A DNA stretch of 64,000 nt from Acarospora socialis (Eukaryota; Ascomycota; Lecanoromycetes; Acarosporales; Acarosporaceae). A program made the translations under genes and the position numbers. Shown here in pieces: positions 1 to 64,000 of this stretch (position 1 is its first letter; each line of letters starts with the position of its first letter). Under the pieces are notes generated by a model, which saw only the letters and a list, made by a program, of their open reading frames with translations, searched no databases and had not been told where the DNA came from. The stretch spans positions 620,001-684,000 of the forward strand of contig JAMYGW020000012.1 of NCBI GenBank assembly GCA_025617375.2, written 5' to 3'.

Positions 1-307
1 CAGTGAGACTTACGGCTGGGATCGCCCTCCAAAGGAGATGACCCAACGGCAAGTTGATATCGCGAGCCAAGACGCGGAGAGCTATGTCTCCCTGACCGAT
101 GGTAGTCTCCTCTACTTGATGGAAATCAATAAGTGAGCAATTCCGACCATTGACATTGTATACTCTCCAGCTTACTGATGCCCAACCAGATATCTGGCAC
201 TCATCGGCATCGTGAAAGATCCAAAGTGGAAGGAGAAAAAGGGGCTCATCGACTACAATGTCGCTGTTTTCCAGGAGGGGATGAACCAGGTTTTCGCTCG
301 TACTTAG
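1..307 (+). CDS. GTR2: Rag-family GTPase Gtr2/RagC-D, C-terminal end (partial)
   Basis: This is the 3' end of a gene that begins left of the window. Reading frame 2 gives a segment ending SLLYLMEINK; an intron at 133-189 (GTGAGC donor, CTGAT branch, CCAG acceptor) is removed, and the frame continues YLALIGIVKD...KKGLIDYNVAVFQEGMNQVFART to a TAG at 305-307. The 'hydrophobic-LxEINKYLAL ... KGLIDYN ... F' block is the hallmark of the C-terminal roadblock-like domain of RagC/RagD/Gtr2. In the family, this protein forms a heterodimer with Gtr1 in the EGO complex on the vacuole and signals amino-acid sufficiency to TORC1. The nucleotide-binding domain is outside the window, so only the tail can be judged; assignment to Gtr2 rather than Gtr1 rests on this motif. 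Confidence 0.85.
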
Positions 308-792
308 GAGCTTTCCTTTCCAGAACGCAGAGGATGACTAGATTGCCGCCTCATGACGCTCAAGGGAATGTGTCCAGCTCAGTTGGGGTAGCGAACGCGT
401 CATTGTTGTATGTAGCGTATGGAGATATAGGATACCATTACGCTATCCAATGACACGCTTCCAGAAGCAAAGTTAGCAACCAACGCGAGCTACCTACACT
501 GAGTGAAAGTGTGACTTCACAAACCAGATGCAGGATCAGATTATAAAATTGTCAGCGATGAGGCAACGTAGCCGGATACCAGTAGCTCAAAGCCCATGAT
601 TTCCTTGTGCGCTTTACGGACAATCACCCTGCAGCCCTAGCTTGGAATAACCTCGCCCGGCACCGGTCCGTAGCGAGGATACCAACTCCGATAAGTCCGT
701 CAGACCATACACCCACCCTCTCTCCACAACAAGCCACCCTCCACCAACATCGTCTTCTCCACCGCAATACTCTCCACCCCCGCTTCCAAAGC
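308..792. other. Intergenic spacer, GTR2 to MAPR gene
   Basis: No gene is supported here. It contains the GTR2 3' flank and the promoter side of the following + strand gene. From about 700 the + strand becomes C-rich and open in frame upstream of the chosen ATG at 793, so a somewhat longer N terminus cannot be excluded. Confidence 0.6.
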
Positions 793-1731
793 ATGGATCC
801 GCAACCCCACCGCCGAAAACCGCTCAACCACCACGATGATCCACCGCCAGAGACCGATCCCAGACAAGGCGCAACACCACCACCAACGCCACCACCAACG
901 ACTAAACAAGCCCGAAGACAAGGATGGGAGGAAGAGGAGTCAGAAACACGAATAAGCCTCCTCGACATCCTCCGCGTCCTAGGCGGTCTCCTCCTCCTCT
1001 CCTCCGCCCTCAGCTACTTCATCACGCGCGAGAGCCTCTTCTGGAACTACCGGCCGGCCTTCACGCGGCCGGGCGCTCTTAGAGCCTGGCTCGTACGTCC
1101 CTCTCCTTCCTAAACCTCCCCTTCCGCCCCTTCCAAACTGCAACTGCCCAACCACAACTCCGCGACCACTAACCCGGCCCCCTCCGCACAGCGCGGTCCC
1201 ATCTCCCTAACAGACGCCGAGCTCCTCGCCTACGACGGCACGGACGCGGCGCTGCCGATCTACGTGGCGCTGAACGGGACCATCTACGACGTGTCGGCGG
1301 CGCCGCACATGTACGGACCCGGTGGGTCGTATCATTTCTTCGCGGGGCGGGACGCGACGCGGGCGTTCGTGACGGGGTGTTTTGCGGAGGATCTGGTGCC
1401 GGATTTGAGGGGGGTGGAGGAGATGTTTGTGCCTGTTGACGAGGATGAGGGGGAAGGTGGGGAGGGTGGGGTGAAAGGGGAGGGAAAAGGGGGAGGACTG
1501 AGTGGGGCGGAGAGGAAGTTGAGGAGGGAGAGGGAGCTGAGGGTAGCGAGGAGGAAGGTGGCGGAGAGTGTGGCGCATTGGGAGGGGTTTTTTGGAAGGA
1601 AGGGCGGGAAGTATTTTGAGGTGGGCAGGGTGAGGAGGGAGGAGGGGTGGTTGGAACGGTTGCCGAGGAGGGAGCTGTGTGAGGCTGCGAGGAAGAGTAG
1701 GCCGAAGAGGGAGAGGGATAGGGAATCTTAG
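793..1731 (+). CDS. Membrane-anchored cytochrome b5-like heme/steroid-binding (MAPR) protein
   Basis: Two exons, 793-1092 and 1192-1731, encode 279 aa; the intron 1093-1191 starts GTACGT and ends ACAG in phase 0. Residues about 55-75 form one membrane helix (LLDILRVLGGLLLLSSALSYF). After it comes a cytochrome-b5-like domain starting ISLTDAELLAYDG, with the MAPR-typical PIYVALNGTIYDVS, MYGPGGSYHFFAGRDATRAF and a terminal DLVPDL. MAPR proteins (Dap1/PGRMC1) bind heme through tyrosines and support cytochrome P450 enzymes such as Erg11 at the ER. The C-terminal third is rich in Arg/Glu and Gly and is longer than in yeast Dap1. The N terminus before the helix is Pro-rich and low complexity. Family assignment is firm; the exact orthologue is not. 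The coding strand turns from C-rich to G-rich after about 1370. Confidence 0.87.
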
Positions 1732-2071
1732 AGGTTGAACGACTCTTTCGGTTCTAGGAGGGGGCATCGTGGCCCTTTGAATGCTATAATATGTCGCTTT
1801 CGTGCTTGCGGGTGCTTATCAGGCGGTGATGGCTAGCGGATCAATATTCCCAATTCCATATATCGCACCAAAAAGCAACTCAGCATAATCGGCCGAAGTA
1901 GAACACCCGTTGCATTGTAACTAGATGTACATCAAGAAGACCTAGGGCCGACCACTCAGACGATCCATCTCGACCAGAGCAGCGTCCTATTCCATCCTCC
2001 TAGATGCTCACCTCTCACCGCAAACGGATCCGAGCAAATCAACAGCGCCGGGTACCGTACGAAAAGCAACT
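1732..2071. other. Convergent 3' spacer
   Basis: This lies between two converging genes. I see nothing beyond 3' untranslated sequence. Confidence 0.5.
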
Positions 2072-2634
2072 CTACTCCGCAGCAGCGACCGCGCGAGCTA
2101 CACGCACACATCAGCCAAACCCCTCAACCACCTAAACGAAGCCTCGATCATTCTCTCCGGAGCAAGCACGACCGGTAGGATTGGGAAAACCTACTATATA
2201 TGCTCAACTTCGAATGCCCCACAACCTTCTTAATCTGGCCCTTCTCCTCCAGCTCGTTCAGCGCTTTCCGCGCCAGCGAGCCGTTGATCTTCAACCGATC
2301 GACGAGCGTCGCGACGGTGATGAGCCGGTATGACTGCACGTCCTTGTAGAGCTTGTCCGAGGTGGCTTTGTCGAGGACGACGGCGTGGTTGGCTTTATCC
2401 TTGACTGTGGGGCAGGGAGAGAGGTTGGTTAATTCAGGGTTGCTTGTGGTTTTAAGAGGGAGGTGGATGGCGGGAGGGCAGGGGAGTGGCAGACAGACCT
2501 TTGCCTTTCGACCACTTCTTCTTTTGCTTCTTGCCTCCGCTGGTTGCTGCGGGCGCCTAGAGGATCGTTGTCATTAGCTGATGTTCTCCCCGAGCGATGT
2601 ACTGCAAATGGGAAGTAAATCGGTCTCGTACCAT
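2072..2634 (-). CDS. RPS25: 40S ribosomal protein eS25
   Basis: Four exons on the minus strand (2632-2634, 2499-2556, 2195-2404, 2072-2097) join to 98 aa. The first exon is only the ATG, directly followed by a GTACGA donor, a layout common for fungal ribosomal-protein genes. The product begins MAPAATSGGKKQKKKWSKGK and continues VKDKANHAVVLDKATSDKL and DVQSYRLITVATLVDRLKIN, ending SIYTRAVAAAE. Each junction was fixed by matching this well-known sequence. Its winged-helix fold binds the head of the small ribosomal subunit; it contacts the beak/E-site region and is needed for IRES use in yeast. The last coding exon is only 26 nt and would be missed by simple open-frame searches, which read through into an unrelated tail. 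Confidence 0.96.
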
Positions 2635-3004
2635 GTTGATAGATGTGTGGATTTATGTGCGACACTTGATCGGCGTCAGGATATGGGTTGAGGGTGCGGA
2701 AATGGGAGTGGGGAGATGACTAAGCGCATCGGGCAAAGCCCCCTTCGGCAAAAATACAATTTAATTATATTACTTCGAGAATGCTTGATGATCTCAATGC
2801 TATTCTCATTATTGTGTGCTGCATTCATGATCACCGTGCAGTGACTGTCCATAAATTCATGGTTTCTTGTCTTGTTCTGTACTTGCTACCATACATAAAC
2901 AGGATATCGCGAGGCTACCAAATTCCTTTCTGTCCAGCATTTTGGTACAATGCGAACAAGCTATTACTTCAAGGATTCCTCATTTCTTTCCAGTCCAGGT
3001 TAAC
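2635..3004. other. eS25 promoter region
   Basis: This is the spacer upstream of eS25 and downstream of the next minus-strand gene. I found no recognisable element. Confidence 0.4.
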
Positions 3005-3844
3005 TTAAGCCGTATCAGTTTCTTCGAAGACCGCAGCTTGATACTTGTCATTTCCATGGAACAAGATCAACGTCTCCCACCCCAGTTCCTCCTCCACCTG
3101 TTTCAACGCGTCCACCCTCTCCCTACCGTGACCGCCGTCATCCCCAAGTCTGGCTTTTTGGTACATGACAAGCTTCATCTCCAGTGATAGCTCGTCTTTA
3201 GCCTCCATCAAAGGCTTGAATTCTTCGAAGATCCCAATCTGGAAAGCATCACGATTGAGATGTATACCACGCGGGGCGACGAAAAAGAGAGTCTCCAACG
3301 TCTTCTCTTCCATCCACATCTGGCAGCATGCTTCGATGGCCGCTGTAACGGGCATCGCCACATGACCTGCTGGCAGCTCGATGTGCATCAATTCTGTCCA
3401 AAACTCGAAGCGAGGTACTTGTCTCGTCATGTGGGAGCGCTCCTCGTAAACCAATGTCTCGATGGGCACGAAGACGGAAAGGGTCTTGATATGAGCGCGG
3501 TTTCGTCTTCCGATCGCGGTGAGGAACGTGTGGAGAGGAACCCAGCAGTCCTCCATCGTGAAGCGAAACTCGTTGCGCGCATAGAGAATGGAGGTCGCTT
3601 CGTTGCTGATGGATTTGCAGGTCCTCAACAGGTTCACCTGCAGCCCACACCTCATCACGCACAACACCTGACGGAATACTACCATATCACCGCCGTGATC
3701 TCTCGGACCTGCGCCTTCTTCAAGAAAGCCGTTGACACAATGTCTTGATGCCGGCCAGAGGTCGATAGACTCGTCCTTGACCAAAGTCAACCCGTAGATG
3801 AGGTTGCGGATCTCAGCAGGGAGATCAAGAAAGGAGCGGACCAT
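3005..3844 (-). CDS. F-box-like hypothetical protein
   Basis: Intronless, 279 aa, starting at the ATG of MVRSFLDLPAEIRNLIYGLTL. The open frame continues 24 codons further up without another ATG, so I chose this start. LPAEIRNLIY is the typical opening of the large fungal family of F-box/2EXR-like proteins. It is followed by the equally typical LLRTCKSISNEATSILYARNEF, a helical repeat region found in lecture-length (250-350 aa) members across Pezizomycotina. If a true F-box it would bind Skp1 and present a substrate to an SCF ligase, but the substrate is unknown and many relatives have never been tested. The C-terminal half shows no further domain I know. Confidence 0.75.
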   Translation of the reverse strand: MVRSFLDLPAEIRNLIYGLTLVKDESIDLWPASRHCVNGFLEEGAGPRDHGGDMVVFRQVLCVMRCGLQVNLLRTCKSISNEATSILYARNEFRFTMEDCWVPLHTFLTAIGRRNRAHIKTLSVFVPIETLVYEERSHMTRQVPRFEFWTELMHIELPAGHVAMPVTAAIEACCQMWMEEKTLETLFFVAPRGIHLNRDAFQIGIFEEFKPLMEAKDELSLEMKLVMYQKARLGDDGGHGRERVDALKQVEEELGWETLILFHGNDKYQAAVFEETDTA

Positions 3845-6369
3845 GGTGCTGATTATTGTTTCTCGATATGCTTTCTTAGGCCGAACCTTGGTAGCGTTGA
3901 AGCACTTCTTAAGCACGCTGAATGCTGAGGCAGATGAGTTCGAGGAGTTGTCAGATGTTGTACAAGGGAAGTATTCTGGAAGTAGGAAGTGAGTTTATAA
4001 ACCCATGGATGGTCCATTAACACTTCTCCCGTCGGACTGTGAATACGGAAGCGATGCTCAGCGATTCACTTCCACAAAGGGAAGCAGTGTTGCCATCATC
4101 TCACTACGTCCTCACTCTTGGCCATACAGACCCTGGTTCAACAGAGAGAGGGAGGCTGCAGTTCCGGCAGTACTCCATGAACATATCAAGCTTAGGGCTA
4201 CCCCTCACACGACCAAGTCCGAGGGACACCGAGTCCAACGTTCCAGCCCAACCGTCGACGCCAATGTACCATGAGAACACCACATCTATATAGATCGATC
4301 TCATCCCGGTCTCATCCGCCCAATGGAAACAGTCAATAAAAGGATAAGACCGAGCAGTGAGCCCTCAAACAATCGGGCAATAAATCCAGAATCCGCTACA
4401 CGAAGGCTGATGAGCAAAAGATGTTCAAGAGCTGCTGGTTGTGGGCAGGGATGCATGGCGCCGAGGTGTTTGCAATGACATGGAGTATCGTGTGCTTCGC
4501 CGGAAAGATGTAATCTAAGCGTCAGGAAAGCCTACAGAGGTTCCGTCGAGCTGCATTCCTGACGGTAACTTGGATGCTACGCTGCTGGTTGTCGGTAGAT
4601 GTGCCTGGAGCGGAGATGGTCGAGGAGTTGATGCAGATGGGGTGGGCTGTCGTGGTGGAGCTGGCTGCATAGGCCAGACTGACCTTGACATCCCAGGAAG
4701 CTCCCTTCCAATTTAATAACTGGCACGCCTTCCGTCGGTCGCAATCACATTGTCACCGTCAACTCGCCGCGAATGCAAGAAAGTAGAGGAAGAATGAGAA
4801 AAGAGCGTTCTCGCCTGCTCCGCCTGCTGCAAGAAGTCCCGCGACCTCCGAGCGTGGTGAATATCGACGGAATTCTGCGCGATTTGAAGATTGTCACTCT
4901 TGGTGTGCAATGGATGAAGTAATGATATTTGCCAGTTGATGTATTTCCCACTCGGTCCTCGCCCATGTCCTGCTGCTGCTGGGGACCGTGAGGTAGGATT
5001 GAGAAAACTAACCCCAGAAGGAGCGGAAAAGGTGTAGCCAAGTGGGCCAGTTCTGGAGACGCTACCACCGGAGTTGGCTCTTGCCTCGGTGCGTGTTGGA
5101 AGTCAGAATCTATTCAACGGCGGCGAGGATACAGGCTCAGCCTCGTCCGGAGTTAGCTGGCCCTTATATATAATCTTTTCATTCCTCAAGGAGCACAGGT
5201 AGAACCAATTGTGCAGACCAATGGTATGCGTGACTCGCTTCCAGAGTACGTAAAATGGACGCTCACAGTTCTTCTCCTCAAATCGCTCCGGTTCGGTGAC
5301 TTGTGCTCCTTTCCATCATCTCTGTATGCCGATCTCAACGCCACGAAAGGCTGGAGAATCACAGGCTCCCGCGAGAATGCTGCAGGGCCCAGCAGGCTCG
5401 AGTCCTGTGGTACTTCCCGCCAGCCCAAGACCCGCAAATCATGCGATTCCGCTACCTCCTCAAAAGGCCAATTTGCAGAGCTCATGCTGCAGGGCGTATG
5501 CCCAGACCACCGGTATCGCAAGGGCGTCATCCCGACGCCGCTTATATAGTTGGGCAAGATCTGCGCCCTCCGATGCCGTCTACCTGGGCCGGACGCAGAC
5601 CTCCTGAGGAGTTCTACCCATTACTTGGCCCACCCGCCTCTCCTCTCCCCCACTTCCGGCTGTCCTTCTTCGACCAAATCAAACCGCTCCTTCCGCCCCC
5701 TACTCTCCACCTCCGCCCACAGCCTTCGCCAGCCTCAACGTCTCATGTAAATCCTTCACTAAACCCTCATCGCCTTCCTCTTTACTTTGGTTGACGCGGC
5801 AAGGGGCTGGGTATAGAGGTGCTGTATATATAGCATGAATATTATCCTAATGGGAGAGCTAGGATAGGGTGGGAATGTAAGTAATTATAGTATAGCATAT
5901 AGAACCCTCTGCGGCGAGCGGAAAGCACATGGACGGGAAAACACAGCCGATCCACGGGCTGACGGCAGTCTTTGTTCTACCCACCCATGCTTAGGTCGGA
6001 GCTTTCTTTGCTCTGCTGATGGCAGAGCTGCACTTGGACAATGGAGAGTTACAGTTGCATTGGACATGATATGGACGTTGATCGGCACGATTGATCCAGC
6101 CCCGCGGCTGCTGGCATGCCACGTACATGTGCACAGTGCGTGTCTTGTTCTTTCTTAGAGAGGAGAAACGGAAAGAAGAGGGCTTTAATGGACAGAATTG
6201 ATAATGGGTATCACAAAACCAAAGTAGGAGAGATGAACAAAGATTTATCGCGTTGCTGACCGCGCCTCACGAAACAAATCCAACCCTAGCAAGAGCGTTT
6301 GAAGTGCTCCGCTTTTGACTCCAACTCCTGGATAGCTTAGCTACCAGGTCAGAAATCATTCCAGTAGAA
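3845..6369. other. 2.5-kb stretch without a supported gene
   Basis: Several frames of 60-160 codons are open but none shows a known motif, consistent codon choice or intron structure. The best of them, 5303-5794 on the + strand, is Pro-rich (WYFPPAQDPQIMRFRYLLKRP and onward) and is a possible but unproven exon. A minus-strand frame around 4713-5080 is also open without an ATG. Confidence 0.45.
5303..5794 (+). CDS. Possible small Pro-rich ORF, unproven
   Basis: An open frame of 163 codons. Its central part (LWYFPPAQDPQIMRFRYLLK, then a Pro/Arg-rich stretch and FYPLLGPPASPLPHFRLSFF) looks more protein-like than the surrounding frames. The first ATG lies in a dissimilar Cys-rich stretch, so a true start might be internal or on another exon. 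I do not recognise it. It could equally be a chance frame in a C-rich tract. Confidence 0.2.
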   Translation: MLLSIISVCRSQRHERLENHRLPRECCRAQQARVLWYFPPAQDPQIMRFRYLLKRPICRAHAAGRMPRPPVSQGRHPDAAYIVGQDLRPPMPSTWAGRRPPEEFYPLLGPPASPLPHFRLSFFDQIKPLLPPPTLHLRPQPSPASTSHVNPSLNPHRLPLYFG

Positions 6370-8210
6370 TCAACTCGCAACACCTCTCCGAAACCGAAAC
6401 GTATCCTCCACCTCGGCACCAAGATCCCACGAGCACCCAGATAGGCCATCAGCCGAATCAAACGTCTCGTCTGGCAAAGCCTCCCTATATCGCACTCCAT
6501 CCAGCGACGCTCCTTCATCGAACATCCTCTCATGCACCCCTACCTCCCCATTGTCTTCTTCAGCAGCGCCCACATCCCCCACCACGTGCCCAACCGTACA
6601 ATTCCCCTTATCCCCGCACAGCATCATAGCTCGCTGTTCCGCCGGCGTGTAGATCCAGCCGACTTCGTGCCTGCCGCCCAGCTTCTCAAACGGCATCGCG
6701 ACGATGCGCGGATATTCCCACTCCGCGCTCCAGAGATAAACGAGGCGGTCGTCGTTGGCGCAGTGCAGGAGCAGGAGGTCCGGGCGCGTGGGATGCCATT
6801 GGACGGTGCGGACGGGGGAGTGCTGGATTAGGATTGCGGAGGGGACGGAGAGGGGTGGGGAAAGGGACCAGATGTAGATTGTGGAGGGGGTAGAATCGCA
6901 GCGGGTGGCGAGGAGGGTGCCGGGTGCGTTGAAAGTGGTGAGGGAGATGGCGGGTTTGAGGGGGGAGGTGGACGAGGTCTGGGAAGTAGGGGGAGGAGGC
7001 GGGCAGATGGATTCGGTGGCGAGGACGTAGGTTCGTTGCCTGGAAGGCGGGTCCGTGGCGGAGATCTGTTCTTGCCAGACGAGGGTGCGGGGGAAGTTTA
7101 TGGTTGGTCGGTGGGTGAGGAAGATGGCGGGCGAGAACTAAACAACACTATCAGTCATCTTCCTTCAGAACGTCTCGCGAAAAGGGAAGGATCATAACGA
7201 ACGGTCGTAGTCCCCAACAACGTAACCCGCCCATCATACCCCGCAACAGCCAAGAAATCCCCTCTCGGACTCCACTCGATACCCCTAACCCCCAACCCAC
7301 CCACCGCACCGCCTTCCGCTTCTCCCTCTCCACCACCACCCCCATAATAACACCGATACAAATGCCCATCAGCCGTATAAACCACCACCTTGAACCCCGG
7401 CCCCGCCGCCTCCCACACCGCCAACCACCGCCCATCCGCACTCCACTTCACCCCCTGCGCATCCACCATCGGCACCACAAAGCTCCCCACAACCTCATAC
7501 CTCCCCGGTGCATGCAGCGTCACGATATCCTGCGCCGCCGGCCGCGTCAGCAGCGCGAGATGGCCCGTCTGTCGCCGATACGAGTACGCGTGCCCGTGCC
7601 CGTTGCGGAGGGTAGAGATCTTCGGATCCCGCACCTCGACGCTCCGCCCCGCGTCCAGGAAGCAGATCTTTAACTTGGTGCCGAAGGCGTCGAAGATCAG
7701 GACGTCGTTGGCGGAGTGGCCGAAGGTGATGTGGAGGGGTGAGTCGGCGCGGCCGGAGGGGTGGGTGATCGTGGCGCTCCATTGGGGATCGTGGATGGAG
7801 TAGATGCGGATTGTGGTGGGGTCGGCGAGAAGGATGCGGTGGAGCGGTGCGTGTGATTGCGGATCAGAGGGCTGGTGGAGTGCTTGTGGTTGTGGGTGGT
7901 TGGTGGAGGAGGAGGATTGGTGGTGGTGGTGGTGGTGGTGGTGGTGGTGGTGGTGGGTGGGGGACCAGCGGATGCAGGAGACGCGTGATGAGAAGTCTGG
8001 TGGGAGGGTGATGTTGCGGAGGACTTCGAAGGTTTTGGTGCGGCGGATTTGGAGGTTGTGTTCGTGAAGGATTGCGATGTGAAGGCCGTCGGGGGAGGGC
8101 AGGGAGTGGTGGGTGGCTTGCGATGGACTTATTAGCGTGATAAGGGAAACTTAGGGGATTGGATGTGGAGATAGATGAACTGTACATTTGATGCAGGCTG
8201 AGAACTCCAT
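6370..8210 (-). CDS. WD40-repeat protein WRAP73/Wdr8
   Basis: Three exons (8186-8210, 7203-8116, 6370-7137; 568 aa). The first encodes MEFSACIK; the tiny exon was recovered by homology to the MNFSEVFK start of WRAP73. The body is a WD40 propeller: SPDGLHIAILHEHNLQIRR, IRWSP, DPQWSATI, VKWSADGRWLAVWE, LYRCYYGG, IEWSPRGDFLAVAGYDG and SPAIFLTHRPTI, and further on VQWHPTRPDLLLLH and LVYLWS. In fission yeast, Wdr8 joins Msd1 and the kinesin Pkl1 at the spindle pole body to anchor microtubule minus ends; animal WRAP73 acts at centrosomes. An odd feature is a loop with twelve consecutive His codons (7920-7955) followed by QSSSS and a Gln/Pro-rich segment, inserted after the first IRWSP. The intron 7138-7202 has a GTTCGT donor. 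Confidence 0.85.
7920..7958 (-). repeat. GGT/CAC trinucleotide repeat encoding His12
   Basis: An uninterrupted trinucleotide tract inside exon 2 of the WRAP73 gene, read as CAC codons on the minus strand (12 His). It sits in a loop between propeller blades. Confidence 0.9.
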
Positions 8211-10547
8211 TCTATCTTAAGAGCCTCGAAATGCTGCTGCCATTCTGCTGTAGAAACTGATATAGTTGGTTGGTCTCATGGTGTAAACAATGCTTAGCGC
8301 GATAGTCGGTGATAAGATAAGAACAAGCGCTCCCGCATGTGGTTCCACAATATAAGTACCCTAGCCCTAGCAAGCGGTACTCTTCATTGGATCTATGTAT
8401 TATTTCACTCAGATGCTTGTTCTTCACTCAACTGCTTTCACACTTCGCCTGATCAGTTTACCCCCAGTTCGTCAGGTCATATCTATCAATCCAGTATAGA
8501 GCCTGGTGAAAACGGATCTTAAGACTGCGCTCCCTCCTCGCACCGCCCTCTCTTCCCTCATTCCTCCACCGCAGTGTTGAATTCTACAAGTCGTAACGCA
8601 CCACATATAGCAACTTCCGGATTTCATCCTCCGTCCTTGCTCCGTCCTTCCTCCCTCCTTATATCGACGTAGTCTGCTTCGCTTCCCGCTATCACTCTCG
8701 CTCCTTGATTTCCCCGTGCTATGCCTAGAACCTATTTACACGTACCATGCACAGATGGAGAGGGTAAAATGGACAGAATGAAGAAGGGACGCAAGATTAC
8801 TGCTTTGCACGTAGACGAGCACTTTAATTTCAACGCAAAAAGAAGCAGATAGACACGAGAGCTATGCCGATGGAGGAAAGAGAGGGCAGGAGAAGCGACG
8901 GGGTGGGATTGATTAGGCCACGCCGGGATGGTATAGGTTTCCGTAAGCCCGCTGATGCTTATTGTATTTTCATGACCGTCGCAGCTGCCAAAGACAACAA
9001 CAGAGCAGAAGAAAGAAGCGCATAGCCGTGTGAACTGTCCTCAACCTACAAGGGTAATAGATATCAGAATACTCACCCTGTCACTCACATACGACCACAG
9101 ATTAAGGAGAACTGGGCATCCCGTCCGCTCTGCCATACATAAACCTTAGATCGGCGGGTTAGTACTTGGGCCGGTGACGACCAGCGAATACCCGCTGTCG
9201 TATGTTTTTGTTTTCTTTCTTTCCTTTTTGTTTTTGTTGTCTCCTTCGTTGCCGGGGGCAGTCATACCTGTTGGAATGAAAATACTCTGTACCCATGAGC
9301 TTGTAACCGCTGCGGTGTGCAATGCGTGAGCATAGATGCCGTGGACTCGGGCGAGGTAGAGTCCCCTATATCTCCCTGTACCGACGTAGCAATAGGAAGG
9401 GCAATGTAAGCACACGAGAATTGACTGTCTTCTTTGAAGCGGTTAGGCTAGGTGAAGATCCGCGTTGGTAGGCAACAAAACGAAGAGTCTGCGTCGTGAG
9501 AGGGTAGCAAAAAGCCTAGATTTTATGTAAACATTTAGGGTTTTATAAAGCTCGAGGATTCTCTCAGCACCTTATGAGGTTGTAAACCACATATTCGCGG
9601 CATCTTTCCAAACAGTATGATCAGTGTCCCTTCTCGTCCAAAGTAAGCCGGAATGGTTAGAGCCCGATATGATATACAGGCATGCCGGGCAGTATATATA
9701 TATATATATGAAAAGGGGCACCGGATAACGCTCAGGGTCATTTCAAACAGGTGTTCTTGGCGGCCTGATGGCCCGGCACGGTCAGCCCTAAGCCCGCAGC
9801 TCTCCTCCTCCATCGCAGCCATATGGCGCTGAAAGATAGCAAGCAGCCACAACAGAGTCATCGCTAGAAGCAATAACACTTCGCTCAACCTCCCTTGCCC
9901 GTTGCTGTGCTGTGCTTACTGTGAATCAGTGAGCGAAAAGCTGTGAATGCAAGACGCAAGAGAAAAGTGTTATGGATTCACACTCCCAGAATTTCGTCAC
10001 TTTGGGGTTTAAGTACCATCAAGGTTCCGACGAGAGGACGAGTTGGAAACTACAACATCTTCAGCTCAAGTATCAAGACCAGTCTTGCAACTTAACCGTT
10101 GTCTTAAGTATCAAGACTACTCAAATAAAAACTCTTCATCAAGATACTACCAGCTGAGAACCAACAACCAACGTTCGGATCAGACTCAAGGTCCAAAGCA
10201 ACCAGTCTTCGTTCCATCGTCGGGACTTGCTGTAACTCGATTTGGCACTCTTTCTACACGCTGCAAGCGTTTAGAAGAGTTAAGACTCCTTGCGATAGTC
10301 TGAGATCCGTGAGATATATATCTCAACACGTAAACCATTTCTTCAGGTTTCAAAGTAAGTCAAGCTTTCAACCTAATCCATGTGTTACTCCGGATGGGAA
10401 CTATCATCTGAGGGACACTCACCTACGCGGTCACCTCAACTTCTCCTACCTCTCTAAGCTCTCCTCCCTTGCATATCTTACTTAACTATACCTGGCCTCA
10501 CTCCGTCCATGATACTCCCGAAGTTCTGTCACTGACATAGATCTCAG
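8211..10547. other. Divergent promoter region, 2.3 kb
   Basis: Lies between the WRAP73 gene (minus) and the UBA-like gene (plus). No gene is supported. It holds a short TA tract at 9693-9709, pyrimidine-rich patches near 8540-8700, and loosely repeated AAGTATCAAGAC-type words at 10066-10145. Confidence 0.5.
9693..9709. repeat. TA dinucleotide microsatellite
   Basis: Eight TA units plus one T, intergenic. Confidence 0.9.
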
Positions 10548-11829
10548 ATGCCTTTCCGAAAAGGCGAATCATCCAAGGGCCTATCGCGGCCGGGCAATGA
10601 GGACCAGCCCTCGACGTAAGTACTCCCCAACTCCACCTCACTCTCAAACTCACACTCACCATCTCAGCTCCTCCAGCCCCTCGCCCCATCCGTCGGGCCA
10701 GCCTGGGAACCCAGGCCCAACCACTCCCTTCGCCGGCCCCCCATCCGGTGCGCCCAACCTACGATCTCCAGGCTGGTACGCAGCCCGCGGCCTGGAGGAA
10801 GTTGAGGCTGCAGAGAGACCGCTCCAAAGGCCATCCGACGCGGACCAGCTCGTCGCGCAGTTTATGGACTGCACGAGCACCGACGTCGACCTCGCTGAAG
10901 AGTACATCCAGAACAATGGATGGGACCTCGAGGTAGCGCTCGAGCAGTTCTGGATGGCGGTTCATCCAGAGAGCTCTGACGACGAGCTGTCGGAGCTGGA
11001 GTCCGGGGACTCGGGGACTTGGGAGGAGTCCGCCGAGGAGGACAATGGCGAGGGGGAGGGCGCTGGTGAGGAGGTGAAGGACACGCGGAGACGCGTGCGG
11101 CCTTCTGCTCAGAAGTCGGCAAAGGTATGTTCGAACCAATGACTCGGGAGAAGTGAGTACTCAAAGCTGATCGTCCTCAAGAAGGGAAAGAAACGGTTCT
11201 TTACCGACGAGAACCCGAACGCCGACCGTTCCAAAGCGGTGAAAGGACGGCGGGACGAGTCGAAGTTGACCATTACGATAATGCGTCATGGTAAACCGTT
11301 CGTTTCTGCACACAGGCATGCTGTGGACTGGAATAACGCCGGCCACATCAACCGCCTGAATAGGTATCGACAACAGGTATTCCGGTATGTCTAGCTAGCT
11401 CTTTCGCTTTTTGGTTTGTTGCTCACTGTCCTTAGTCGGGACCTCGGCCCCGTCCGCCACCCCGTCGTTCGCTTCCTCCCCGAAGAAGACCAGTACCTGG
11501 TCGACATCCACCGGGCCGCGCTCCAGGCGAACGGTGGATCCTCCCGGAGACAGTCCCTGCACTGGGACACGATCGCCCTGGACTTCAACGCTCGCTTCGC
11601 GGGCCGAGTTCTGCACGGCTCCGATAAGCCAAGGCCGACGCGGTCCAAGGGCAGTCTCCAGTCCCAGTGCCGTCGCATTCCGGAGATTACGGAATTGACC
11701 GGAAAGAAACTCCGGTCGACGAAGCAGCGTGGGCAGTCGAAGGAGGGTAGGGTTCCGCCGCCGCCAAAGCGGCGTGATAACGACGATAGCGATGACGAGG
11801 GCCAAAACCGGCCGATCGGGAAGCTTTAG
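10548..11829 (+). CDS. UBA-like domain protein with C-terminal basic/Myb-like region
   Basis: Four exons (10548-10615, 10668-11124, 11182-11384, 11436-11829) give 373 aa beginning MPFRKGESSKGLSRPGNEDQ. Donors are GTAAGT, GTATGT and GTATGT. Residues about 80-118 (DQLVAQFMDCTSTDVDLAEE, then YIQNNGWDLEVALEQFW) form a three-helix UBA/TAP-C-type domain, usually a ubiquitin or FG-repeat binder. An acidic stretch (EESAEEDNGEGEGAGEE) and a Lys/Arg cluster follow. The C-terminal part has FLPEEDQYLVDIHRAALQ ... LHWDTIALDFNARFAGR, which reads like a single SANT/Myb-type helix set, then a basic tail. A UBA plus Myb-like arrangement suggests a nuclear protein, but this is inference. The acceptor of intron 2 could also be three bases downstream. 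Confidence 0.72.
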
Positions 11830-12702
11830 TCTAAAGCTTCGCAAGGTCCTGGATTCGTCTGCGTCGTGCGCGGTTGGCGGAATGTACTTATTGTCGAAGA
11901 AATGGATTGAAATTCAAAAGAGATGGTCTCACGGTCGCGTTTGTGGCTTAGAGCGGCTATTTCGGAGGGTTTTCTTGGGTGAGAATAAGGGATTTAAAAC
12001 ATCGTTAGATTAATGCTTCGCTGAAGAAGCTTTGTACGATAGTCGAACGTATAATTAGAAAAACATTCATGAAGCCATCAAGCTTGATGATTACGGATGG
12101 TGACAAGATGGTAAACAAAGGATAGCAGGAATGGAGAAACGCTGACGACAGATGATAAAAGCTAAGCCTTCTGGCCCAGCGGAGCTGCTGTAGGCTCAAA
12201 GGCTGTGGATAGATGTTAGCTGATAATATAATCAAACTGACGATATATTGACTAGTGCGATGGTCTTGTCAGTACGATGAGAGAGAGGAGACGTTCGATA
12301 TCCGTGATTCACCTGATTGAACCAAGGTCTATCGTTATAAAAAGGTTTTCGGCGTCACTTGACGTCATGCTTTGTGCCGAGTCTCATGATGTGAGGGTCA
12401 CATAGACCAGAGCCGAGTGCCTTGAATCTCGATATCAGTAGCTGTAAAGGAGGAGTAACCATCTCCACCCGAGAAGAGTTGAAGCAAACCGGATCAAAGT
12501 CATCGTCAGCAAGCCCACGGCTTCAGCATGACGGAAAATTCCCGTATTGTACAGCCAGGAACGGTTGGTTGATGATAAGGGCCTTGTCAAGGTGCATCTC
12601 GAAGGAAGTTTGTCCTCTCTTGATGGACGTAGCCCAATATTCCAAAAAGCTCATGATACTGTACACCGCCGCAATGCAACCAATCTCTAATGCCCAACCA
12701 GA
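11830..12702. other. Convergent spacer, 0.9 kb
   Basis: 3' flanks of the UBA-like gene and DUS1. I see nothing else. Confidence 0.5.
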
Positions 12703-14451
12703 TCAACCGCACACCAGCCCTTCTCTCGGAACCTTCACCTGTTCCATGGCTATCGGATCTTGCAACTCAGTTCTCCCACCCGGCTGCAAACCAACCTTTC
12801 TCGACTCCAACGCCTCCTTCTCCAGCCTCTCCTTGTCCTTTTTACTCAACGTCATACTCCCATTCTCCAAAGCTTCCTTTGGGAGAGGTCGCACGTACGG
12901 CTGACACACCCACCATGGTCGTCTGCAACGAGCTACGGCAGCCAGAGAACTCGCATCTTTACTCTCATACTCGGCCTTCTGCTCCGCCGTAGATGGTTGT
13001 AAAGGTGGATTCTCATAGACGTCTGGGTGTTCTTGGTAGTCCAAGAGCCCTTCCTTCACAGCCTGCTCGGTAAGCGTCAGGACGTTCTCAAATGCTGTGA
13101 TGTCACCTGGTCGGCAGCGAGCCAGAGCATCCCGGACATTAGTGTGCTTCGAGACGAGCGGGCGAAGGAGGTGGAAGAGGTGTGCTTGCATGGCAATCAG
13201 GTTCGGCGATGTGGTCTTGGGCTGCTTTTCACGCTTCCGCCTTTTCGCAAGTGGTTGGCCATCTGTATCAGCCATGCTACTTGTTGCCTCCCTCTCGAAA
13301 GCCGTCGATGGTCTATCCACGTCTAACGGCAAGAATAGCGGCGCTCGCTGTGGCGGCGGAGTTTCCAACACATAGGTATAGATAATGTCCATATAGCGTC
13401 TGAACACAGCATCGACCCTGTAACCACCCTTCCCGTCTCTGCCCCTCCAGTACACCCTTCCCTCATCACCTATTGCCGGTGGCGAGGCAAAAATGGTAGG
13501 GTCATGTAGATTCCCCTCCGCACTCATTACGCCATCCGCACCTGTCTCCTGGAGACACGTCGCTATATCCTCGTTCCTCAGTATATTCCCGTTCGCAAAC
13601 AAGACCGTGTCAGGCGGTAGGTTATCTCTCAAGTAGCGCAGCACACTCCAATCTGCCAAGCCAGTATTATGGCCTTTTTGTTCCCGCTGTCTCCCATGCA
13701 CGGTGAGAATGCTGGCACCCGCATCCAGTATCATTCTGGCGTACTCTAGCGTCCTTTCTTTGGTCTCCAGTATTCGCATCTTCGCCGTCACCGGTATGTC
13801 TAGGTCTTCATGCAGTGTATTGATCAACGAGTGGATGAGCTTCCAGTCCTCTTGCAGAAATGCCCCATAACGTCCTCTCCTAGCTATACCTTGCGGGCAT
13901 CCAAGATTGAGGTCTACCGCATCACAGAACGGCTGCACGTATCGAGCGGCTTGTAGAAGGTCATTGGGCGAGTTTGCACAGAATTGTACAATGAGCGGAC
14001 GATCAACCGAAGGGTTACCGTCGAGGTAGACGTCGGATCTGGGAGGCGAAGATTCCATACCAGGGCACGAGGTTAAGCCTGACCTCGTGGGTTGGAAGTG
14101 ATGATCGCGGAACTTGGCCGTTTGGGCGAACAGGCGCGAGTGTAGCATAGGCGTGTAAGCGAGTAGGTCTTTAGATGCTTCAGGGGTCATATAGGAACGC
14201 GAGAGCACTCGCCAGGCCTAGGGCAACGTCAGCACAAGAGTCTCAGTAGCATGTAGAGGTTAGACACCTACGAACTCGGACTGGTCTACCATGGGCGCAA
14301 GGACGAGCTTGGGGCTGCCGATGCTTTCGTAGAATGCACGACCGAATGATTTCCGCCTACCAGGCGCCGAGATCGAGGATTGTAACATGGGTGAGGGCTC
14401 AGGATTTGTTGCCTCGGAGAGCGGCGTTGGTACTGTTTCGCGCCCAGCCAT
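12703..14451 (-). CDS. DUS1: tRNA-dihydrouridine synthase 1
   Basis: Two exons (14272-14451, 12703-14217) encode 564 aa. The junction restores APMVDQSEF-AWRVLSRSYM, the conserved FMN-site start of Dus1. Further motifs: AYTPMLHSRLF; DLNLGCPQGIARRGRYGAFL around residue 160, where the Cys is the catalytic acid; TAKMRI; TVHGRQREQKG; and VLFANGNI. The enzyme uses FMN and NADPH to reduce U16/U17 in the tRNA D-loop. At 564 aa it is longer than yeast Dus1 (about 420). The extra length is a C-terminal extension with a Lys-rich LAKRRKREKQ and a 'SKKDKERLEKEALESRK' helix, common in filamentous fungi. The start chosen gives a short Ser/Pro-rich leader before the barrel. Confidence 0.93.
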
Positions 14452-15784
14452 GGTGACTACAGCACGCCAAGGGGATATTCTCTGGAGTTCTCGTTGCAGC
14501 CCGAACGGGCGACGAACAGATAAGGCCAGTATTGTGGGAGATACCGTTCACCAACACAAGCTCGTGATACAGAGGATTGATACTCGGTTCGAATAAGGCT
14601 TGTACTGGAGTTGGTGGATTTGTAGGAATTATTTTAAAGCCAAAGCGTTACTCGGGTCTCATTAGCTTTGTGATCGCGGGTAGGGCTTAGCGAGCCAGAT
14701 TCAAGCTAGATGCGATCTCCAGGGTTCAGATCATGACCGAACGTTATGCCCTCTTCCTCGTAGAGGCAGGTAAGGTAGGTAATAGGCTTCAACGCGAGAT
14801 GACAGTATCAACGCATGTAAGTGTGCGTTATCAAAGTGCTACAGTGCGGCGAATCTCCGAGTCAAATTAGGTAGGTAGTCGAGGATGGCAGGGCATAATG
14901 CACGTATTGTAAAATGTGGCATGTGGGCAATTGACATGTCTCCAAACATCTTGCTAGGCTTATTCCTCGTCCATGCATTTGTTTACCAGGTTCTACCGTG
15001 AAAGTGACATGAAAGAGAACTCAAACGCTCGCTCGCTGAAACCACCCGCAAGCTATGACAATGCTACAAATTTCAAGAAGGACTGAATAAGACCCAACTA
15101 CTACCCGTAAGATCGATGCCAACCCCTTAATCCCTAAAGCGAACATGCAGCGAAGCACTTTTGCAGAAAATGAAAAGTGATCTTGCAAAATTGGCGTTTA
15201 CCGCCGTTCTCGTCCATTTCTCAGTCATCTGATACTTCCGCGCCCTTAACTCGCTCGATATCCTTTCAAGCGTTCGAGTGATGAAGGAGGTCGGAAATGC
15301 ATCTCGAGCGTAGATCGATAGAACCCCCGTCGCCTAGCGGTATAACGCAGCAATTTTAGATTCGACGAAGCCGACGAACCATTCAATGCGAGGAAGCCGC
15401 CAGCACTGCGATCGATATCGTCAGTATGTCGTCCGAAGACGATAGCCCACGATGGGTCTTCGGCCAGTATTAGATATTGGCGCTCCAACCCTTCACGCCT
15501 CATCTTCTGAAGCATAGTGGCGCAATAGTAAGCGGAGTGGAACCTATCGACAATCCCAGACGAGAAGAACAGAGCTGAGAAGAGAAGAGACCGTTAGGAC
15601 GCAGCAAGCCCCGATGAAGATTGTGAGATTTAGACAGGCAAAGGGACTATTCCGTCCAGAAGTCGAGGGCCCAAAATTCCTTCCGATCTTGGGCGTGCTA
15701 GATGTCGGTCCTTATCCACCAATTCCTAGCACCGATCGCAACTAGAGACTTCCAGTCTCATGTACGCCGTACTAAGGGACCCTA
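14452..15784. other. Spacer, 1.3 kb
   Basis: DUS1 promoter and the 3' flank of the Bni4-like gene. A minus-strand frame of 89 codons at 15246-15515 is open, but it shows no motif and no intron evidence, so I do not call it. Confidence 0.5.
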
Positions 15785-18569
15785 TTAGAAGAAATGCGTA
15801 TAAACTTTGGACTGCTCGTGGACCTCCATCTCCTATGTGATGTTAGCGACGGTTGCAATAATCGTAGGAGTACTGCTTACCATTTTGAAGGTATTGAGTT
15901 CCTCCTTTATTTGCTGAGCAAGCATCGGTGTTAAACGATTGCAGGTGGCGATTTCTCCTCTCCGATCGTACTCTCCACTTGGCCAAGTGTCGTGGAACTG
16001 GATGCGAGGGCTGAAGCTAATGTTTCGTGCGGTGATGCTACGAGGCGTTCCCGGAAGGCTCTTCGTGTCTCCATTGGCAAACTTCGCAACGGACAGGAAA
16101 TAATCCTCACCCTCGATGGCGATAGAATCAGTCCTCCTATGCCCAGATCGAGGCGGATGATCGTCTCCAGGGGTGCTCGGGGCACTGGATCCAGGCGTAT
16201 CGTTGACGTGCGGGATCTGTGGCAGATGGAAATCGGGCGTCTTAGTGTCAATTGGTCGGACGACTGGCGAAGAGTTCCCCGAGTCAGTGCCACTCCCTAA
16301 CAAGCGTCAGCGGCAGTAGCAAGTAGATACGTTATGAGCATGACTTACTTTTGAGGATCCCCTTCTTGACGGCCGCCAGAACTTCAGCTCGCTCTTTTTC
16401 CCCACCAACAATACTCCTCCTGGGCTGAGAATTCTCACTGCTTCGTCGATCATCCGTGGTTCCAGAGTCCTCCACAGCAACGGTCACTGCATCCAACGAG
16501 TTACGCTCGAGCTTCGGAAAGCCGGTCCCGCCACCCGCTTGATCGTGTGGATCCACATTTACATTGACCTTCTCCCGTTCTGCCTCGACGGTGACCATTG
16601 ATACCTGTGCCAAACTCGGTTCCGGAAGCGCCGCGTCTGCTGCGGGTACACCGACCACCGACTTCGGCCGGAAGAGGCCAACAAGCGATCTGGTGGATTT
16701 CTTCATCCCTTTGCCCATTTTCCTGATCATCACTGACGCAGATGAGGCCGTCGACGAGATTGACAGGTTGTCGGTCGAACCGGTGAAAAAGTGACCTTGC
16801 CCAGAGTAGATGCCCTCTCCCAAACCGGCCGCCTCTTGCTTTTGTGCAATGGCAGCCTGTTCGGCTTCGCGCTCATCGTGATACCTCTCCTTCCTTAACT
16901 TCGCCCGCTCAGCAGATAGATTGTTATTCAGGTTATTTTCAGCCGATGCACGACGCAACTCCGCAGCACTTCCAAATGAGAACGCTCGTCGAAGGCGTGA
17001 AGACTTGCCTTCCTTCTTTCCTTCTTTCTTGTTGAGTGCCGCAAGTTGCTGAGCCGCGGGGCTCTCCGGCAGACCAGCTGTAGTAACGTGCGGTGATGGC
17101 AACGATGCTTCGATCCCCTTCAGCTGTGGAGAAGGTAACATTGAGTCTTTGAGAGATGGAGACTGAGGTCTCATGTCCATGGGTTTAGAGAGAGGCGAGG
17201 GGGTGGTAAGCCTCTTGCTCGGATCAGAACCTCCGCGAGGAGGTATGTTGACAAGCTTGGCTTCGTTCTTCGATATCGGCGTGCTGTGTATGGTCGTGGC
17301 GGAGGGTGCTGCGAATTCCAGGGTTGCATCTCGGTTGACCTGACAATGCATCGTTAGTCAGATCACACAGGTTGTCCGACGACAACGTCTGGAACGCGAG
17401 CCACGAGCGGATACAGCAGTACTCACAGATGATGAGCTTAGGTCAGGATTTCCAAATGTCACGCTGTCGACGCTGCTATTGCGACTATGGGAGGAAGGCG
17501 GAAGCGGTGTGACGGAAGGACCTAGCATGCCCTTCTGATCGTGCCGGGAGGCATTGGGGTCAGAACTCAAACCCAGCTTTGACTCGTGATGTGTATTATT
17601 TTTCCAATCTTCTGCTACGCTTGCGTTGTTCCCTGCATCAAAACTGCCTACACTCCTTCGATGGTATCTTTTGGATCGTTCCGAAGCAGGTTGCCTATGA
17701 GTGTTCATGTCGTCGCCACTCATGACACCTCCCTGCCCCACGCTTGAGAGGCCGGTAGAGGTTGTACCCAGTGGAGAGGGAGACCGTCTGTATGACTGGA
17801 TAGTCGACAGAGATGGTGAGCTTGTCGACTGAGTAGGATGCTGGTAAAGATGACCGACAGATGCCATGCCAGAGCCAGATGGGAATGCAGAGCCGCCATG
17901 TAGACCGGGCTGCTGTATACTCGAGATTGGTGCATGTCCCTCAGCACGACGCTGAGTACGTCGATAACGGTCGGGTGAAGGTTTTGCTGGAGACGCGAGA
18001 GTGGAGGGTGGCAAAAGAGGAGTTGTTGTGACAAGATTTATAGTCGAAGCGGGCCTCGTTGGAGCATCAACGGACCTTGCAGTCGTCGAAAGGGATGACT
18101 CATCTGTTGAGGGTGTCGGCTGGCTAGCAGTTGGGAGATTCGACGAAGACGACGAAGAAGATGTGGACAATGAGGCTGACGCTGGATACCGTGGTCGATT
18201 TGCACCACCGCCTTGATTGGGGGTGATGTTATTTGGGATTACCGGTGCAGAGGATGTTCGATTGTCTTGACGAAGATGTGGTGTTGTAGGATTTTGACGA
18301 AGCGGATTCCCACCGCTGTTCAGACCTGGCGTACTGGTAAAGGCGTATGGTGCCACGGGTGCTAAAGAGGTGTGCCCTCGGTAGCTGCTCGTTGCCATAC
18401 CTCCAATAGCAGCATTGTATATGTTCCTGGACATCTGCGAAGGTCGTGAAGCCTGCGGATGCTGGCCTGAGGAGGCAGACTGAAACGTGCCTGACGCCGA
18501 CGAGGGTCGAGTCTGTAACATCGTGACGGTGCTGGAGTGCTGTGGAAACGACTGGACAAGAGCTGCCAT
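15785..18569 (-). CDS. BNI4: Bni4-like bud-neck/septum scaffold with PP1-docking motif
   Basis: Four exons (17427-18569, 16349-17339, 15881-16296, 15785-15832) give 865 aa. The last 48-nt exon encodes EMEVHEQSKVYTHFF. Most of the protein is Ser/Pro/Gln-rich and probably disordered. A conserved middle block reads SVMIRKMGKGMKKSTRSLVG. The tail has VKKGILK, then RNISFSPRIQF (an RVxF-type PP1-binding motif, R-N-I-S-F, near residue 800), HDTWPSGEYDRRGEIATCNR and LTPMLAQQIKEELNTFKM. This tail is what I know from Bni4, which in yeast brings PP1/Glc7 and chitin synthase III (via Chs4) to the bud neck; in filamentous species it would act at septa. A coiled segment (ERAKLRKERYHDEREAEQ) lies mid-protein. 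All junctions restore frame and the total is divisible by three. Confidence 0.85.
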
Positions 18570-21500
18570 CTTGGGTGTGTTGTTTGAGAGATGAGGGATC
18601 TCGAGTTTTCAAGTAGAGAAGATTATCTCGACTATGCCAACTATCCGTGGTTGTACGTCGAATAGGAAGATGTTTCGAGTCGAGGTGAGCTAGACTGCTT
18701 GCAAAGAACTAGATGAATCTGATGAGACGATGTGTTAGCCTTTTGATTGCCCATTACAGTAGAGAGCGTAGTAGTTCGTTGATGACTCCTGAGTGAATTG
18801 AATGTCGAAACGAAGGGACGTGTATCGTGTCACTCACTCTGATTTCAAGAGACCCACAGAAACGGTATCGAAAGAATATCTCGAACACGGTAAGTAGGGT
18901 GATGAAAAGATACAAGGAAGAGTTATTACGACGGTTATAGAAGAAAACTAAGGTGCTGGATGGGATGAGGAGACCGTCGGCGGAACCAAGGGGGGAGTTG
19001 GCCAAGTCTTGTGCTGTCACTTGGAAACCTTCGTTGAAGAGCGATTGACGAGAAATCTTCAAGCGTTCTCCTCTAGGTCAGCTTCAAGGGATGCACGTCT
19101 TGCTCAGAAATTTGAGGTGATCAATGATACTGGAACTTTGGGCGTGTTGACGGTTGGGCAGTGAGGAGAAGATTTCGTGGAGGGTCTCCGTACCGTTGCA
19201 GTAGCGAGCGTGATGTCGTGCGTTATGGTCAAAGCGAGAGGAATGTGTCTAATCAAAGTCAAAGCACCGGCAAACAGAGGAGAGGTTATAAAGTCGAAAT
19301 GTAGAATGTACGATGGTGATGGAGATGGAGGTGGAGATGAAGATGGTGAGCGGTGATGAAAGTCGTAGTGGTGTTGGAGTAGGTAGGGAGGTTTTTTGGA
19401 GGTGGTGACTACGGGTATAGGATACAGTATCATCGAGCCAACGGAGTCTCATTCTCAGTCTAAGTCGATTCTGCATATAGGTAGCACCGAGTCCCCTCAC
19501 AGTAACCTTATCTACCCTAGAGAGTACTGTGTAACTCCAAGATACTCTAGGTATGATTCGATTGAAGTTTAGCTTGGATATGTTAGGTTGTTATTATGGT
19601 AGGAGGTATGGAGTAAGAAGGTGTTCGAATGCTGCACCAGTGGAGAAGGACAGGGGACACGGCGCCTTTGGTTCCAGGCGAAAGAAAGGATACCGCACCG
19701 AAAGTCAAAGCTAAACGCGTCAGCCAGGAGTAAACTAGGCAAGGAAGAGAGGCAATTCAGAGGAAGTACGAGTAATGATATGAGTACCTTGTAGAGAGCG
19801 GAATGAAGCTCACAATAATGATGACGTGCTCATCATAACCTATGGCTCTAAGCCCTAATTGAAGATGCCATTATAAATGATTAAATTGTGCACGAGTAAC
19901 TCATGTGAATAATAGATCCCCCAAGTCATTAAAATTGAATTAACAACAAAGTCGTGCCGATCTTAACCAGACACAGATATGATTTTGGCGCCTTCCCGTC
20001 GTTGTTAAGGTATATTAACAACCATGCGTCCAAGAGTTACTCGGATTTCCAGCCATAATAGGCCATGACAGTGGTTTATTTGTACGATCGAAGCACAATC
20101 CCTTGTCCAGATACGGCTTCTTCAGACACAGGTATCATTCCGACCATGTCTCGAGCCATTATGAGGATCTCGAGTCAGTTTGCTGTCTCGTACCTAACTG
20201 TAAGGTAAGGGAGGCGAAAAGCACACGGTACTTTAATATTCCAGACGCGGCGCGCGAAACAGCCTCTCCATACTTGTATCTCCGAAACACAGATACGGTT
20301 TAAGTTGATGATAGCTTCTCAACACGATTGCCCTTACGGAGTAGGATTGGGGAAGAAAAGCAAAAGACAACGCAGATCAAGGCCGATTCCTGAGTCGGAT
20401 ATGCTTGGCTCAATCGCTGGCATCTGGATAGAACAAGGTGATGGAATGATGCAGATGTAAGAAATTTAGCAATATTTCAATAATATTTAAGGTACTACTG
20501 ACAACCTCGAATCACCCACACAGGTTGACCTTCCCTTCGTACTTGTACGAAATACAAGTACAACAGTGTGGAGAAGGTTTATAATTATCACGATTCTTAT
20601 TCGAATCTGAGCCCGGTCAACGGAACCAAAAAGAGCCGCCTGCATCGAATCCATCCATCGCTTGGCACCACCTACCACAAACGCCGTCAACGAGCCACCA
20701 ACCAAAGCGCCCCTACACATACTCGAGCGCTCCGAGGAGCAGGGTATTCGAGCAGTCACTACCTTACCTATCACTTCGCATCGAGTGGAGAAGTATTGTG
20801 TACTACCTGCATTGAGCCCATTGACATCTTACAAAGTTTATGCGTCTTTTTGCACATGTCAGAAGCAAGCAATGCCGCCAAAACACTTCAAGCTAGCAGA
20901 GGAGGACGAACTACCTAAGAGATCGGTTTCAATTAGATTGGGTGAAGAGCTAAGAATCATACCTTCAATATCTCATGATATACAAGTATCAACGGACGTT
21001 CAGTCTCTGGTCACAAACAAAGTACCCCGAGTCCCCCTTTTCTGCCTGCAAACCCGTTCTTTCTTCCCGACCCGCATACTCGAGCCCCCAGGCGGTGACT
21101 GGGATATTCGATTGTTTGTCGTACGTACCTTGCCTTCGGTACCTTTCCTCGTGCAGCGAGCTGATGCATACTACTAGTACGTTGTAAGTTAAGACACTGA
21201 TCTTATCGCTTCCATCCATTGGCGCCTTCGCAATAACAATGGGTGCCATTGGTGCAGCTCTATCGATTGCTTTGCTTCTGAAACGACATACACAGTACAT
21301 AAAGACTCACTGGACGAGATCTCAGCCGGGAATTACTCCGAAAAGCCATCGAAAGAGTTTTTGTGTACGCACAGATCGCTAACACGGGACAGCGCCAGCA
21401 GTCAACGTTCGTTTGATTCTTGGAGTCTGAATGGACGCGGCTATTTCTCCATAAGAGGCAAAAGCATCACCTTGCCTATGTGTTCTGCACAGTACTCCGT

Positions 21501-23738
21501 ACTACCCAATCATCCTGACCTGCACGGTCCTTTTGTCGTGCTTTGCAGTTCCGTACTGCTATCTTACAGCCTCATCTTCTACGAGTACTTAGACTGTCAC
21601 CCTGCTCGTGTCTCCTTACATCACTCTTGCTTCCGAGACAGCTTACCAAATCTCAGATTTCGACAATAGTATATCGAACAAGCAGACCACCCACGACTTC
21701 TCAGACAATACCAGTAGGTATGAGTACCTCCCAAATGTTGGAACCACCAACAGCCCGCGGTGTCCGTACGCTGCAATCGGCGATGCAGGCTCTAGCTTTC
21801 TCCATGCGCTAGCCGTCGATCAATCTCAACGTTGACGGTGTATAAGCACAGTGCATCGATTTCGCATTTCTGGGGGCTCGACAAACCAAACCGGGGAAGG
21901 AGCTCTGATTAGATGTGAGATCGTCAGATCTTTGATGAGCAGGACCCTCCCTGCACTTTGGACACTGCATCATGTATTGCTATCACGACGAGCCCACAGC
22001 GGATTTGACCGATGCACATCATTCAGCGCCGGCTGATCGAGTATCCACCATATGTATGATACACCCCGTCATCTCGAATAACTCCCCTAATTCCACATCA
22101 CCTCTTTTCTCGTCCTTTTTGAATAATGAGACTCTTCACCAAGGTATTCCTCACTTCCACCGGTCATTGCTTCACGGACTACTCCACCCTCAACTTGATC
22201 AATTATTGCAAATCTATATACCCCCCTAAAGCCGCTCGAAAGCCCCCAATACCCGCACTTCCCCACAATCTTCGCCCAAACCCGTGCTCGTACGCAGAGT
22301 GATGGAGTAAAGTCAATTTGTGGCTGAAGGTTCTCGATCTTCCTCCTGAGATCTTAGTGGAACCTTATTGATATGACATGAGATATTGCTTCCGTTTGTT
22401 CTCCTTCTCTACGGGTTGATGATTATCACTTTCATTGCATTGTTTAGAAGCGGATAGCCATTTCTTCTGCTAGGAGCACTTCTTTTCTGCAAATTATCAC
22501 CTGAATACAACCCTGAGCACCGCCAGCTCTCTGCGCCAAGTGGAGGTCTGCACGGCAGGATGCTATCGAAAAAGAACATCACTCATTTAACTCAAGGGAT
22601 AGGGCTGAGGCGGGTTTTCCAACACGGACCGTACTTGACGATACGCTACAACATGTCGTTCCTCTGAATTGACCAACTCAGAAAGCACCTCCGAAGAAGC
22701 CTTCCTCTCATCGAAGCCAATCTCTATCCGTCTCCGCGTAAAGGCAACTGATATCCATCTTCTCGCTGGAACGCCCTTGTTGCCTTGCTTGACTGTAATT
22801 TTCCCACCCTTCCGTCAGCCTCTTACTCACTCCCCCAACGTGGCCCAGCCCGCCACAAAGCCATAGCAGCGCAGCGAACAGCCACAGTGTTGAGTACTTC
22901 AGACACTCAGCTCATTCGTCCAATCTTCTATTCCCTTTGCCTTTCCAGTACTTTGACCGTCCAGCTTCTCGCCCCCTTCTCATCCGCCATACAGAAAGCA
23001 GACCTGACGGAGCAAGATCGCAGGAAGTTCGCCTAGGTCAAGGGGATCGTTGGCGCTGTAATGCACTTTACAGAGGGTCTTCATTGCCCATGATGAGATC
23101 AATTGCCACCTCAGATGCAAGTCCCTCGGTGGAAGCATTCTATCGCCTTGGAGCTTCCCAGTCCACATGTGGGAAACTCCAGTTACGATTGAGGTGGCGT
23201 CCCCCAACTTTTGGTGGGGCTGTGGGGTAAGGGGATGGGTGGAGGTCTGCACCCACAACATCACGACTCAGCATCCATAATATACCTCAGAGGGTCTTGA
23301 CAGTCTTTGAATTGCTCAATTATGTCTCTGACTGCAACGATAATTCTATCCCACATATGGTAGCGTGAGGTGTTATGTTCGAGGCCTCATCGGAGCTACT
23401 GGCTAAACCCCGCTATCCAGATCCAAAGCTATGCCTTGTCCATCTTAGACGCGCCTGAACCTCGGCCAATGGAACAATGCCATTTGCTTGACCTGGCCTC
23501 ACGCTGCGGCAGCGCTGTCAAACGTTCCTCTCTCAAGCCTTGGTGGACACCCGCTTCGTCCGCAGTTGTTGACCTGATTGCCTAAGTCTCGCTCTTGTTC
23601 AAGCGTTGTTGCTTTATGTGACCGATACAGAGGAGCAATCTCACCCGTATTCCTATTCGAGCGGGATTTGTGCTTGGCTATCTGCGCTGTGATTCGTCGT
23701 CCTTCTAGAAAGCGTCTTCACTCTACGAATCAAACAGA
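18570..23738. other. 5.2-kb gene-poor stretch
   Basis: I find no ORF with a domain, no splice-linked exon series and no repeat long enough to call. There are AT-rich patches (about 19850-19960, 20460-20490) and several short palindromic words of the TACnnnGTA type (20335-20343, 20536-20561, 21493-21501). Upstream regions of the Bni4-like gene and of the alcohol oxidase must lie at its two ends. Long untranslated leaders or an unrecognised noncoding RNA are possible. Confidence 0.5.
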
Positions 23739-26109
23739 ATGACTTCGACGCAGGTGGCCGTACTTGCGCCGATGGCAAGTCCGTTGCCTCCACCACCGGA
23801 GGGAGATGTCCTGACGCCTTCGCATTGGACTACATTGATGGCCATAGCAGACACCATAATACCGTCACTAGAAGTCTCCGCCCCCATGAGTTCAACCACA
23901 AAGCTCCGGATTGAAGCATCAGAATACACCGTGGCCGTCGAGAAGCTCAAGGAGTCTGTACCGAGCGACGTTGATGCTGATATCCCGCGCCTGTACCTAA
24001 ATGAGAATGCAAGCTCCATCCCGGCGTTCAAGGAGCTAGTCCACCGGACGCTTGGTGACTTTGTACGGGAGGATGCCAGGAAGGGTATTGCTCTGTTACT
24101 ATCTGCTCTGGAGTACGCTGTTGCCTACGTTCCAAGTCGTGTCTAGCATCACTGACCCTACGTGTAGTACACGTGCTGGCTGCCTTCTCACAACGGGATA
24201 TACCACCTCTTTTCACCTGCAGCCGGTCCATATCCGTCACCAGATCATGCGCAGTTGGGCTCAATCGTATCTTCCACCCCTGCGACAGACGTTCAAAGCC
24301 TTGAGCTTTCTCTTCAAACAAGTCTGGTTAAAGACCAGCCCAACCGTTGGTCCAGTTCTGGGGTTCCCCCGGATGCCCGTTCATGGTAAGCCAGGCAAAG
24401 GTTTCGACTACGAATTCCTGCAGTTCCCACCCGGTTCGGACCCTGAGGTGATTGAAACAGACGTCGTGATCGTCGGTAGTGGCTGTGGAGGAGGCGTCTG
24501 TGCCAAGAACATCGCCGAAGATGGTCATCGAGTGATGGTGGTGGAAAAGGCGTACCACTTCCCTACGGAACACCTTCCAATGACCGAGGCCGACGCGGGC
24601 ATTCACCTGTTTATGAACGGTGGAGTCGACCCATCTGATGACAATAGCATATCTGTAATCGCCGGCCAAGCTTTCGGGGGAGGAGGCACGGTAAATTGGA
24701 GTGCTTCTCTGCAGACGCAAGGCTATGTTCGCCGGGAATGGGCTGAGCGGGGCCTCCTATTTTTCACCTCTTCCGAATATCAAAACTGCTTGGACCGTGT
24801 GTGCCATCGGATGGGTGTGTCGACGGACCATATCGAACATAATTTCAGCAACAAAGTGATGCTTGAAGGTTCTCGAAAACTGGGCTACAGCGTGAAGCCG
24901 GTCCCTCAGAATACTGGCGGGAACAAACACTACTGCGGTTACTGCACTCTGGGATGTGGAGCTGCAGAAAAGCAAGGCCCGGTGGTATCATGGTTACCTG
25001 ATGCCGAGCGTGCTGGAGCGAAGTTCATTGAGGGATTTACGTGCGAGAGAGTCCTCTTTGACGAATCAAGCGGACACAAAGTCGCTGTAGGCGTTGAGGG
25101 TGTATGGACTTCAAGGGACGCTCATGGAGGCGTCAGTGGGTCCGACAGGGTCAAGAGGAAAGTCATCATCAAAGCCAAGAGGGTTATCGTGTCTGGAGGG
25201 ACGCTCCAAAGTCCACTACTCCTTCTTCGTAGTGGCCTGAAGAATCCCCAGATTGGGCGCAACCTCTACTTACATCCAGGTCAGTCCCTTTCCAATTATA
25301 CAAGTACATCATGGTATTCTGACCGCTAACATGGTCTCTACTCAGTGAATCTCGTCGGCGCCATCTACCCCACCGAAGTCCGACCATGGGAAGGCGGGAT
25401 CCTGACATCAGTGTGCAGCGAGCTCGAAAACCTCGACGGCCACGGCCACGGCGCCAAGCTCGAGAACATGGTCATGCTTCCCGGCTGGTGGCTCACGTTC
25501 CAGCCCTGGCTCGGCGGTCTCGACTTCAAACTTCTCTGCGCCCAGTTCAAACACATGACGGGATTCATTTCCCTTGCGCGAGACCGCGACTCCGGCCGGG
25601 TCTACCCGGATCCCACCGATGGCCGGTGTCGCATCGCCTACACGCCCAGCGCATTCGACAAGAAGCACATCCTCGAAGGCATGCTGGCCTTGGCGAAGAT
25701 CAACTACGTCGCCGGCGCCTCCAAGATCTTCACCGTCACCGACGGCGTGCCCGTCTTCGAACGGACGCCTGTGCCTGAGGGCACGGAAGACCACGGCATC
25801 AACGACCCGGCTTTCCAGGCTTGGCTGGCTCTCATCAAGAAGAAGGGTCTGCATTCGCCGGACACGAGTTTCGGCTCGGCGCACCAGATGGGGACTTGTC
25901 GTATGGGGACCGATGCCAAGCACAGTGTCGTCGATCCCAGAGGGAAGGTGTGGGGCACGGAAGGATTGTACGTGGCAGATGCCAGCGTGTTTCCGAGCGC
26001 GAGCGGTGTCAATCCGATGGTCACGAACATGGCGATCAGCGACTGGATCTCGAGGGGAGTGGCGAGGGGGTTGAGGAGGGAAGCGAGAGTGGAGAGCGCG
26101 CGGCTTTGA
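23739..26109 (+). CDS. FAO1: Long-chain (fatty) alcohol oxidase, GMC family
   Basis: Three exons (23739-24112, 24168-25279, 25346-26109) give 749 aa. The first junction restores LLSAL-DTRAGCLLTTGYTT and the second LYLHP-VNLVGAIYPTE. The N-terminal domain (LTPSHWTTLMAIADTIIPSL) is typical of FAO proteins. The FAD-binding motif VVIVGSGCGGGVCAKN is at about 223-238. A CxxC-containing HYCGYCTLGCG and the C-terminal SAHQMGTCRMG (about 672-682), with the active-site region and NPMVTNMAISDW, complete the family picture. The enzyme oxidises long-chain fatty alcohols to aldehydes with O2, giving H2O2, in the omega-oxidation/alkane route, in peroxisomal or ER membranes. Length fits the 700-750 aa family norm. 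The 3' end shifts to G-ending codons. Confidence 0.94.
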
Positions 26110-27178
26110 CAGCGGAACGCGAAGTGCAATGTAGATACGGGTATGAGTAGATGAGGGTATGTAAATTGGACCGTAGGATTTGTATATTTGTGGTTGTAGA
26201 TAAGATCAGTGTTGCACTACCAAGTGTCTTACTGACAACGTCCCGTTCTTGTTGAATAGCCTGTTGGCCGTCTCGGAATCATTCCAGCATCTGGGTAGCA
26301 AAATCGCTACAATTAATCCGACGAAGATCATATGATGTCGATTCTTGTCCATCCGGATGTTGGCTACTTGTACGAAGTACTAAGCCGGTCAGTGAAGTTG
26401 AATGACCTTGTGAGAGGTCATACTAGTGAGTGATGAGAGACGCGTGCTCCAGTAGGGAGTCTATAAAGTGAGAGATTGAGACAAGACCACATTTTTGCTC
26501 ATGCAGCACCAGAACAACCTCAAATGTACCTTAGCCTCAACTTCAGAGTGTCTTATTACCTTGCCCTACCTTATCGAACCCCAACCTTGGATCGGGCCTC
26601 GGCTGTGAGGAACCATCAGCAAAAGCCTGGTGTTAGCAAAGCGGTCAAAGTAGGCGAGCCGCTATCAACGAAAAGGGCAGCCGGGATATGCTTGCTCGTA
26701 CCTTAGCTATTGCCCTAAACTACCTAGCTTAATCTGCCGTACCAAGCCGTGCAGCAGCTCGAACGGCCAATTAAGCGGCGCGAGTCTTCAACGTGCAGCA
26801 GTCACCGTCGACGTCCCCTCTTTTACGAGCATTGTGCCCTGGGGCTAGCAGGAATGAGCAGTCAGAAAAACCAAAAACTTCCTGCTTGCTCATAGCACGG
26901 AGTTACCTACTCGGTAATGGTGCTTAGCATGCTCAATGTTGGAGACACCATTGGTCAGAGCTATGCTATGACGCACTACAGCAGAGTAGTACAATGGCAT
27001 CAAGCTGACTTGGGAGCTCCGATGCGGAGAATTGCTGAAGCTGCGCCCAAAGTCGCGGCGGTCTCATAACCTTTAATAAACCTGCTTCTCCCTTCGAGAC
27101 ACAGCCGGGAGCCGGAGCTGTTTGTTATCTAGCAGTCCTCCGTACTTCCAGCATCATCAACACCAGAGAACCGCAGCC
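26110..27178. other. Spacer, 1.1 kb
   Basis: 3' flank of the alcohol oxidase and promoter of the PhoD gene. It contains a TACTTGTACGAAGTAC palindrome-like word at 26365-26380. No gene is supported. Confidence 0.5.
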
Positions 27179-29334
27179 ATGCTCCAGCTCTTGAATGTGC
27201 TGTCGTTGGCGGGTGTCGCAGCTGCATCCTTTGCCAACAACCTCAATTATCGGAGTCCTTCTTACAATCATCCCAGTCTGGGCATCTCCATCCACAAGGT
27301 CAATAAGCGCAATGACCCCTCTACTGCCTATACTCCGGCACAGCTGAATTTTACTCATGGTGTGGCTTCCGGGGACCCGTACCCTAATTCAGTCATCCTC
27401 TGGACTCGATGCGCGCCGATGTTGGACGACGTCAAAGACAATTCTACCGTTTCCGGCTATGTGCCGCTCTACAATCCTGTACCCATCTACAATGATACGG
27501 ATCAGCATAAGCCAATATCAACTGCCCCAATTTGCATTAGCTACAAGGTTGGAACCGACAAGGCTCTGACACGAGTGGTTGACTCCGGTACTGCATATAC
27601 GAGCTCCGATGTCGATTACACTCTCAAGGTATGTATCTACAACTAGCTGGTGTAGCAGTATTACGACTCCGAAAGCAAAGGACTCTGGACCCGTTACTTG
27701 GACCATCTTCTGACGCCTCTTACAGGTTGAAGCCCTAAAGCTACAGCCGTACACTCAGTACTACTTTCAATTCAGTGTTTGCAATTCGAACAAGACCAGC
27801 CCTGTCGGACGTACCAAGACCACTCCTGCAGCGAATGATTTGGTCACCAAGATCGGTCTAGCTATATACTCATGTAGCAATTTCCGTACGTACCATGCGT
27901 AATCTGGGGGTCAGAAAAGAGGGACTGACATGCTCGCAGCCTTTGGCTTCTTCAATGCGTATGGAAACCCAGTTCGCAAGGACTCGGTTGATTACGTTAT
28001 CCATCTCGGTGATTATATCTATGAGTACAAGAACGGCGACTACGGTTGGGGCCAGAGCATTGGACGTATCCCATTGCCCGATAGAGAAATCTTCACCCTA
28101 TATGATTACCGCAAGCGGTACGCCACATACCGGACGGATCTTGATCTGCTGCTCAGTCACCAGCAGTTCGCTTGGATTCCTGTCTGGGATGACCATGGTA
28201 AGTTACCTTTCTACAGGAAGTGACCCTCATGCTGATACACATTCTAGAGGTCGCTGACAACACTTACCGTGATGGTTCTGCGGACCTCAACAACACCGAG
28301 GCGTCTTTCATCAAAGACGGTGGTGTGAGTGTGGATCAGCGTAAGATGAACGCAGTCCGTGCATACTTTGAGTGGATGCCAATTAGGTCAGTCAAGACTG
28401 CCGAATCTACATTGGTGAGAATAGTGACTGAGTGCCTCGCAGACAAGTCGAGATGGATGATAATCTTCGTATCTGGAGATCCTTTTCTATCGGGTCCCTC
28501 TTCGATCTGATCATGCTTGATACCCGTCAATATGACAGATCTATTACTGATTTATACTGGAACACCAACTATGTTCACCAGATCTCAAACGACGCGGGCC
28601 GGTCGATGATGGGCAGTCGTCAGGAAAACTGGTTCTACTCCCAGCTCATCTCTTCGGCCAAGCGCAACGCCGCCTGGCGCATCATCGGCAGCCAGACCGT
28701 CTTCTCCCGCTTGAACGAATCGGCCGCGTACGGCAACGCTAACCCGCTGGACTACGACGCCTGGGACGGATACCAATCCAACCGAAACCGGACCTTCCAG
28801 ACCCTGTACGCCAACAACATCAGCAACAATATTATGATCTCCGGTGACTCGCACGCCAACTGGGTCAGCGACCTCATCTGGCTGGACAACCACCCGTACG
28901 ACGCGGCGACGGGAGCCGGCTCCATCGGCGTCGAATTCGCCGGCACCGCCGTCTCCAGCCCCAGCCCGTACGGCCAAAACATCACCCTCGCCAAAGCCAA
29001 CAACGCCAGCAACTTCCTGATCGGCGCCAACCGCGAGCTGCAGTGGTCCGAAATCTACTACCGTGGCTACTTCGAGCTGCAAGTCAGTCAGAGTGCCGTC
29101 ACGGCCAACTACTTTGGCCTTCCCACCGTCGTCAACAGGAACCCGAACGAAATCAGCCTGGCGAACTTCACGGTCCTGAGTGGCGCCAACAAGCTGCAGA
29201 GGAATCCGTCGGTGGGCGGTGGCGTGGTGGAGAATGGGGCGTTGAAAGGCGGTCAGACGGTCATGACGAATCTGACGAATAGTACGGTTACGGGGCTGTA
29301 TTTCATCTCGATGGAGAATCAGGAGGATATTTGA
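27179..29334 (+). CDS. Secreted PhoD-type alkaline phosphatase/phosphodiesterase
   Basis: Five exons (27179-27628, 27726-27885, 27940-28197, 28248-28386, 28443-29334) give 632 aa. The start MLQLLNVLSLAGVAAASFAN is a clear signal peptide with an Ala-Ser cleavage region. The mature N terminus has FTHGVASGDPYPNSVILWTR, the PhoD opening. Metal-site motifs follow: HLGDYIYEY near 226, IPVWDDHE-VADN near 284 (split by an intron), RQENWFYSQL, WRIIGSQTVFS, and MISGDSHANWVSDL near 469. PhoD enzymes are metal-dependent phosphomonoesterases/diesterases that scavenge phosphate outside the cell. Many NxS/T sites fit a secreted glycoprotein. There is no GPI-type or membrane tail. The 3' part moves from C-ending to G-ending codons. 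Confidence 0.94.
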
Positions 29335-29941
29335 TTGGTGATGAGTTGAGTGGGATTGAGGGGCAGATAGATACGCAATAGAGTGCAGTTCAAGATGTTA
29401 ACGATGCGAGCAGATGTATTGTACATACGGAAGGAGATGAGATAAGACATGAGAATATACAATATGCTGCTCTGGCTACATATTGCTCTCTGTTCCGTCG
29501 AATCATTGATGACAGGAGCCCTCCGTCATGATCGAGGAAAGCTCTCGTCGCATTATAAGCTCAGAATAGTTGTTCTTAGCCAGAAACTGACCAATTTATA
29601 TTCGTAGCGTACCCTATTCACATTCGATTTGAAGGAAGCACCGAGAAGCCTCGAATCAGCAGGATAACACTAACCATGATCACCGCTCACAGGTTCCAAG
29701 TCGCAGCCTACCAGCTGCTCTGCCACCTTGAATACTGCATAACTGTGATATTGGTACCGTATCTATCTGATTATACCCTAGAGTTCGCCATAGATACGTG
29801 CTCTCGAACACCCTCCCCCAAATATCTGCACGTGGGACCAGATGTCTCCCCCAGACGCCTTATCATATGAGAGTCGCCAGACGCGGCCAAACCAACAGCA
29901 TATAGAACCCAACAACAATCCCTCCTCTCGGTACCCCCTCC
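29335..29941. other. Convergent spacer, 0.6 kb
   Basis: 3' flanks of the PhoD gene and ARL3. I see nothing else. Confidence 0.5.
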
Positions 29942-30656
29942 TCACCGCATCACCGGCGGCCTACTCTCCCTATTCAACTTGACCCTACTACACAACCACT
30001 CGACCGCCTCCCTGACGCCGGCCCCGGTCAACGCACTGACGGGCAAGACCCTACTATCCCTGACGCCGCCGCCCTTCTCCCCCTCAAACACCTTCCGCAC
30101 CAACCCCTCCTTGATCCGCACCACCTCGACGCAGTCCTCGCGGTCCTGCTTGTTCGCCAGCACCAGCACCGGCACGCCCTCGGCCTCCTCGTTCCGCAGC
30201 ACGCTCTCCAGCACCAGTCTGCACTCCTCCAGCCTCCCCGCGCTGGCTTGCTCGCCGACGCCCGTCTGCCCGAGCTTCGCAATGTCCGCGTCCCCGACGT
30301 CGCTGCTGTCGACGACGAAGACGATCGCGTGGCAGCTGGAGTAGTAGCTCTGCCACAGCCGGCGGAGAGAGTGCTGGCCGCCGACGTCCCAGATTTTGAG
30401 GTACAGGTCGGGCAGGGTGATGGTCGAGACGTTCTGGCCGACGGTCGGGACGGTGTGGAGGGAGGGGGTCGGGTGTGTGGGCAGGTAGAGGGATTTGATT
30501 TGCGAGAGGAGGGTCGTTTTGCCGGCGTTGTCGAGGCCGAGGAGGAGGATGGAGTATTCTGGTGTGTTGTGAGTAAGGGGCGGGGGTAGTGGGGGGAGGG
30601 GAGAGACCTTCTTTACTGGTGGCGTAGAGGTAGAGGCCCTTTATGAGGTGGTACAT
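29942..30656 (-). CDS. ARL3: Arf-like GTPase Arl3 (ARFRP1 type)
   Basis: Two exons (30608-30656, 29942-30558) give 221 aa. The first encodes MYHLIKGLYLYATSKE, matching the MYTLLSGLYKY start of ARFRP1/Arl3. In yeast this N terminus is NatC-acetylated and is used instead of myristate for Golgi targeting through Sys1. The P-loop is GLDNAGKTTLL, switch II is IWDVGGQHSLRRLWQSYY, the base-binding motifs are VLANKQDRED and PVSALTG, and the end is SRPPVMR, similar to the RPP of ARFRP1. It has a somewhat enlarged loop (GVGEQASAGRLEE). In the family it recruits Arl1 and then GRIP golgins to the trans-Golgi. The gene is head-to-head with the membrane-protein gene, 496 bp apart. Confidence 0.92.
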
Positions 30657-31152
30657 TCTGGCGCATTGGTGTAGAGTAGGTCTAGGTGTTGGCGCAAGGT
30701 GCAGGAGTCCGTCAAGGTGCACTGTCAGGAGGGCAGGCGACTCGGCAGTCGCATTGCAGCTGTCAGAGCTTAGGGATATACCGTAGCTGGCCAGAGTCCG
30801 AAGTGGATGCCGCAAACAATTTCGCTGTTGATCATCTTGACACATACCCACACTGTGTACTGTAAGCTTACCGGGGATCGGCAATGCCGCCTAAGTTTAG
30901 TGCCTGCTGTATGTCAATCTGGGAAGGAAGCTGTGCCCCACGTTGACGTAGGGTATTTACCGGCATCACGTCCTGATACTTGTGAAAACAACCGGACCTG
31001 CTTGAGCTCTGCTCCTTCACCAGGCAGAACAACCAGAGCGCATGATTCAAGCATCTTCAGGTGCTGAGTATCACAACGCCACCACTGTATTTGTCGCCTT
31101 TCTCTCCGTCCCCTCCCATGCATCTACAAACACGCGTCTCCCAACTCCAACC
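30657..31152. other. Divergent promoter of ARL3 and the membrane-protein gene
   Basis: About 500 bp serve both genes. An in-frame ATG at 31042 would extend the right-hand protein by 37 residues, but the ATG at 31153 sits in a better context (ACCATGG). Confidence 0.5.
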
Positions 31153-32968
31153 ATGGCTCCCATAGAACCCGACACCTCCACTTCCAACTTTCAACCTCTC
31201 TTCCTACTCGGCAGTTATCTCTTCGTCACGGGCGCTCTTACGACACTTATAATCCGCAATGTCGTCTACCGCGCCTACAGGGCCCTTCCTCCCTCGCAAA
31301 CCACCAGACATCGGCAATCGAAGCGGCGGAAACACGTTCAGATCTTTGCTGCGTTGTCAATCCTTAGCCTGGCTATGGCGACGTACTACGCTTACAGTTC
31401 CCTGTGGCTTAGCTACCGAGTCTGGGCACATGAACGAGGCGAGATGCTGCCTACTAGACTGTGGGGACCTGGAGGACTCCTTGGCGGAGGGGAGGATACT
31501 GTGGGGTTGGAATTGGGCAGGTGGTTGAGAGAGACATCGCTGCTTCTCGATTACTGGGAGATTATCGTGGAGAAGAGTCGGAGGTTCTGGTGGAGTCAGC
31601 AGATGTTGTTGGGAATTACAGCGTTGAGTGTGTTTATGGGAGTTGAAGGTATAGATGGCATAACTCGAATGCGAAGTACAAGACTGAAATCCTTGATCAG
31701 GTCGAAGGCGTAAGATTCCGCATCTGTGGGCTTTCCTGACTCTCGGACAACTTGTTTCGGTGGCTTTTGCGCAGAGCTTGTTCTTTCTCGCCATCCTTGT
31801 GACACCGATCCCGTTGCCAGACAGCGTTGAATCGCCTATGCATCACAGACGGAAGACACGGAGCAACATAAAGTCTGGGGTGTTAGACAAAGCAGCTGAT
31901 GCTGTCAAGAAGTCGACGGTGTCGACCGAACATGCCGTCCATAACTCTTGGCATCGAATTACTAACATTGCGGATCACTATATACCCTCTAAATCATCGA
32001 CATGGGCCCCTCATCCAGCAGTCTACATTCTGTCACTCATCGTCACCTACCTCGCAATCTTCCTCGTCCCATTCGCATCTCACACGCCCTCCCTCTCAAC
32101 AACCATACTAATTTCTCAACTAACCTTCTACCTCCCACTCTACCTCGACCGCCTGACTCCCTACAGCTGGGGCACCACGCACAACACCCCCCACTCAGCC
32201 CGTCACGCCTCCCTACCCATCTTCAGATTCATCTCCTTCGCCTCCATCACCCTCCACCTCAAACAAACCTTCCTCGCCCTCCTCGACAACGAACCAGGCT
32301 CCCACCACCACCGCCACAGCAGCCTCCTCCCCCATCGCGACCAGCACCTCCCGACCATCGAACGCACCTCCACCGCCATCGGCCGCGTCCTCGGCTCCGT
32401 CGCCGATCACCCCGCCGTGTCCAACGTCGCCTGGGACGTCATGCTCTGCGGTCTCGGCCTCGTCTTCTGGGCGACGCTCCGAGGCCTCGACGCCAACGAC
32501 ATCTTGGCCGCGGTCGGAATGGCGAGGGTAGGGAAGGTGGTGAGGCAGCACGTCGCTGGTAGCGGGGAGGCGGTGAGCGAGAAGATAGCTGATGTGAAGG
32601 AGAAGGCGAAAAAGATGGCCGATGACTTGGTTGACGCGTCGATGTCGTCTCCGTCGAAGAGGGGCAGAGGCAGGCCGAGGAAGGGAACGACGACGGGCGT
32701 GGTGGGACCTTCGTCGCCGAGGAAACGTGCTGTGAAGGTAGATTCGGACGATAATATGGACGATGTCTACGTCCCTCCCCGCGGACTGAACGTCCAGGCT
32801 CAGATGGATGGAGAGGAGGAGCCGGAGGAGGACGTCGAGGCGGGCGTTTTGGGCTGGGGGTTGTTGGTCGTTGGGGGTTTGGGCCTCGCAGCGGCGGGGA
32901 CCCTGGGCGGGATGGTTTGTTCTTCAGTCGGTGCGGGAAAGGTAAGGGAAGGTGGCTCTGCGGGCTAA
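31153..32968 (+). CDS. Multi-pass membrane protein with AT-hook motif, function unknown
   Basis: Two exons (31153-31648, 31701-32968) give 587 aa; the join reads FMGVEG-RRRKIPHLWAFLTL. I see about seven or eight hydrophobic helices: residues 15-40, 60-85, 145-162, 172-200, then a pair in WAPHPAVYILSLIVTYLAIF and TILISQLTFYLPLYL, one weaker segment at VMLCGLGLVFWATL, and one near the C terminus (LGWGLLVVGGLGLAAAGTLG). Between the last two lies a hydrophilic Lys-rich segment with KRGRGRPRKGTT, a textbook AT-hook (RGRP core), and an acidic DSDDNMDD and EEEPEEDVE. I do not recognise the family. The combination could mean an inner-nuclear-membrane protein tethering AT-rich chromatin, but that is inference. 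A weak donor (GTAAGG) near 32941 might give a different C terminus. Confidence 0.72.
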
Positions 32969-35239
32969 GCCGTGATGACTGTACTCTACTGTGTGAGATT
33001 AGGCTTAGGGCGTTGGCCTTTGGAGGTCCTGGAGGGTATTTGCTCGGGTACTACTCTACTCTCAGAGCGAGGGAGGTACGAAGACGGTATAGTATAGATA
33101 GGAAGGCTCCACGGCCCGGAATCGCTGTTCAATCCGGCCGCATCCCTGCGATGCATCTTGCCCTGCTATATTCGAGGTTCCTTGTCGCACGCTCACTTCA
33201 TATTCACTGCCTAATACACGCCAAATAATCTCCTCCCCATCATGACTTGGAGGCCTCTGTCCACCGCAGGAGAAGAGCCTCCGAGGCCCGTCCTACTGGC
33301 ACGTAATGTCCCCAAAGCCTATAACCGTTCCTTGTAGCATAGCGCCGGTCCTCATCTTCTTCGCTGATGACTCTCTGCGAACAACCCTCATACCCACATG
33401 GAAGACTCCCAGTCCCGTCATCATGGGACCGTGGTGTTCGTAAGGGGGTTGTGTCTAGTATACGACTCCCACCAAAAAGGCGCTTGCTGTTGAGGTCTCT
33501 GGAGTCCTTCGTGTGAGGTTGTTGTTGCCAAGATGCATTGAATGTTGGATTTTGCGATCGGCCTGACGAGCAACAGGATTGCAAGCCGGAGGAATCCCGA
33601 GCCGAACCTTTCAACCGCCCTTAGTCTCTTGACGGGAGGGTTGTCGGATGTTTCGGGAGTACCCTTTGTCAGATGCTTGCCGGCAATCCTATGTTCCTAG
33701 GGACAGGATTGTAGTTCCCCCATCTCATCCTCGGTGTCAGAATATACAATACGTGCCGGTTCTATCGGTGTGGAGTACTCGTACTCTCGAGGGTATTTCG
33801 TTGCATCGGTAGGGGAGGATGACAGGATATGAAGCTGACAATGGTCATCGTTTTTGTTTCGAGGCCCTTGACACAAGATGGAACTGGAAATGAAAGGTCT
33901 GTGGGGAGCTTTCCACATAATTGGAGTACTGCACATACCCTGCGAAGTCACATCATGTCATGTTTCGTAAACATGAGGGTAATCTCGGAAGTACATGAAG
34001 TATTGATGTTGCCAACCTTCAAGATAGAATCCTCTGAACAATTCGTTATGACGGTTGAGGTTCAGGGATGAGAAACCTATCCTCGTACAAGCGACCAATG
34101 GGAGAGGTCCGATAAGGGGTTTCCCGTTAAGGAGATTGCACCGGCACTTGAATCATACGAGGATCTTCCCTCTTCGTCCCTCAATCCTGGACTACAACAA
34201 GGGCTCGAAACTGATGACAGCGAAAGCCACAGGAGTTTCAAGTTTCGCGGGGATCTTGATCTCTGTTGAATCTCAATAATCTGGATCTGAATCTGAATCT
34301 GAATCTGAATCTTTGAATGGGCCGCCTCAGATCACCGGAGATAGCAAACCGTGGCTGTGCCGAGGATATCAGTACCAGTATCCAGATCCAGATCCAGATT
34401 CAGAGAAGCTATATCCGATTGAAGCGCAACAAACAGTTTCAGCTTTCGTGTGTTTCTGTTCGTTGGGCACGCGCCTAATTACCGCAAGTAGACTGTGCCT
34501 GCTGCTGCTTGCTCCCAGCAGATTTCATTACACATTTTCTGGAGGCAAACCTAGAGAAGCCAAGCCCGAAACTTACCTAACCTTACCTCAAGCCACGAAG
34601 CACATGCGGGATAGACAGTTCGAGAGCGCCAAATAAAGTCAATTCTGCCACACAAGATAACGACTCGTCCAACACATGCGCAATACTTGATTCACACGTA
34701 CAATATTTCTCTCACTCTCGAGCACCTATACCAAAGGTACTCTCCTTCACTATTTGCTAGGATACTCCGATACCCCAGAATAGATCATACCGAGTTGCTT
34801 GCCATGCTGTACGCAGGCCACACATTTTCCCCCTCATCGTCATCCTAATTAATTGATTGCCTCATCTCTGGTCGTCAACCTTGGCCCTCTCCTTCACCGG
34901 ACACTTTGTATCAACGCGACCGCTACCCAACTCAACAACGAAGCAATTTCCGTCCTCGGAGCCTCTGTGTGCCTGATCGCCAGGGTTGCCACAAGCGTGC
35001 TGGAGCACCTATCACCCTACCGTTCAGCTCTCTCCTCCCCGGACAGATCATCTGGTCGTGCGACCACACCTTCCTCCCGTGCCAGTCTACCAAACCCTGG
35101 CAGTCGACTTCCCCCTTCCTGTCAAGGCTCTTTCGTGTCCCTCCACAACGTACGAACAACAAGTACGCCGTGCATCGTAGCTCTTTAGCTAGCCCCAACA
35201 GCTTGCATCCACCTTCGACCTTGGGAAGCTGTTCTCACA
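32969..35239. other. 2.3-kb spacer
   Basis: No gene is supported. It contains a hexanucleotide inverted-repeat pair at 34283-34312 and 34381-34404. From 34840 a C/T-rich stretch leads to the start of the FYVE-like gene and is probably its promoter and leader. Confidence 0.5.
34283..34404. repeat. Inverted pair of degenerate hexanucleotide repeats
   Basis: The left arm is one GGATCT followed by four GAATCT units (34283-34312). The right arm is three TCCAGA plus one TTCAGA (34381-34404). The right arm reverse-complements to the left arm's pattern with a few G/A differences, so an imperfect hairpin with a loop of about 68 nt can form. Confidence 0.75.
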
Positions 35240-36541
35240 ATGACGACCAACTTCCCACGACACGACAACTACACCACTCCGCCCAGTTCACAGATCAACC
35301 TTTACGGCGCACAGCAGATCTCACCCATCAACTCTGCATCCGCTACACCCATGAACGTTTCGCCGACCTCACCGCGCAATCCTAGCCAACTTCCCCACCT
35401 CCCTCTGCATACCCGTCAACTCCGCCCACCAAAGTCACCTCTTTATGTGCCTGCAGTCTTACGGCCAACGGAGAGGCCGATCAAACAAACGCCGCTGACT
35501 CCGCCGAGGAGTGTACATGGAAGTTTGGATAGTCTCGACGGGGTCGAAGCCGGCAGGATGCTAAGTCGACGTTCGACGGGCGAGAGCATGAAGAAAGCTG
35601 GGTCGTCGAGACTGGTGGAGGGCGAAAGGATAGGTGAAAGCGGAGTAGGGACAGTAACGGGACTACCGACAAGGGAGCACTGGAAGGTGAGCATTCAGCT
35701 TGAGTGTCGCGCGTTCTTCGTTGAGCAAGCTTCTTTTGCGAACTTGATCGGTCCATCTTTGCTATTGCACTTCCTCTCGCAGCAATGCCCGTCAAGTTCC
35801 ACGCGTTGGAGATTCTTATAACCATCATCTTCTTTACTGTCCGCATGTGCGAGCTGATTTCACCGAAAGTATGAGTCTTCGGATTGAGCTGTGGACCATT
35901 CATGAAGCCCACGCTCTATAACTTTTCTTCTGATTGTTTATGTGTAAAAATTATCAAGAGCATATTACACGAATTTTCAAATTTTATTGCATCATGCCTG
36001 CATATTCGCCTGTTATGGACCGAGCCAAGGAACCCTTGTTTCGCTTCCTTGCATGATGTGCTCCAAGGTCAAGGCTACAAGCACAATTGACTAGCACGAG
36101 CGATGTCCTATCAAGAGATAACCATGCTAATTATCATCACGAGTATAGCCCGATGCAAACGCTCTCGTCTGCGACTCGCCAACCTGCCAGAAATCCTTCT
36201 CCCTCTTTGAACGTCGACATCACTGTCGGCATTGCGGCCACGTCTTCTGCAACTATCACTCCCCTTACCACGTTCCTCTCGACCAAGACGCCCATTTCCA
36301 CCCCGACGGCACATATGCACGAGCTTGTCAGCACTGCTGGGATCAGTACCGGAAGTGGGAGGCTGCAAGATGCAGTCGAAGCAACAGCGTGAGCTCCTCC
36401 GGGACGGATGCCTCTGAAACTCCAACGTTAGGCATGCCGGGCGGCAAGGCACAGGCCGGCACGGCGCCGTTGACGGGTGACCAGAGCAAAGGAAGTGTCG
36501 CCAGCAGCGTCCCGAGAGATTGGAGCTGGAGTACCTTTTAG
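35240..36541 (+). CDS. FYVE-like zinc-finger protein
   Basis: Two exons (35240-35686, 36149-36541) give 279 aa, joined as LPTREHWK-PDANALVCDS. The N-terminal half is Ser/Pro-rich. Residues 150-215 form a FYVE-type finger: C157-x4-C162, RRHHCRHCG with C175 and C178, C183-x2-H186, and RACQHC with C209 and C212. The RRHHCR basic patch, which contacts phosphatidylinositol 3-phosphate in FYVE domains, is intact, as is an RAC version of the RVC motif. The WxxD signature and the usual CxxC spacing of the first pair are absent, and the sixth ligand is His. PI3P binding on endosomes or vacuole is likely but not certain. The intron of 462 nt is about seven times longer than its neighbours and AT-rich in the middle. 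Confidence 0.85.
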
Positions 36542-37700
36542 ACCTCGGTTGAACTTCGGTTCCGAACTTGTCACGGATGTCATCGAGTGGCTCGGTTTAC
36601 AGCGTCTCAAATACGTATCGGCTTCCATCCAACGCACTCAGGCCGTTTTTACATCCCTACGTCTCACCAGTCTAATTTGGCGTCCACAACAACTCATCTA
36701 CCACACCGGAGTACATATCATGACCCTGGCACAGCTCCCGCTCACACAACACTTTCAACTTGATACCCATTTCCCTTTTTCCTCCTTAGACTTTCTTTAC
36801 GCAATCCAGTTTTCCAAGTCTTACTTTGCTTTGCTATTAGCGCTGATGGATGGATGGAGAACGTTACATACCTAGACTTGGCGTCTGGGACCTTTGCATT
36901 GCGTGTTTTACTCATTAGATATCTTTGGCACGACGGCTTATATAGAAGTATGAGAATCGGAATGAGAATCGATCTGGCTAAGAAACAATAACTCGCAGCC
37001 TCTTCACATGTGATTTAGCTCGTGTCAATACAAACGTGAAGGGCTTCTCGTATATGGCGTACTGCGCTGTGGATCACCCTGCTACTCTATCCCAAGGCGT
37101 GCGTATACGGGTGCACAGTCCAAACTACCGTGAGCCGTGAGGCTCTGTCCCAGTCTATCCTTTGTCCCTTTTTAGTCTGTGTCATTATTTTCATTGTCAC
37201 TTCTTAGCTTCAAGAAACAAAGAAAGACATTATCCAAGACAATGGCATTCTCACTCATCCTCATTTCTAAACGCAAGTTTCAAGCGGTCAATAGGTATCT
37301 ATCCCGAGAGAAGGTTAGGTAGGAGCGTTGGGACATCTCGTAAGGCATGAGAGGTTGATCTTATCATCTTAGAACGCACGAGATAACCCATAATATCTCT
37401 AGGGAACAAACAGAGGGACCGGAACAGCGTTCTCGAGGACAGAAGATGATCGAAGCCGAAACAATGACAATTGCTGGAAGAACAAAGAAACATCTTTGCA
37501 CCATGGCAGGATATGTAAAGAGCTCAAGAACCCGCCTTAGACTTCTCCCGCCAACCTCCAAGCATCTCGACGTCCTTGACCGAACCGGCGCTGATTACAT
37601 TACCGTAGATCACAACCCATAAGCATCTGCATTAACAACTGAGTGAGAGCCCGACACCCATTCCACGACCAGCCAGCTCGTCCAGCCCTACCTGCCATCC
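36542..37700. other. Spacer, 1.2 kb
   Basis: 3' flank of the FYVE-like gene and promoter of the next + strand gene. No coding region is supported. Confidence 0.5.
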
Positions 37701-38822
37701 ATGGCCGCCGTACTAGGCTCCTCTTCTTCTTCCTCCTCCTCCCGCCACCCGATCCCATTCTCCCTCTCCGACCTCTCCCAACCCGACATCAACCTCCTAA
37801 CCCAAATCCTCTCCCAACCACCAACCCCCGCCCATCCCTCCTCCCACCGCCCCACCACGACCCACAACACCCTCCATGCCCTCATCCGCGCCCTCCCGCC
37901 CCACCTCCGCCGCCCCCTCCCCCATCAACGCACCATCACCTCCCTCTTCCCCCCCACCACACACCTGGCCCCCTGCGCCCCCCTCTGCGCCCTCCACAAG
38001 CCCCTAAACGCCCAACTCATCCGCACCATCTTCACGACCCTAACCACCGAACTCGCCCACCACCTCTCCTTCCTCACCCGCCCGACCCTCACCCCGCTCC
38101 TCACCCCCTCCCAAGCCCTCCTGCTCCCGCGTCTGCGCGCCCTACACGCCCTCTGGCTCGAGCCAGACGTCTTCCGCGCCCGCTTCGCTTCCGACCCGGA
38201 CCCGCACTGGCGTTTCCAGCACGACGGCTGCGAGGCCTGCATGCTGGCGCGCGTCGGGGGCGAGAGGAGGGCGGTGGTGGGGCTGAGGACGGTGCTGGTG
38301 AGTCGGAGGCAGAAGGCGCGGCCGGCGCCGAGGCTGCTGCGGTGGGTGGATGGGTGGATTGCGGCGGTGGGGGGCCAGGAGGGGGAAGCGTTGAGGGTGG
38401 AGGGCGGGATGGATGGGAGGGCGTTGAGGCATGTGAGGAGGGCGGCGAGGGGAGGTCGAAGGGAGGGCGGTGGCGAGGACGCGGAGGGTGAGGATGATGG
38501 GTTCGAGAATGAGATCATCGGCCTCTATGCTCGTCGGCCTTCTTCGACGGATCGGCCTTTGCGTAGCGCGGAAGGTGGGAGGCGGCTTAGCGACCTGGCG
38601 ACGGACCGCGCTGGTGGGTCCGGAAGCAGTTCGTGGCAGTCGGGTCGGTGGAGCGGTCCGTCGTCGCTTGAGTCGAGGAGGTCACGGGTTCAAGGGGTTG
38701 GAGAAGCTGAGATGAGGGCAGATGAATATCGGGTTTTGCTTGGGAGTCGAGCGTCTAGCGACCGGCTGGAGGGTGAGAGGCGGTCGGGCTCGACGACATG
38801 GAGCACCTTCCTTCGGCGCTGA
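37701..38822 (+). CDS. Uncharacterised protein, Arg-rich
   Basis: Single exon of 373 codons starting MAAVLGSSSSSSSSRHPIPF. The N-terminal half is helical (HNTLHALIRALPPHLRR; LIRTIFTTLTTELAHHLSFL; LLLPRLRALHALWLEP) and leads into DPHWRFQHDGCEACMLARVG, a compact Cys-containing segment that looks like the conserved core. The C-terminal half is Arg/Gly/Ser-rich and probably disordered. I do not recognise the family. Support for coding comes from the long uninterrupted frame, non-random composition and clear motif-like core; the opposite strand is also open because of extreme third-position bias. The coding strand is C-rich up to about 38220 and then abruptly G-rich. Confidence 0.68.
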   Translation: MAAVLGSSSSSSSSRHPIPFSLSDLSQPDINLLTQILSQPPTPAHPSSHRPTTTHNTLHALIRALPPHLRRPLPHQRTITSLFPPTTHLAPCAPLCALHKPLNAQLIRTIFTTLTTELAHHLSFLTRPTLTPLLTPSQALLLPRLRALHALWLEPDVFRARFASDPDPHWRFQHDGCEACMLARVGGERRAVVGLRTVLVSRRQKARPAPRLLRWVDGWIAAVGGQEGEALRVEGGMDGRALRHVRRAARGGRREGGGEDAEGEDDGFENEIIGLYARRPSSTDRPLRSAEGGRRLSDLATDRAGGSGSSSWQSGRWSGPSSLESRRSRVQGVGEAEMRADEYRVLLGSRASSDRLEGERRSGSTTWSTFLRR

Positions 38823-39107
38823 GGTGGGAACTAGAGAGACTGCTTGATTAAGGAGTTCAAACGTTCGCGGCATTAGTGCTGTCTAGACTGAAATTAGAAA
38901 CTCTGAAATCAAGAAAGGGTCTGTTCAGACATTAGAATACTGATTAGCATATTGATACACTGAATCCAAACCCGCCCTTGCACCCGAAACCCTGAAAGAT
39001 CCCATGCGAATGAGACCCATGGCCGCCTCGTCGCGTAGGTAGAACCCTCGACACCCTGATAGAACAGAGAGGAAAGAAGATGATTACACTAAGACGCTGG
39101 GGGGATG

Positions 39108-40693
39108 TCATCGGCTTCTCTCCATCCCGATGATTCCGCCAGTCCTACCGTGCATGCTACCAGTAACCCTCTCTCGCAGACCCTTGAGACTGTCCGCTTG
39201 TGGCATCGAGCTACCCGGTTTCCTGCGTGCGCTTTTTCTCAGGAGTTTGCGGGTGTCTTGCTCCTCTTCCGCTTCCTCCGCAAGAACATGTACGCCTCCA
39301 TTCCTTTGGTCATCCAGTACCTGCTGTCTTGATGCAGCCGCTTGCTGGGCAGCCTTACCAACTGGCGCTTCTGGCTGCTGGAGTTGTGCAGGCACGTACG
39401 AGAGGTCCTTAGCGTTCGCAGCGTCGTCTTGGTAGACTGTCGAAGCTCGGTCGGTGTCCGGATGTGATTGTGAGATGGGAGTTGGTACAGGCTTGTTATC
39501 CTGATCGGTCTTCCGCTGGGCGGCAATGCATGCGCGCTCGTACCGGGCTGATACATCTCCGCCCGTCCACACAGTGCCCATTAAACGATCCCAAAAGGTG
39601 AAGAAAGGTTGAGAAAAATTTGTCTGTCGCCATAGTCAGTAATCGTGTCAGATACTCGCAATCTAAGCTATTTACCTTGATACCCCAGCTTTGATGATGA
39701 ATATCGTGATAACCGGCATTGTTCGAGGTAATGTGTTGCAAGGGATCAAATGGCAGAGCATAGCCGCAATGGTCATCGACCGTCTTGATCGTGGAGCCTG
39801 TAAAGAACCACATGCCCTGGCGAGTGCTCATTCCGGCTAACTTGAAGGCGATTGACGCCCCGAGGGTGTCAAGGAGGAAACCTTCGACCCAATGGTTGTA
39901 AAGTGCGCCAAACGCGTAAGGCACGTAAAGTCGATGATGTCGGGAGTGGAAAGTGACTTTACGCTGGGAGTAAGTATTTCGCCTGAGTACTTCGAGATAA
40001 ATACTTACTGTAGAGCCATTTGTTCATATGCATCGCCCTGTGCAGGAAGTATTGCCAGGTGTCGACCACAAGTATAGCTAGACCGAACTGGAGGGCTGGT
40101 ATAAGGTACCAGTAGAGCGCCTTCGCAGCAACTATTTCCCAGCTGGCGAACGAAGCGACCGTAATGGCGTCTGCAGCATCCGTATGGATGGTCTTGACCA
40201 AAGATGGATAGCTCCCTCCTACCAATGTACCGGCAAGCATTGGATATGACCCGATCATGCTCTGGGCCATCCGATTGGCATCAAGGCCACACGCCGCAAG
40301 TAATCCTGGGATGGCTCTCTGCGCCACTCGGATCCTCCTCGCCCAGACCGCTACATCGTATTCCTCCTTGCCGAAAAACTCATCCGGTTCGGTCATGCCC
40401 AAGAGCCACCCAACCACAGTCTGTATCACTTGCTGAATCAACACATCACGAACGACCTCCCATCTCGAGACATGGTTCCGCTTGAGGACTTCGGCTGGTG
40501 TATGTAGGCGATAACTTGAGAAATAGTCGTTGACGTCGATCCAATGAAATAACAAGGACAGTATCCAGTAGGCTGCAATTGGCAGAAGGAGAGTGAAGAG
40601 CTTATCCGGTATAGGTGCAACCAATGGCGGAAGAGGTATTTGTTGGTACTCCGGGAGAGGCGGAAGGTCGTAATTTGCTGATGAATTGAACAT
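39108..40693 (-). CDS. SUR2: Sphingolipid C4-hydroxylase Sur2
   Basis: Three exons (40009-40693, 39676-39956, 39108-39623) give 493 aa. The start is MFNSSANYDLPPLPEYQQ. Motifs: membrane helices in the first 230 residues; diiron His boxes HRAMH (218-222), HSRHH (232-236) and HDIHH (312-316); and the family block RLYVPYAFGALYNHWVEGF. The enzyme hydroxylates C4 of dihydrosphingosine/dihydroceramide to make phytosphingosine in the ER. The first intron (39957-40008) must end at a weak AAAG acceptor to keep the frame and yield WLYITFHSRHH; the better-looking CCAG just before it would put a stop in frame. The C terminus after WDRLMGTVW extends by about 150 residues, Gln/Ala-rich and Arg-rich, beyond yeast Sur2. 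Confidence 0.92.
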
Positions 40694-41241
40694 CACGACG
40701 CCCAATGCAAACCTTGGTACCTAAAACAAGACCCGATGAGTAGAAATGTTTATCGGCGAGTCGAAAGGTCAGGGGCCTGGACTGCCGGCAGCGTTGCTGC
40801 GCAGTGATAGCCTGGCCCTCGTACGGATTGGTCTTAGCCGATAGCAGAAAATGAGACTGAAAGGGTATTTGCGATGTTCGTGTATATGGGTTGAAGGAGC
40901 GTGGTTGAGAAGAATGTAGGAATGTAAGAAGGAGTGAGAGAGAGACTTCACGTCACAGAATTCGCCTCCCGCTGATTGCAGTGCCTCGCTCTTCAGCCTA
41001 CCTTAGCGTAGCTCATGATTGCTCCGACCCGATCGGCGGAAGCCTACTTTATCCGCGCCGTAAATCAGCCCGCGTCTAGCGCTTGGAATGGTTTAGCCTT
41101 GGCTAAACCCCACTATCGAAATTTGTTGACCGCGAACTTGGTATCGTCTGTCGTCCTCATCGCTGATCTCTCTTTGCTGACTCGCATTTACCGGACCTAT
41201 TCATCCCATCTCCCTTTCCTGAAGACCACTACCGAGCCAAA
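40694..41241. other. Divergent promoter SUR2 / TMA19
   Basis: 548 bp shared by the two genes. I see no firm motif. There is a short direct repeat, GGCTAAACC-like, near 41101. Confidence 0.4.
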
Positions 41242-42167
41242 ATGATAATCTACAAGGTAAGCATAGCCAATGCTCCGTTTCGTCGCAAGTTCTGCTCCCT
41301 GGAACGTCCCTACGAAACGCCCAAGATCCTGAAGGCATCATACATTGGCAACCTCAGCTAACTGAGTCACTCTGCAGGATATCATCACCGGTGCAGAGAT
41401 TATCTCCGACAGCTACCGCTTGAAAGAGGTGGATGGCATCGTCTACGAGGCAGACGTCCGACAAATAATCAAAGGAGTCGAGAACTTCGGTAGGTCCCAT
41501 CATCCCCCATCTTGACCTTAGGCCGGATCTCACCCAACCTTGGGAGACTATCCAGCGATAAAGGCATACGGGCACCCTTTGGCTAAGAACAGGGTGTGTC
41601 ATGCAGAGCTCGCCGGTGCCAACCCCTCCGTCGAGGAGGCAGAAGCAGCCAAGAAGGCAGAAGTAGCCGAGCCGGAGGACAAGACGCCGAAAAAAAAAAA
41701 AACTTTCGATTTGTTTGATGCTTTCAGCCTTCAAGAGCGAGAATACCCTGATGCCAAGGCAAGAAAAGCCTACTACGTGCCTCATATCAAGAGTGCGAAC
41801 AAACCGCGACCGTCAGCACGTGAGCGAACGCTAACTCTGGCATGGGCTTCTAGTATATATGAAAAAGGTCGTCGAAGCCCTGAAAGCTAACGGCACCGAC
41901 GAGGAAACCATCAAGGAGTTCCAGGCCGGCGCCCAGAAGTACGTCAAGAAAATCATCTCGAACATGGGGGATTACGAGCTCTATGCTGGGGATTCATTAG
42001 ACGAACCGAATGGAATGTGCGTAATTCTGATACTAGCCAATGCTTGAAGAGATGCTCTTACTGATGCGTTTCCTTGTGCTAGGCATGTCCTGCTCAATTA
42101 CCGCGAAGACGGCGTGACCCCGTATGTGACGGTCTGGAAGCACGGCCTCACGGAGATGAAGGTTTAG
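41242..42167 (+). CDS. TMA19: Translationally controlled tumour protein (TCTP)
   Basis: Five exons (41242-41256, 41378-41489, 41607-41792, 41854-42016, 42083-42167) give 186 aa. The first encodes only MIIYK, followed by [36 protein letters not shown], a Lys/Glu-rich loop, [60 protein letters not shown] and [21 protein letters not shown], the last three being TCTP signatures. Tma19 associates with ribosomes and cytoplasmic stress responses. The introns are 51-121 nt. The loop contains a run of 13 A (41690-41702) encoding four Lys, unusual in coding DNA. The central part diverges more than usual from the family, while both ends match closely. Confidence 0.94.
41690..41702 (+). repeat. A13 homopolymer inside TCTP coding exon
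   Basis: Thirteen consecutive A after a CCG codon; read as four AAA codons plus the A of ACT. Confidence 0.9.
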
Positions 42168-42538
42168 GATGGATTTGTAGTAGAGGAAAAAGGGGTATCA
42201 CCTGGATGAGACGTGTCATAGGTTTCACGACGTCGTAGCTATATGATGATCGTCTACAAAAGGCTTCAAGTTCTCTGATGGTTCAGGCGCTCAAAACGTC
42301 TCAATGATATTACTTCGGACGTAATCCATGCTACTTAAAGGGACTGACTGAACTTATACGGAATAGTAAGAGATTATTCTCTACAGGGTCTCGGACCGTT
42401 CATCTCATCAGCCTACCCGAACCTAAGATAGAAGCATTGTGGAAAGGGACACGTATACTGGGCATGTCAACTTGAAAGCCCAATTCAAACGTACAAAAAG
42501 GGTTATAACAGAGATTGAGTACAAGGGATCCAGATCGC
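42168..42538. other. Convergent spacer
   Basis: 3' flanks of TMA19 and the ankyrin gene. I see nothing else. Confidence 0.5.
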
Positions 42539-45049
42539 TCATCCTGATACGTCTTCCGACTGACTTTTAACCAACCAGCCGTAGTCTACTAATATATCCT
42601 CATACAGAAGTCGGTCTCTGGGTTTCCAGTTCTCGAGGTTGCCAGTCTCCAATATATCAGCATAAGTATGCCAACTACGTCGATATCTGCTGCTTTCAGG
42701 TTTGGCTGATCTGTACTGTGACAGTCCATCCAGAAGCGATCCCCATTCTATGATATGTTGCACCTTTGTACGATAGGCTTCTGGAGCTTTTATTATCCTC
42801 TTCCATCGAGGCCGCACTATGTCCTCATCCGCGGATCCATATTCGGAGTTGGACGAGTATACCTGCTCTGGTTCGGTGTCGTTGAAAAGATCGAAAGTAG
42901 ATTCATCCTCTTCAGTGGGGCTGAGGTGGACGTCCTGTGCTGGTACCATATCGTCAAGAGCTTTGGCTTCAGAAAGAGGAAGGTATTCAATGGTACCAGT
43001 TGCACTGTCGAACTTTGGTTTGAATCCGAATAGATCGAGCACGAATTCGTCGCACCCATTGCTCCCATACCAAAGAACATCGGCATGAACGTCAATCTCC
43101 GCCCTCACAAAAGCTTTCAAATTGAAACCAAGCTCCAGTAACATCGTACGCCAGTGAAGAAATCGCTCAATTGACCGGGCTTCCAGGACCCGGTCTGTCG
43201 CTGTGTGGCCACTTGAGGATATTGCATGAGGATTTGCCCCTTGGGACAAGAGGTACCTGGCCTTCCCAAAGCGCTGCATATCCGGCGACCAACGGTAGAA
43301 TTCTGTTGCCAAATGCAAAGCTGTGGCGCCGATGACATGGGGAGAGGCGTTTGGTTTGTCCAGTACTTTGGCATCCAAGTCTGCGCCCAACGCTAGCAGG
43401 TGTTTCATATTGTTCAGAGATTCCGCAATGTCGGTCTTGTCCCGCGCCTGTTGCATCAGCATTGTCTCCCCTTGAGCATTACGATGATCCACATCGAACT
43501 CGGTTGATAGGCTCTGCGAAAGCAATCTGACCAAAGGTCTGGCAACTGGAGTTTTGATTGCGATGTCAAGGAAGGTATTGCCTTCCGATGACTCCACACT
43601 CATGTCTATATCAGTGTGTTCCACAAGGATGCGAAAAGTCTGTTCGAGCCGCGATTTTATATGATCATCCGATGGCGCTGAACTTTCTGTTTGTCGGATG
43701 CTCCTAATGACCCAAGGCGAAAGGTTCAAAGCTGTGTGCAGGGCCGATCTACAAGGAGAATGCCGGAGTGCGTTAAAGTGATAAAACGTGTTGAGAGATT
43801 TGTGTACACGTACCTGTTCCATAAATCCAGCGCAGACCCGGAAGCTCCGTGTTGGATAAGGAGTTTGCAAATTGCATGGTTATGTGCCTGCGCTGCGTAC
43901 TACCATGGTTGCACGTCAGCTTTGAACGAAGTCAGGACGATATGGAGAAGAGCATACATGTAAAGGTGTCCATCCTTCTGGATCACAGTCGAACGGAGAA
44001 GCATCTCCGCGACGCAGTAACGATTTGACGCCTTCGATATTACCAAAGGAACAAAACTCAAAAATGAGAGCTTCTACAGGCCTAATATTGTAATGTCGGA
44101 GCTGAAAGCCAAACTGCGGTATCCAACTGTTACCGGAAGTGCTGTAAGATAGTGCGAAGCCCCGACCTAAAAGCCACGGTTTAGGATGAACTGAGATAAG
44201 GGTTTCGATTTGCTGTTGTCTGTTGACTTTGTCATCCTCGAAGACGGACTCGAGGTTTATTGTTCTTGACTGGTAATGAACATCGGCCAAGGCTGTCATG
44301 TAGGTATTTTGCTGGAAAGATGCAAGTGCTGTCTTGCGCTTCGACCTACTAATCAAGCGCGGCGAAAGAGTTTCTGGTTCTCGGACTGGCCGCTTGTGGA
44401 AAGGCTCACGTCCATCTGCAGACTCTGATTGCATTCGCGGATGGTTGGGTTGCGTGGTACCTGCAGGACGATCGCCGAAGCCTGACGAAGTATCTCCTAG
44501 CAGATCAGTCGATAAAGGGTGTACCACAACGGCATGGGTTTCTACGGGCTTCATCTCCAGGAGAGTGGTTCCAATGCGAGCTATGCTTTCACGTACGAGT
44601 CTCATATCCTGAACCCGCGCTTGCTCTTGACTCAACATCTGTGCCAGTACTAAACAGGTCTTGACCCTCTCGAGGGCCCCCTGAGATGTTCGGATCCGCT
44701 CCCGCCTGAGAGTAAATCTTAAAGAAGTCCATGCCCGAACTGCTCTTCCACCAGCGAATTCCGATTTGAGATCATGTACACAAGCGGACAGTCTCCTCAC
44801 ATGTATGCCGCATGCCCGGAGGGCTTTCAGGAGTGCCCCATTGTTCGATGAACCTGACAAGGCTTCCAATTCTGCAACACCTTCCAATATGCCCAGGACG
44901 CAATCTAGCTCATGGAGGATGTCTCCAACGTCCGTCGAAGCATCTTCGATGGACCTCCAGAAATCTCGGACTTCCTGGATCTTATCAACAAGTTGTATCG
45001 CTAGGGAGATGACGCTAAAAGCGCCGGCCGCGGCGCTGAACGGGTCCAT
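42539..45049 (-). CDS. Helo-like N-terminal domain protein with ankyrin repeats
   Basis: Three exons (43958-45049, 43814-43899, 42539-43748) give 795 aa. The ATG chosen starts MDPFSAAAGAFSVISLAIQL, the usual opening of the fungal Helo-like/STAND N-terminal domain (roughly residues 1-180). The small middle exon restores an ankyrin unit: GWTPLHYAAQAHNHAICKLL, then HGASGSALDLWNRSALHTA. More ankyrin-like units follow (GNTFLDIAIKTPVARPLVRL; GETMLMQQA; GATALHLATEFY; LLSQGANPHA). There is no NACHT or NB-ARC P-loop between the domains. Helo-like domains in fungal NLRs trigger cell death or partner with other incompatibility proteins; a version directly joined to ankyrins would lack the nucleotide switch. 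The C terminus is acidic then helical, without known domain. Confidence 0.8.
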
Positions 45050-47418
45050 AGATATGGTCTTCCTTGACGTACCACGATGGGATTCACTCGTTGAGGGCAA
45101 GGGAGGAACCCCATGTATATAAATGAAGTCTGCGTCAAAGAGCTTGTTAAAGACGTCTCGAGATCTGGCATTTTTCAGGAAAGAGTAAAAGGAAGATACA
45201 GGAATCGAGCGTGGATTTGGATGTCAGACATGTTGGCTCTGTCTAACCGTCGTCTCCAACGCCGGAAACACAAAAGAGGATGAAGGGTACAGCATATCCG
45301 AAGCTGAAAGCGGAGCATCTTCGAAGAAGGCAGTGCCAGGCAACATTTTGAAGTCATGCAGTTACTGCAAGTGGCACAGGTTCCAGAGTTGTGGTTTGAG
45401 GCTTGCTCTTTGCGCATAAACAAGCCACGTGATTGGCCAGAAGGACCATGGTTATTTACAACTGCCCCGAAGATTCGGAGAGACAAGCACAAATACCCTA
45501 AATATGGAATGGAGGACGCCCACTATGCACAGAAGACTGCTCACGAGGTGCGCCTGGAAGCTTGCATGATTCGCATCCTAGTGCTTGTCAGCAGGTAGCC
45601 GTCCGAGACGACAAATAATCTTTACAGGACGAGTGGAATGGCCGAACAACTGGGCTGGCGAGGCCGAGATCATCACTCCTTCGGCGTTCCCGTCGTCCAA
45701 CTCAAAAGGTTTCATCTTGAGAGAGACAGTGGCCTATGGTATCCTTATAGTAGATTGAGACGGTGCTCCTGAGTGAGTCTTGGTATAGGTCGGGAGATGT
45801 AGTTTGTGGAACACTCGGTTTGAGTAAACGCCTTCAACGACAGTTAGGCGGTGAATAGATGGCCGTAACTATTTGAACTGCATCAAAGGACACAAAGTAG
45901 ATCCAAAAGAGCCTCATGTCGTTCGGCTGATTATAAAGGACCATAGTTTCAGGCCCACTTGCAAAAAAAGGCATACGTGAAGTCCTTGGTACACATTGCG
46001 TACTCGTATAACGTGAAGACCAAAGTCCCAATGTTTATACAGTGGCGTCCGTCCCCTCCGCCTTCGTACGCATATGCAGGATAATCTCCGACGAACCTCA
46101 TGTGAACCTTCACGCCTCTCTCCCAGCTGATCCGCCAAGCAAGAGTTACCTAAACCGACCTTGGCCTTGTGCGTCGATCATTGGGACCAACAGGCTTCAA
46201 AGCCAAGCGAGTGTTCAGGGCGATCCCCGACGTAACACAACATCCTAGCTCTTGAAATGATTGAACGTGAAGAAGCCTCACACAGCCTCTCGGAAGAGAG
46301 AGTGGAAATGAACGAGAACATCCAACTAGCTTATCTGCTTTTCCCGGCCAACATCTTCCAAGCCAGCAAGTAATAATGTCCTCCCTGGCCGAGATTCCGC
46401 TTGTGCCTAAGTGGATTGCAATGAAATCCTCCAATCCCATCAGCGTTGGGACTGGGCGACAATGAAAGAAAGCTAAAGTCGAACCATTGGGGCCGATCAG
46501 AGTCAGCCGGGCAGGCTGATCTCCACCACAGCTAGGTAGTACTCGTATTAGCGTGTGCATCATCACCGCTGATACCTGATTCCTGATTTCGATTGCTTTG
46601 CTTTGCGCTATGTCACCATACCTTGAAATACTAGGCTTTGCTTCGGTCCTGGGTTATGAGGATAGACGCCCAGCCCTATCGCTCGTACGACCGACAACCT
46701 CGTACTCCGTACCTACCACCGACAACTGGCAATGCATATCCCTCGACGACCGCCGGTTTTTGTTGTGAGAGCCCACTTAAATCATCGTTGCTGCTGAACA
46801 CTCCCAAACTACTGCTTCAAGAAGCGCCAACATGAGGCCCACCTTTACTCCGAACATACCTAATACAATCTCCTTTCGAACCATCGGCGCTTCGTCCTAA
46901 TCCTTCCTACCATTGGTCGCTGTGCTTATTGCGCGGTACTGATCAGGGCCAAGAGTGAAGGATCTGAAGCAGCGCGATTGCTGAAGCCGTATCAAATGCG
47001 CCATAGCAGATGCGACTATAGGGCTACCGATTTTATCCTACGTCACCGTGTACGCAATCGCAACTGCAGCGGGCCTTGAAATATTGCTACCAAGTACATA
47101 CAAGTATAGCACACACAAGGACCGGTCTACAAACTGAACGATCTCCAAATCTACCCACCTAATTGTGAATACCACTTTCCTTTCAATTGCTCTACCAGCC
47201 TTGTATATTCTTCGTTTCCTCCTTCGATTGCATATATTCTACGAAGATCCAGGCAGTGTCTGACTTTTATATTCCCGCTACAGTGACCTCGTCTGAGACG
47301 AGGACCCTCACTCCTTCCATAACGGTCCTTTATCCTATTGAACCTACAGGCTGGTCCTGAACATCCTTCATCCGACTCACCCTATACGCTCTAATCCTAA
47401 TTACGCCGCTACGCCGAC
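45050..47418. other. 2.4-kb spacer
   Basis: Promoter side of both the ankyrin gene (minus) and the next + strand gene. No coding region is supported. A TACTCCGTA word lies at 46703-46711. Confidence 0.5.
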
Positions 47419-49410
47419 ATGTCTTCGACTACTCTTATGACCTTCATCCTGTAAGAATACTACTTCAGAACTGCTCTAAACATAGTCCGTTGACTGACAT
47501 GCGATTAGCCAAACCCCGCCAAGTACAGCTTCTGTTGATCTCCTTGGATCATGGGATAATTTCAGCAAACCCTACCCCATGCAGAAGGATCTCCGTACCG
47601 GACGAGGACATTGGCGGGGTTGTCATACCTTCGAGAATATCATATGTGATGGAGAGCTTGATAATAGTCATCAGAAGCGTAATGGAGGCTTGAAGATGGG
47701 AGGAAAGTACTGGTACTTCGTACGTTGCGCCCACTACCTTGAGGAAGGTGGTAGCATGGTTTATTGATAGACAACGACCTGCAGTACCAGCTAAACGGCG
47801 AAGTCGAATACCACAATCCTGCCGAACCCTCCACCACTTCTTGCCCTCTACTTCCTGGACAACCTGTCAACGTCCTCGAGGTCCCCATACAGATAGGGGG
47901 AGAGGATCAAAGATCGCGCAACGGATCCACGAGTCCTAGCACTCCTGCGGCTTGTACCATGAATCCGAATGACAAGTACCTAAATCCGAGACCTGCACCC
48001 GTACCGAAGCTGTCTTGCTTCTCAAGCTCGCAAACCTCCTTCAATAAGATGACGGTTCAAATGTCCTCACCTCAGTCCGGACGCTCGCCTTGGTCGTCAA
48101 GGTCAAAGAATCGCTCCCAATGTTCAAGAAGTTCTCCAACTCCGAGTCCTTTATTGTCCTATGCACGCAAGTTCTCAATTGGTAGAGTGAGTCGGTCTCT
48201 GTCACCGAGACGAGCTTCTATGCCTCGGGTGGCACTTCGCCGCTCCAGAGCTCCACTATCTGCAGGGGCAGAGTCGGAGCCGGATCGCGGGCGCCGTCGC
48301 GGAGTCCACGTGGAGAGGAAGATTCAGATTGGGGAGCCGGTACTTATTAGCCGCACCGATGAGGCCCGCCATTGTATTCCTTTACGCGAAGCGCAATCAG
48401 AATCTCCGTCCAGGAGTCCGTCCTTTTCGCCGTCTCCGAGCGAGGAGCCAAGATCAACACCATCTCTTGCTGCAACGCCCCAGATCTCCCAGCAAGACAT
48501 CTATCTATCTCAGAGTACTCATTCAGAGTCAAGTCCCAGGGAGACATCTTCATTGAGAAATTCGGTGCACTTTGAGGAAGTAGATTTCGGGTCAGACCTC
48601 CACGAATTCCAGGGAGGCTCAAAGGATTTGGGGATTGAGAGAACAATTTGTCCAGCTCTTCTGGAAGCTCCTTCTGAGTGCCAACCACAAGCGGCCCAGC
48701 ACGGCAGTCTCGAGTATTCAATAAAGCTCCCTAACCTATCGGCAGCTGAAAAGACCTCAGATGTTCAAGCTTTCAATACTAGTTCCACAACTGCCCTACC
48801 ACAGAACGCTACAACTCTCGATATCATCATATCCGACACGCTCAAGCCTCCAGCTCTGCCTAAAAGTGGCGCACGTCCGCAACTGTTACGCAGTCACTTC
48901 TCGGCGTGGAGCAGCACCACCGTCGCCCCTTCCCCAACATCACCCGATACCGTCGACGACCACACCTCGCCGTCCCTGACCTCAGCAACTGACACCTCCA
49001 GCGATCCCCTCTCGCCATATCGGCTCTCCTTCCACTTCGACACACAGACGAGCCCCGAGCTGGACAACTTTTTCAACAGCAGACCCGGGACCCACACACC
49101 GCCACCCTATGAGCATCCCGCCCACCGCTCCGCTGACATAAATGACGATCTCTCCACCTTCGATACAAATCCCTATTGCGGTCACACTACCTTCCAAGGT
49201 TACAGCCTCTCCGCCCATGAACACGCATCGGATCTCACTCTACGTAAAATTCCAACGCCCCAGCGCCTGCCAGAACCGGCCATCGGATCGCAGAACTGTA
49301 ATACAGGCCTGGTGCAGTCGTGGAACGACGGCTCCGCCCACCGCCTCACCGCGACGGAGGAGCTGCTTGACGACTTGGCGTATCTCGGCGGCATGATCGT
49401 GCCGTACTGA
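47419..49410 (+). CDS. Ser/Pro-rich protein with glycogen-binding-like (CBM48/AMPK-type) N-terminal module
   Basis: Three exons (47419-47450, 47509-47719, 47785-49410) give 622 aa starting MSSTTLMTFI. Residues 15-110 read VDLLGSWDNFSKPYPMQKDL, GRGHWRGCHTFENIICDG, GGLKMGGKYWYF-YQLNGEVE and PSTTSCPLLPGQPVNVLEVP. This is a beta-sandwich pattern like the AMPK-beta/CBM48 module (xGSWDNF, W-R, KYWYFYQL) and belongs to a fungal family I have seen but which has no established function. The second junction was chosen at GCAG (47784) because it gives WYF-YQLNGEVE; nearer acceptors break frame or leave a 35-nt intron. The remaining 500 residues are Ser/Pro/Arg-rich and probably phosphorylated; the end is EELLDDLAYLGGMIVPY. 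Carbohydrate binding is inference. Confidence 0.78.
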
Positions 49411-50543
49411 TGACTGTTTTGCGACTCGTATATAGGGGGTTATATGCATGGATACCCGGACTGGCGTTTTTGATTTTGATTCGCATATTACTTGCAACAA
49501 TTGCCTGCTTACGAGGTTGACATCGGATATTTAGTATCATTTGTTCGCTAGACAGATTATATATTTTGCAGTACTTACTGCTTGCTTGCTTCTGGTCGCT
49601 ATCTGTACCGTTGACCGACCATCGAGTCGGGAGTTGGCTGTTAGCTGCCTTACTTAGATACATTTATATATATCGATACATGTATATACATACACTTAGA
49701 TCAGAAATCCCATCACCTTGTCGTCCTCGGTATCAAGAACACACTTCGTACCGCAACAGTTCTAAGAAGCAGCGCATGCACCAAGGCGATGCCAAACCCC
49801 CTCCTCCTCTCCCTATCACATCACCACTGCATACCTCACCTACCTGACCCCGACCACCAAGGTCCAGAACGCCTGGCTAGGCACAAGTTACATATCCGTA
49901 CACGACACCACGATATGCTCTCATGCCAAGAAAAAACACCGTTTTGGCTCATGACCAACGCAATCAATACATACAACACCGCCACCGAACAATCCCCCAG
50001 ATACGTACGTTGAGCACTATGAGGAAGAAGAAGGAGAAGGAGGAGGAGGAGAAGGAAGCGTTGTGCTCGACAGAAGCTGGCGGGATTGCCGTGTGACTGC
50101 GCCCGAGTCCGGAAACGGGGTTTGGGGATTCAGAGTGGGGGGTTCTGATGCGGAGGAGGAGTGTGTAATCGAGAGAAAAGCCCGATATCTGTGTCGAGGT
50201 GGATGATGGTTTCGCTATTTTCTTGTTCCAAGTACACGCAAGGAGAAGGGGAGCCAGCACGGATAGAGGGTAGGATTTGAAGGCAGTGCTCTATGAACAA
50301 GTCTCATGATACTGTAGTAGAGGAACGGTCGAGAACATAGTACGTGCACCGAAGCAATAAGAAAAAGCCGTTCACCCCCGTCCCGACTAGGGCATGTCCG
50401 CGGCTGCCTTGTCGATCGCTCCGATCAAAAGGCCACCGGCAACGGAGAGAGAAGAGAAGCCATGTACAACCGAACTATCTTCCTCCATCGCAACCTCGGC
50501 CTTTTTCCCGGCCTGATCTCCCCTTCCATTCCACTCAACCTCC
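49411..50543. other. Convergent spacer, 1.1 kb
   Basis: No gene is supported. It contains a TA/CATA-rich patch at 49660-49695 and a 38-nt purine-only tract at 50021-50058. Confidence 0.5.
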
Positions 50544-51510
50544 TCACCTCCTCACCTCCGCACTGTTCCTCTTCCGATCCAGCCGCCTCGTCACGGCGCC
50601 CAGCACGCACTTCAGAATCGCCTCGGCGCTCAACCCGCTGCCGCCGACCCCATTCCACGGCACCGTATCCACCATATCCCTTGCCCCACACAGGCCCGCC
50701 AGATCGTCGTCCAGCGCGCGCAGGTGCTCCGTCGCCTCGCGATCCTCGCCGACCTGGAAGAACTGGATGCCGACCTGCCAGGCCGGCACGTCGGCGCGAT
50801 CGAGCTTCTTGGCCGCCTCGATGATGACCGTGTCGACGTCGTCGTTCAGCGCGCCGTCCGTGATGACGATGATGTTCAGCGGCTTGACGGCGTCGCCCTC
50901 GCGCTCCACGCGTGCCAGGTACGGCTTCAGGATCTGGTACAGGCGCCGGCCCGTCGGCGTCCCGCCGCGGGGCTGCACCGTCTCGAAGATATGGCTGACG
51001 GTCGCGGCCGTCGTGATGTTGCGGTACGCGGGCGAGTCCGCCGTGTTGAGGAAGTATACGTCGATGCCGTCGGCGTCGTGCGCCGTGCAGATGGGCGCGA
51101 TGGTGCGGAGGGCGGCCGAGGTTTCGCGCCACGAGCGGCCCGCCATGCTGCCGGAGTCGTCGATTAGGAAGATGGTGTCGAAGGTTGAGAGGAAGGCGTA
51201 AGGGTCGTCGGCGGTGTGGGTGATGCGGCCGGGGAGGGTGGTGGGAGGGGCGGCGGGGGTGTAGGCTGGTGGGGGCTCGTTGTCGGTCGAGGCGGTTGGA
51301 GGGTCTGTGGTGGGGCGATTGTTAGTGATGGGTGAGATGGTGGTGAGGGAATGTGAACGTACCTGGTCGGCGAGTTGGAGCTGAGCTCACGGTAAAGGGA
51401 TTGCTGCTACCCATGTTGGAGGATTTGTTTGACTTGAAAGATGCCGTTCTTGAAGAGGCATCGGAGTTTTTGCGTGAGAACTTGCTCTTGAGAGAACCGA
51501 AGATGGGCAT
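50544..51510 (-). CDS. von Willebrand factor A (VWA) domain protein
   Basis: Two exons (51363-51510, 50544-51304) give 302 aa from the ATG of MPIFGSLKSKFSRKNSDASS; an upstream in-frame ATG at 51591 would add 27 residues. After a short basic Ser-rich leader and a Pro-rich linker (NEPPPAYTPAAPPTTLPG), the VWA domain starts DTIFLIDDSGSMAGRSWRE, with an intact MIDAS (D-D-S-G-S plus GGTPTG and ITDGALND). It ends with a helical ILKCVLGAVTRRLDRKRN. Standalone VWA proteins of this size are common in filamentous fungi and uncharacterised. The MIDAS suggests metal-dependent protein binding. There is no signal peptide or membrane helix, so it is probably cytoplasmic or nuclear. Confidence 0.86.
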
Positions 51511-52526
51511 TTTGGTGCTTTGGGCAGACAAGGCATTTGTGGAGGAGAAGTTGTTGTTCGCGCAGGGCGATGGATGAAGTATGAAGTGCATCTTGACGGG
51601 AGTGAATATGCTTTGTTGTGAATAGAACCACGTAGGAGTTTGTTTAAACAGGTGATGCTTTAGTCAAGTAAGGGGATGTCACTTGGTCTTGCCAGTTGAG
51701 ATGGTGAGCTCTAGTCCTTGAAACATTGGCATTGAGAGAACCTTATATATACAGTTTCCTTTGAAGTCGTCCTCCATTGCGCCGTCCTGAGATACCATCA
51801 GGCCAGTAAATCATCTGCAGTTTCTGCCTTGTTGAAAGCCGGGTAACACACTGTTTAGGAAGGCGCCTACGCCACGTCTTATATTATGTAGGCAGTGAAG
51901 CGCCAGGAGTTGAGTACCTAGGGTAAGAGTGTCAGCCCTAACAAGGGTGATGTTGGGTCGGACCAAAACAACTCTATGACAGTTTGAATTCCAAACAAGC
52001 GCTAGTGCACAATGCCCCCGGGCTACAGCTGCGCCTCTACCTAACCCCTTTGAGGCCGAAATAGGTATCCTGTATAAGTACAGGCTGTGCAGTTGCTTTG
52101 CCTCAAAGCGGGCGGAACACTACCGAGAAACCAATCAGAAGCCGATCGCAAAGGCGGTCAACATTTCGGACCCCGCAGCGGTCCATGTGTGTTCCTGCAG
52201 AGCATACTCTACCTTACCTATACCTTACTGATTGCAAAAGCTTGTCTTTCATTGTCTACCATTATCGGGCAGTCACAGCCTGACGAGTGCATCTCAAATC
52301 ATATTCCCAAGGGCGTGAGCATGGCAATGCTCTTGGTGACACATAGCACCAGACAGGTTTCCAGTGCAGAGGCTAGGTGTTTGGGATGTTGTCAGATTCG
52401 GCTCTGCAGAGGGTCATGCCTGAGGTAAAACATCCAGCCTGGTGGTCAGCTTCAGATTCCAGTCTACCTTATCGGCGGTGAAGCCGATATCTGTACTAAT
52501 CTCTCTAAGCTGACAGTCACACGCCG
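51511..52526. other. Spacer, 1.0 kb
   Basis: Promoter of the VWA gene and 3' flank of the next minus-strand gene. No coding region is supported. Confidence 0.5.
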
Positions 52527-53879
52527 CTAGCTGACTGAAGTTGCAGGAGGCTCCCAAACCCTCTCCTGCGCCGTGAACATATCTCGCGCCTGGTCATGCC
52601 GCTCGCACTTGTTCTTGGAGAGTATTCTCGAGCGCGAATAGGTCCAATGCTTCACTTGGGCATACTGTGACCACATCAATTCCGTCCTGCCTTGGAACCA
52701 GCACTTTCCGCAAATCCCAGCCTCGGACTCGAGAAGGCCCTGGATGAGCTCTATCACCGGCAATAACCGCGCTCGGAGTCCGCAGTGTGAGTGATGCTTG
52801 TCAATTTGGTATGACGGACACTGACGCAGCTTATCAAGCAGCTTGTCGATTGACCCAATAAAGAATTGAGAGTCGCTGTCATCGTATATCATACCTTGTA
52901 AGCGTAACGTCCCAACGCGAGTGAAGAAGCGGACCATTTCGCCAAGTTGAAAGGAGTCACACTGAGCAGACGAATCATACCCAAGCTTGCACTGGCGCTG
53001 TTTCGAGGTATAGGCCTTCAGGAAATAGCTTTGTATATCGTTGAGAGTGTTTAGTATAGATTCGCGGCGGTAGATCAATTCCTCTGAGAACGTCAGTTGT
53101 CGAGTTGACTGAGAAGTGGACATCGACGTACCTTCAAGCCCGTTAGGTAGCGTCCACCAAAGCGCCCTCAGTCCTTCATCAACACTTTCTGGTTCAGCAT
53201 ACCAGCGCTGGGACCCATGATTGACCAATAGCGCTGTACAGGATGTGATCCATTGCGGAATATTGAGGTGCATGCCGCTGAATAATATTTGGCGTATCGG
53301 CTCCTCCTTGTATGTCGAGTTGAGCCACTTTGTTGCGAAGGCGTTATATAGGCCCTGATGCTTCCTCACGAGATCCCGAATACTGTGTAAACCATCAAAC
53401 CTATCCGCAACGACAACAAGGTTGGCAAGCCAGGAAGGAGTGAGCTGGTGCCCCTGATGGTAAACCCCATGTAAGATCCTCAGGAAGGTAGTCATTGACC
53501 ACTCATATCGAACACGACTTGACAACAGCCCAATGTCCGTAATCGATATGTGGGGCAGCTCATTGGGGGGTACATCTCGCCAAGATCGATATCGGTCTCG
53601 CAGCGTTCTCTGTACCGCGCTCACACGCACGCCTTCGCTGAATTTCTCAGGGTCGAGCAAGTTCCGGAAGTAGAGGGAAGACGCCCGCAGCTCGGTCGTA
53701 GTCACCAGGTACAATATGTGCTCCTTCCCGAATGAGGTCTCCACGTCCAGTACGAGATCAGCATCGTCCTTGATGCTTATGACCCGTCCACGTTCCGACC
53801 AGCTGTTGCTGGAGGTGTGTTTCTCCGACTTTATGTCTTCAGGCGCAGCATCGTCCGTGGTTGATGCAATTGACAGCAT
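52527..53879 (-). CDS. BTB/POZ-like hypothetical protein
   Basis: The minus strand is open for 450 codons from MLSIASTTDDAAPEDIKSEK. A 48-nt segment at 53084-53131 has donor GTACGT, a CTGAC branch site and a CAG acceptor, keeps the frame when removed and joins TLPNGLE-EELIYRRESIL. I think it is a real intron, giving exons 53132-53879 and 52527-53083 and 434 aa. The N-terminal DADLVLDVETSFGKEHILYLVTTTELRASSLYFRNLLDPEKFSEG has the layout of a BTB fold (D-vL-v ... f-vhs--L---S-yFr-ll). The following MTTFLRILHGVYHQG ... LANLVVVADRFDGLHSIRDL resembles a BACK-like helical part. Such proteins are numerous in fungi; partner and role are unknown. A C-terminal CGKCW and KCERH pair might bind metal. Confidence 0.72.
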   Translation of the reverse strand: MLSIASTTDDAAPEDIKSEKHTSSNSWSERGRVISIKDDADLVLDVETSFGKEHILYLVTTTELRASSLYFRNLLDPEKFSEGVRVSAVQRTLRDRYRSWRDVPPNELPHISITDIGLLSSRVRYEWSMTTFLRILHGVYHQGHQLTPSWLANLVVVADRFDGLHSIRDLVRKHQGLYNAFATKWLNSTYKEEPIRQILFSGMHLNIPQWITSCTALLVNHGSQRWYAEPESVDEGLRALWWTLPNGLEGTSMSTSQSTRQLTFSEELIYRRESILNTLNDIQSYFLKAYTSKQRQCKLGYDSSAQCDSFQLGEMVRFFTRVGTLRLQGMIYDDSDSQFFIGSIDKLLDKLRQCPSYQIDKHHSHCGLRARLLPVIELIQGLLESEAGICGKCWFQGRTELMWSQYAQVKHWTYSRSRILSKNKCERHDQARDMFTAQERVWEPPATSVS

Positions 53880-54537
53880 GCGTGCATATGACGATGCAGC
53901 ACCCCCTTACGCGTCTCAAGGTCGCGACGTGAGAAGTGCTGAAAGGTGATCGAATCGCTGAGGTTGTTAGGAAGGCCACGTGAGTCGCTCAGTCCGTTGT
54001 TATGGCGCTGTCAGTATCCTCATTCAAATATGACAAGAATCTTCATGGATAGGGCCAAGCCATTCTTGAGCTTCCTCACGCAAGTCTGATGGATGCTTTG
54101 TGTCCGTTGTGGTTGACTATTGCCACAGTTAAGTACTTGTGCAAACTTGTAGGCAGAGATACGTAGAGTTGTTCTGACCAATTACCGTGCTCGCGATACA
54201 GCTTACGAATACAGGAGCTCACACCTCCCGGTTTTCCTGCAGTCGTCTTGCAAGCACAGCTTCAAGTTATGAGTTACTGTAACAATCTACCTCATCGAGG
54301 GTTCTGCCGAGCTGAGAGCACCTGCGGCATTCTTTGAGGTCTCTACCAACGCCCACGGAGTCAATTTGTCTGCTTCGTACGATTTGCGTCGACATTAAAC
54401 AGCTAACGCCGGCATTCAAAGTCAACTTTATACGCCACTAGAAACGCCCTTGCGATACTCAGTCCACATCCGATAACAGTCTAAGGCTCAAGTACTGGTT
54501 GGGATGCGAGATGAGACTTGAGCGAACTCAATAAATC
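53880..54537. other. Spacer, 0.7 kb
   Basis: Promoter of the BTB-like gene and 3' flank of FTR1. No coding region is supported. Confidence 0.5.
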
Positions 54538-55938
54538 TCATGAATCAATGCTTTTGATCGTGGCCTTTACGCCTTCTTCTTCGCTCTTTGTTTTATCAGG
54601 TTCGGAGGTTTCTCTGCCTTGAGTGCACTCTTCGCTTCTCGTACTGGCGGCCTCGGATACAAACTCAGGCTTTCGCTTCAGGAACGGCCAATGCCCCCGT
54701 CTTTCGTTGTATCGCATAGCCAGGAACGTTGTTATGACGCAGACCCAGTACAGGTTGTACGAGATAACGGAGCCATAGGTTGCGGAGTTCTGCCATCCAA
54801 GAATGGCGTTGAAGATACCCCAGCCTCCTCCGCCGTTGATTGTCGGGCTACAGCACTATGAGGATAGATCAGAGACGAAGAGGGAAGACAGGACGAAAGA
54901 CAAAATCATCTGACTCACGTCTACGTGCCAAACGCTTTGACGGATGTCATACGAGCCCGGGCCGGAACCCGACTCCACTGCACCGCTTCCTGCTAGTGAG
55001 CTCCACTTGGGCTGGATTAGTCGACACTCTATTCTCAACCTCTACAGGTACTTACCTTGTGCGTCTCGAATCTCCATACTCCTTTGGAGAAAAGGCCGGC
55101 GGCAACGAGATAGAGGCAGCAGGTCGAGACGATCAGGAACGTCTGGATGGATGCGAGGTTCCCGCCTCTGGCGCGAAGTTTAGTATACTTTGTCAGGCAG
55201 AAGGGTAAAGTTAAGACAACAACTTACTTGAAAATGAGGAACCCAACAAAACATCCACCCGCGATACCAACGACAACTGGTATAGGAAAGGAGGTAGCGG
55301 GAAACCCAAGGCTAACACCACCGATGAAGACTACAGCTTCGAGACCTTCCCTGAGGATGGTGACGAAAGGAAGTAAGAACATGGCATACTTCTCGCACCA
55401 TCTTTTGAACCGGTTGCGTGAGTTGCCTTTGGTGGTATCCTTCTCTTCAAGGGCTTTGGCAAGCTTTATCCGCCATTTGTCTTGGAGCTTGGACACGCGA
55501 AGCAGTGCAGCGCCCATAAGGGTGATAATAATGGAAGAGACAAGGCTGAAGACTCCCTCCCAGATGTTCTCCGCGCCTTCCCAGTGGTTTTTGCCTAGGC
55601 CATAGAACGCACCGATCATACCGGCACCGATCACGATACAGACAACCAGGCCAAGGATCGTGCCCCACCACACCTGCACGATGTCAGTTGTCAGAGGCTG
55701 CGATCAGCGGATACTCAATGGGTTGAGAGATTATCTTACCTGTCTTACGAGTTTCTTGTACATTGTTGCATCCCGATCCGGGCTCAGGGTCTGCTTTAAG
55801 AAAGCCAACAGAATAGCGACAATGATGCCGGTCTCAATGGTTTCTCGAAGACATATGAAGAACACTGTTGGATGGGGTCAACAATGACCCTTTTAAGGCG
55901 GGTCCAGACTCACCAGGAACTGCAAACACGTTCACCAT
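54538..55938 (-). CDS. FTR1: High-affinity iron permease Ftr1
   Basis: Six exons (55914-55938, 55740-55864, 55228-55673, 55056-55167, 54919-55005, 54538-54855) give 370 aa. The start [23 protein letters not shown] carries the first REXXE iron motif (RETIE, residues 15-19). [19 protein letters not shown] carries the second (REGLE, about 157-161). Seven hydrophobic helices are visible, and the last exons give [20 protein letters not shown] and a cytoplasmic Glu/Lys-rich tail. Ftr1 passes iron across the plasma membrane after oxidation by Fet3, with which it assembles. The gene is divergent from FET3, 1,275 bp apart, with GATA-type iron-regulatory sites in between. All six junctions restore frame and family sequence. 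Confidence 0.96.
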
Positions 55939-56031
55939 GATAGCGAAACTCGACCACGGAGAGGAAGCCGACTCCTATAGAACCACAGGGCTTCTACAGA
56001 TAAACAGATCGTAGGGTTCTGGAGTAGCTTG

Positions 56032-56092
56032 ATCTGATAACAATTGACGGGCGAAATTGATCTGATAAAGAGAAGGATAAACGATCTGATAA
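56032..56092 (+). promoter_or_regulatory. SRE-type GATA cluster near FTR1 (three sites)
   Basis: ATCTGATAA occurs at 56032-56040, 56060-56068 and 56084-56092, spaced 28 and 24 bp apart, 94-154 bp upstream of the FTR1 ATG. Confidence 0.85.
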
Positions 56093-56492
56093 AGAGCGGA
56101 AATTGGCCCAGGTTAGCCGCCGAGCCGAGTGGGGTCACGAAGGACGGCAATTGATCTTGGCGAACTGTTGGCAGTAGGTAATCGAATCATAAACTAACGC
56201 TTACAGTCAGGTAAGTCCCATTCGTATCATTGACAAGGACGTTCAGATGCCCGATGTCGGGGAGTTGGGAAAATGACTGTGGGAGGTTTCCTCAGGTACG
56301 AAGTACTGCCGGGGCCCGTCTAGCGGATATCAAGGTAGTCGCGATGTCACTTTTTCTTACCTTAACGCGATTGTGCACACTTCATTTGATGAACTCCACC
56401 TGTTTTCACTCTTGGCCAAGGTCTTGGCTATGCGGGTCTTTCTCTCTCCAGACCGCACCTTTTTCCTGCACTTCCGGGCTCCTCCGCGCAGG

Positions 56493-56613
56493 ATCTGATA
56501 AGATTTGATAACACCTCCTCAGTTGGCTGGGCCGAGGATGATCTAATCCTGCGTTCTTACCGCACTAGTCAAAGTCAAATATTTTATCTGATCGCGCGCT
56601 TAGGATCTGATAA
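56493..56613 (+). promoter_or_regulatory. SRE-type GATA cluster on the FET3 side (three sites plus one near match)
   Basis: ATCTGATAA at 56493-56501 and 56605-56613, its complement form TTATCTGAT at 56584-56592, and ATTTGATAA at 56503-56511, all 600-720 bp upstream of the FET3 ATG. Confidence 0.8.
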
Positions 56614-57213
56614 ATGGGAATTCAAAGTTCCGACCAATATCAACATAGCACATACTGGCAGCCTGTGACCGTTGCATAGTATTCTATAGCAGGACACCAC
56701 CAGTGACGGTCGTGTGGTGTTGTGTGGATTTTCTGACCTCCGCTGTGCCGTAGGTATTATCTAGCGTGTCTACGGTTGACGCCCCGGCATCGGCTGCTTT
56801 CGCTCACTTGCAACTGATATTGCTGTCAATTTGATGTCGGTCAGGGATTGAGATGAGGGACGGCCCAGAAAGAATTCGATCACCTTTCAGCTGAATTCTC
56901 TACCGCCCAGCTCAACCAACCAACCAATCATTGTATAACACATCGGGGCAACCACCAGCCACCTCTCGGGCAACTGGATCTTAGGGTTGCCTCATCCTGA
57001 GTCCTACGGAAACGGCAGCAGAAACAGGGGGAACGTATTCTAAGCGGGGTCTGATCGGAGAGCTTGCTGTGCTTGTCAAGTGCTCCAACTTTCCCTGGTG
57101 ACCGAGCATTCCCGGCTGGTATTGAGCACTCTCTCACGTATCCACCATCCACACCCTGGACTCATCACCACTCCAACATCGTCGCCAGTGTGAGTTCACA
57201 AGGTGCCTTTACA

Positions 57214-59280
57214 ATGCGTCTCTTACAATCGAACCTGCTCGCTAGATATGCTGTCTTTCTTCTATACCTCAGCTCCCTTGTTTGTGGCGCTGTTGTCACC
57301 TACGATTTTAATATCACCTGGGTCACAACAAACCCTGACGGTGCTTTCGAACGTCCTACCATTGGTATCAACGGCCAATGGCCAATACCCCAGATCAGGG
57401 TTACCGTAGGAGACAGTGTTGTGGTCAATGTCAACAATCAGCTCGGCAATCAGAGCACAAGCCTGCACTTCCACGGGCTCTTCATGAATGGAACCACCCA
57501 TATGGATGGACCTGTGGGTACAAGTCAGTGCTCAATACCTCCGGGCAGCTCCTTCAGATATGAGTTTAAGGTACGCCTTCTTACCGACCCAGCGAGCTTT
57601 TTCAACGCTTTTCTGACAGTTCTAGGTTGACCAACCCGGGACCTACTGGTACCATTCACATGACTCCGGGCAATATCCGGATGGCCTTCGTGGCGCATTC
57701 ATTGTCGAGGATTCTAAATCTCCCTACAAGGGTCTTTACGACGAGGAAATCGTTCTTACTGTGTCAGACTGGTACCACGATCAAATGCGGCCTCTACTGA
57801 AGAATTTCGTCAGCGTCATCAATCCTACAGGTGCCGAGCCAGTACCCAACGGAGCACTTATGAACGATACGCAAAACATGACGATCCCGGTCGAAGCCGG
57901 TAAAACATATATGTTCCGTATGATCAACATGGGCGCCTTCGCCGGACAGTACCTGTGGTTTGAAGGTCACACCATGCGTATCGTTGAGGTTGACGGTATC
58001 TACACTGAGCCAGCCGAAGCGGATATGATCTACATAACCACAGCGCAGCGATATAGCGTACTGGTCACCATGAAGAATACCACGGATTCGAACTTTGCAA
58101 TCGTCGGCAGCATGGACCAGGTAAGTATTCTTTCGACACCAGTCTGTGAGGAATAAAGCTAAACCATGTTGAAGACTCTCTTCGACACTATCCCGCCCGG
58201 TCTGAACCCCAACGTCACTGGCTGGCTTTTGTACGATAAAACCAAGGACTTACCCCAACCGGCTCTGCTCGACGACTTTGATGCCTTTGACGATTTTACT
58301 CTGGTCCCTACTGATGGTATGGAGACATATGACTCAGTGGACCATTCCATAACGCTCGATGTTAAGATGGACAATTTGGGTGATGGTGCAAACTAGTCAG
58401 TCTCGAGAACGATACGAATTTGTATGGTCTCTAACCATACTCCTAGTGCCTTTTTCAATAATATAACGTATGTCCGCCCTAAGGTGCCTACACTTTACTC
58501 CGTCATGTCTTCTGGTCCTTTGGCCACCAACATCGAAATCTACGGAACCAACACAAATGCTTTCATTCTCAAGAAGAATGAGATTGTTGAGATCATACTC
58601 AACAACAATGATGGAGGCAGACATCCATTCCACCTCCACGGCCACACTTTTCAGACCGTTACCAGATCCGAGGAAGAAGCCGGCTTCTACAACGGCAATG
58701 TGACGCTTCCAAAGGTGCCAATGCGAAGGGACACTATCATGGTGAATCCGAACGGGAACATTGTGCTTCGTTTCAAGGCGGACAATCCAGATAAGTACCC
58801 GCCAGCATGCTGTGCTCTTCGCCTGCTGACGATTTCGTCCACGTGTCTGGCTATTCCACTGTCACATTGAATGGCACGTGGCTTCCGGTCTCGTAGTCAC
58901 GATGATCGAGGCGCCCGAGGAGTTGCAGAAAAGTCTTGTTATACCCCAAGAACATTTGCAAGTGTGCCACGAACAGGGTCTACCAACATCTGGCAACGCT
59001 GCCGGCAACACGAAAGACCTACTGGACTTGACAGGCGCCAATTTTTCACCAGCACCGCTGCCGGCTGGCTTCACAGCGCGGGGCATTGTGGCGCTTGTGT
59101 TCAGTTGCTTAAGTGCAATCTTGGGGATGGCCGCCATTGCATGGTAAATGTTTTCAAGCGGGCTTGACTTCCTGTTTCACGATGCTGACCCTTTCTGGCA
59201 GGTATGGTGTGGGCGAGATTGGAGCATCAGAGCTTGCATCGGCGAAGAAGCGAATTGCCAAGGCTGGCATCGAATTGTAG
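57214..59280 (+). CDS. FET3: Multicopper ferroxidase Fet3
   Basis: Six exons (57214-57570, 57626-58120, 58175-58395, 58447-58790, 58843-59143, 59202-59280) give 598 aa. The signal peptide is [20 protein letters not shown] onward. Copper ligands: LHFHGLF (about 84-90), [10 protein letters not shown] (about 126-135), HPFHLHGH (about 416-423) and HCHIEWH (about 478-484), with Leu in the type-1 axial position as in Fet3. A membrane helix at about 548-572 ([20 protein letters not shown]) anchors the ectodomain. Fet3 oxidises Fe(II) at the cell surface and hands Fe(III) to Ftr1. The fourth exon-exon join, between 58790 and 58843, works only with an intron starting AT and ending AC; the other four introns are GT-AG. 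Both sides of that join agree perfectly with the family, so the gene looks functional. Confidence 0.95.
58791..58842 (+). other. Putative AT-AC intron in FET3
   Basis: A 52-nt segment begins ATAAGTA, contains CTGAC at 58826-58830 and ends CCAC. Removing it joins CCAG to GTGTCTGG and gives [15 protein letters not shown] in frame. The donor is a normal U2-type sequence with its first G replaced by A. It does not resemble the ATATCCTT start of U12-type introns. The branch A lies 13 nt before the end, as in other introns of this window. Confidence 0.75.
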
Positions 59281-59724
59281 AACAAGAATAGTTGCCGTGG
59301 ATAGACTACGAAGGAGTAGTCTCGGAAAAGTTATCATAAGGCATGTATAGTGGGGGAAGGCGTCTTCAGCCACGACGGATAGCGAGATGGACATGCCTAA
59401 CCTGAGTATAAGCACCTTCCCCGTGACCAAGGCACCATGCAAGCCAACTTTTTGTAGTTTGCATACCCCACCGAACTAAAAGCTGTTAGTGTTACTTTGC
59501 CCCACCATGAAAATGCAGTTGGATATTGAAATTGACGCAGCTTGCGCCAATCCATTTGTTGCCAGTTATTAAATGATATGTATCATGCTCTGCATGACTT
59601 GACCGACTTTATAAATATAGGTCCCATTTTTCTCCGGCCTCCTCTTCGTGTCGAGCTCCTCCCAGACTTTCAAGACGGTAACAGGCCTACCTAAGAGCTC
59701 CGTCAACATCCAAACCCAATCATC
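59281..59724. other. Spacer, URA3 promoter
   Basis: 3' flank of FET3 and promoter of URA3. A TATAAATA-like word lies near 59610 (TTTATAAATATAG), about 110 bp before the ATG. Confidence 0.45.
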
Positions 59725-61043
59725 ATGCCAGCCTCTCGACATCCAACCCTCACTCAATCATTCTCCAACCGCGCCTCCCTCCCAAATACCCACCCCCTAA
59801 CAGCCTACCTCCTCAACCTCATAACGATCAAACAGTCCAACCTCTGCGTCTCCGCCGACGTCTGCAGCACCGCCGCACTCATCCAGCTGGCCGAAGACGT
59901 CGGCGACTCAATATGCATCTTAAAAACCCACGCCGACATCGTCGATGACTGGAGCGAGCGGACGGTCCGACGCCTAAAGGAAATCAGTAGACAGAAAGGC
60001 TTCCTCCTGTTCGAGGACCGAAAGTTCGGTGACATAGGAAGTTAGCGCCCCTGCGCCCCATCCCCTTCTCAATTTCCTCATACCAGAGAAACAAAAGCTG
60101 ACCGCATCCCCAACCAGGCACCGTGCAGAAACAATACACCTCGGGCCACCACCGCATCGCGACCTGGGCGCCGCTCGTGAATGCACACATCTTCCCGGGC
60201 CCCTCCATCATCACCGCCCTCCAAGAAGCCGCCGCCGCAACGCTTACGTCCCTGAACCAGAGCGTCTCGACCGAGATCTCCGCCGGCACGCCGCGCACCT
60301 CCTCCGACGGCGACTACTTCTCGCACTCGGACGACGACGACATGGACGAGCGCGAAGACGGTGGCGCGGGCAAATACAGCAGCACGGGCCGCAAACGCAG
60401 CATCGTGACGGCGACGACGATCAGTCAGTATACGGAGCGGACGGTGCAGCAGACGCCCGTCATCATCCCGCGGAGCGTGCCGGACGACTACTACAACGGC
60501 GACGAGGAGGATGACGAGGGCGAGGATGACGACAGCGACGAGGAGGGCAAGGGCAGGGCGCGAGCGGGCAAGCAGCGGCAGATGTCCGTCGAGCTGACCG
60601 AAGCGCCCGTCGCGCGCGGCCTGCTCTTGCTCGCCGAAATGAGCTCCGAAGGCAACCTGCTGACGGGCCCGTACACGCGCCGCTGCGTCGACCTCGCGCG
60701 CCAGCATCGCGATTTCGTCCTCGGTTTCGTCGCGCAGCGCGGTTTGAACGCCGAGCCGGGCGATAATTTCATTTCGTTCACGCCGGGCGTCTCGCTTCCG
60801 CCGCCGCCGGCTGATGGCGAGGAGGAGGGCGAGTCGGCGGGGATGGGTGCGAGGGCGATGGGGGATGGGTTGGGACAGCAGTATAGGACGCCGAGGATGG
60901 TGGTGTTGGAGGAGGGGTGTGATGTCGTTATCGTGGGGAGGGGGATCTTGAAGGCGAGGGATCGGAAAAGGGAGGCGGAGAGGTATCGGGTTGAGGCGTG
61001 GAGGGCTTATGAGGAGAGGGTGAGGGGTGGGAAGAGGAAGTAG
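59725..61043 (+). CDS. URA3: Orotidine-5'-phosphate decarboxylase
   Basis: Two exons (59725-60040, 60118-61043) give 413 aa. The enzyme converts OMP to UMP, last step of de novo pyrimidine synthesis. Motifs: LCVSADVCST, ICILKTHADIVDDW and the catalytic FEDRKFGDIG-S, then TSGHHRIATWAPLVNAHIFP, ARGLLLLAEMSSEGNLL, FVLGFVAQR, FISFTPGV and, at the end, EEGCDVVIVGRGIL. A low-complexity acidic/Ser-rich insertion of about 115 residues (roughly 150-265) sits between NAHIFPGP and EAPVARG. An insertion here is usual for filamentous fungi compared with the 267-aa yeast Ura3. The intron has an unusual GTTAGC donor. The opposite strand is open as a 354-codon shadow. Confidence 0.96.
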
Positions 61044-61344
61044 GTGGATTGGTGTGAGGTGCGGAACGTGAGGTAAAAGAGTAGGAGTTAGAAAAGGGTG
61101 TTGGGGTGTTGGGGTGCTTGGAGCTGGGCGCGAAGTCGACATTGCATCTGCGTAGGGAGGTTGGGACGCACGGGGCTGTTGCTTTGGTTGTCACTATCAA
61201 TATGGAGGGCATGCGAGGATCTAGACTACTAATTGGAGGGAACAGACAGAAATCTTTATCATATTCAGAACGCTTTACTCATGATATCCATGCTTACTAC
61301 AACCCAAATTCCATCCTAACCGAACCCATAGACCAACCTCATTC
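61044..61344. other. Short convergent spacer
   Basis: 3' flanks of URA3 and the PHD gene. I see nothing else. Confidence 0.5.
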
Positions 61345-64000
61345 TCACACTACCTCAGAACCTCCCGCATCCTTCCTTCCAACCCTCAACTTCAACCTCA
61401 CTTTCCTACTCTCCTCTTGCTTGTATAATTCCCTCTCACTGCTCTCACTCTCATCCTCCCCATCTCTGCCCCTCTCCCCTACCCTCAACTTCAGCATCAC
61501 CCTCACCCTCTCTCCTCCCTTCTCCATCTCAACCCCCTCACCGCACAACCCCGACCTCATCAACTCCTCCTCAACCCTCCCATCCACAACGCCCAACACC
61601 TGACTCAACTCCCGTCCCTTGACCTCCTTCCTCGTAACTTCCACCACCAGTCCGCCGATCTCCATGATCCCCATACTCGTCTCTCCCTCTCCTTTTCCAT
61701 CCCACTCCACCTCTTCCTCTGCCCCTTGCCTTCCCCTATCGTCACCATCCCCATCCTCCCACTTACGCAAAACATCAACCACCACCTCACCATCCTCTTG
61801 ATCAGGATACCCATAATCCAACCCATTCCTTTCCATAAACCCCCTATTCCCCTCCACACAAAACATCCGCTGATAACAAACAACCGCCTTCCATCTCCGC
61901 AGCGCAAACATCTGCGGCGACGAGAGCGTGTAGTGGCCCGAGGGGTGGGAGCGCGTTTCGGCGTGGATGAAGTGGGCTATGGGCGCTAGTGCGGGGTGGG
62001 AGGTGGAGTTGGTGGAGGTGGGAGGAGGGGGAAGGTGTGGAAGGTACTCGTGGGTGTGTGCTGGAGAGGAAGAGAGAGAGGGGGTGCGGGGGCGCTTGAG
62101 TGGGGTTTGATTTTGCGGGTGAGGATAGGTGGGGGAGTCGGAGTCGGGTGGACCGTCGAAGGAAGCGATGGTGTCTGAGGGATAGCCGCGAGAAGGGGAG
62201 GCGGGGGCGCAGGTGGGACAGTACCAGGGTTCTGGAAGCGCACACGGTAGGTTAGCTGGATAGGGTACGATGGACAAGTCATGGTGGAGGGTGGAGAAGG
62301 GCGCTTATACGTACCGTCCTGTTCCGGCATCGCGGCCAAGTCCGTACAGCGGAGATGGAACCAGCCGACCAGGCAGTATTCCCCGTCGCACTGGATCATG
62401 TCCTGCTCGTCGCCGGGCTGCTGGCAGACACACCAGTGTTCTGGCACGGGCACTGGGAGGTGGCCGCGCTCCGTGCTGAGAGCGGGGAGACCGGCGTCGA
62501 CGACACCTCGCTGCAATTTGGAACGGGTCCTGGTTCCTTTGCCAACCGGCGACCTTGGGCTAATTGAGTGAGCGTCCTCGACGCGGGGTAAAGATCGACC
62601 TTTGCCATCCCGTGCTGGTGGACGAGCGCGACTTCCCGCTAGGGATTGGTGTCTGAAGATAGCGGCTGCGCCGATGGTGTCGAGTGTTCCGTCTTCTAGT
62701 AGTTTGCGTTTCTTCGATATCGCTCCTTTTGCTGTCTTTGAGTTGAGGTCCCGGACAGTGAGCTCGACTTCTCTTTGGCGGCGGAGAGGGTGCGGTCTGG
62801 CATGGGCTAATATTTTAGGGGACTTGTTGAGTGGATAGGAATGGGTTAATTCGTCGCCTGATATCTCGGTGATGTAGCCGCTATCGGTGCCGAGGGCATT
62901 TAGATGCCATTCGGATGCTTTGCAAGTCGGTACAGGGGTGACTGTTGGTTGTGCCAGTCTAGTCGTGGTTGGTGTCGTGTATGTAACGCTGTTGCTGCCG
63001 TTCTCCATTGTAGTTGAAGTGGGATCATCTGCTGGATGAATGCTAGCAGAGCGGACGTTTTGCGGCATTGAGCATGAACTCGCGGTGGGCTGTCGAAGAG
63101 GTAGCTTGGACGATGCGCCTTCATTAGCTTCTTGCTCTTCTGTTACTGTCGCTCTCACTTCCATTGCAGCCTGCCGTATCGTAGCTTGACCGACTCCTTC
63201 TCGGTTTCTGGCTGGTGGTAGAGGTATGTCGGTGACCATTCCGTCTAGGCTCAAAGGAGGTCTTCGACTCATCTTCTTTGCTATAATGGTGAATGGTTTC
63301 TGTACGTTGGAGTTGCTCTTGAATCGTCTCGTATTGGTAATTTTCTCTTCGTTTGACAGGGTCGAAAATGAGCTTCCTGCTATACTTGGTGTGTCAAAGG
63401 CTTTTTCTGTAGGTTGCTCACCTTGTATTGAGTGAGGTCTGCTTAGCCAAGGTTCCACTTTCTTCGAACCCTGCATTGTGACCAACTTCAAACCAACCTC
63501 TTCAACATCTCCAGGTTGTGTCTTAGCTGTAGCTGATTTTGTCGGCTTCTTAGGACCTCGTATGAAAAGCTTCGCCCTCTTCCGGAGAGGGCCAAGGCTA
63601 CTCAGATCTGGATGATGGGTGGTATCGACTGAGCTTCGCTCTTCAGGAAGACCGAGATGCTCGGGATCTACATGTTCGCCTTTACGCTGTGAGCCCCGAC
63701 GCCGGGACCGCTTCACCTGCGGCTTCACCTGCGGCTTCCCGTGTAGCATTCCGACTCCTCTCCAGAGATCTTCAACACAAGTGAGACAGTACCATGTGAC
63801 ACGAGCTTCGCCTTTTCCACACAAGTCATCTTTGACCTTTCCGACACACCGTTCGATGATATGAGCTGTATGTAAAGGCTCAGTGGGTACAACAGCACGC
63901 TTCATATTTTCTTTCGGCTCCAAACTCAGGCGGTATGATGCCGGCAGGCTGTGCGTTTGCGGTGCTGGGCAGTAAGGGTGAGCACAGGTGACGATCTTGG
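61345..64000 (-). CDS. PHD-finger protein (N terminus outside the window)
   Basis: Two exons visible (62315 to beyond 64000, and 61345-62231), joined as AAMPEQD-EPWYCPTCAP. The PHD finger is ING-like: HWCVCQQPGDEQDMIQCDGE, YCLVGWFHLRCTDL, WYCPTC, a complete C4-H-C3 set. Such fingers read histone H3K4 methylation, and the aromatic M-x-C-D and W-F-H residues fit. A second Cys-rich region near the window edge (TCAHPYCPAPQ ... ERCVGKVKDDLCGKG ... TWYCLTCVEDLW) could be another zinc module. Between them lie about 450 mostly disordered, basic residues (KRSRRRGSQRKGEH, KKRKLLEDG). The C-terminal 250 residues include FALRRWKAVVCYQRMFCVEG and highly charged repeats of 'VRVMLKLRVGE'/'VRLKLRVGR'. Probably a nuclear chromatin protein; the orthologue is not clear to me. 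Confidence 0.82.

Follow-up and report, generated by a model that had tools for sequence, protein, structure and literature searches.

Among the described systems, the closest to the intron reported here are the U2-dependent AT-AC introns of animal sodium channels, such as intron 21 of SCN4A, which also run from AT to AC, carry a U2-type donor (G at +5) and branch, and are common to paralogous genes, as the AT-AC intron of FET3 is (passages of PMC2831892). The same passages argue that these introns are trapped, as switching needs both ends at once, and give U2-type AT-AC introns as derived from U12 introns. The FET3 introns differ from SCN4A intron 21 in being found in an ascomycete, in their length of 52-57 nt and in apparently being spread over several fungal classes; other classes have GT donors at the codon where the FET3 intron lies, and dependence of the FET3 introns on U1, U2 and U6 is a prediction. 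U12-dependent AT-AC introns share the terminal dinucleotides, but the donor and the branch of the FET3 intron are different. In yeast, Parker and Siliciano (1993) reportedly obtained ACT1-type G1A/G-1C suppression, in which A-C in place of G-G restores splicing. That pair is a laboratory mutation, whereas the A-C pair of FET3 is natural and appears to be old. The suppression work is cited in PMC8283771 and PMC10711555, and PMC13326754 describes A-C as isosteric with G-G and AT-AC as acceptable to U2 spliceosomes.

For fungi, AT-AC introns are given as fewer than CT-AC introns in annotations (PMC7072748, in part), as present in ESTs of Phycomyces and Rhizopus without being classed as U12 (PMC2846911, in part), and as 0.09-5.19% of the used sites in one RNA-seq study of fungal pathogens (PMC6176087, in part). 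No report of an AT-AC intron in FET3 was found in open full-text papers. The FET3 intron is of a known kind, in what appears to be an unusually old and widespread case: a natural and long-kept A-C end pair, present in three genes, in a fungal group reported to be without convincing minor introns.

The FET3A locus

The window is a stretch of 64,000 nucleotides on contig C12 of the Acarospora socialis genome (31.1 Mb, 38 contigs), where the intron site of FET3A is present once. The features considered are the following, the paralogues mentioned being those on contigs C7 and C8.

57214..59280, + strand: predicted FET3 (FET3A) ferroxidase gene, six exons, 598 codons in the joined frame
58447..58790, + strand: exon 4, ending in ...ADNP plus base 1 of a Gly codon
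58791..58842, + strand: AT-AC intron of 52 nt in phase 1, ranked first among 12,800 excisions
58791..58796, + strand: 5' splice site ATAAGT, its six bases identical in the C7 and C8 paralogues
58826..58830, + strand: branch-site-like CTGAC with A at 58829, a putative branch
58840..58842, + strand: 3' splice site CAC, also found in both paralogues
58843..59143, + strand: exon 5, starting with the rest of the Gly codon
55032..55865, - strand: FTR1 iron permease, matched part (PF03239 at C12:675032-675865; Pfam on window ORF 55227-55679)

The predicted protein contains three Cu-oxidase domains and copper-binding blocks (cupredoxin-type, by domain search). Its closest solved structure is yeast Fet3p (1zpu, 588 bits), of the same ferroxidase family, the intron before HCHIEWH having AT-AC ends in FET3A. 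The nearest named protein, among the best 120 of 3,293 full-length relatives, is from Psora testacea (Lecanorales), with 74% identity. FTR1 lies upstream of FET3A in divergent orientation, the usual arrangement of the high-affinity iron-uptake pair, and no second FTR1 locus was found in the genome.

The AT-AC intron is the fourth of the gene, with the junctions CCAG|ATAAGTACC...CCTGCTGACGATTTCGTCCAC|GTGTCTGG. It starts with ATAAGTACC and ends with GCTGACGATTTCGTCCAC, and 13 nt lie 3' of the A of its CTGAC. The other four introns are GT-AG (57571-57625, 58121-58174, 58396-58446 and 59144-59201), and excision of all five leaves 598 stop-free codons with the copper blocks intact.

Of 120 listed relatives, 111 are regular at the junction; from these a profile of 47 residues was built, and every removal of 25-109 nt was scored against it. 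For FET3A this gave 12,800 excisions, 7,685 of them stop-free and 84 of these GT-AG or GC-AG. The AT-AC excision ranks first with 177.9 bits, the profile-building relatives themselves (n = 111) scoring 144.3-185.9 bits (median 174.2), while the top GT-AG or GC-AG excision reaches 43.6 bits and loses HCHIEWH. Neighbouring excisions shifted from the AT-AC one score at most 169.1 bits because the conserved Gly is altered. At neither end do exon and intron bases match, so that any shift of the boundary would alter the message. The observation of an AT-AC intron in FET3A is correct: the original prediction had placed it at exactly these coordinates, where sequence and joined frame agree, and its statements that no GT-AG or GC-AG pair is workable and that the ATAAGT donor, CTGAC branch and AC acceptor give a 598-codon gene in phase were borne out by the full enumeration.

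Two paralogues and a genome-wide search

The pattern ATAAGT..CTRAC..CAC is not enriched genome-wide, with 154 matches against 362 for the backwards control pattern. We inspected 70 loci among the matches listed, some overlapping or multiple, plus the FET3A and FET3B loci, about half of the 154. Joined frames that stay open for 30 or more codons to each side numbered 16 at the inspected loci: two are FET3A and FET3B, two are other frames of the FET3B locus, and the remaining 12 were unconvincing by eye. The pattern covered one donor/acceptor type, and the genome may hold more AT-AC introns.

FET3B carries its intron at C7:1670319-1670375, matched by the pattern in a FET3-like gene that is independently matched by PF07731, with the junctions NP G|ATAAGTACCCTGC...AAGCTGACCGACGATGCAC|GC GTC TGG. 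In FET3C, the intron is on the minus strand at C8:966018-966070 (53 nt, locus L004), also fits the pattern, and has the junctions NP G|ATAAGTCCCCCGCC...GTACTGACCGCATACAC|GC ATC TGG. The AT-AC excision was first of 13,225 in both genes, with 127.8 bits in FET3B (best GT-AG or GC-AG excision, -15.3) and 107.6 bits in FET3C (best of 60 such pairs, -24.2). A GT-AG or GC-AG solution was rejected on these scores for all three FET3 genes.

The three genes have the AT-AC intron at the identical codon and phase, all with an ATAAGT donor and a CAC acceptor, and with CTGAC leaving 13, 12 and 10 nt after its A in FET3A, FET3B and FET3C. The shared termini, codon and phase answer the possibility that the FET3A signature arose by chance. 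Near the site, 35-47 of 81 residues are alike among the proteins, as are 25-33 of 52-53 aligned columns in the interiors of the introns. The paralogues thus appear to be old, and it is unlikely that one intron was recently copied into the others. The intron was absent from the same site in two more distant multicopper oxidases of this genome (L005 and L006). The latter lies on the contig of FET3A (C12:393142-393573, - strand) and has no intron before PYHCHIAWH.

As the intron is predicted from DNA sequence, it could be thought that a sequencing error hides a true GT-AG intron or that the gene has decayed. This is hardly credible, since matched changes at both ends would have had to occur alike in three genes, 598 codons are open with the copper blocks intact, and the signature also occurs in relatives from other sources; the open frame and the two further AT-AC genes led us to discard it.

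AT and GT donors in relatives

The donors of relatives were read from translations, where a G|ATAAGT read-through gives NP-D-K and G|GTAAGT gives NP-G-K. Of 3,293 full-length relatives, the best 120 were compared at the junction; in 111 of them, Psora, Ramalina and Bacidia among these, the annotation is NPG[IV]W, which is uninformative on the intron type. The other nine are irregular at the junction, six of them with NP-D:

Thelocarpon: NPDEASRIW
Ptychographa: NPDNSRIW
Pycnora: NPDKCP
Alectoria: NPDKSP...SPRIW
Candelina: NPDKSP
Watsoniomyces: NPDIRSANCVIRVW
Cornicularia: PPRIW, acceptor side only
Teloschistes: NPAPHYPN...KKGIW, looks GT-AG
Xylona: stretch before the junction missing

The readings DN, DE and DI would fit a gene finder that used as donor the GT at +5/+6 of ATAAGT, ATGAGT and ATATGT. 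P0127, an ORF whose exon segment is identical to that of Ptychographa, reads DKYS. The garbling of public FET3 proteins would be explained by the AT-AC intron at the junction: gene-finding programs misread it, and the copper-binding block comes out wrong in FET3 records of several lichen fungi. Seven such records, each from a named lichen-type fungus, appear to be misannotated here (P0002, P0005, P0008, P0030, P0035, P0044 and P0110).

Two surveys of exon ORFs (best 120 of 457 and best 120 of 149) gave 209 distinct proteins; both queries contained DK, and the ranking favours AT read-throughs. With labels checked by hand, 88 have AT donors, 70 have GT donors at the same codon, 47 are intronless here and four are unclear (P0310, P0313, P0314 and P0326); hand labelling set P0190, P0210 and P0300 as having no intron here and P0235 as GT. 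The residue after NP-D in the 88 AT-type ORFs is K in 77, M in seven, E in three and R in one, corresponding to donors of the ATAAG, ATATG and ATGAG types, and the 70 NP-G ORFs fit a GT read-through. K comes next in 77/88 AT donors vs 15/70 GT donors (Fisher p 1.4e-17, overstated as the sequences are related and the queries had DK). AT introns at this site seem to need an otherwise near-perfect donor. All four whole-intron read-throughs, each AT-type, have an Arg codon before [IV]W; therefore, the last intron base is not G.

A named AT case is P0202 of Puttea exsequens, and the best matches to FET3B (P0241 to P0247) are all AT. Some uninterrupted full-length ORFs resemble AT-type genes closely, P0022 being 92% identical to P0152, and P0028 and P0013 being 90% and 89% identical to Alectoria P0030 over 112 aa; this is suggestive, though no proof, of their being spliced messages of AT-type genes. 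In viral contigs, 21 stretches fit a pattern and none was a relative; bacterial and archaeal contigs gave seven bacterial multicopper oxidases with 27-41% identity, uninformative on the intron.

The unspliced FET3A frame stops early, and its product would have neither HCH nor the membrane anchor. This truncation is what speaks here for the original suggestion that FET3 output may be sensitive to splicing efficiency. Since the intron precedes the copper block in this way, the AT-AC ends might have been retained because slow or conditional splicing tunes FET3 output to iron supply. We consider this quite improbable, because any intron at this position has the same effect, 47 of the 209 surveyed ORFs are intronless here and 70 have GT donors, and trapping accounts for the persistence without a function.

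Distribution and age of the AT-AC pair

AT donors, as read from translations, occur in Lecanoromycetes, both in Lecanorales (Alectoria, Puttea) and in Baeomycetales (Ptychographa), in Candelariomycetes (Candelina, Pycnora), in Lichinomycetes (Watsoniomyces) and in Thelocarpales (Thelocarpon). GT donors are found in ORFs near-identical to those of Trichoderma (P0221 with P0074) and Alternaria (P0239 with P0051), and in P0162 and P0176, grouped with Teloschistaceae. GT-AG is the likelier ancestor because GT donors are present in other classes. The comparison with sister species suggested originally, for dating the change from GT-AG to AT-AC, yielded AT donors in several fungal classes; the direction of change assumed in it is likely and fell short of proof.

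An unrooted and weak tree was made from 116 columns with 96 AT and 70 GT rows, the Xylona protein being left out. It has 5 AT/GT changes vs a mean of 53.2 and a minimum of 44 in 300 shuffles, a figure that measures clustering and not the number of events. The exceptions are the AT row P0261 inside a large GT group, the GT row P0173 beside the AT row P0160, and the Teloschistaceae-like GT rows P0162 and P0176 and Dothideomycete GT rows beside AT rows. Given the positions of P0261, P0173, P0162 and P0176, more than one switch is possible. The Teloschistaceae-like P0162, P0176 and P0088 have GT donors and group near AT-type Lecanoromycetes, where a second double switch, from AT-AC to GT-AG, is possible.

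The number of switches needed depends on the fungal phylogeny, which is disputed. One hypothesis has a single lineage of Candelariomycetes and Lichinomycetes, sister to Eurotiomycetes and Lecanoromycetes; PMC12238968 (2025) splits Candelariomycetes from Lichinomycetes and places the latter, with Thelocarpon, earlier, before the clades of Sordariomycetes and Lecanoromycetes. Independent switches from GT-AG to AT-AC in several fungal lineages and paralogues would agree with this early branching and with the five changes on the weak tree, but every switch takes a matched double change and the AT rows are tightly clustered, and we regard such repeated origin as on balance unlikely. The pair is probably about as old as the divergence of Lecanoromycetes, Candelariomycetes and Lichinomycetes/Thelocarpales, or older. 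As a tentative reading, to which we give somewhat less than an even chance, one double change would have preceded both this divergence and the duplication of FET3A, FET3B and FET3C. The intron would then have been trapped, and lineages would have left this state only by losing it or, rarely, by a second double change, to GT-AG; P0162 and P0176 hint at the latter for Teloschistaceae. The AT-AC pair may supply a rare-change marker for this contested phylogeny. If the single old switch is true, it would mark the disputed branching and be a natural gauge of how difficult the valley from G-G to A-C is to cross.

Splicing machinery and proposed mechanism

We infer the actual splicing of the intron, its machinery and its age. 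In all three FET3 genes the donor beyond +2 is U2-type (AAGT, G at +5), and the fungal U2-type branch CTRAC is present near the 3' end. A search with RNA models found U6 RNA with ACAGAGA and U2 RNA with GTAGTA in the genome, and no match for U6atac and U12 RNA, although the U6atac and U12 models matched no control genome either.

The U12-type donor consensus is ATATCCTT, and the donor here is ATAAGT and not this sequence or [AG]TATCCTT; the branch is CTGAC, and none of the 88 AT-type relatives has DI, the Ile expected from ATATC. On these three points a U12 type was rejected. Removal by the minor spliceosome would agree with AT-AC termini being commonest among U12 introns (PMC7072748, in part), but besides the above the U12 donor is given as RTATCCTT (PMC2846911, in part), U6atac and U12 RNA were not found, with the limit of the models already mentioned, and a pan-eukaryotic survey reports Ascomycota and Basidiomycota without convincing minor introns (PMC10639083). 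We judge it very improbable.

The FET3 intron is very probably a U2-dependent AT-AC intron with an A-C end pair in place of G-G, long held because its exit needs two simultaneous changes. The major (U2) spliceosome would remove 58791-58842 despite the AT start and the AC end: U1 and U6 would read the ordinary remainder of the donor, AAGT (+3 to +6), U2 would recognise the branch CTGAC, and the terminal A and C of the intron would pair during the second step, taking the place of the G-G of GT-AG introns. A single change at either end would block splicing, and the AT-AC pair would persist by this trapping until the intron is lost or, rarely, both ends change together to GT-AG. This U2-type reading with matched end bases, proposed originally as a compensated double change, is upheld by the excision scan, the donor, the branch and the paralogues, and the yeast biology cited with it agrees with PMC8283771, where A-C is the sole replacement of G-G in yeast. 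As the site is apparently GT-AG, AT-AC or intronless across related fungi, the trapping idea is testable by phylogeny and by four-way swaps of the end bases.

Other genes in the window

Two further ORFs of the window have no Pfam or NCBIfam match, one of 450 codons (52527-53879, - strand) and one of 645 codons (61986-63923, - strand), the second with a stretch, CVCQQPGDEQDMIQCDGEYCLVGWFHLRC, which we take to be PHD-finger-like. Directly downstream of FET3A, an OMP decarboxylase (URA3/pyrG) is found at 59725-61043 (+ strand), with an intron near 60043-60120 and, within the enzyme, a long insert of acidic, low-complexity sequence (SDDDDMDEREDGGAG...).
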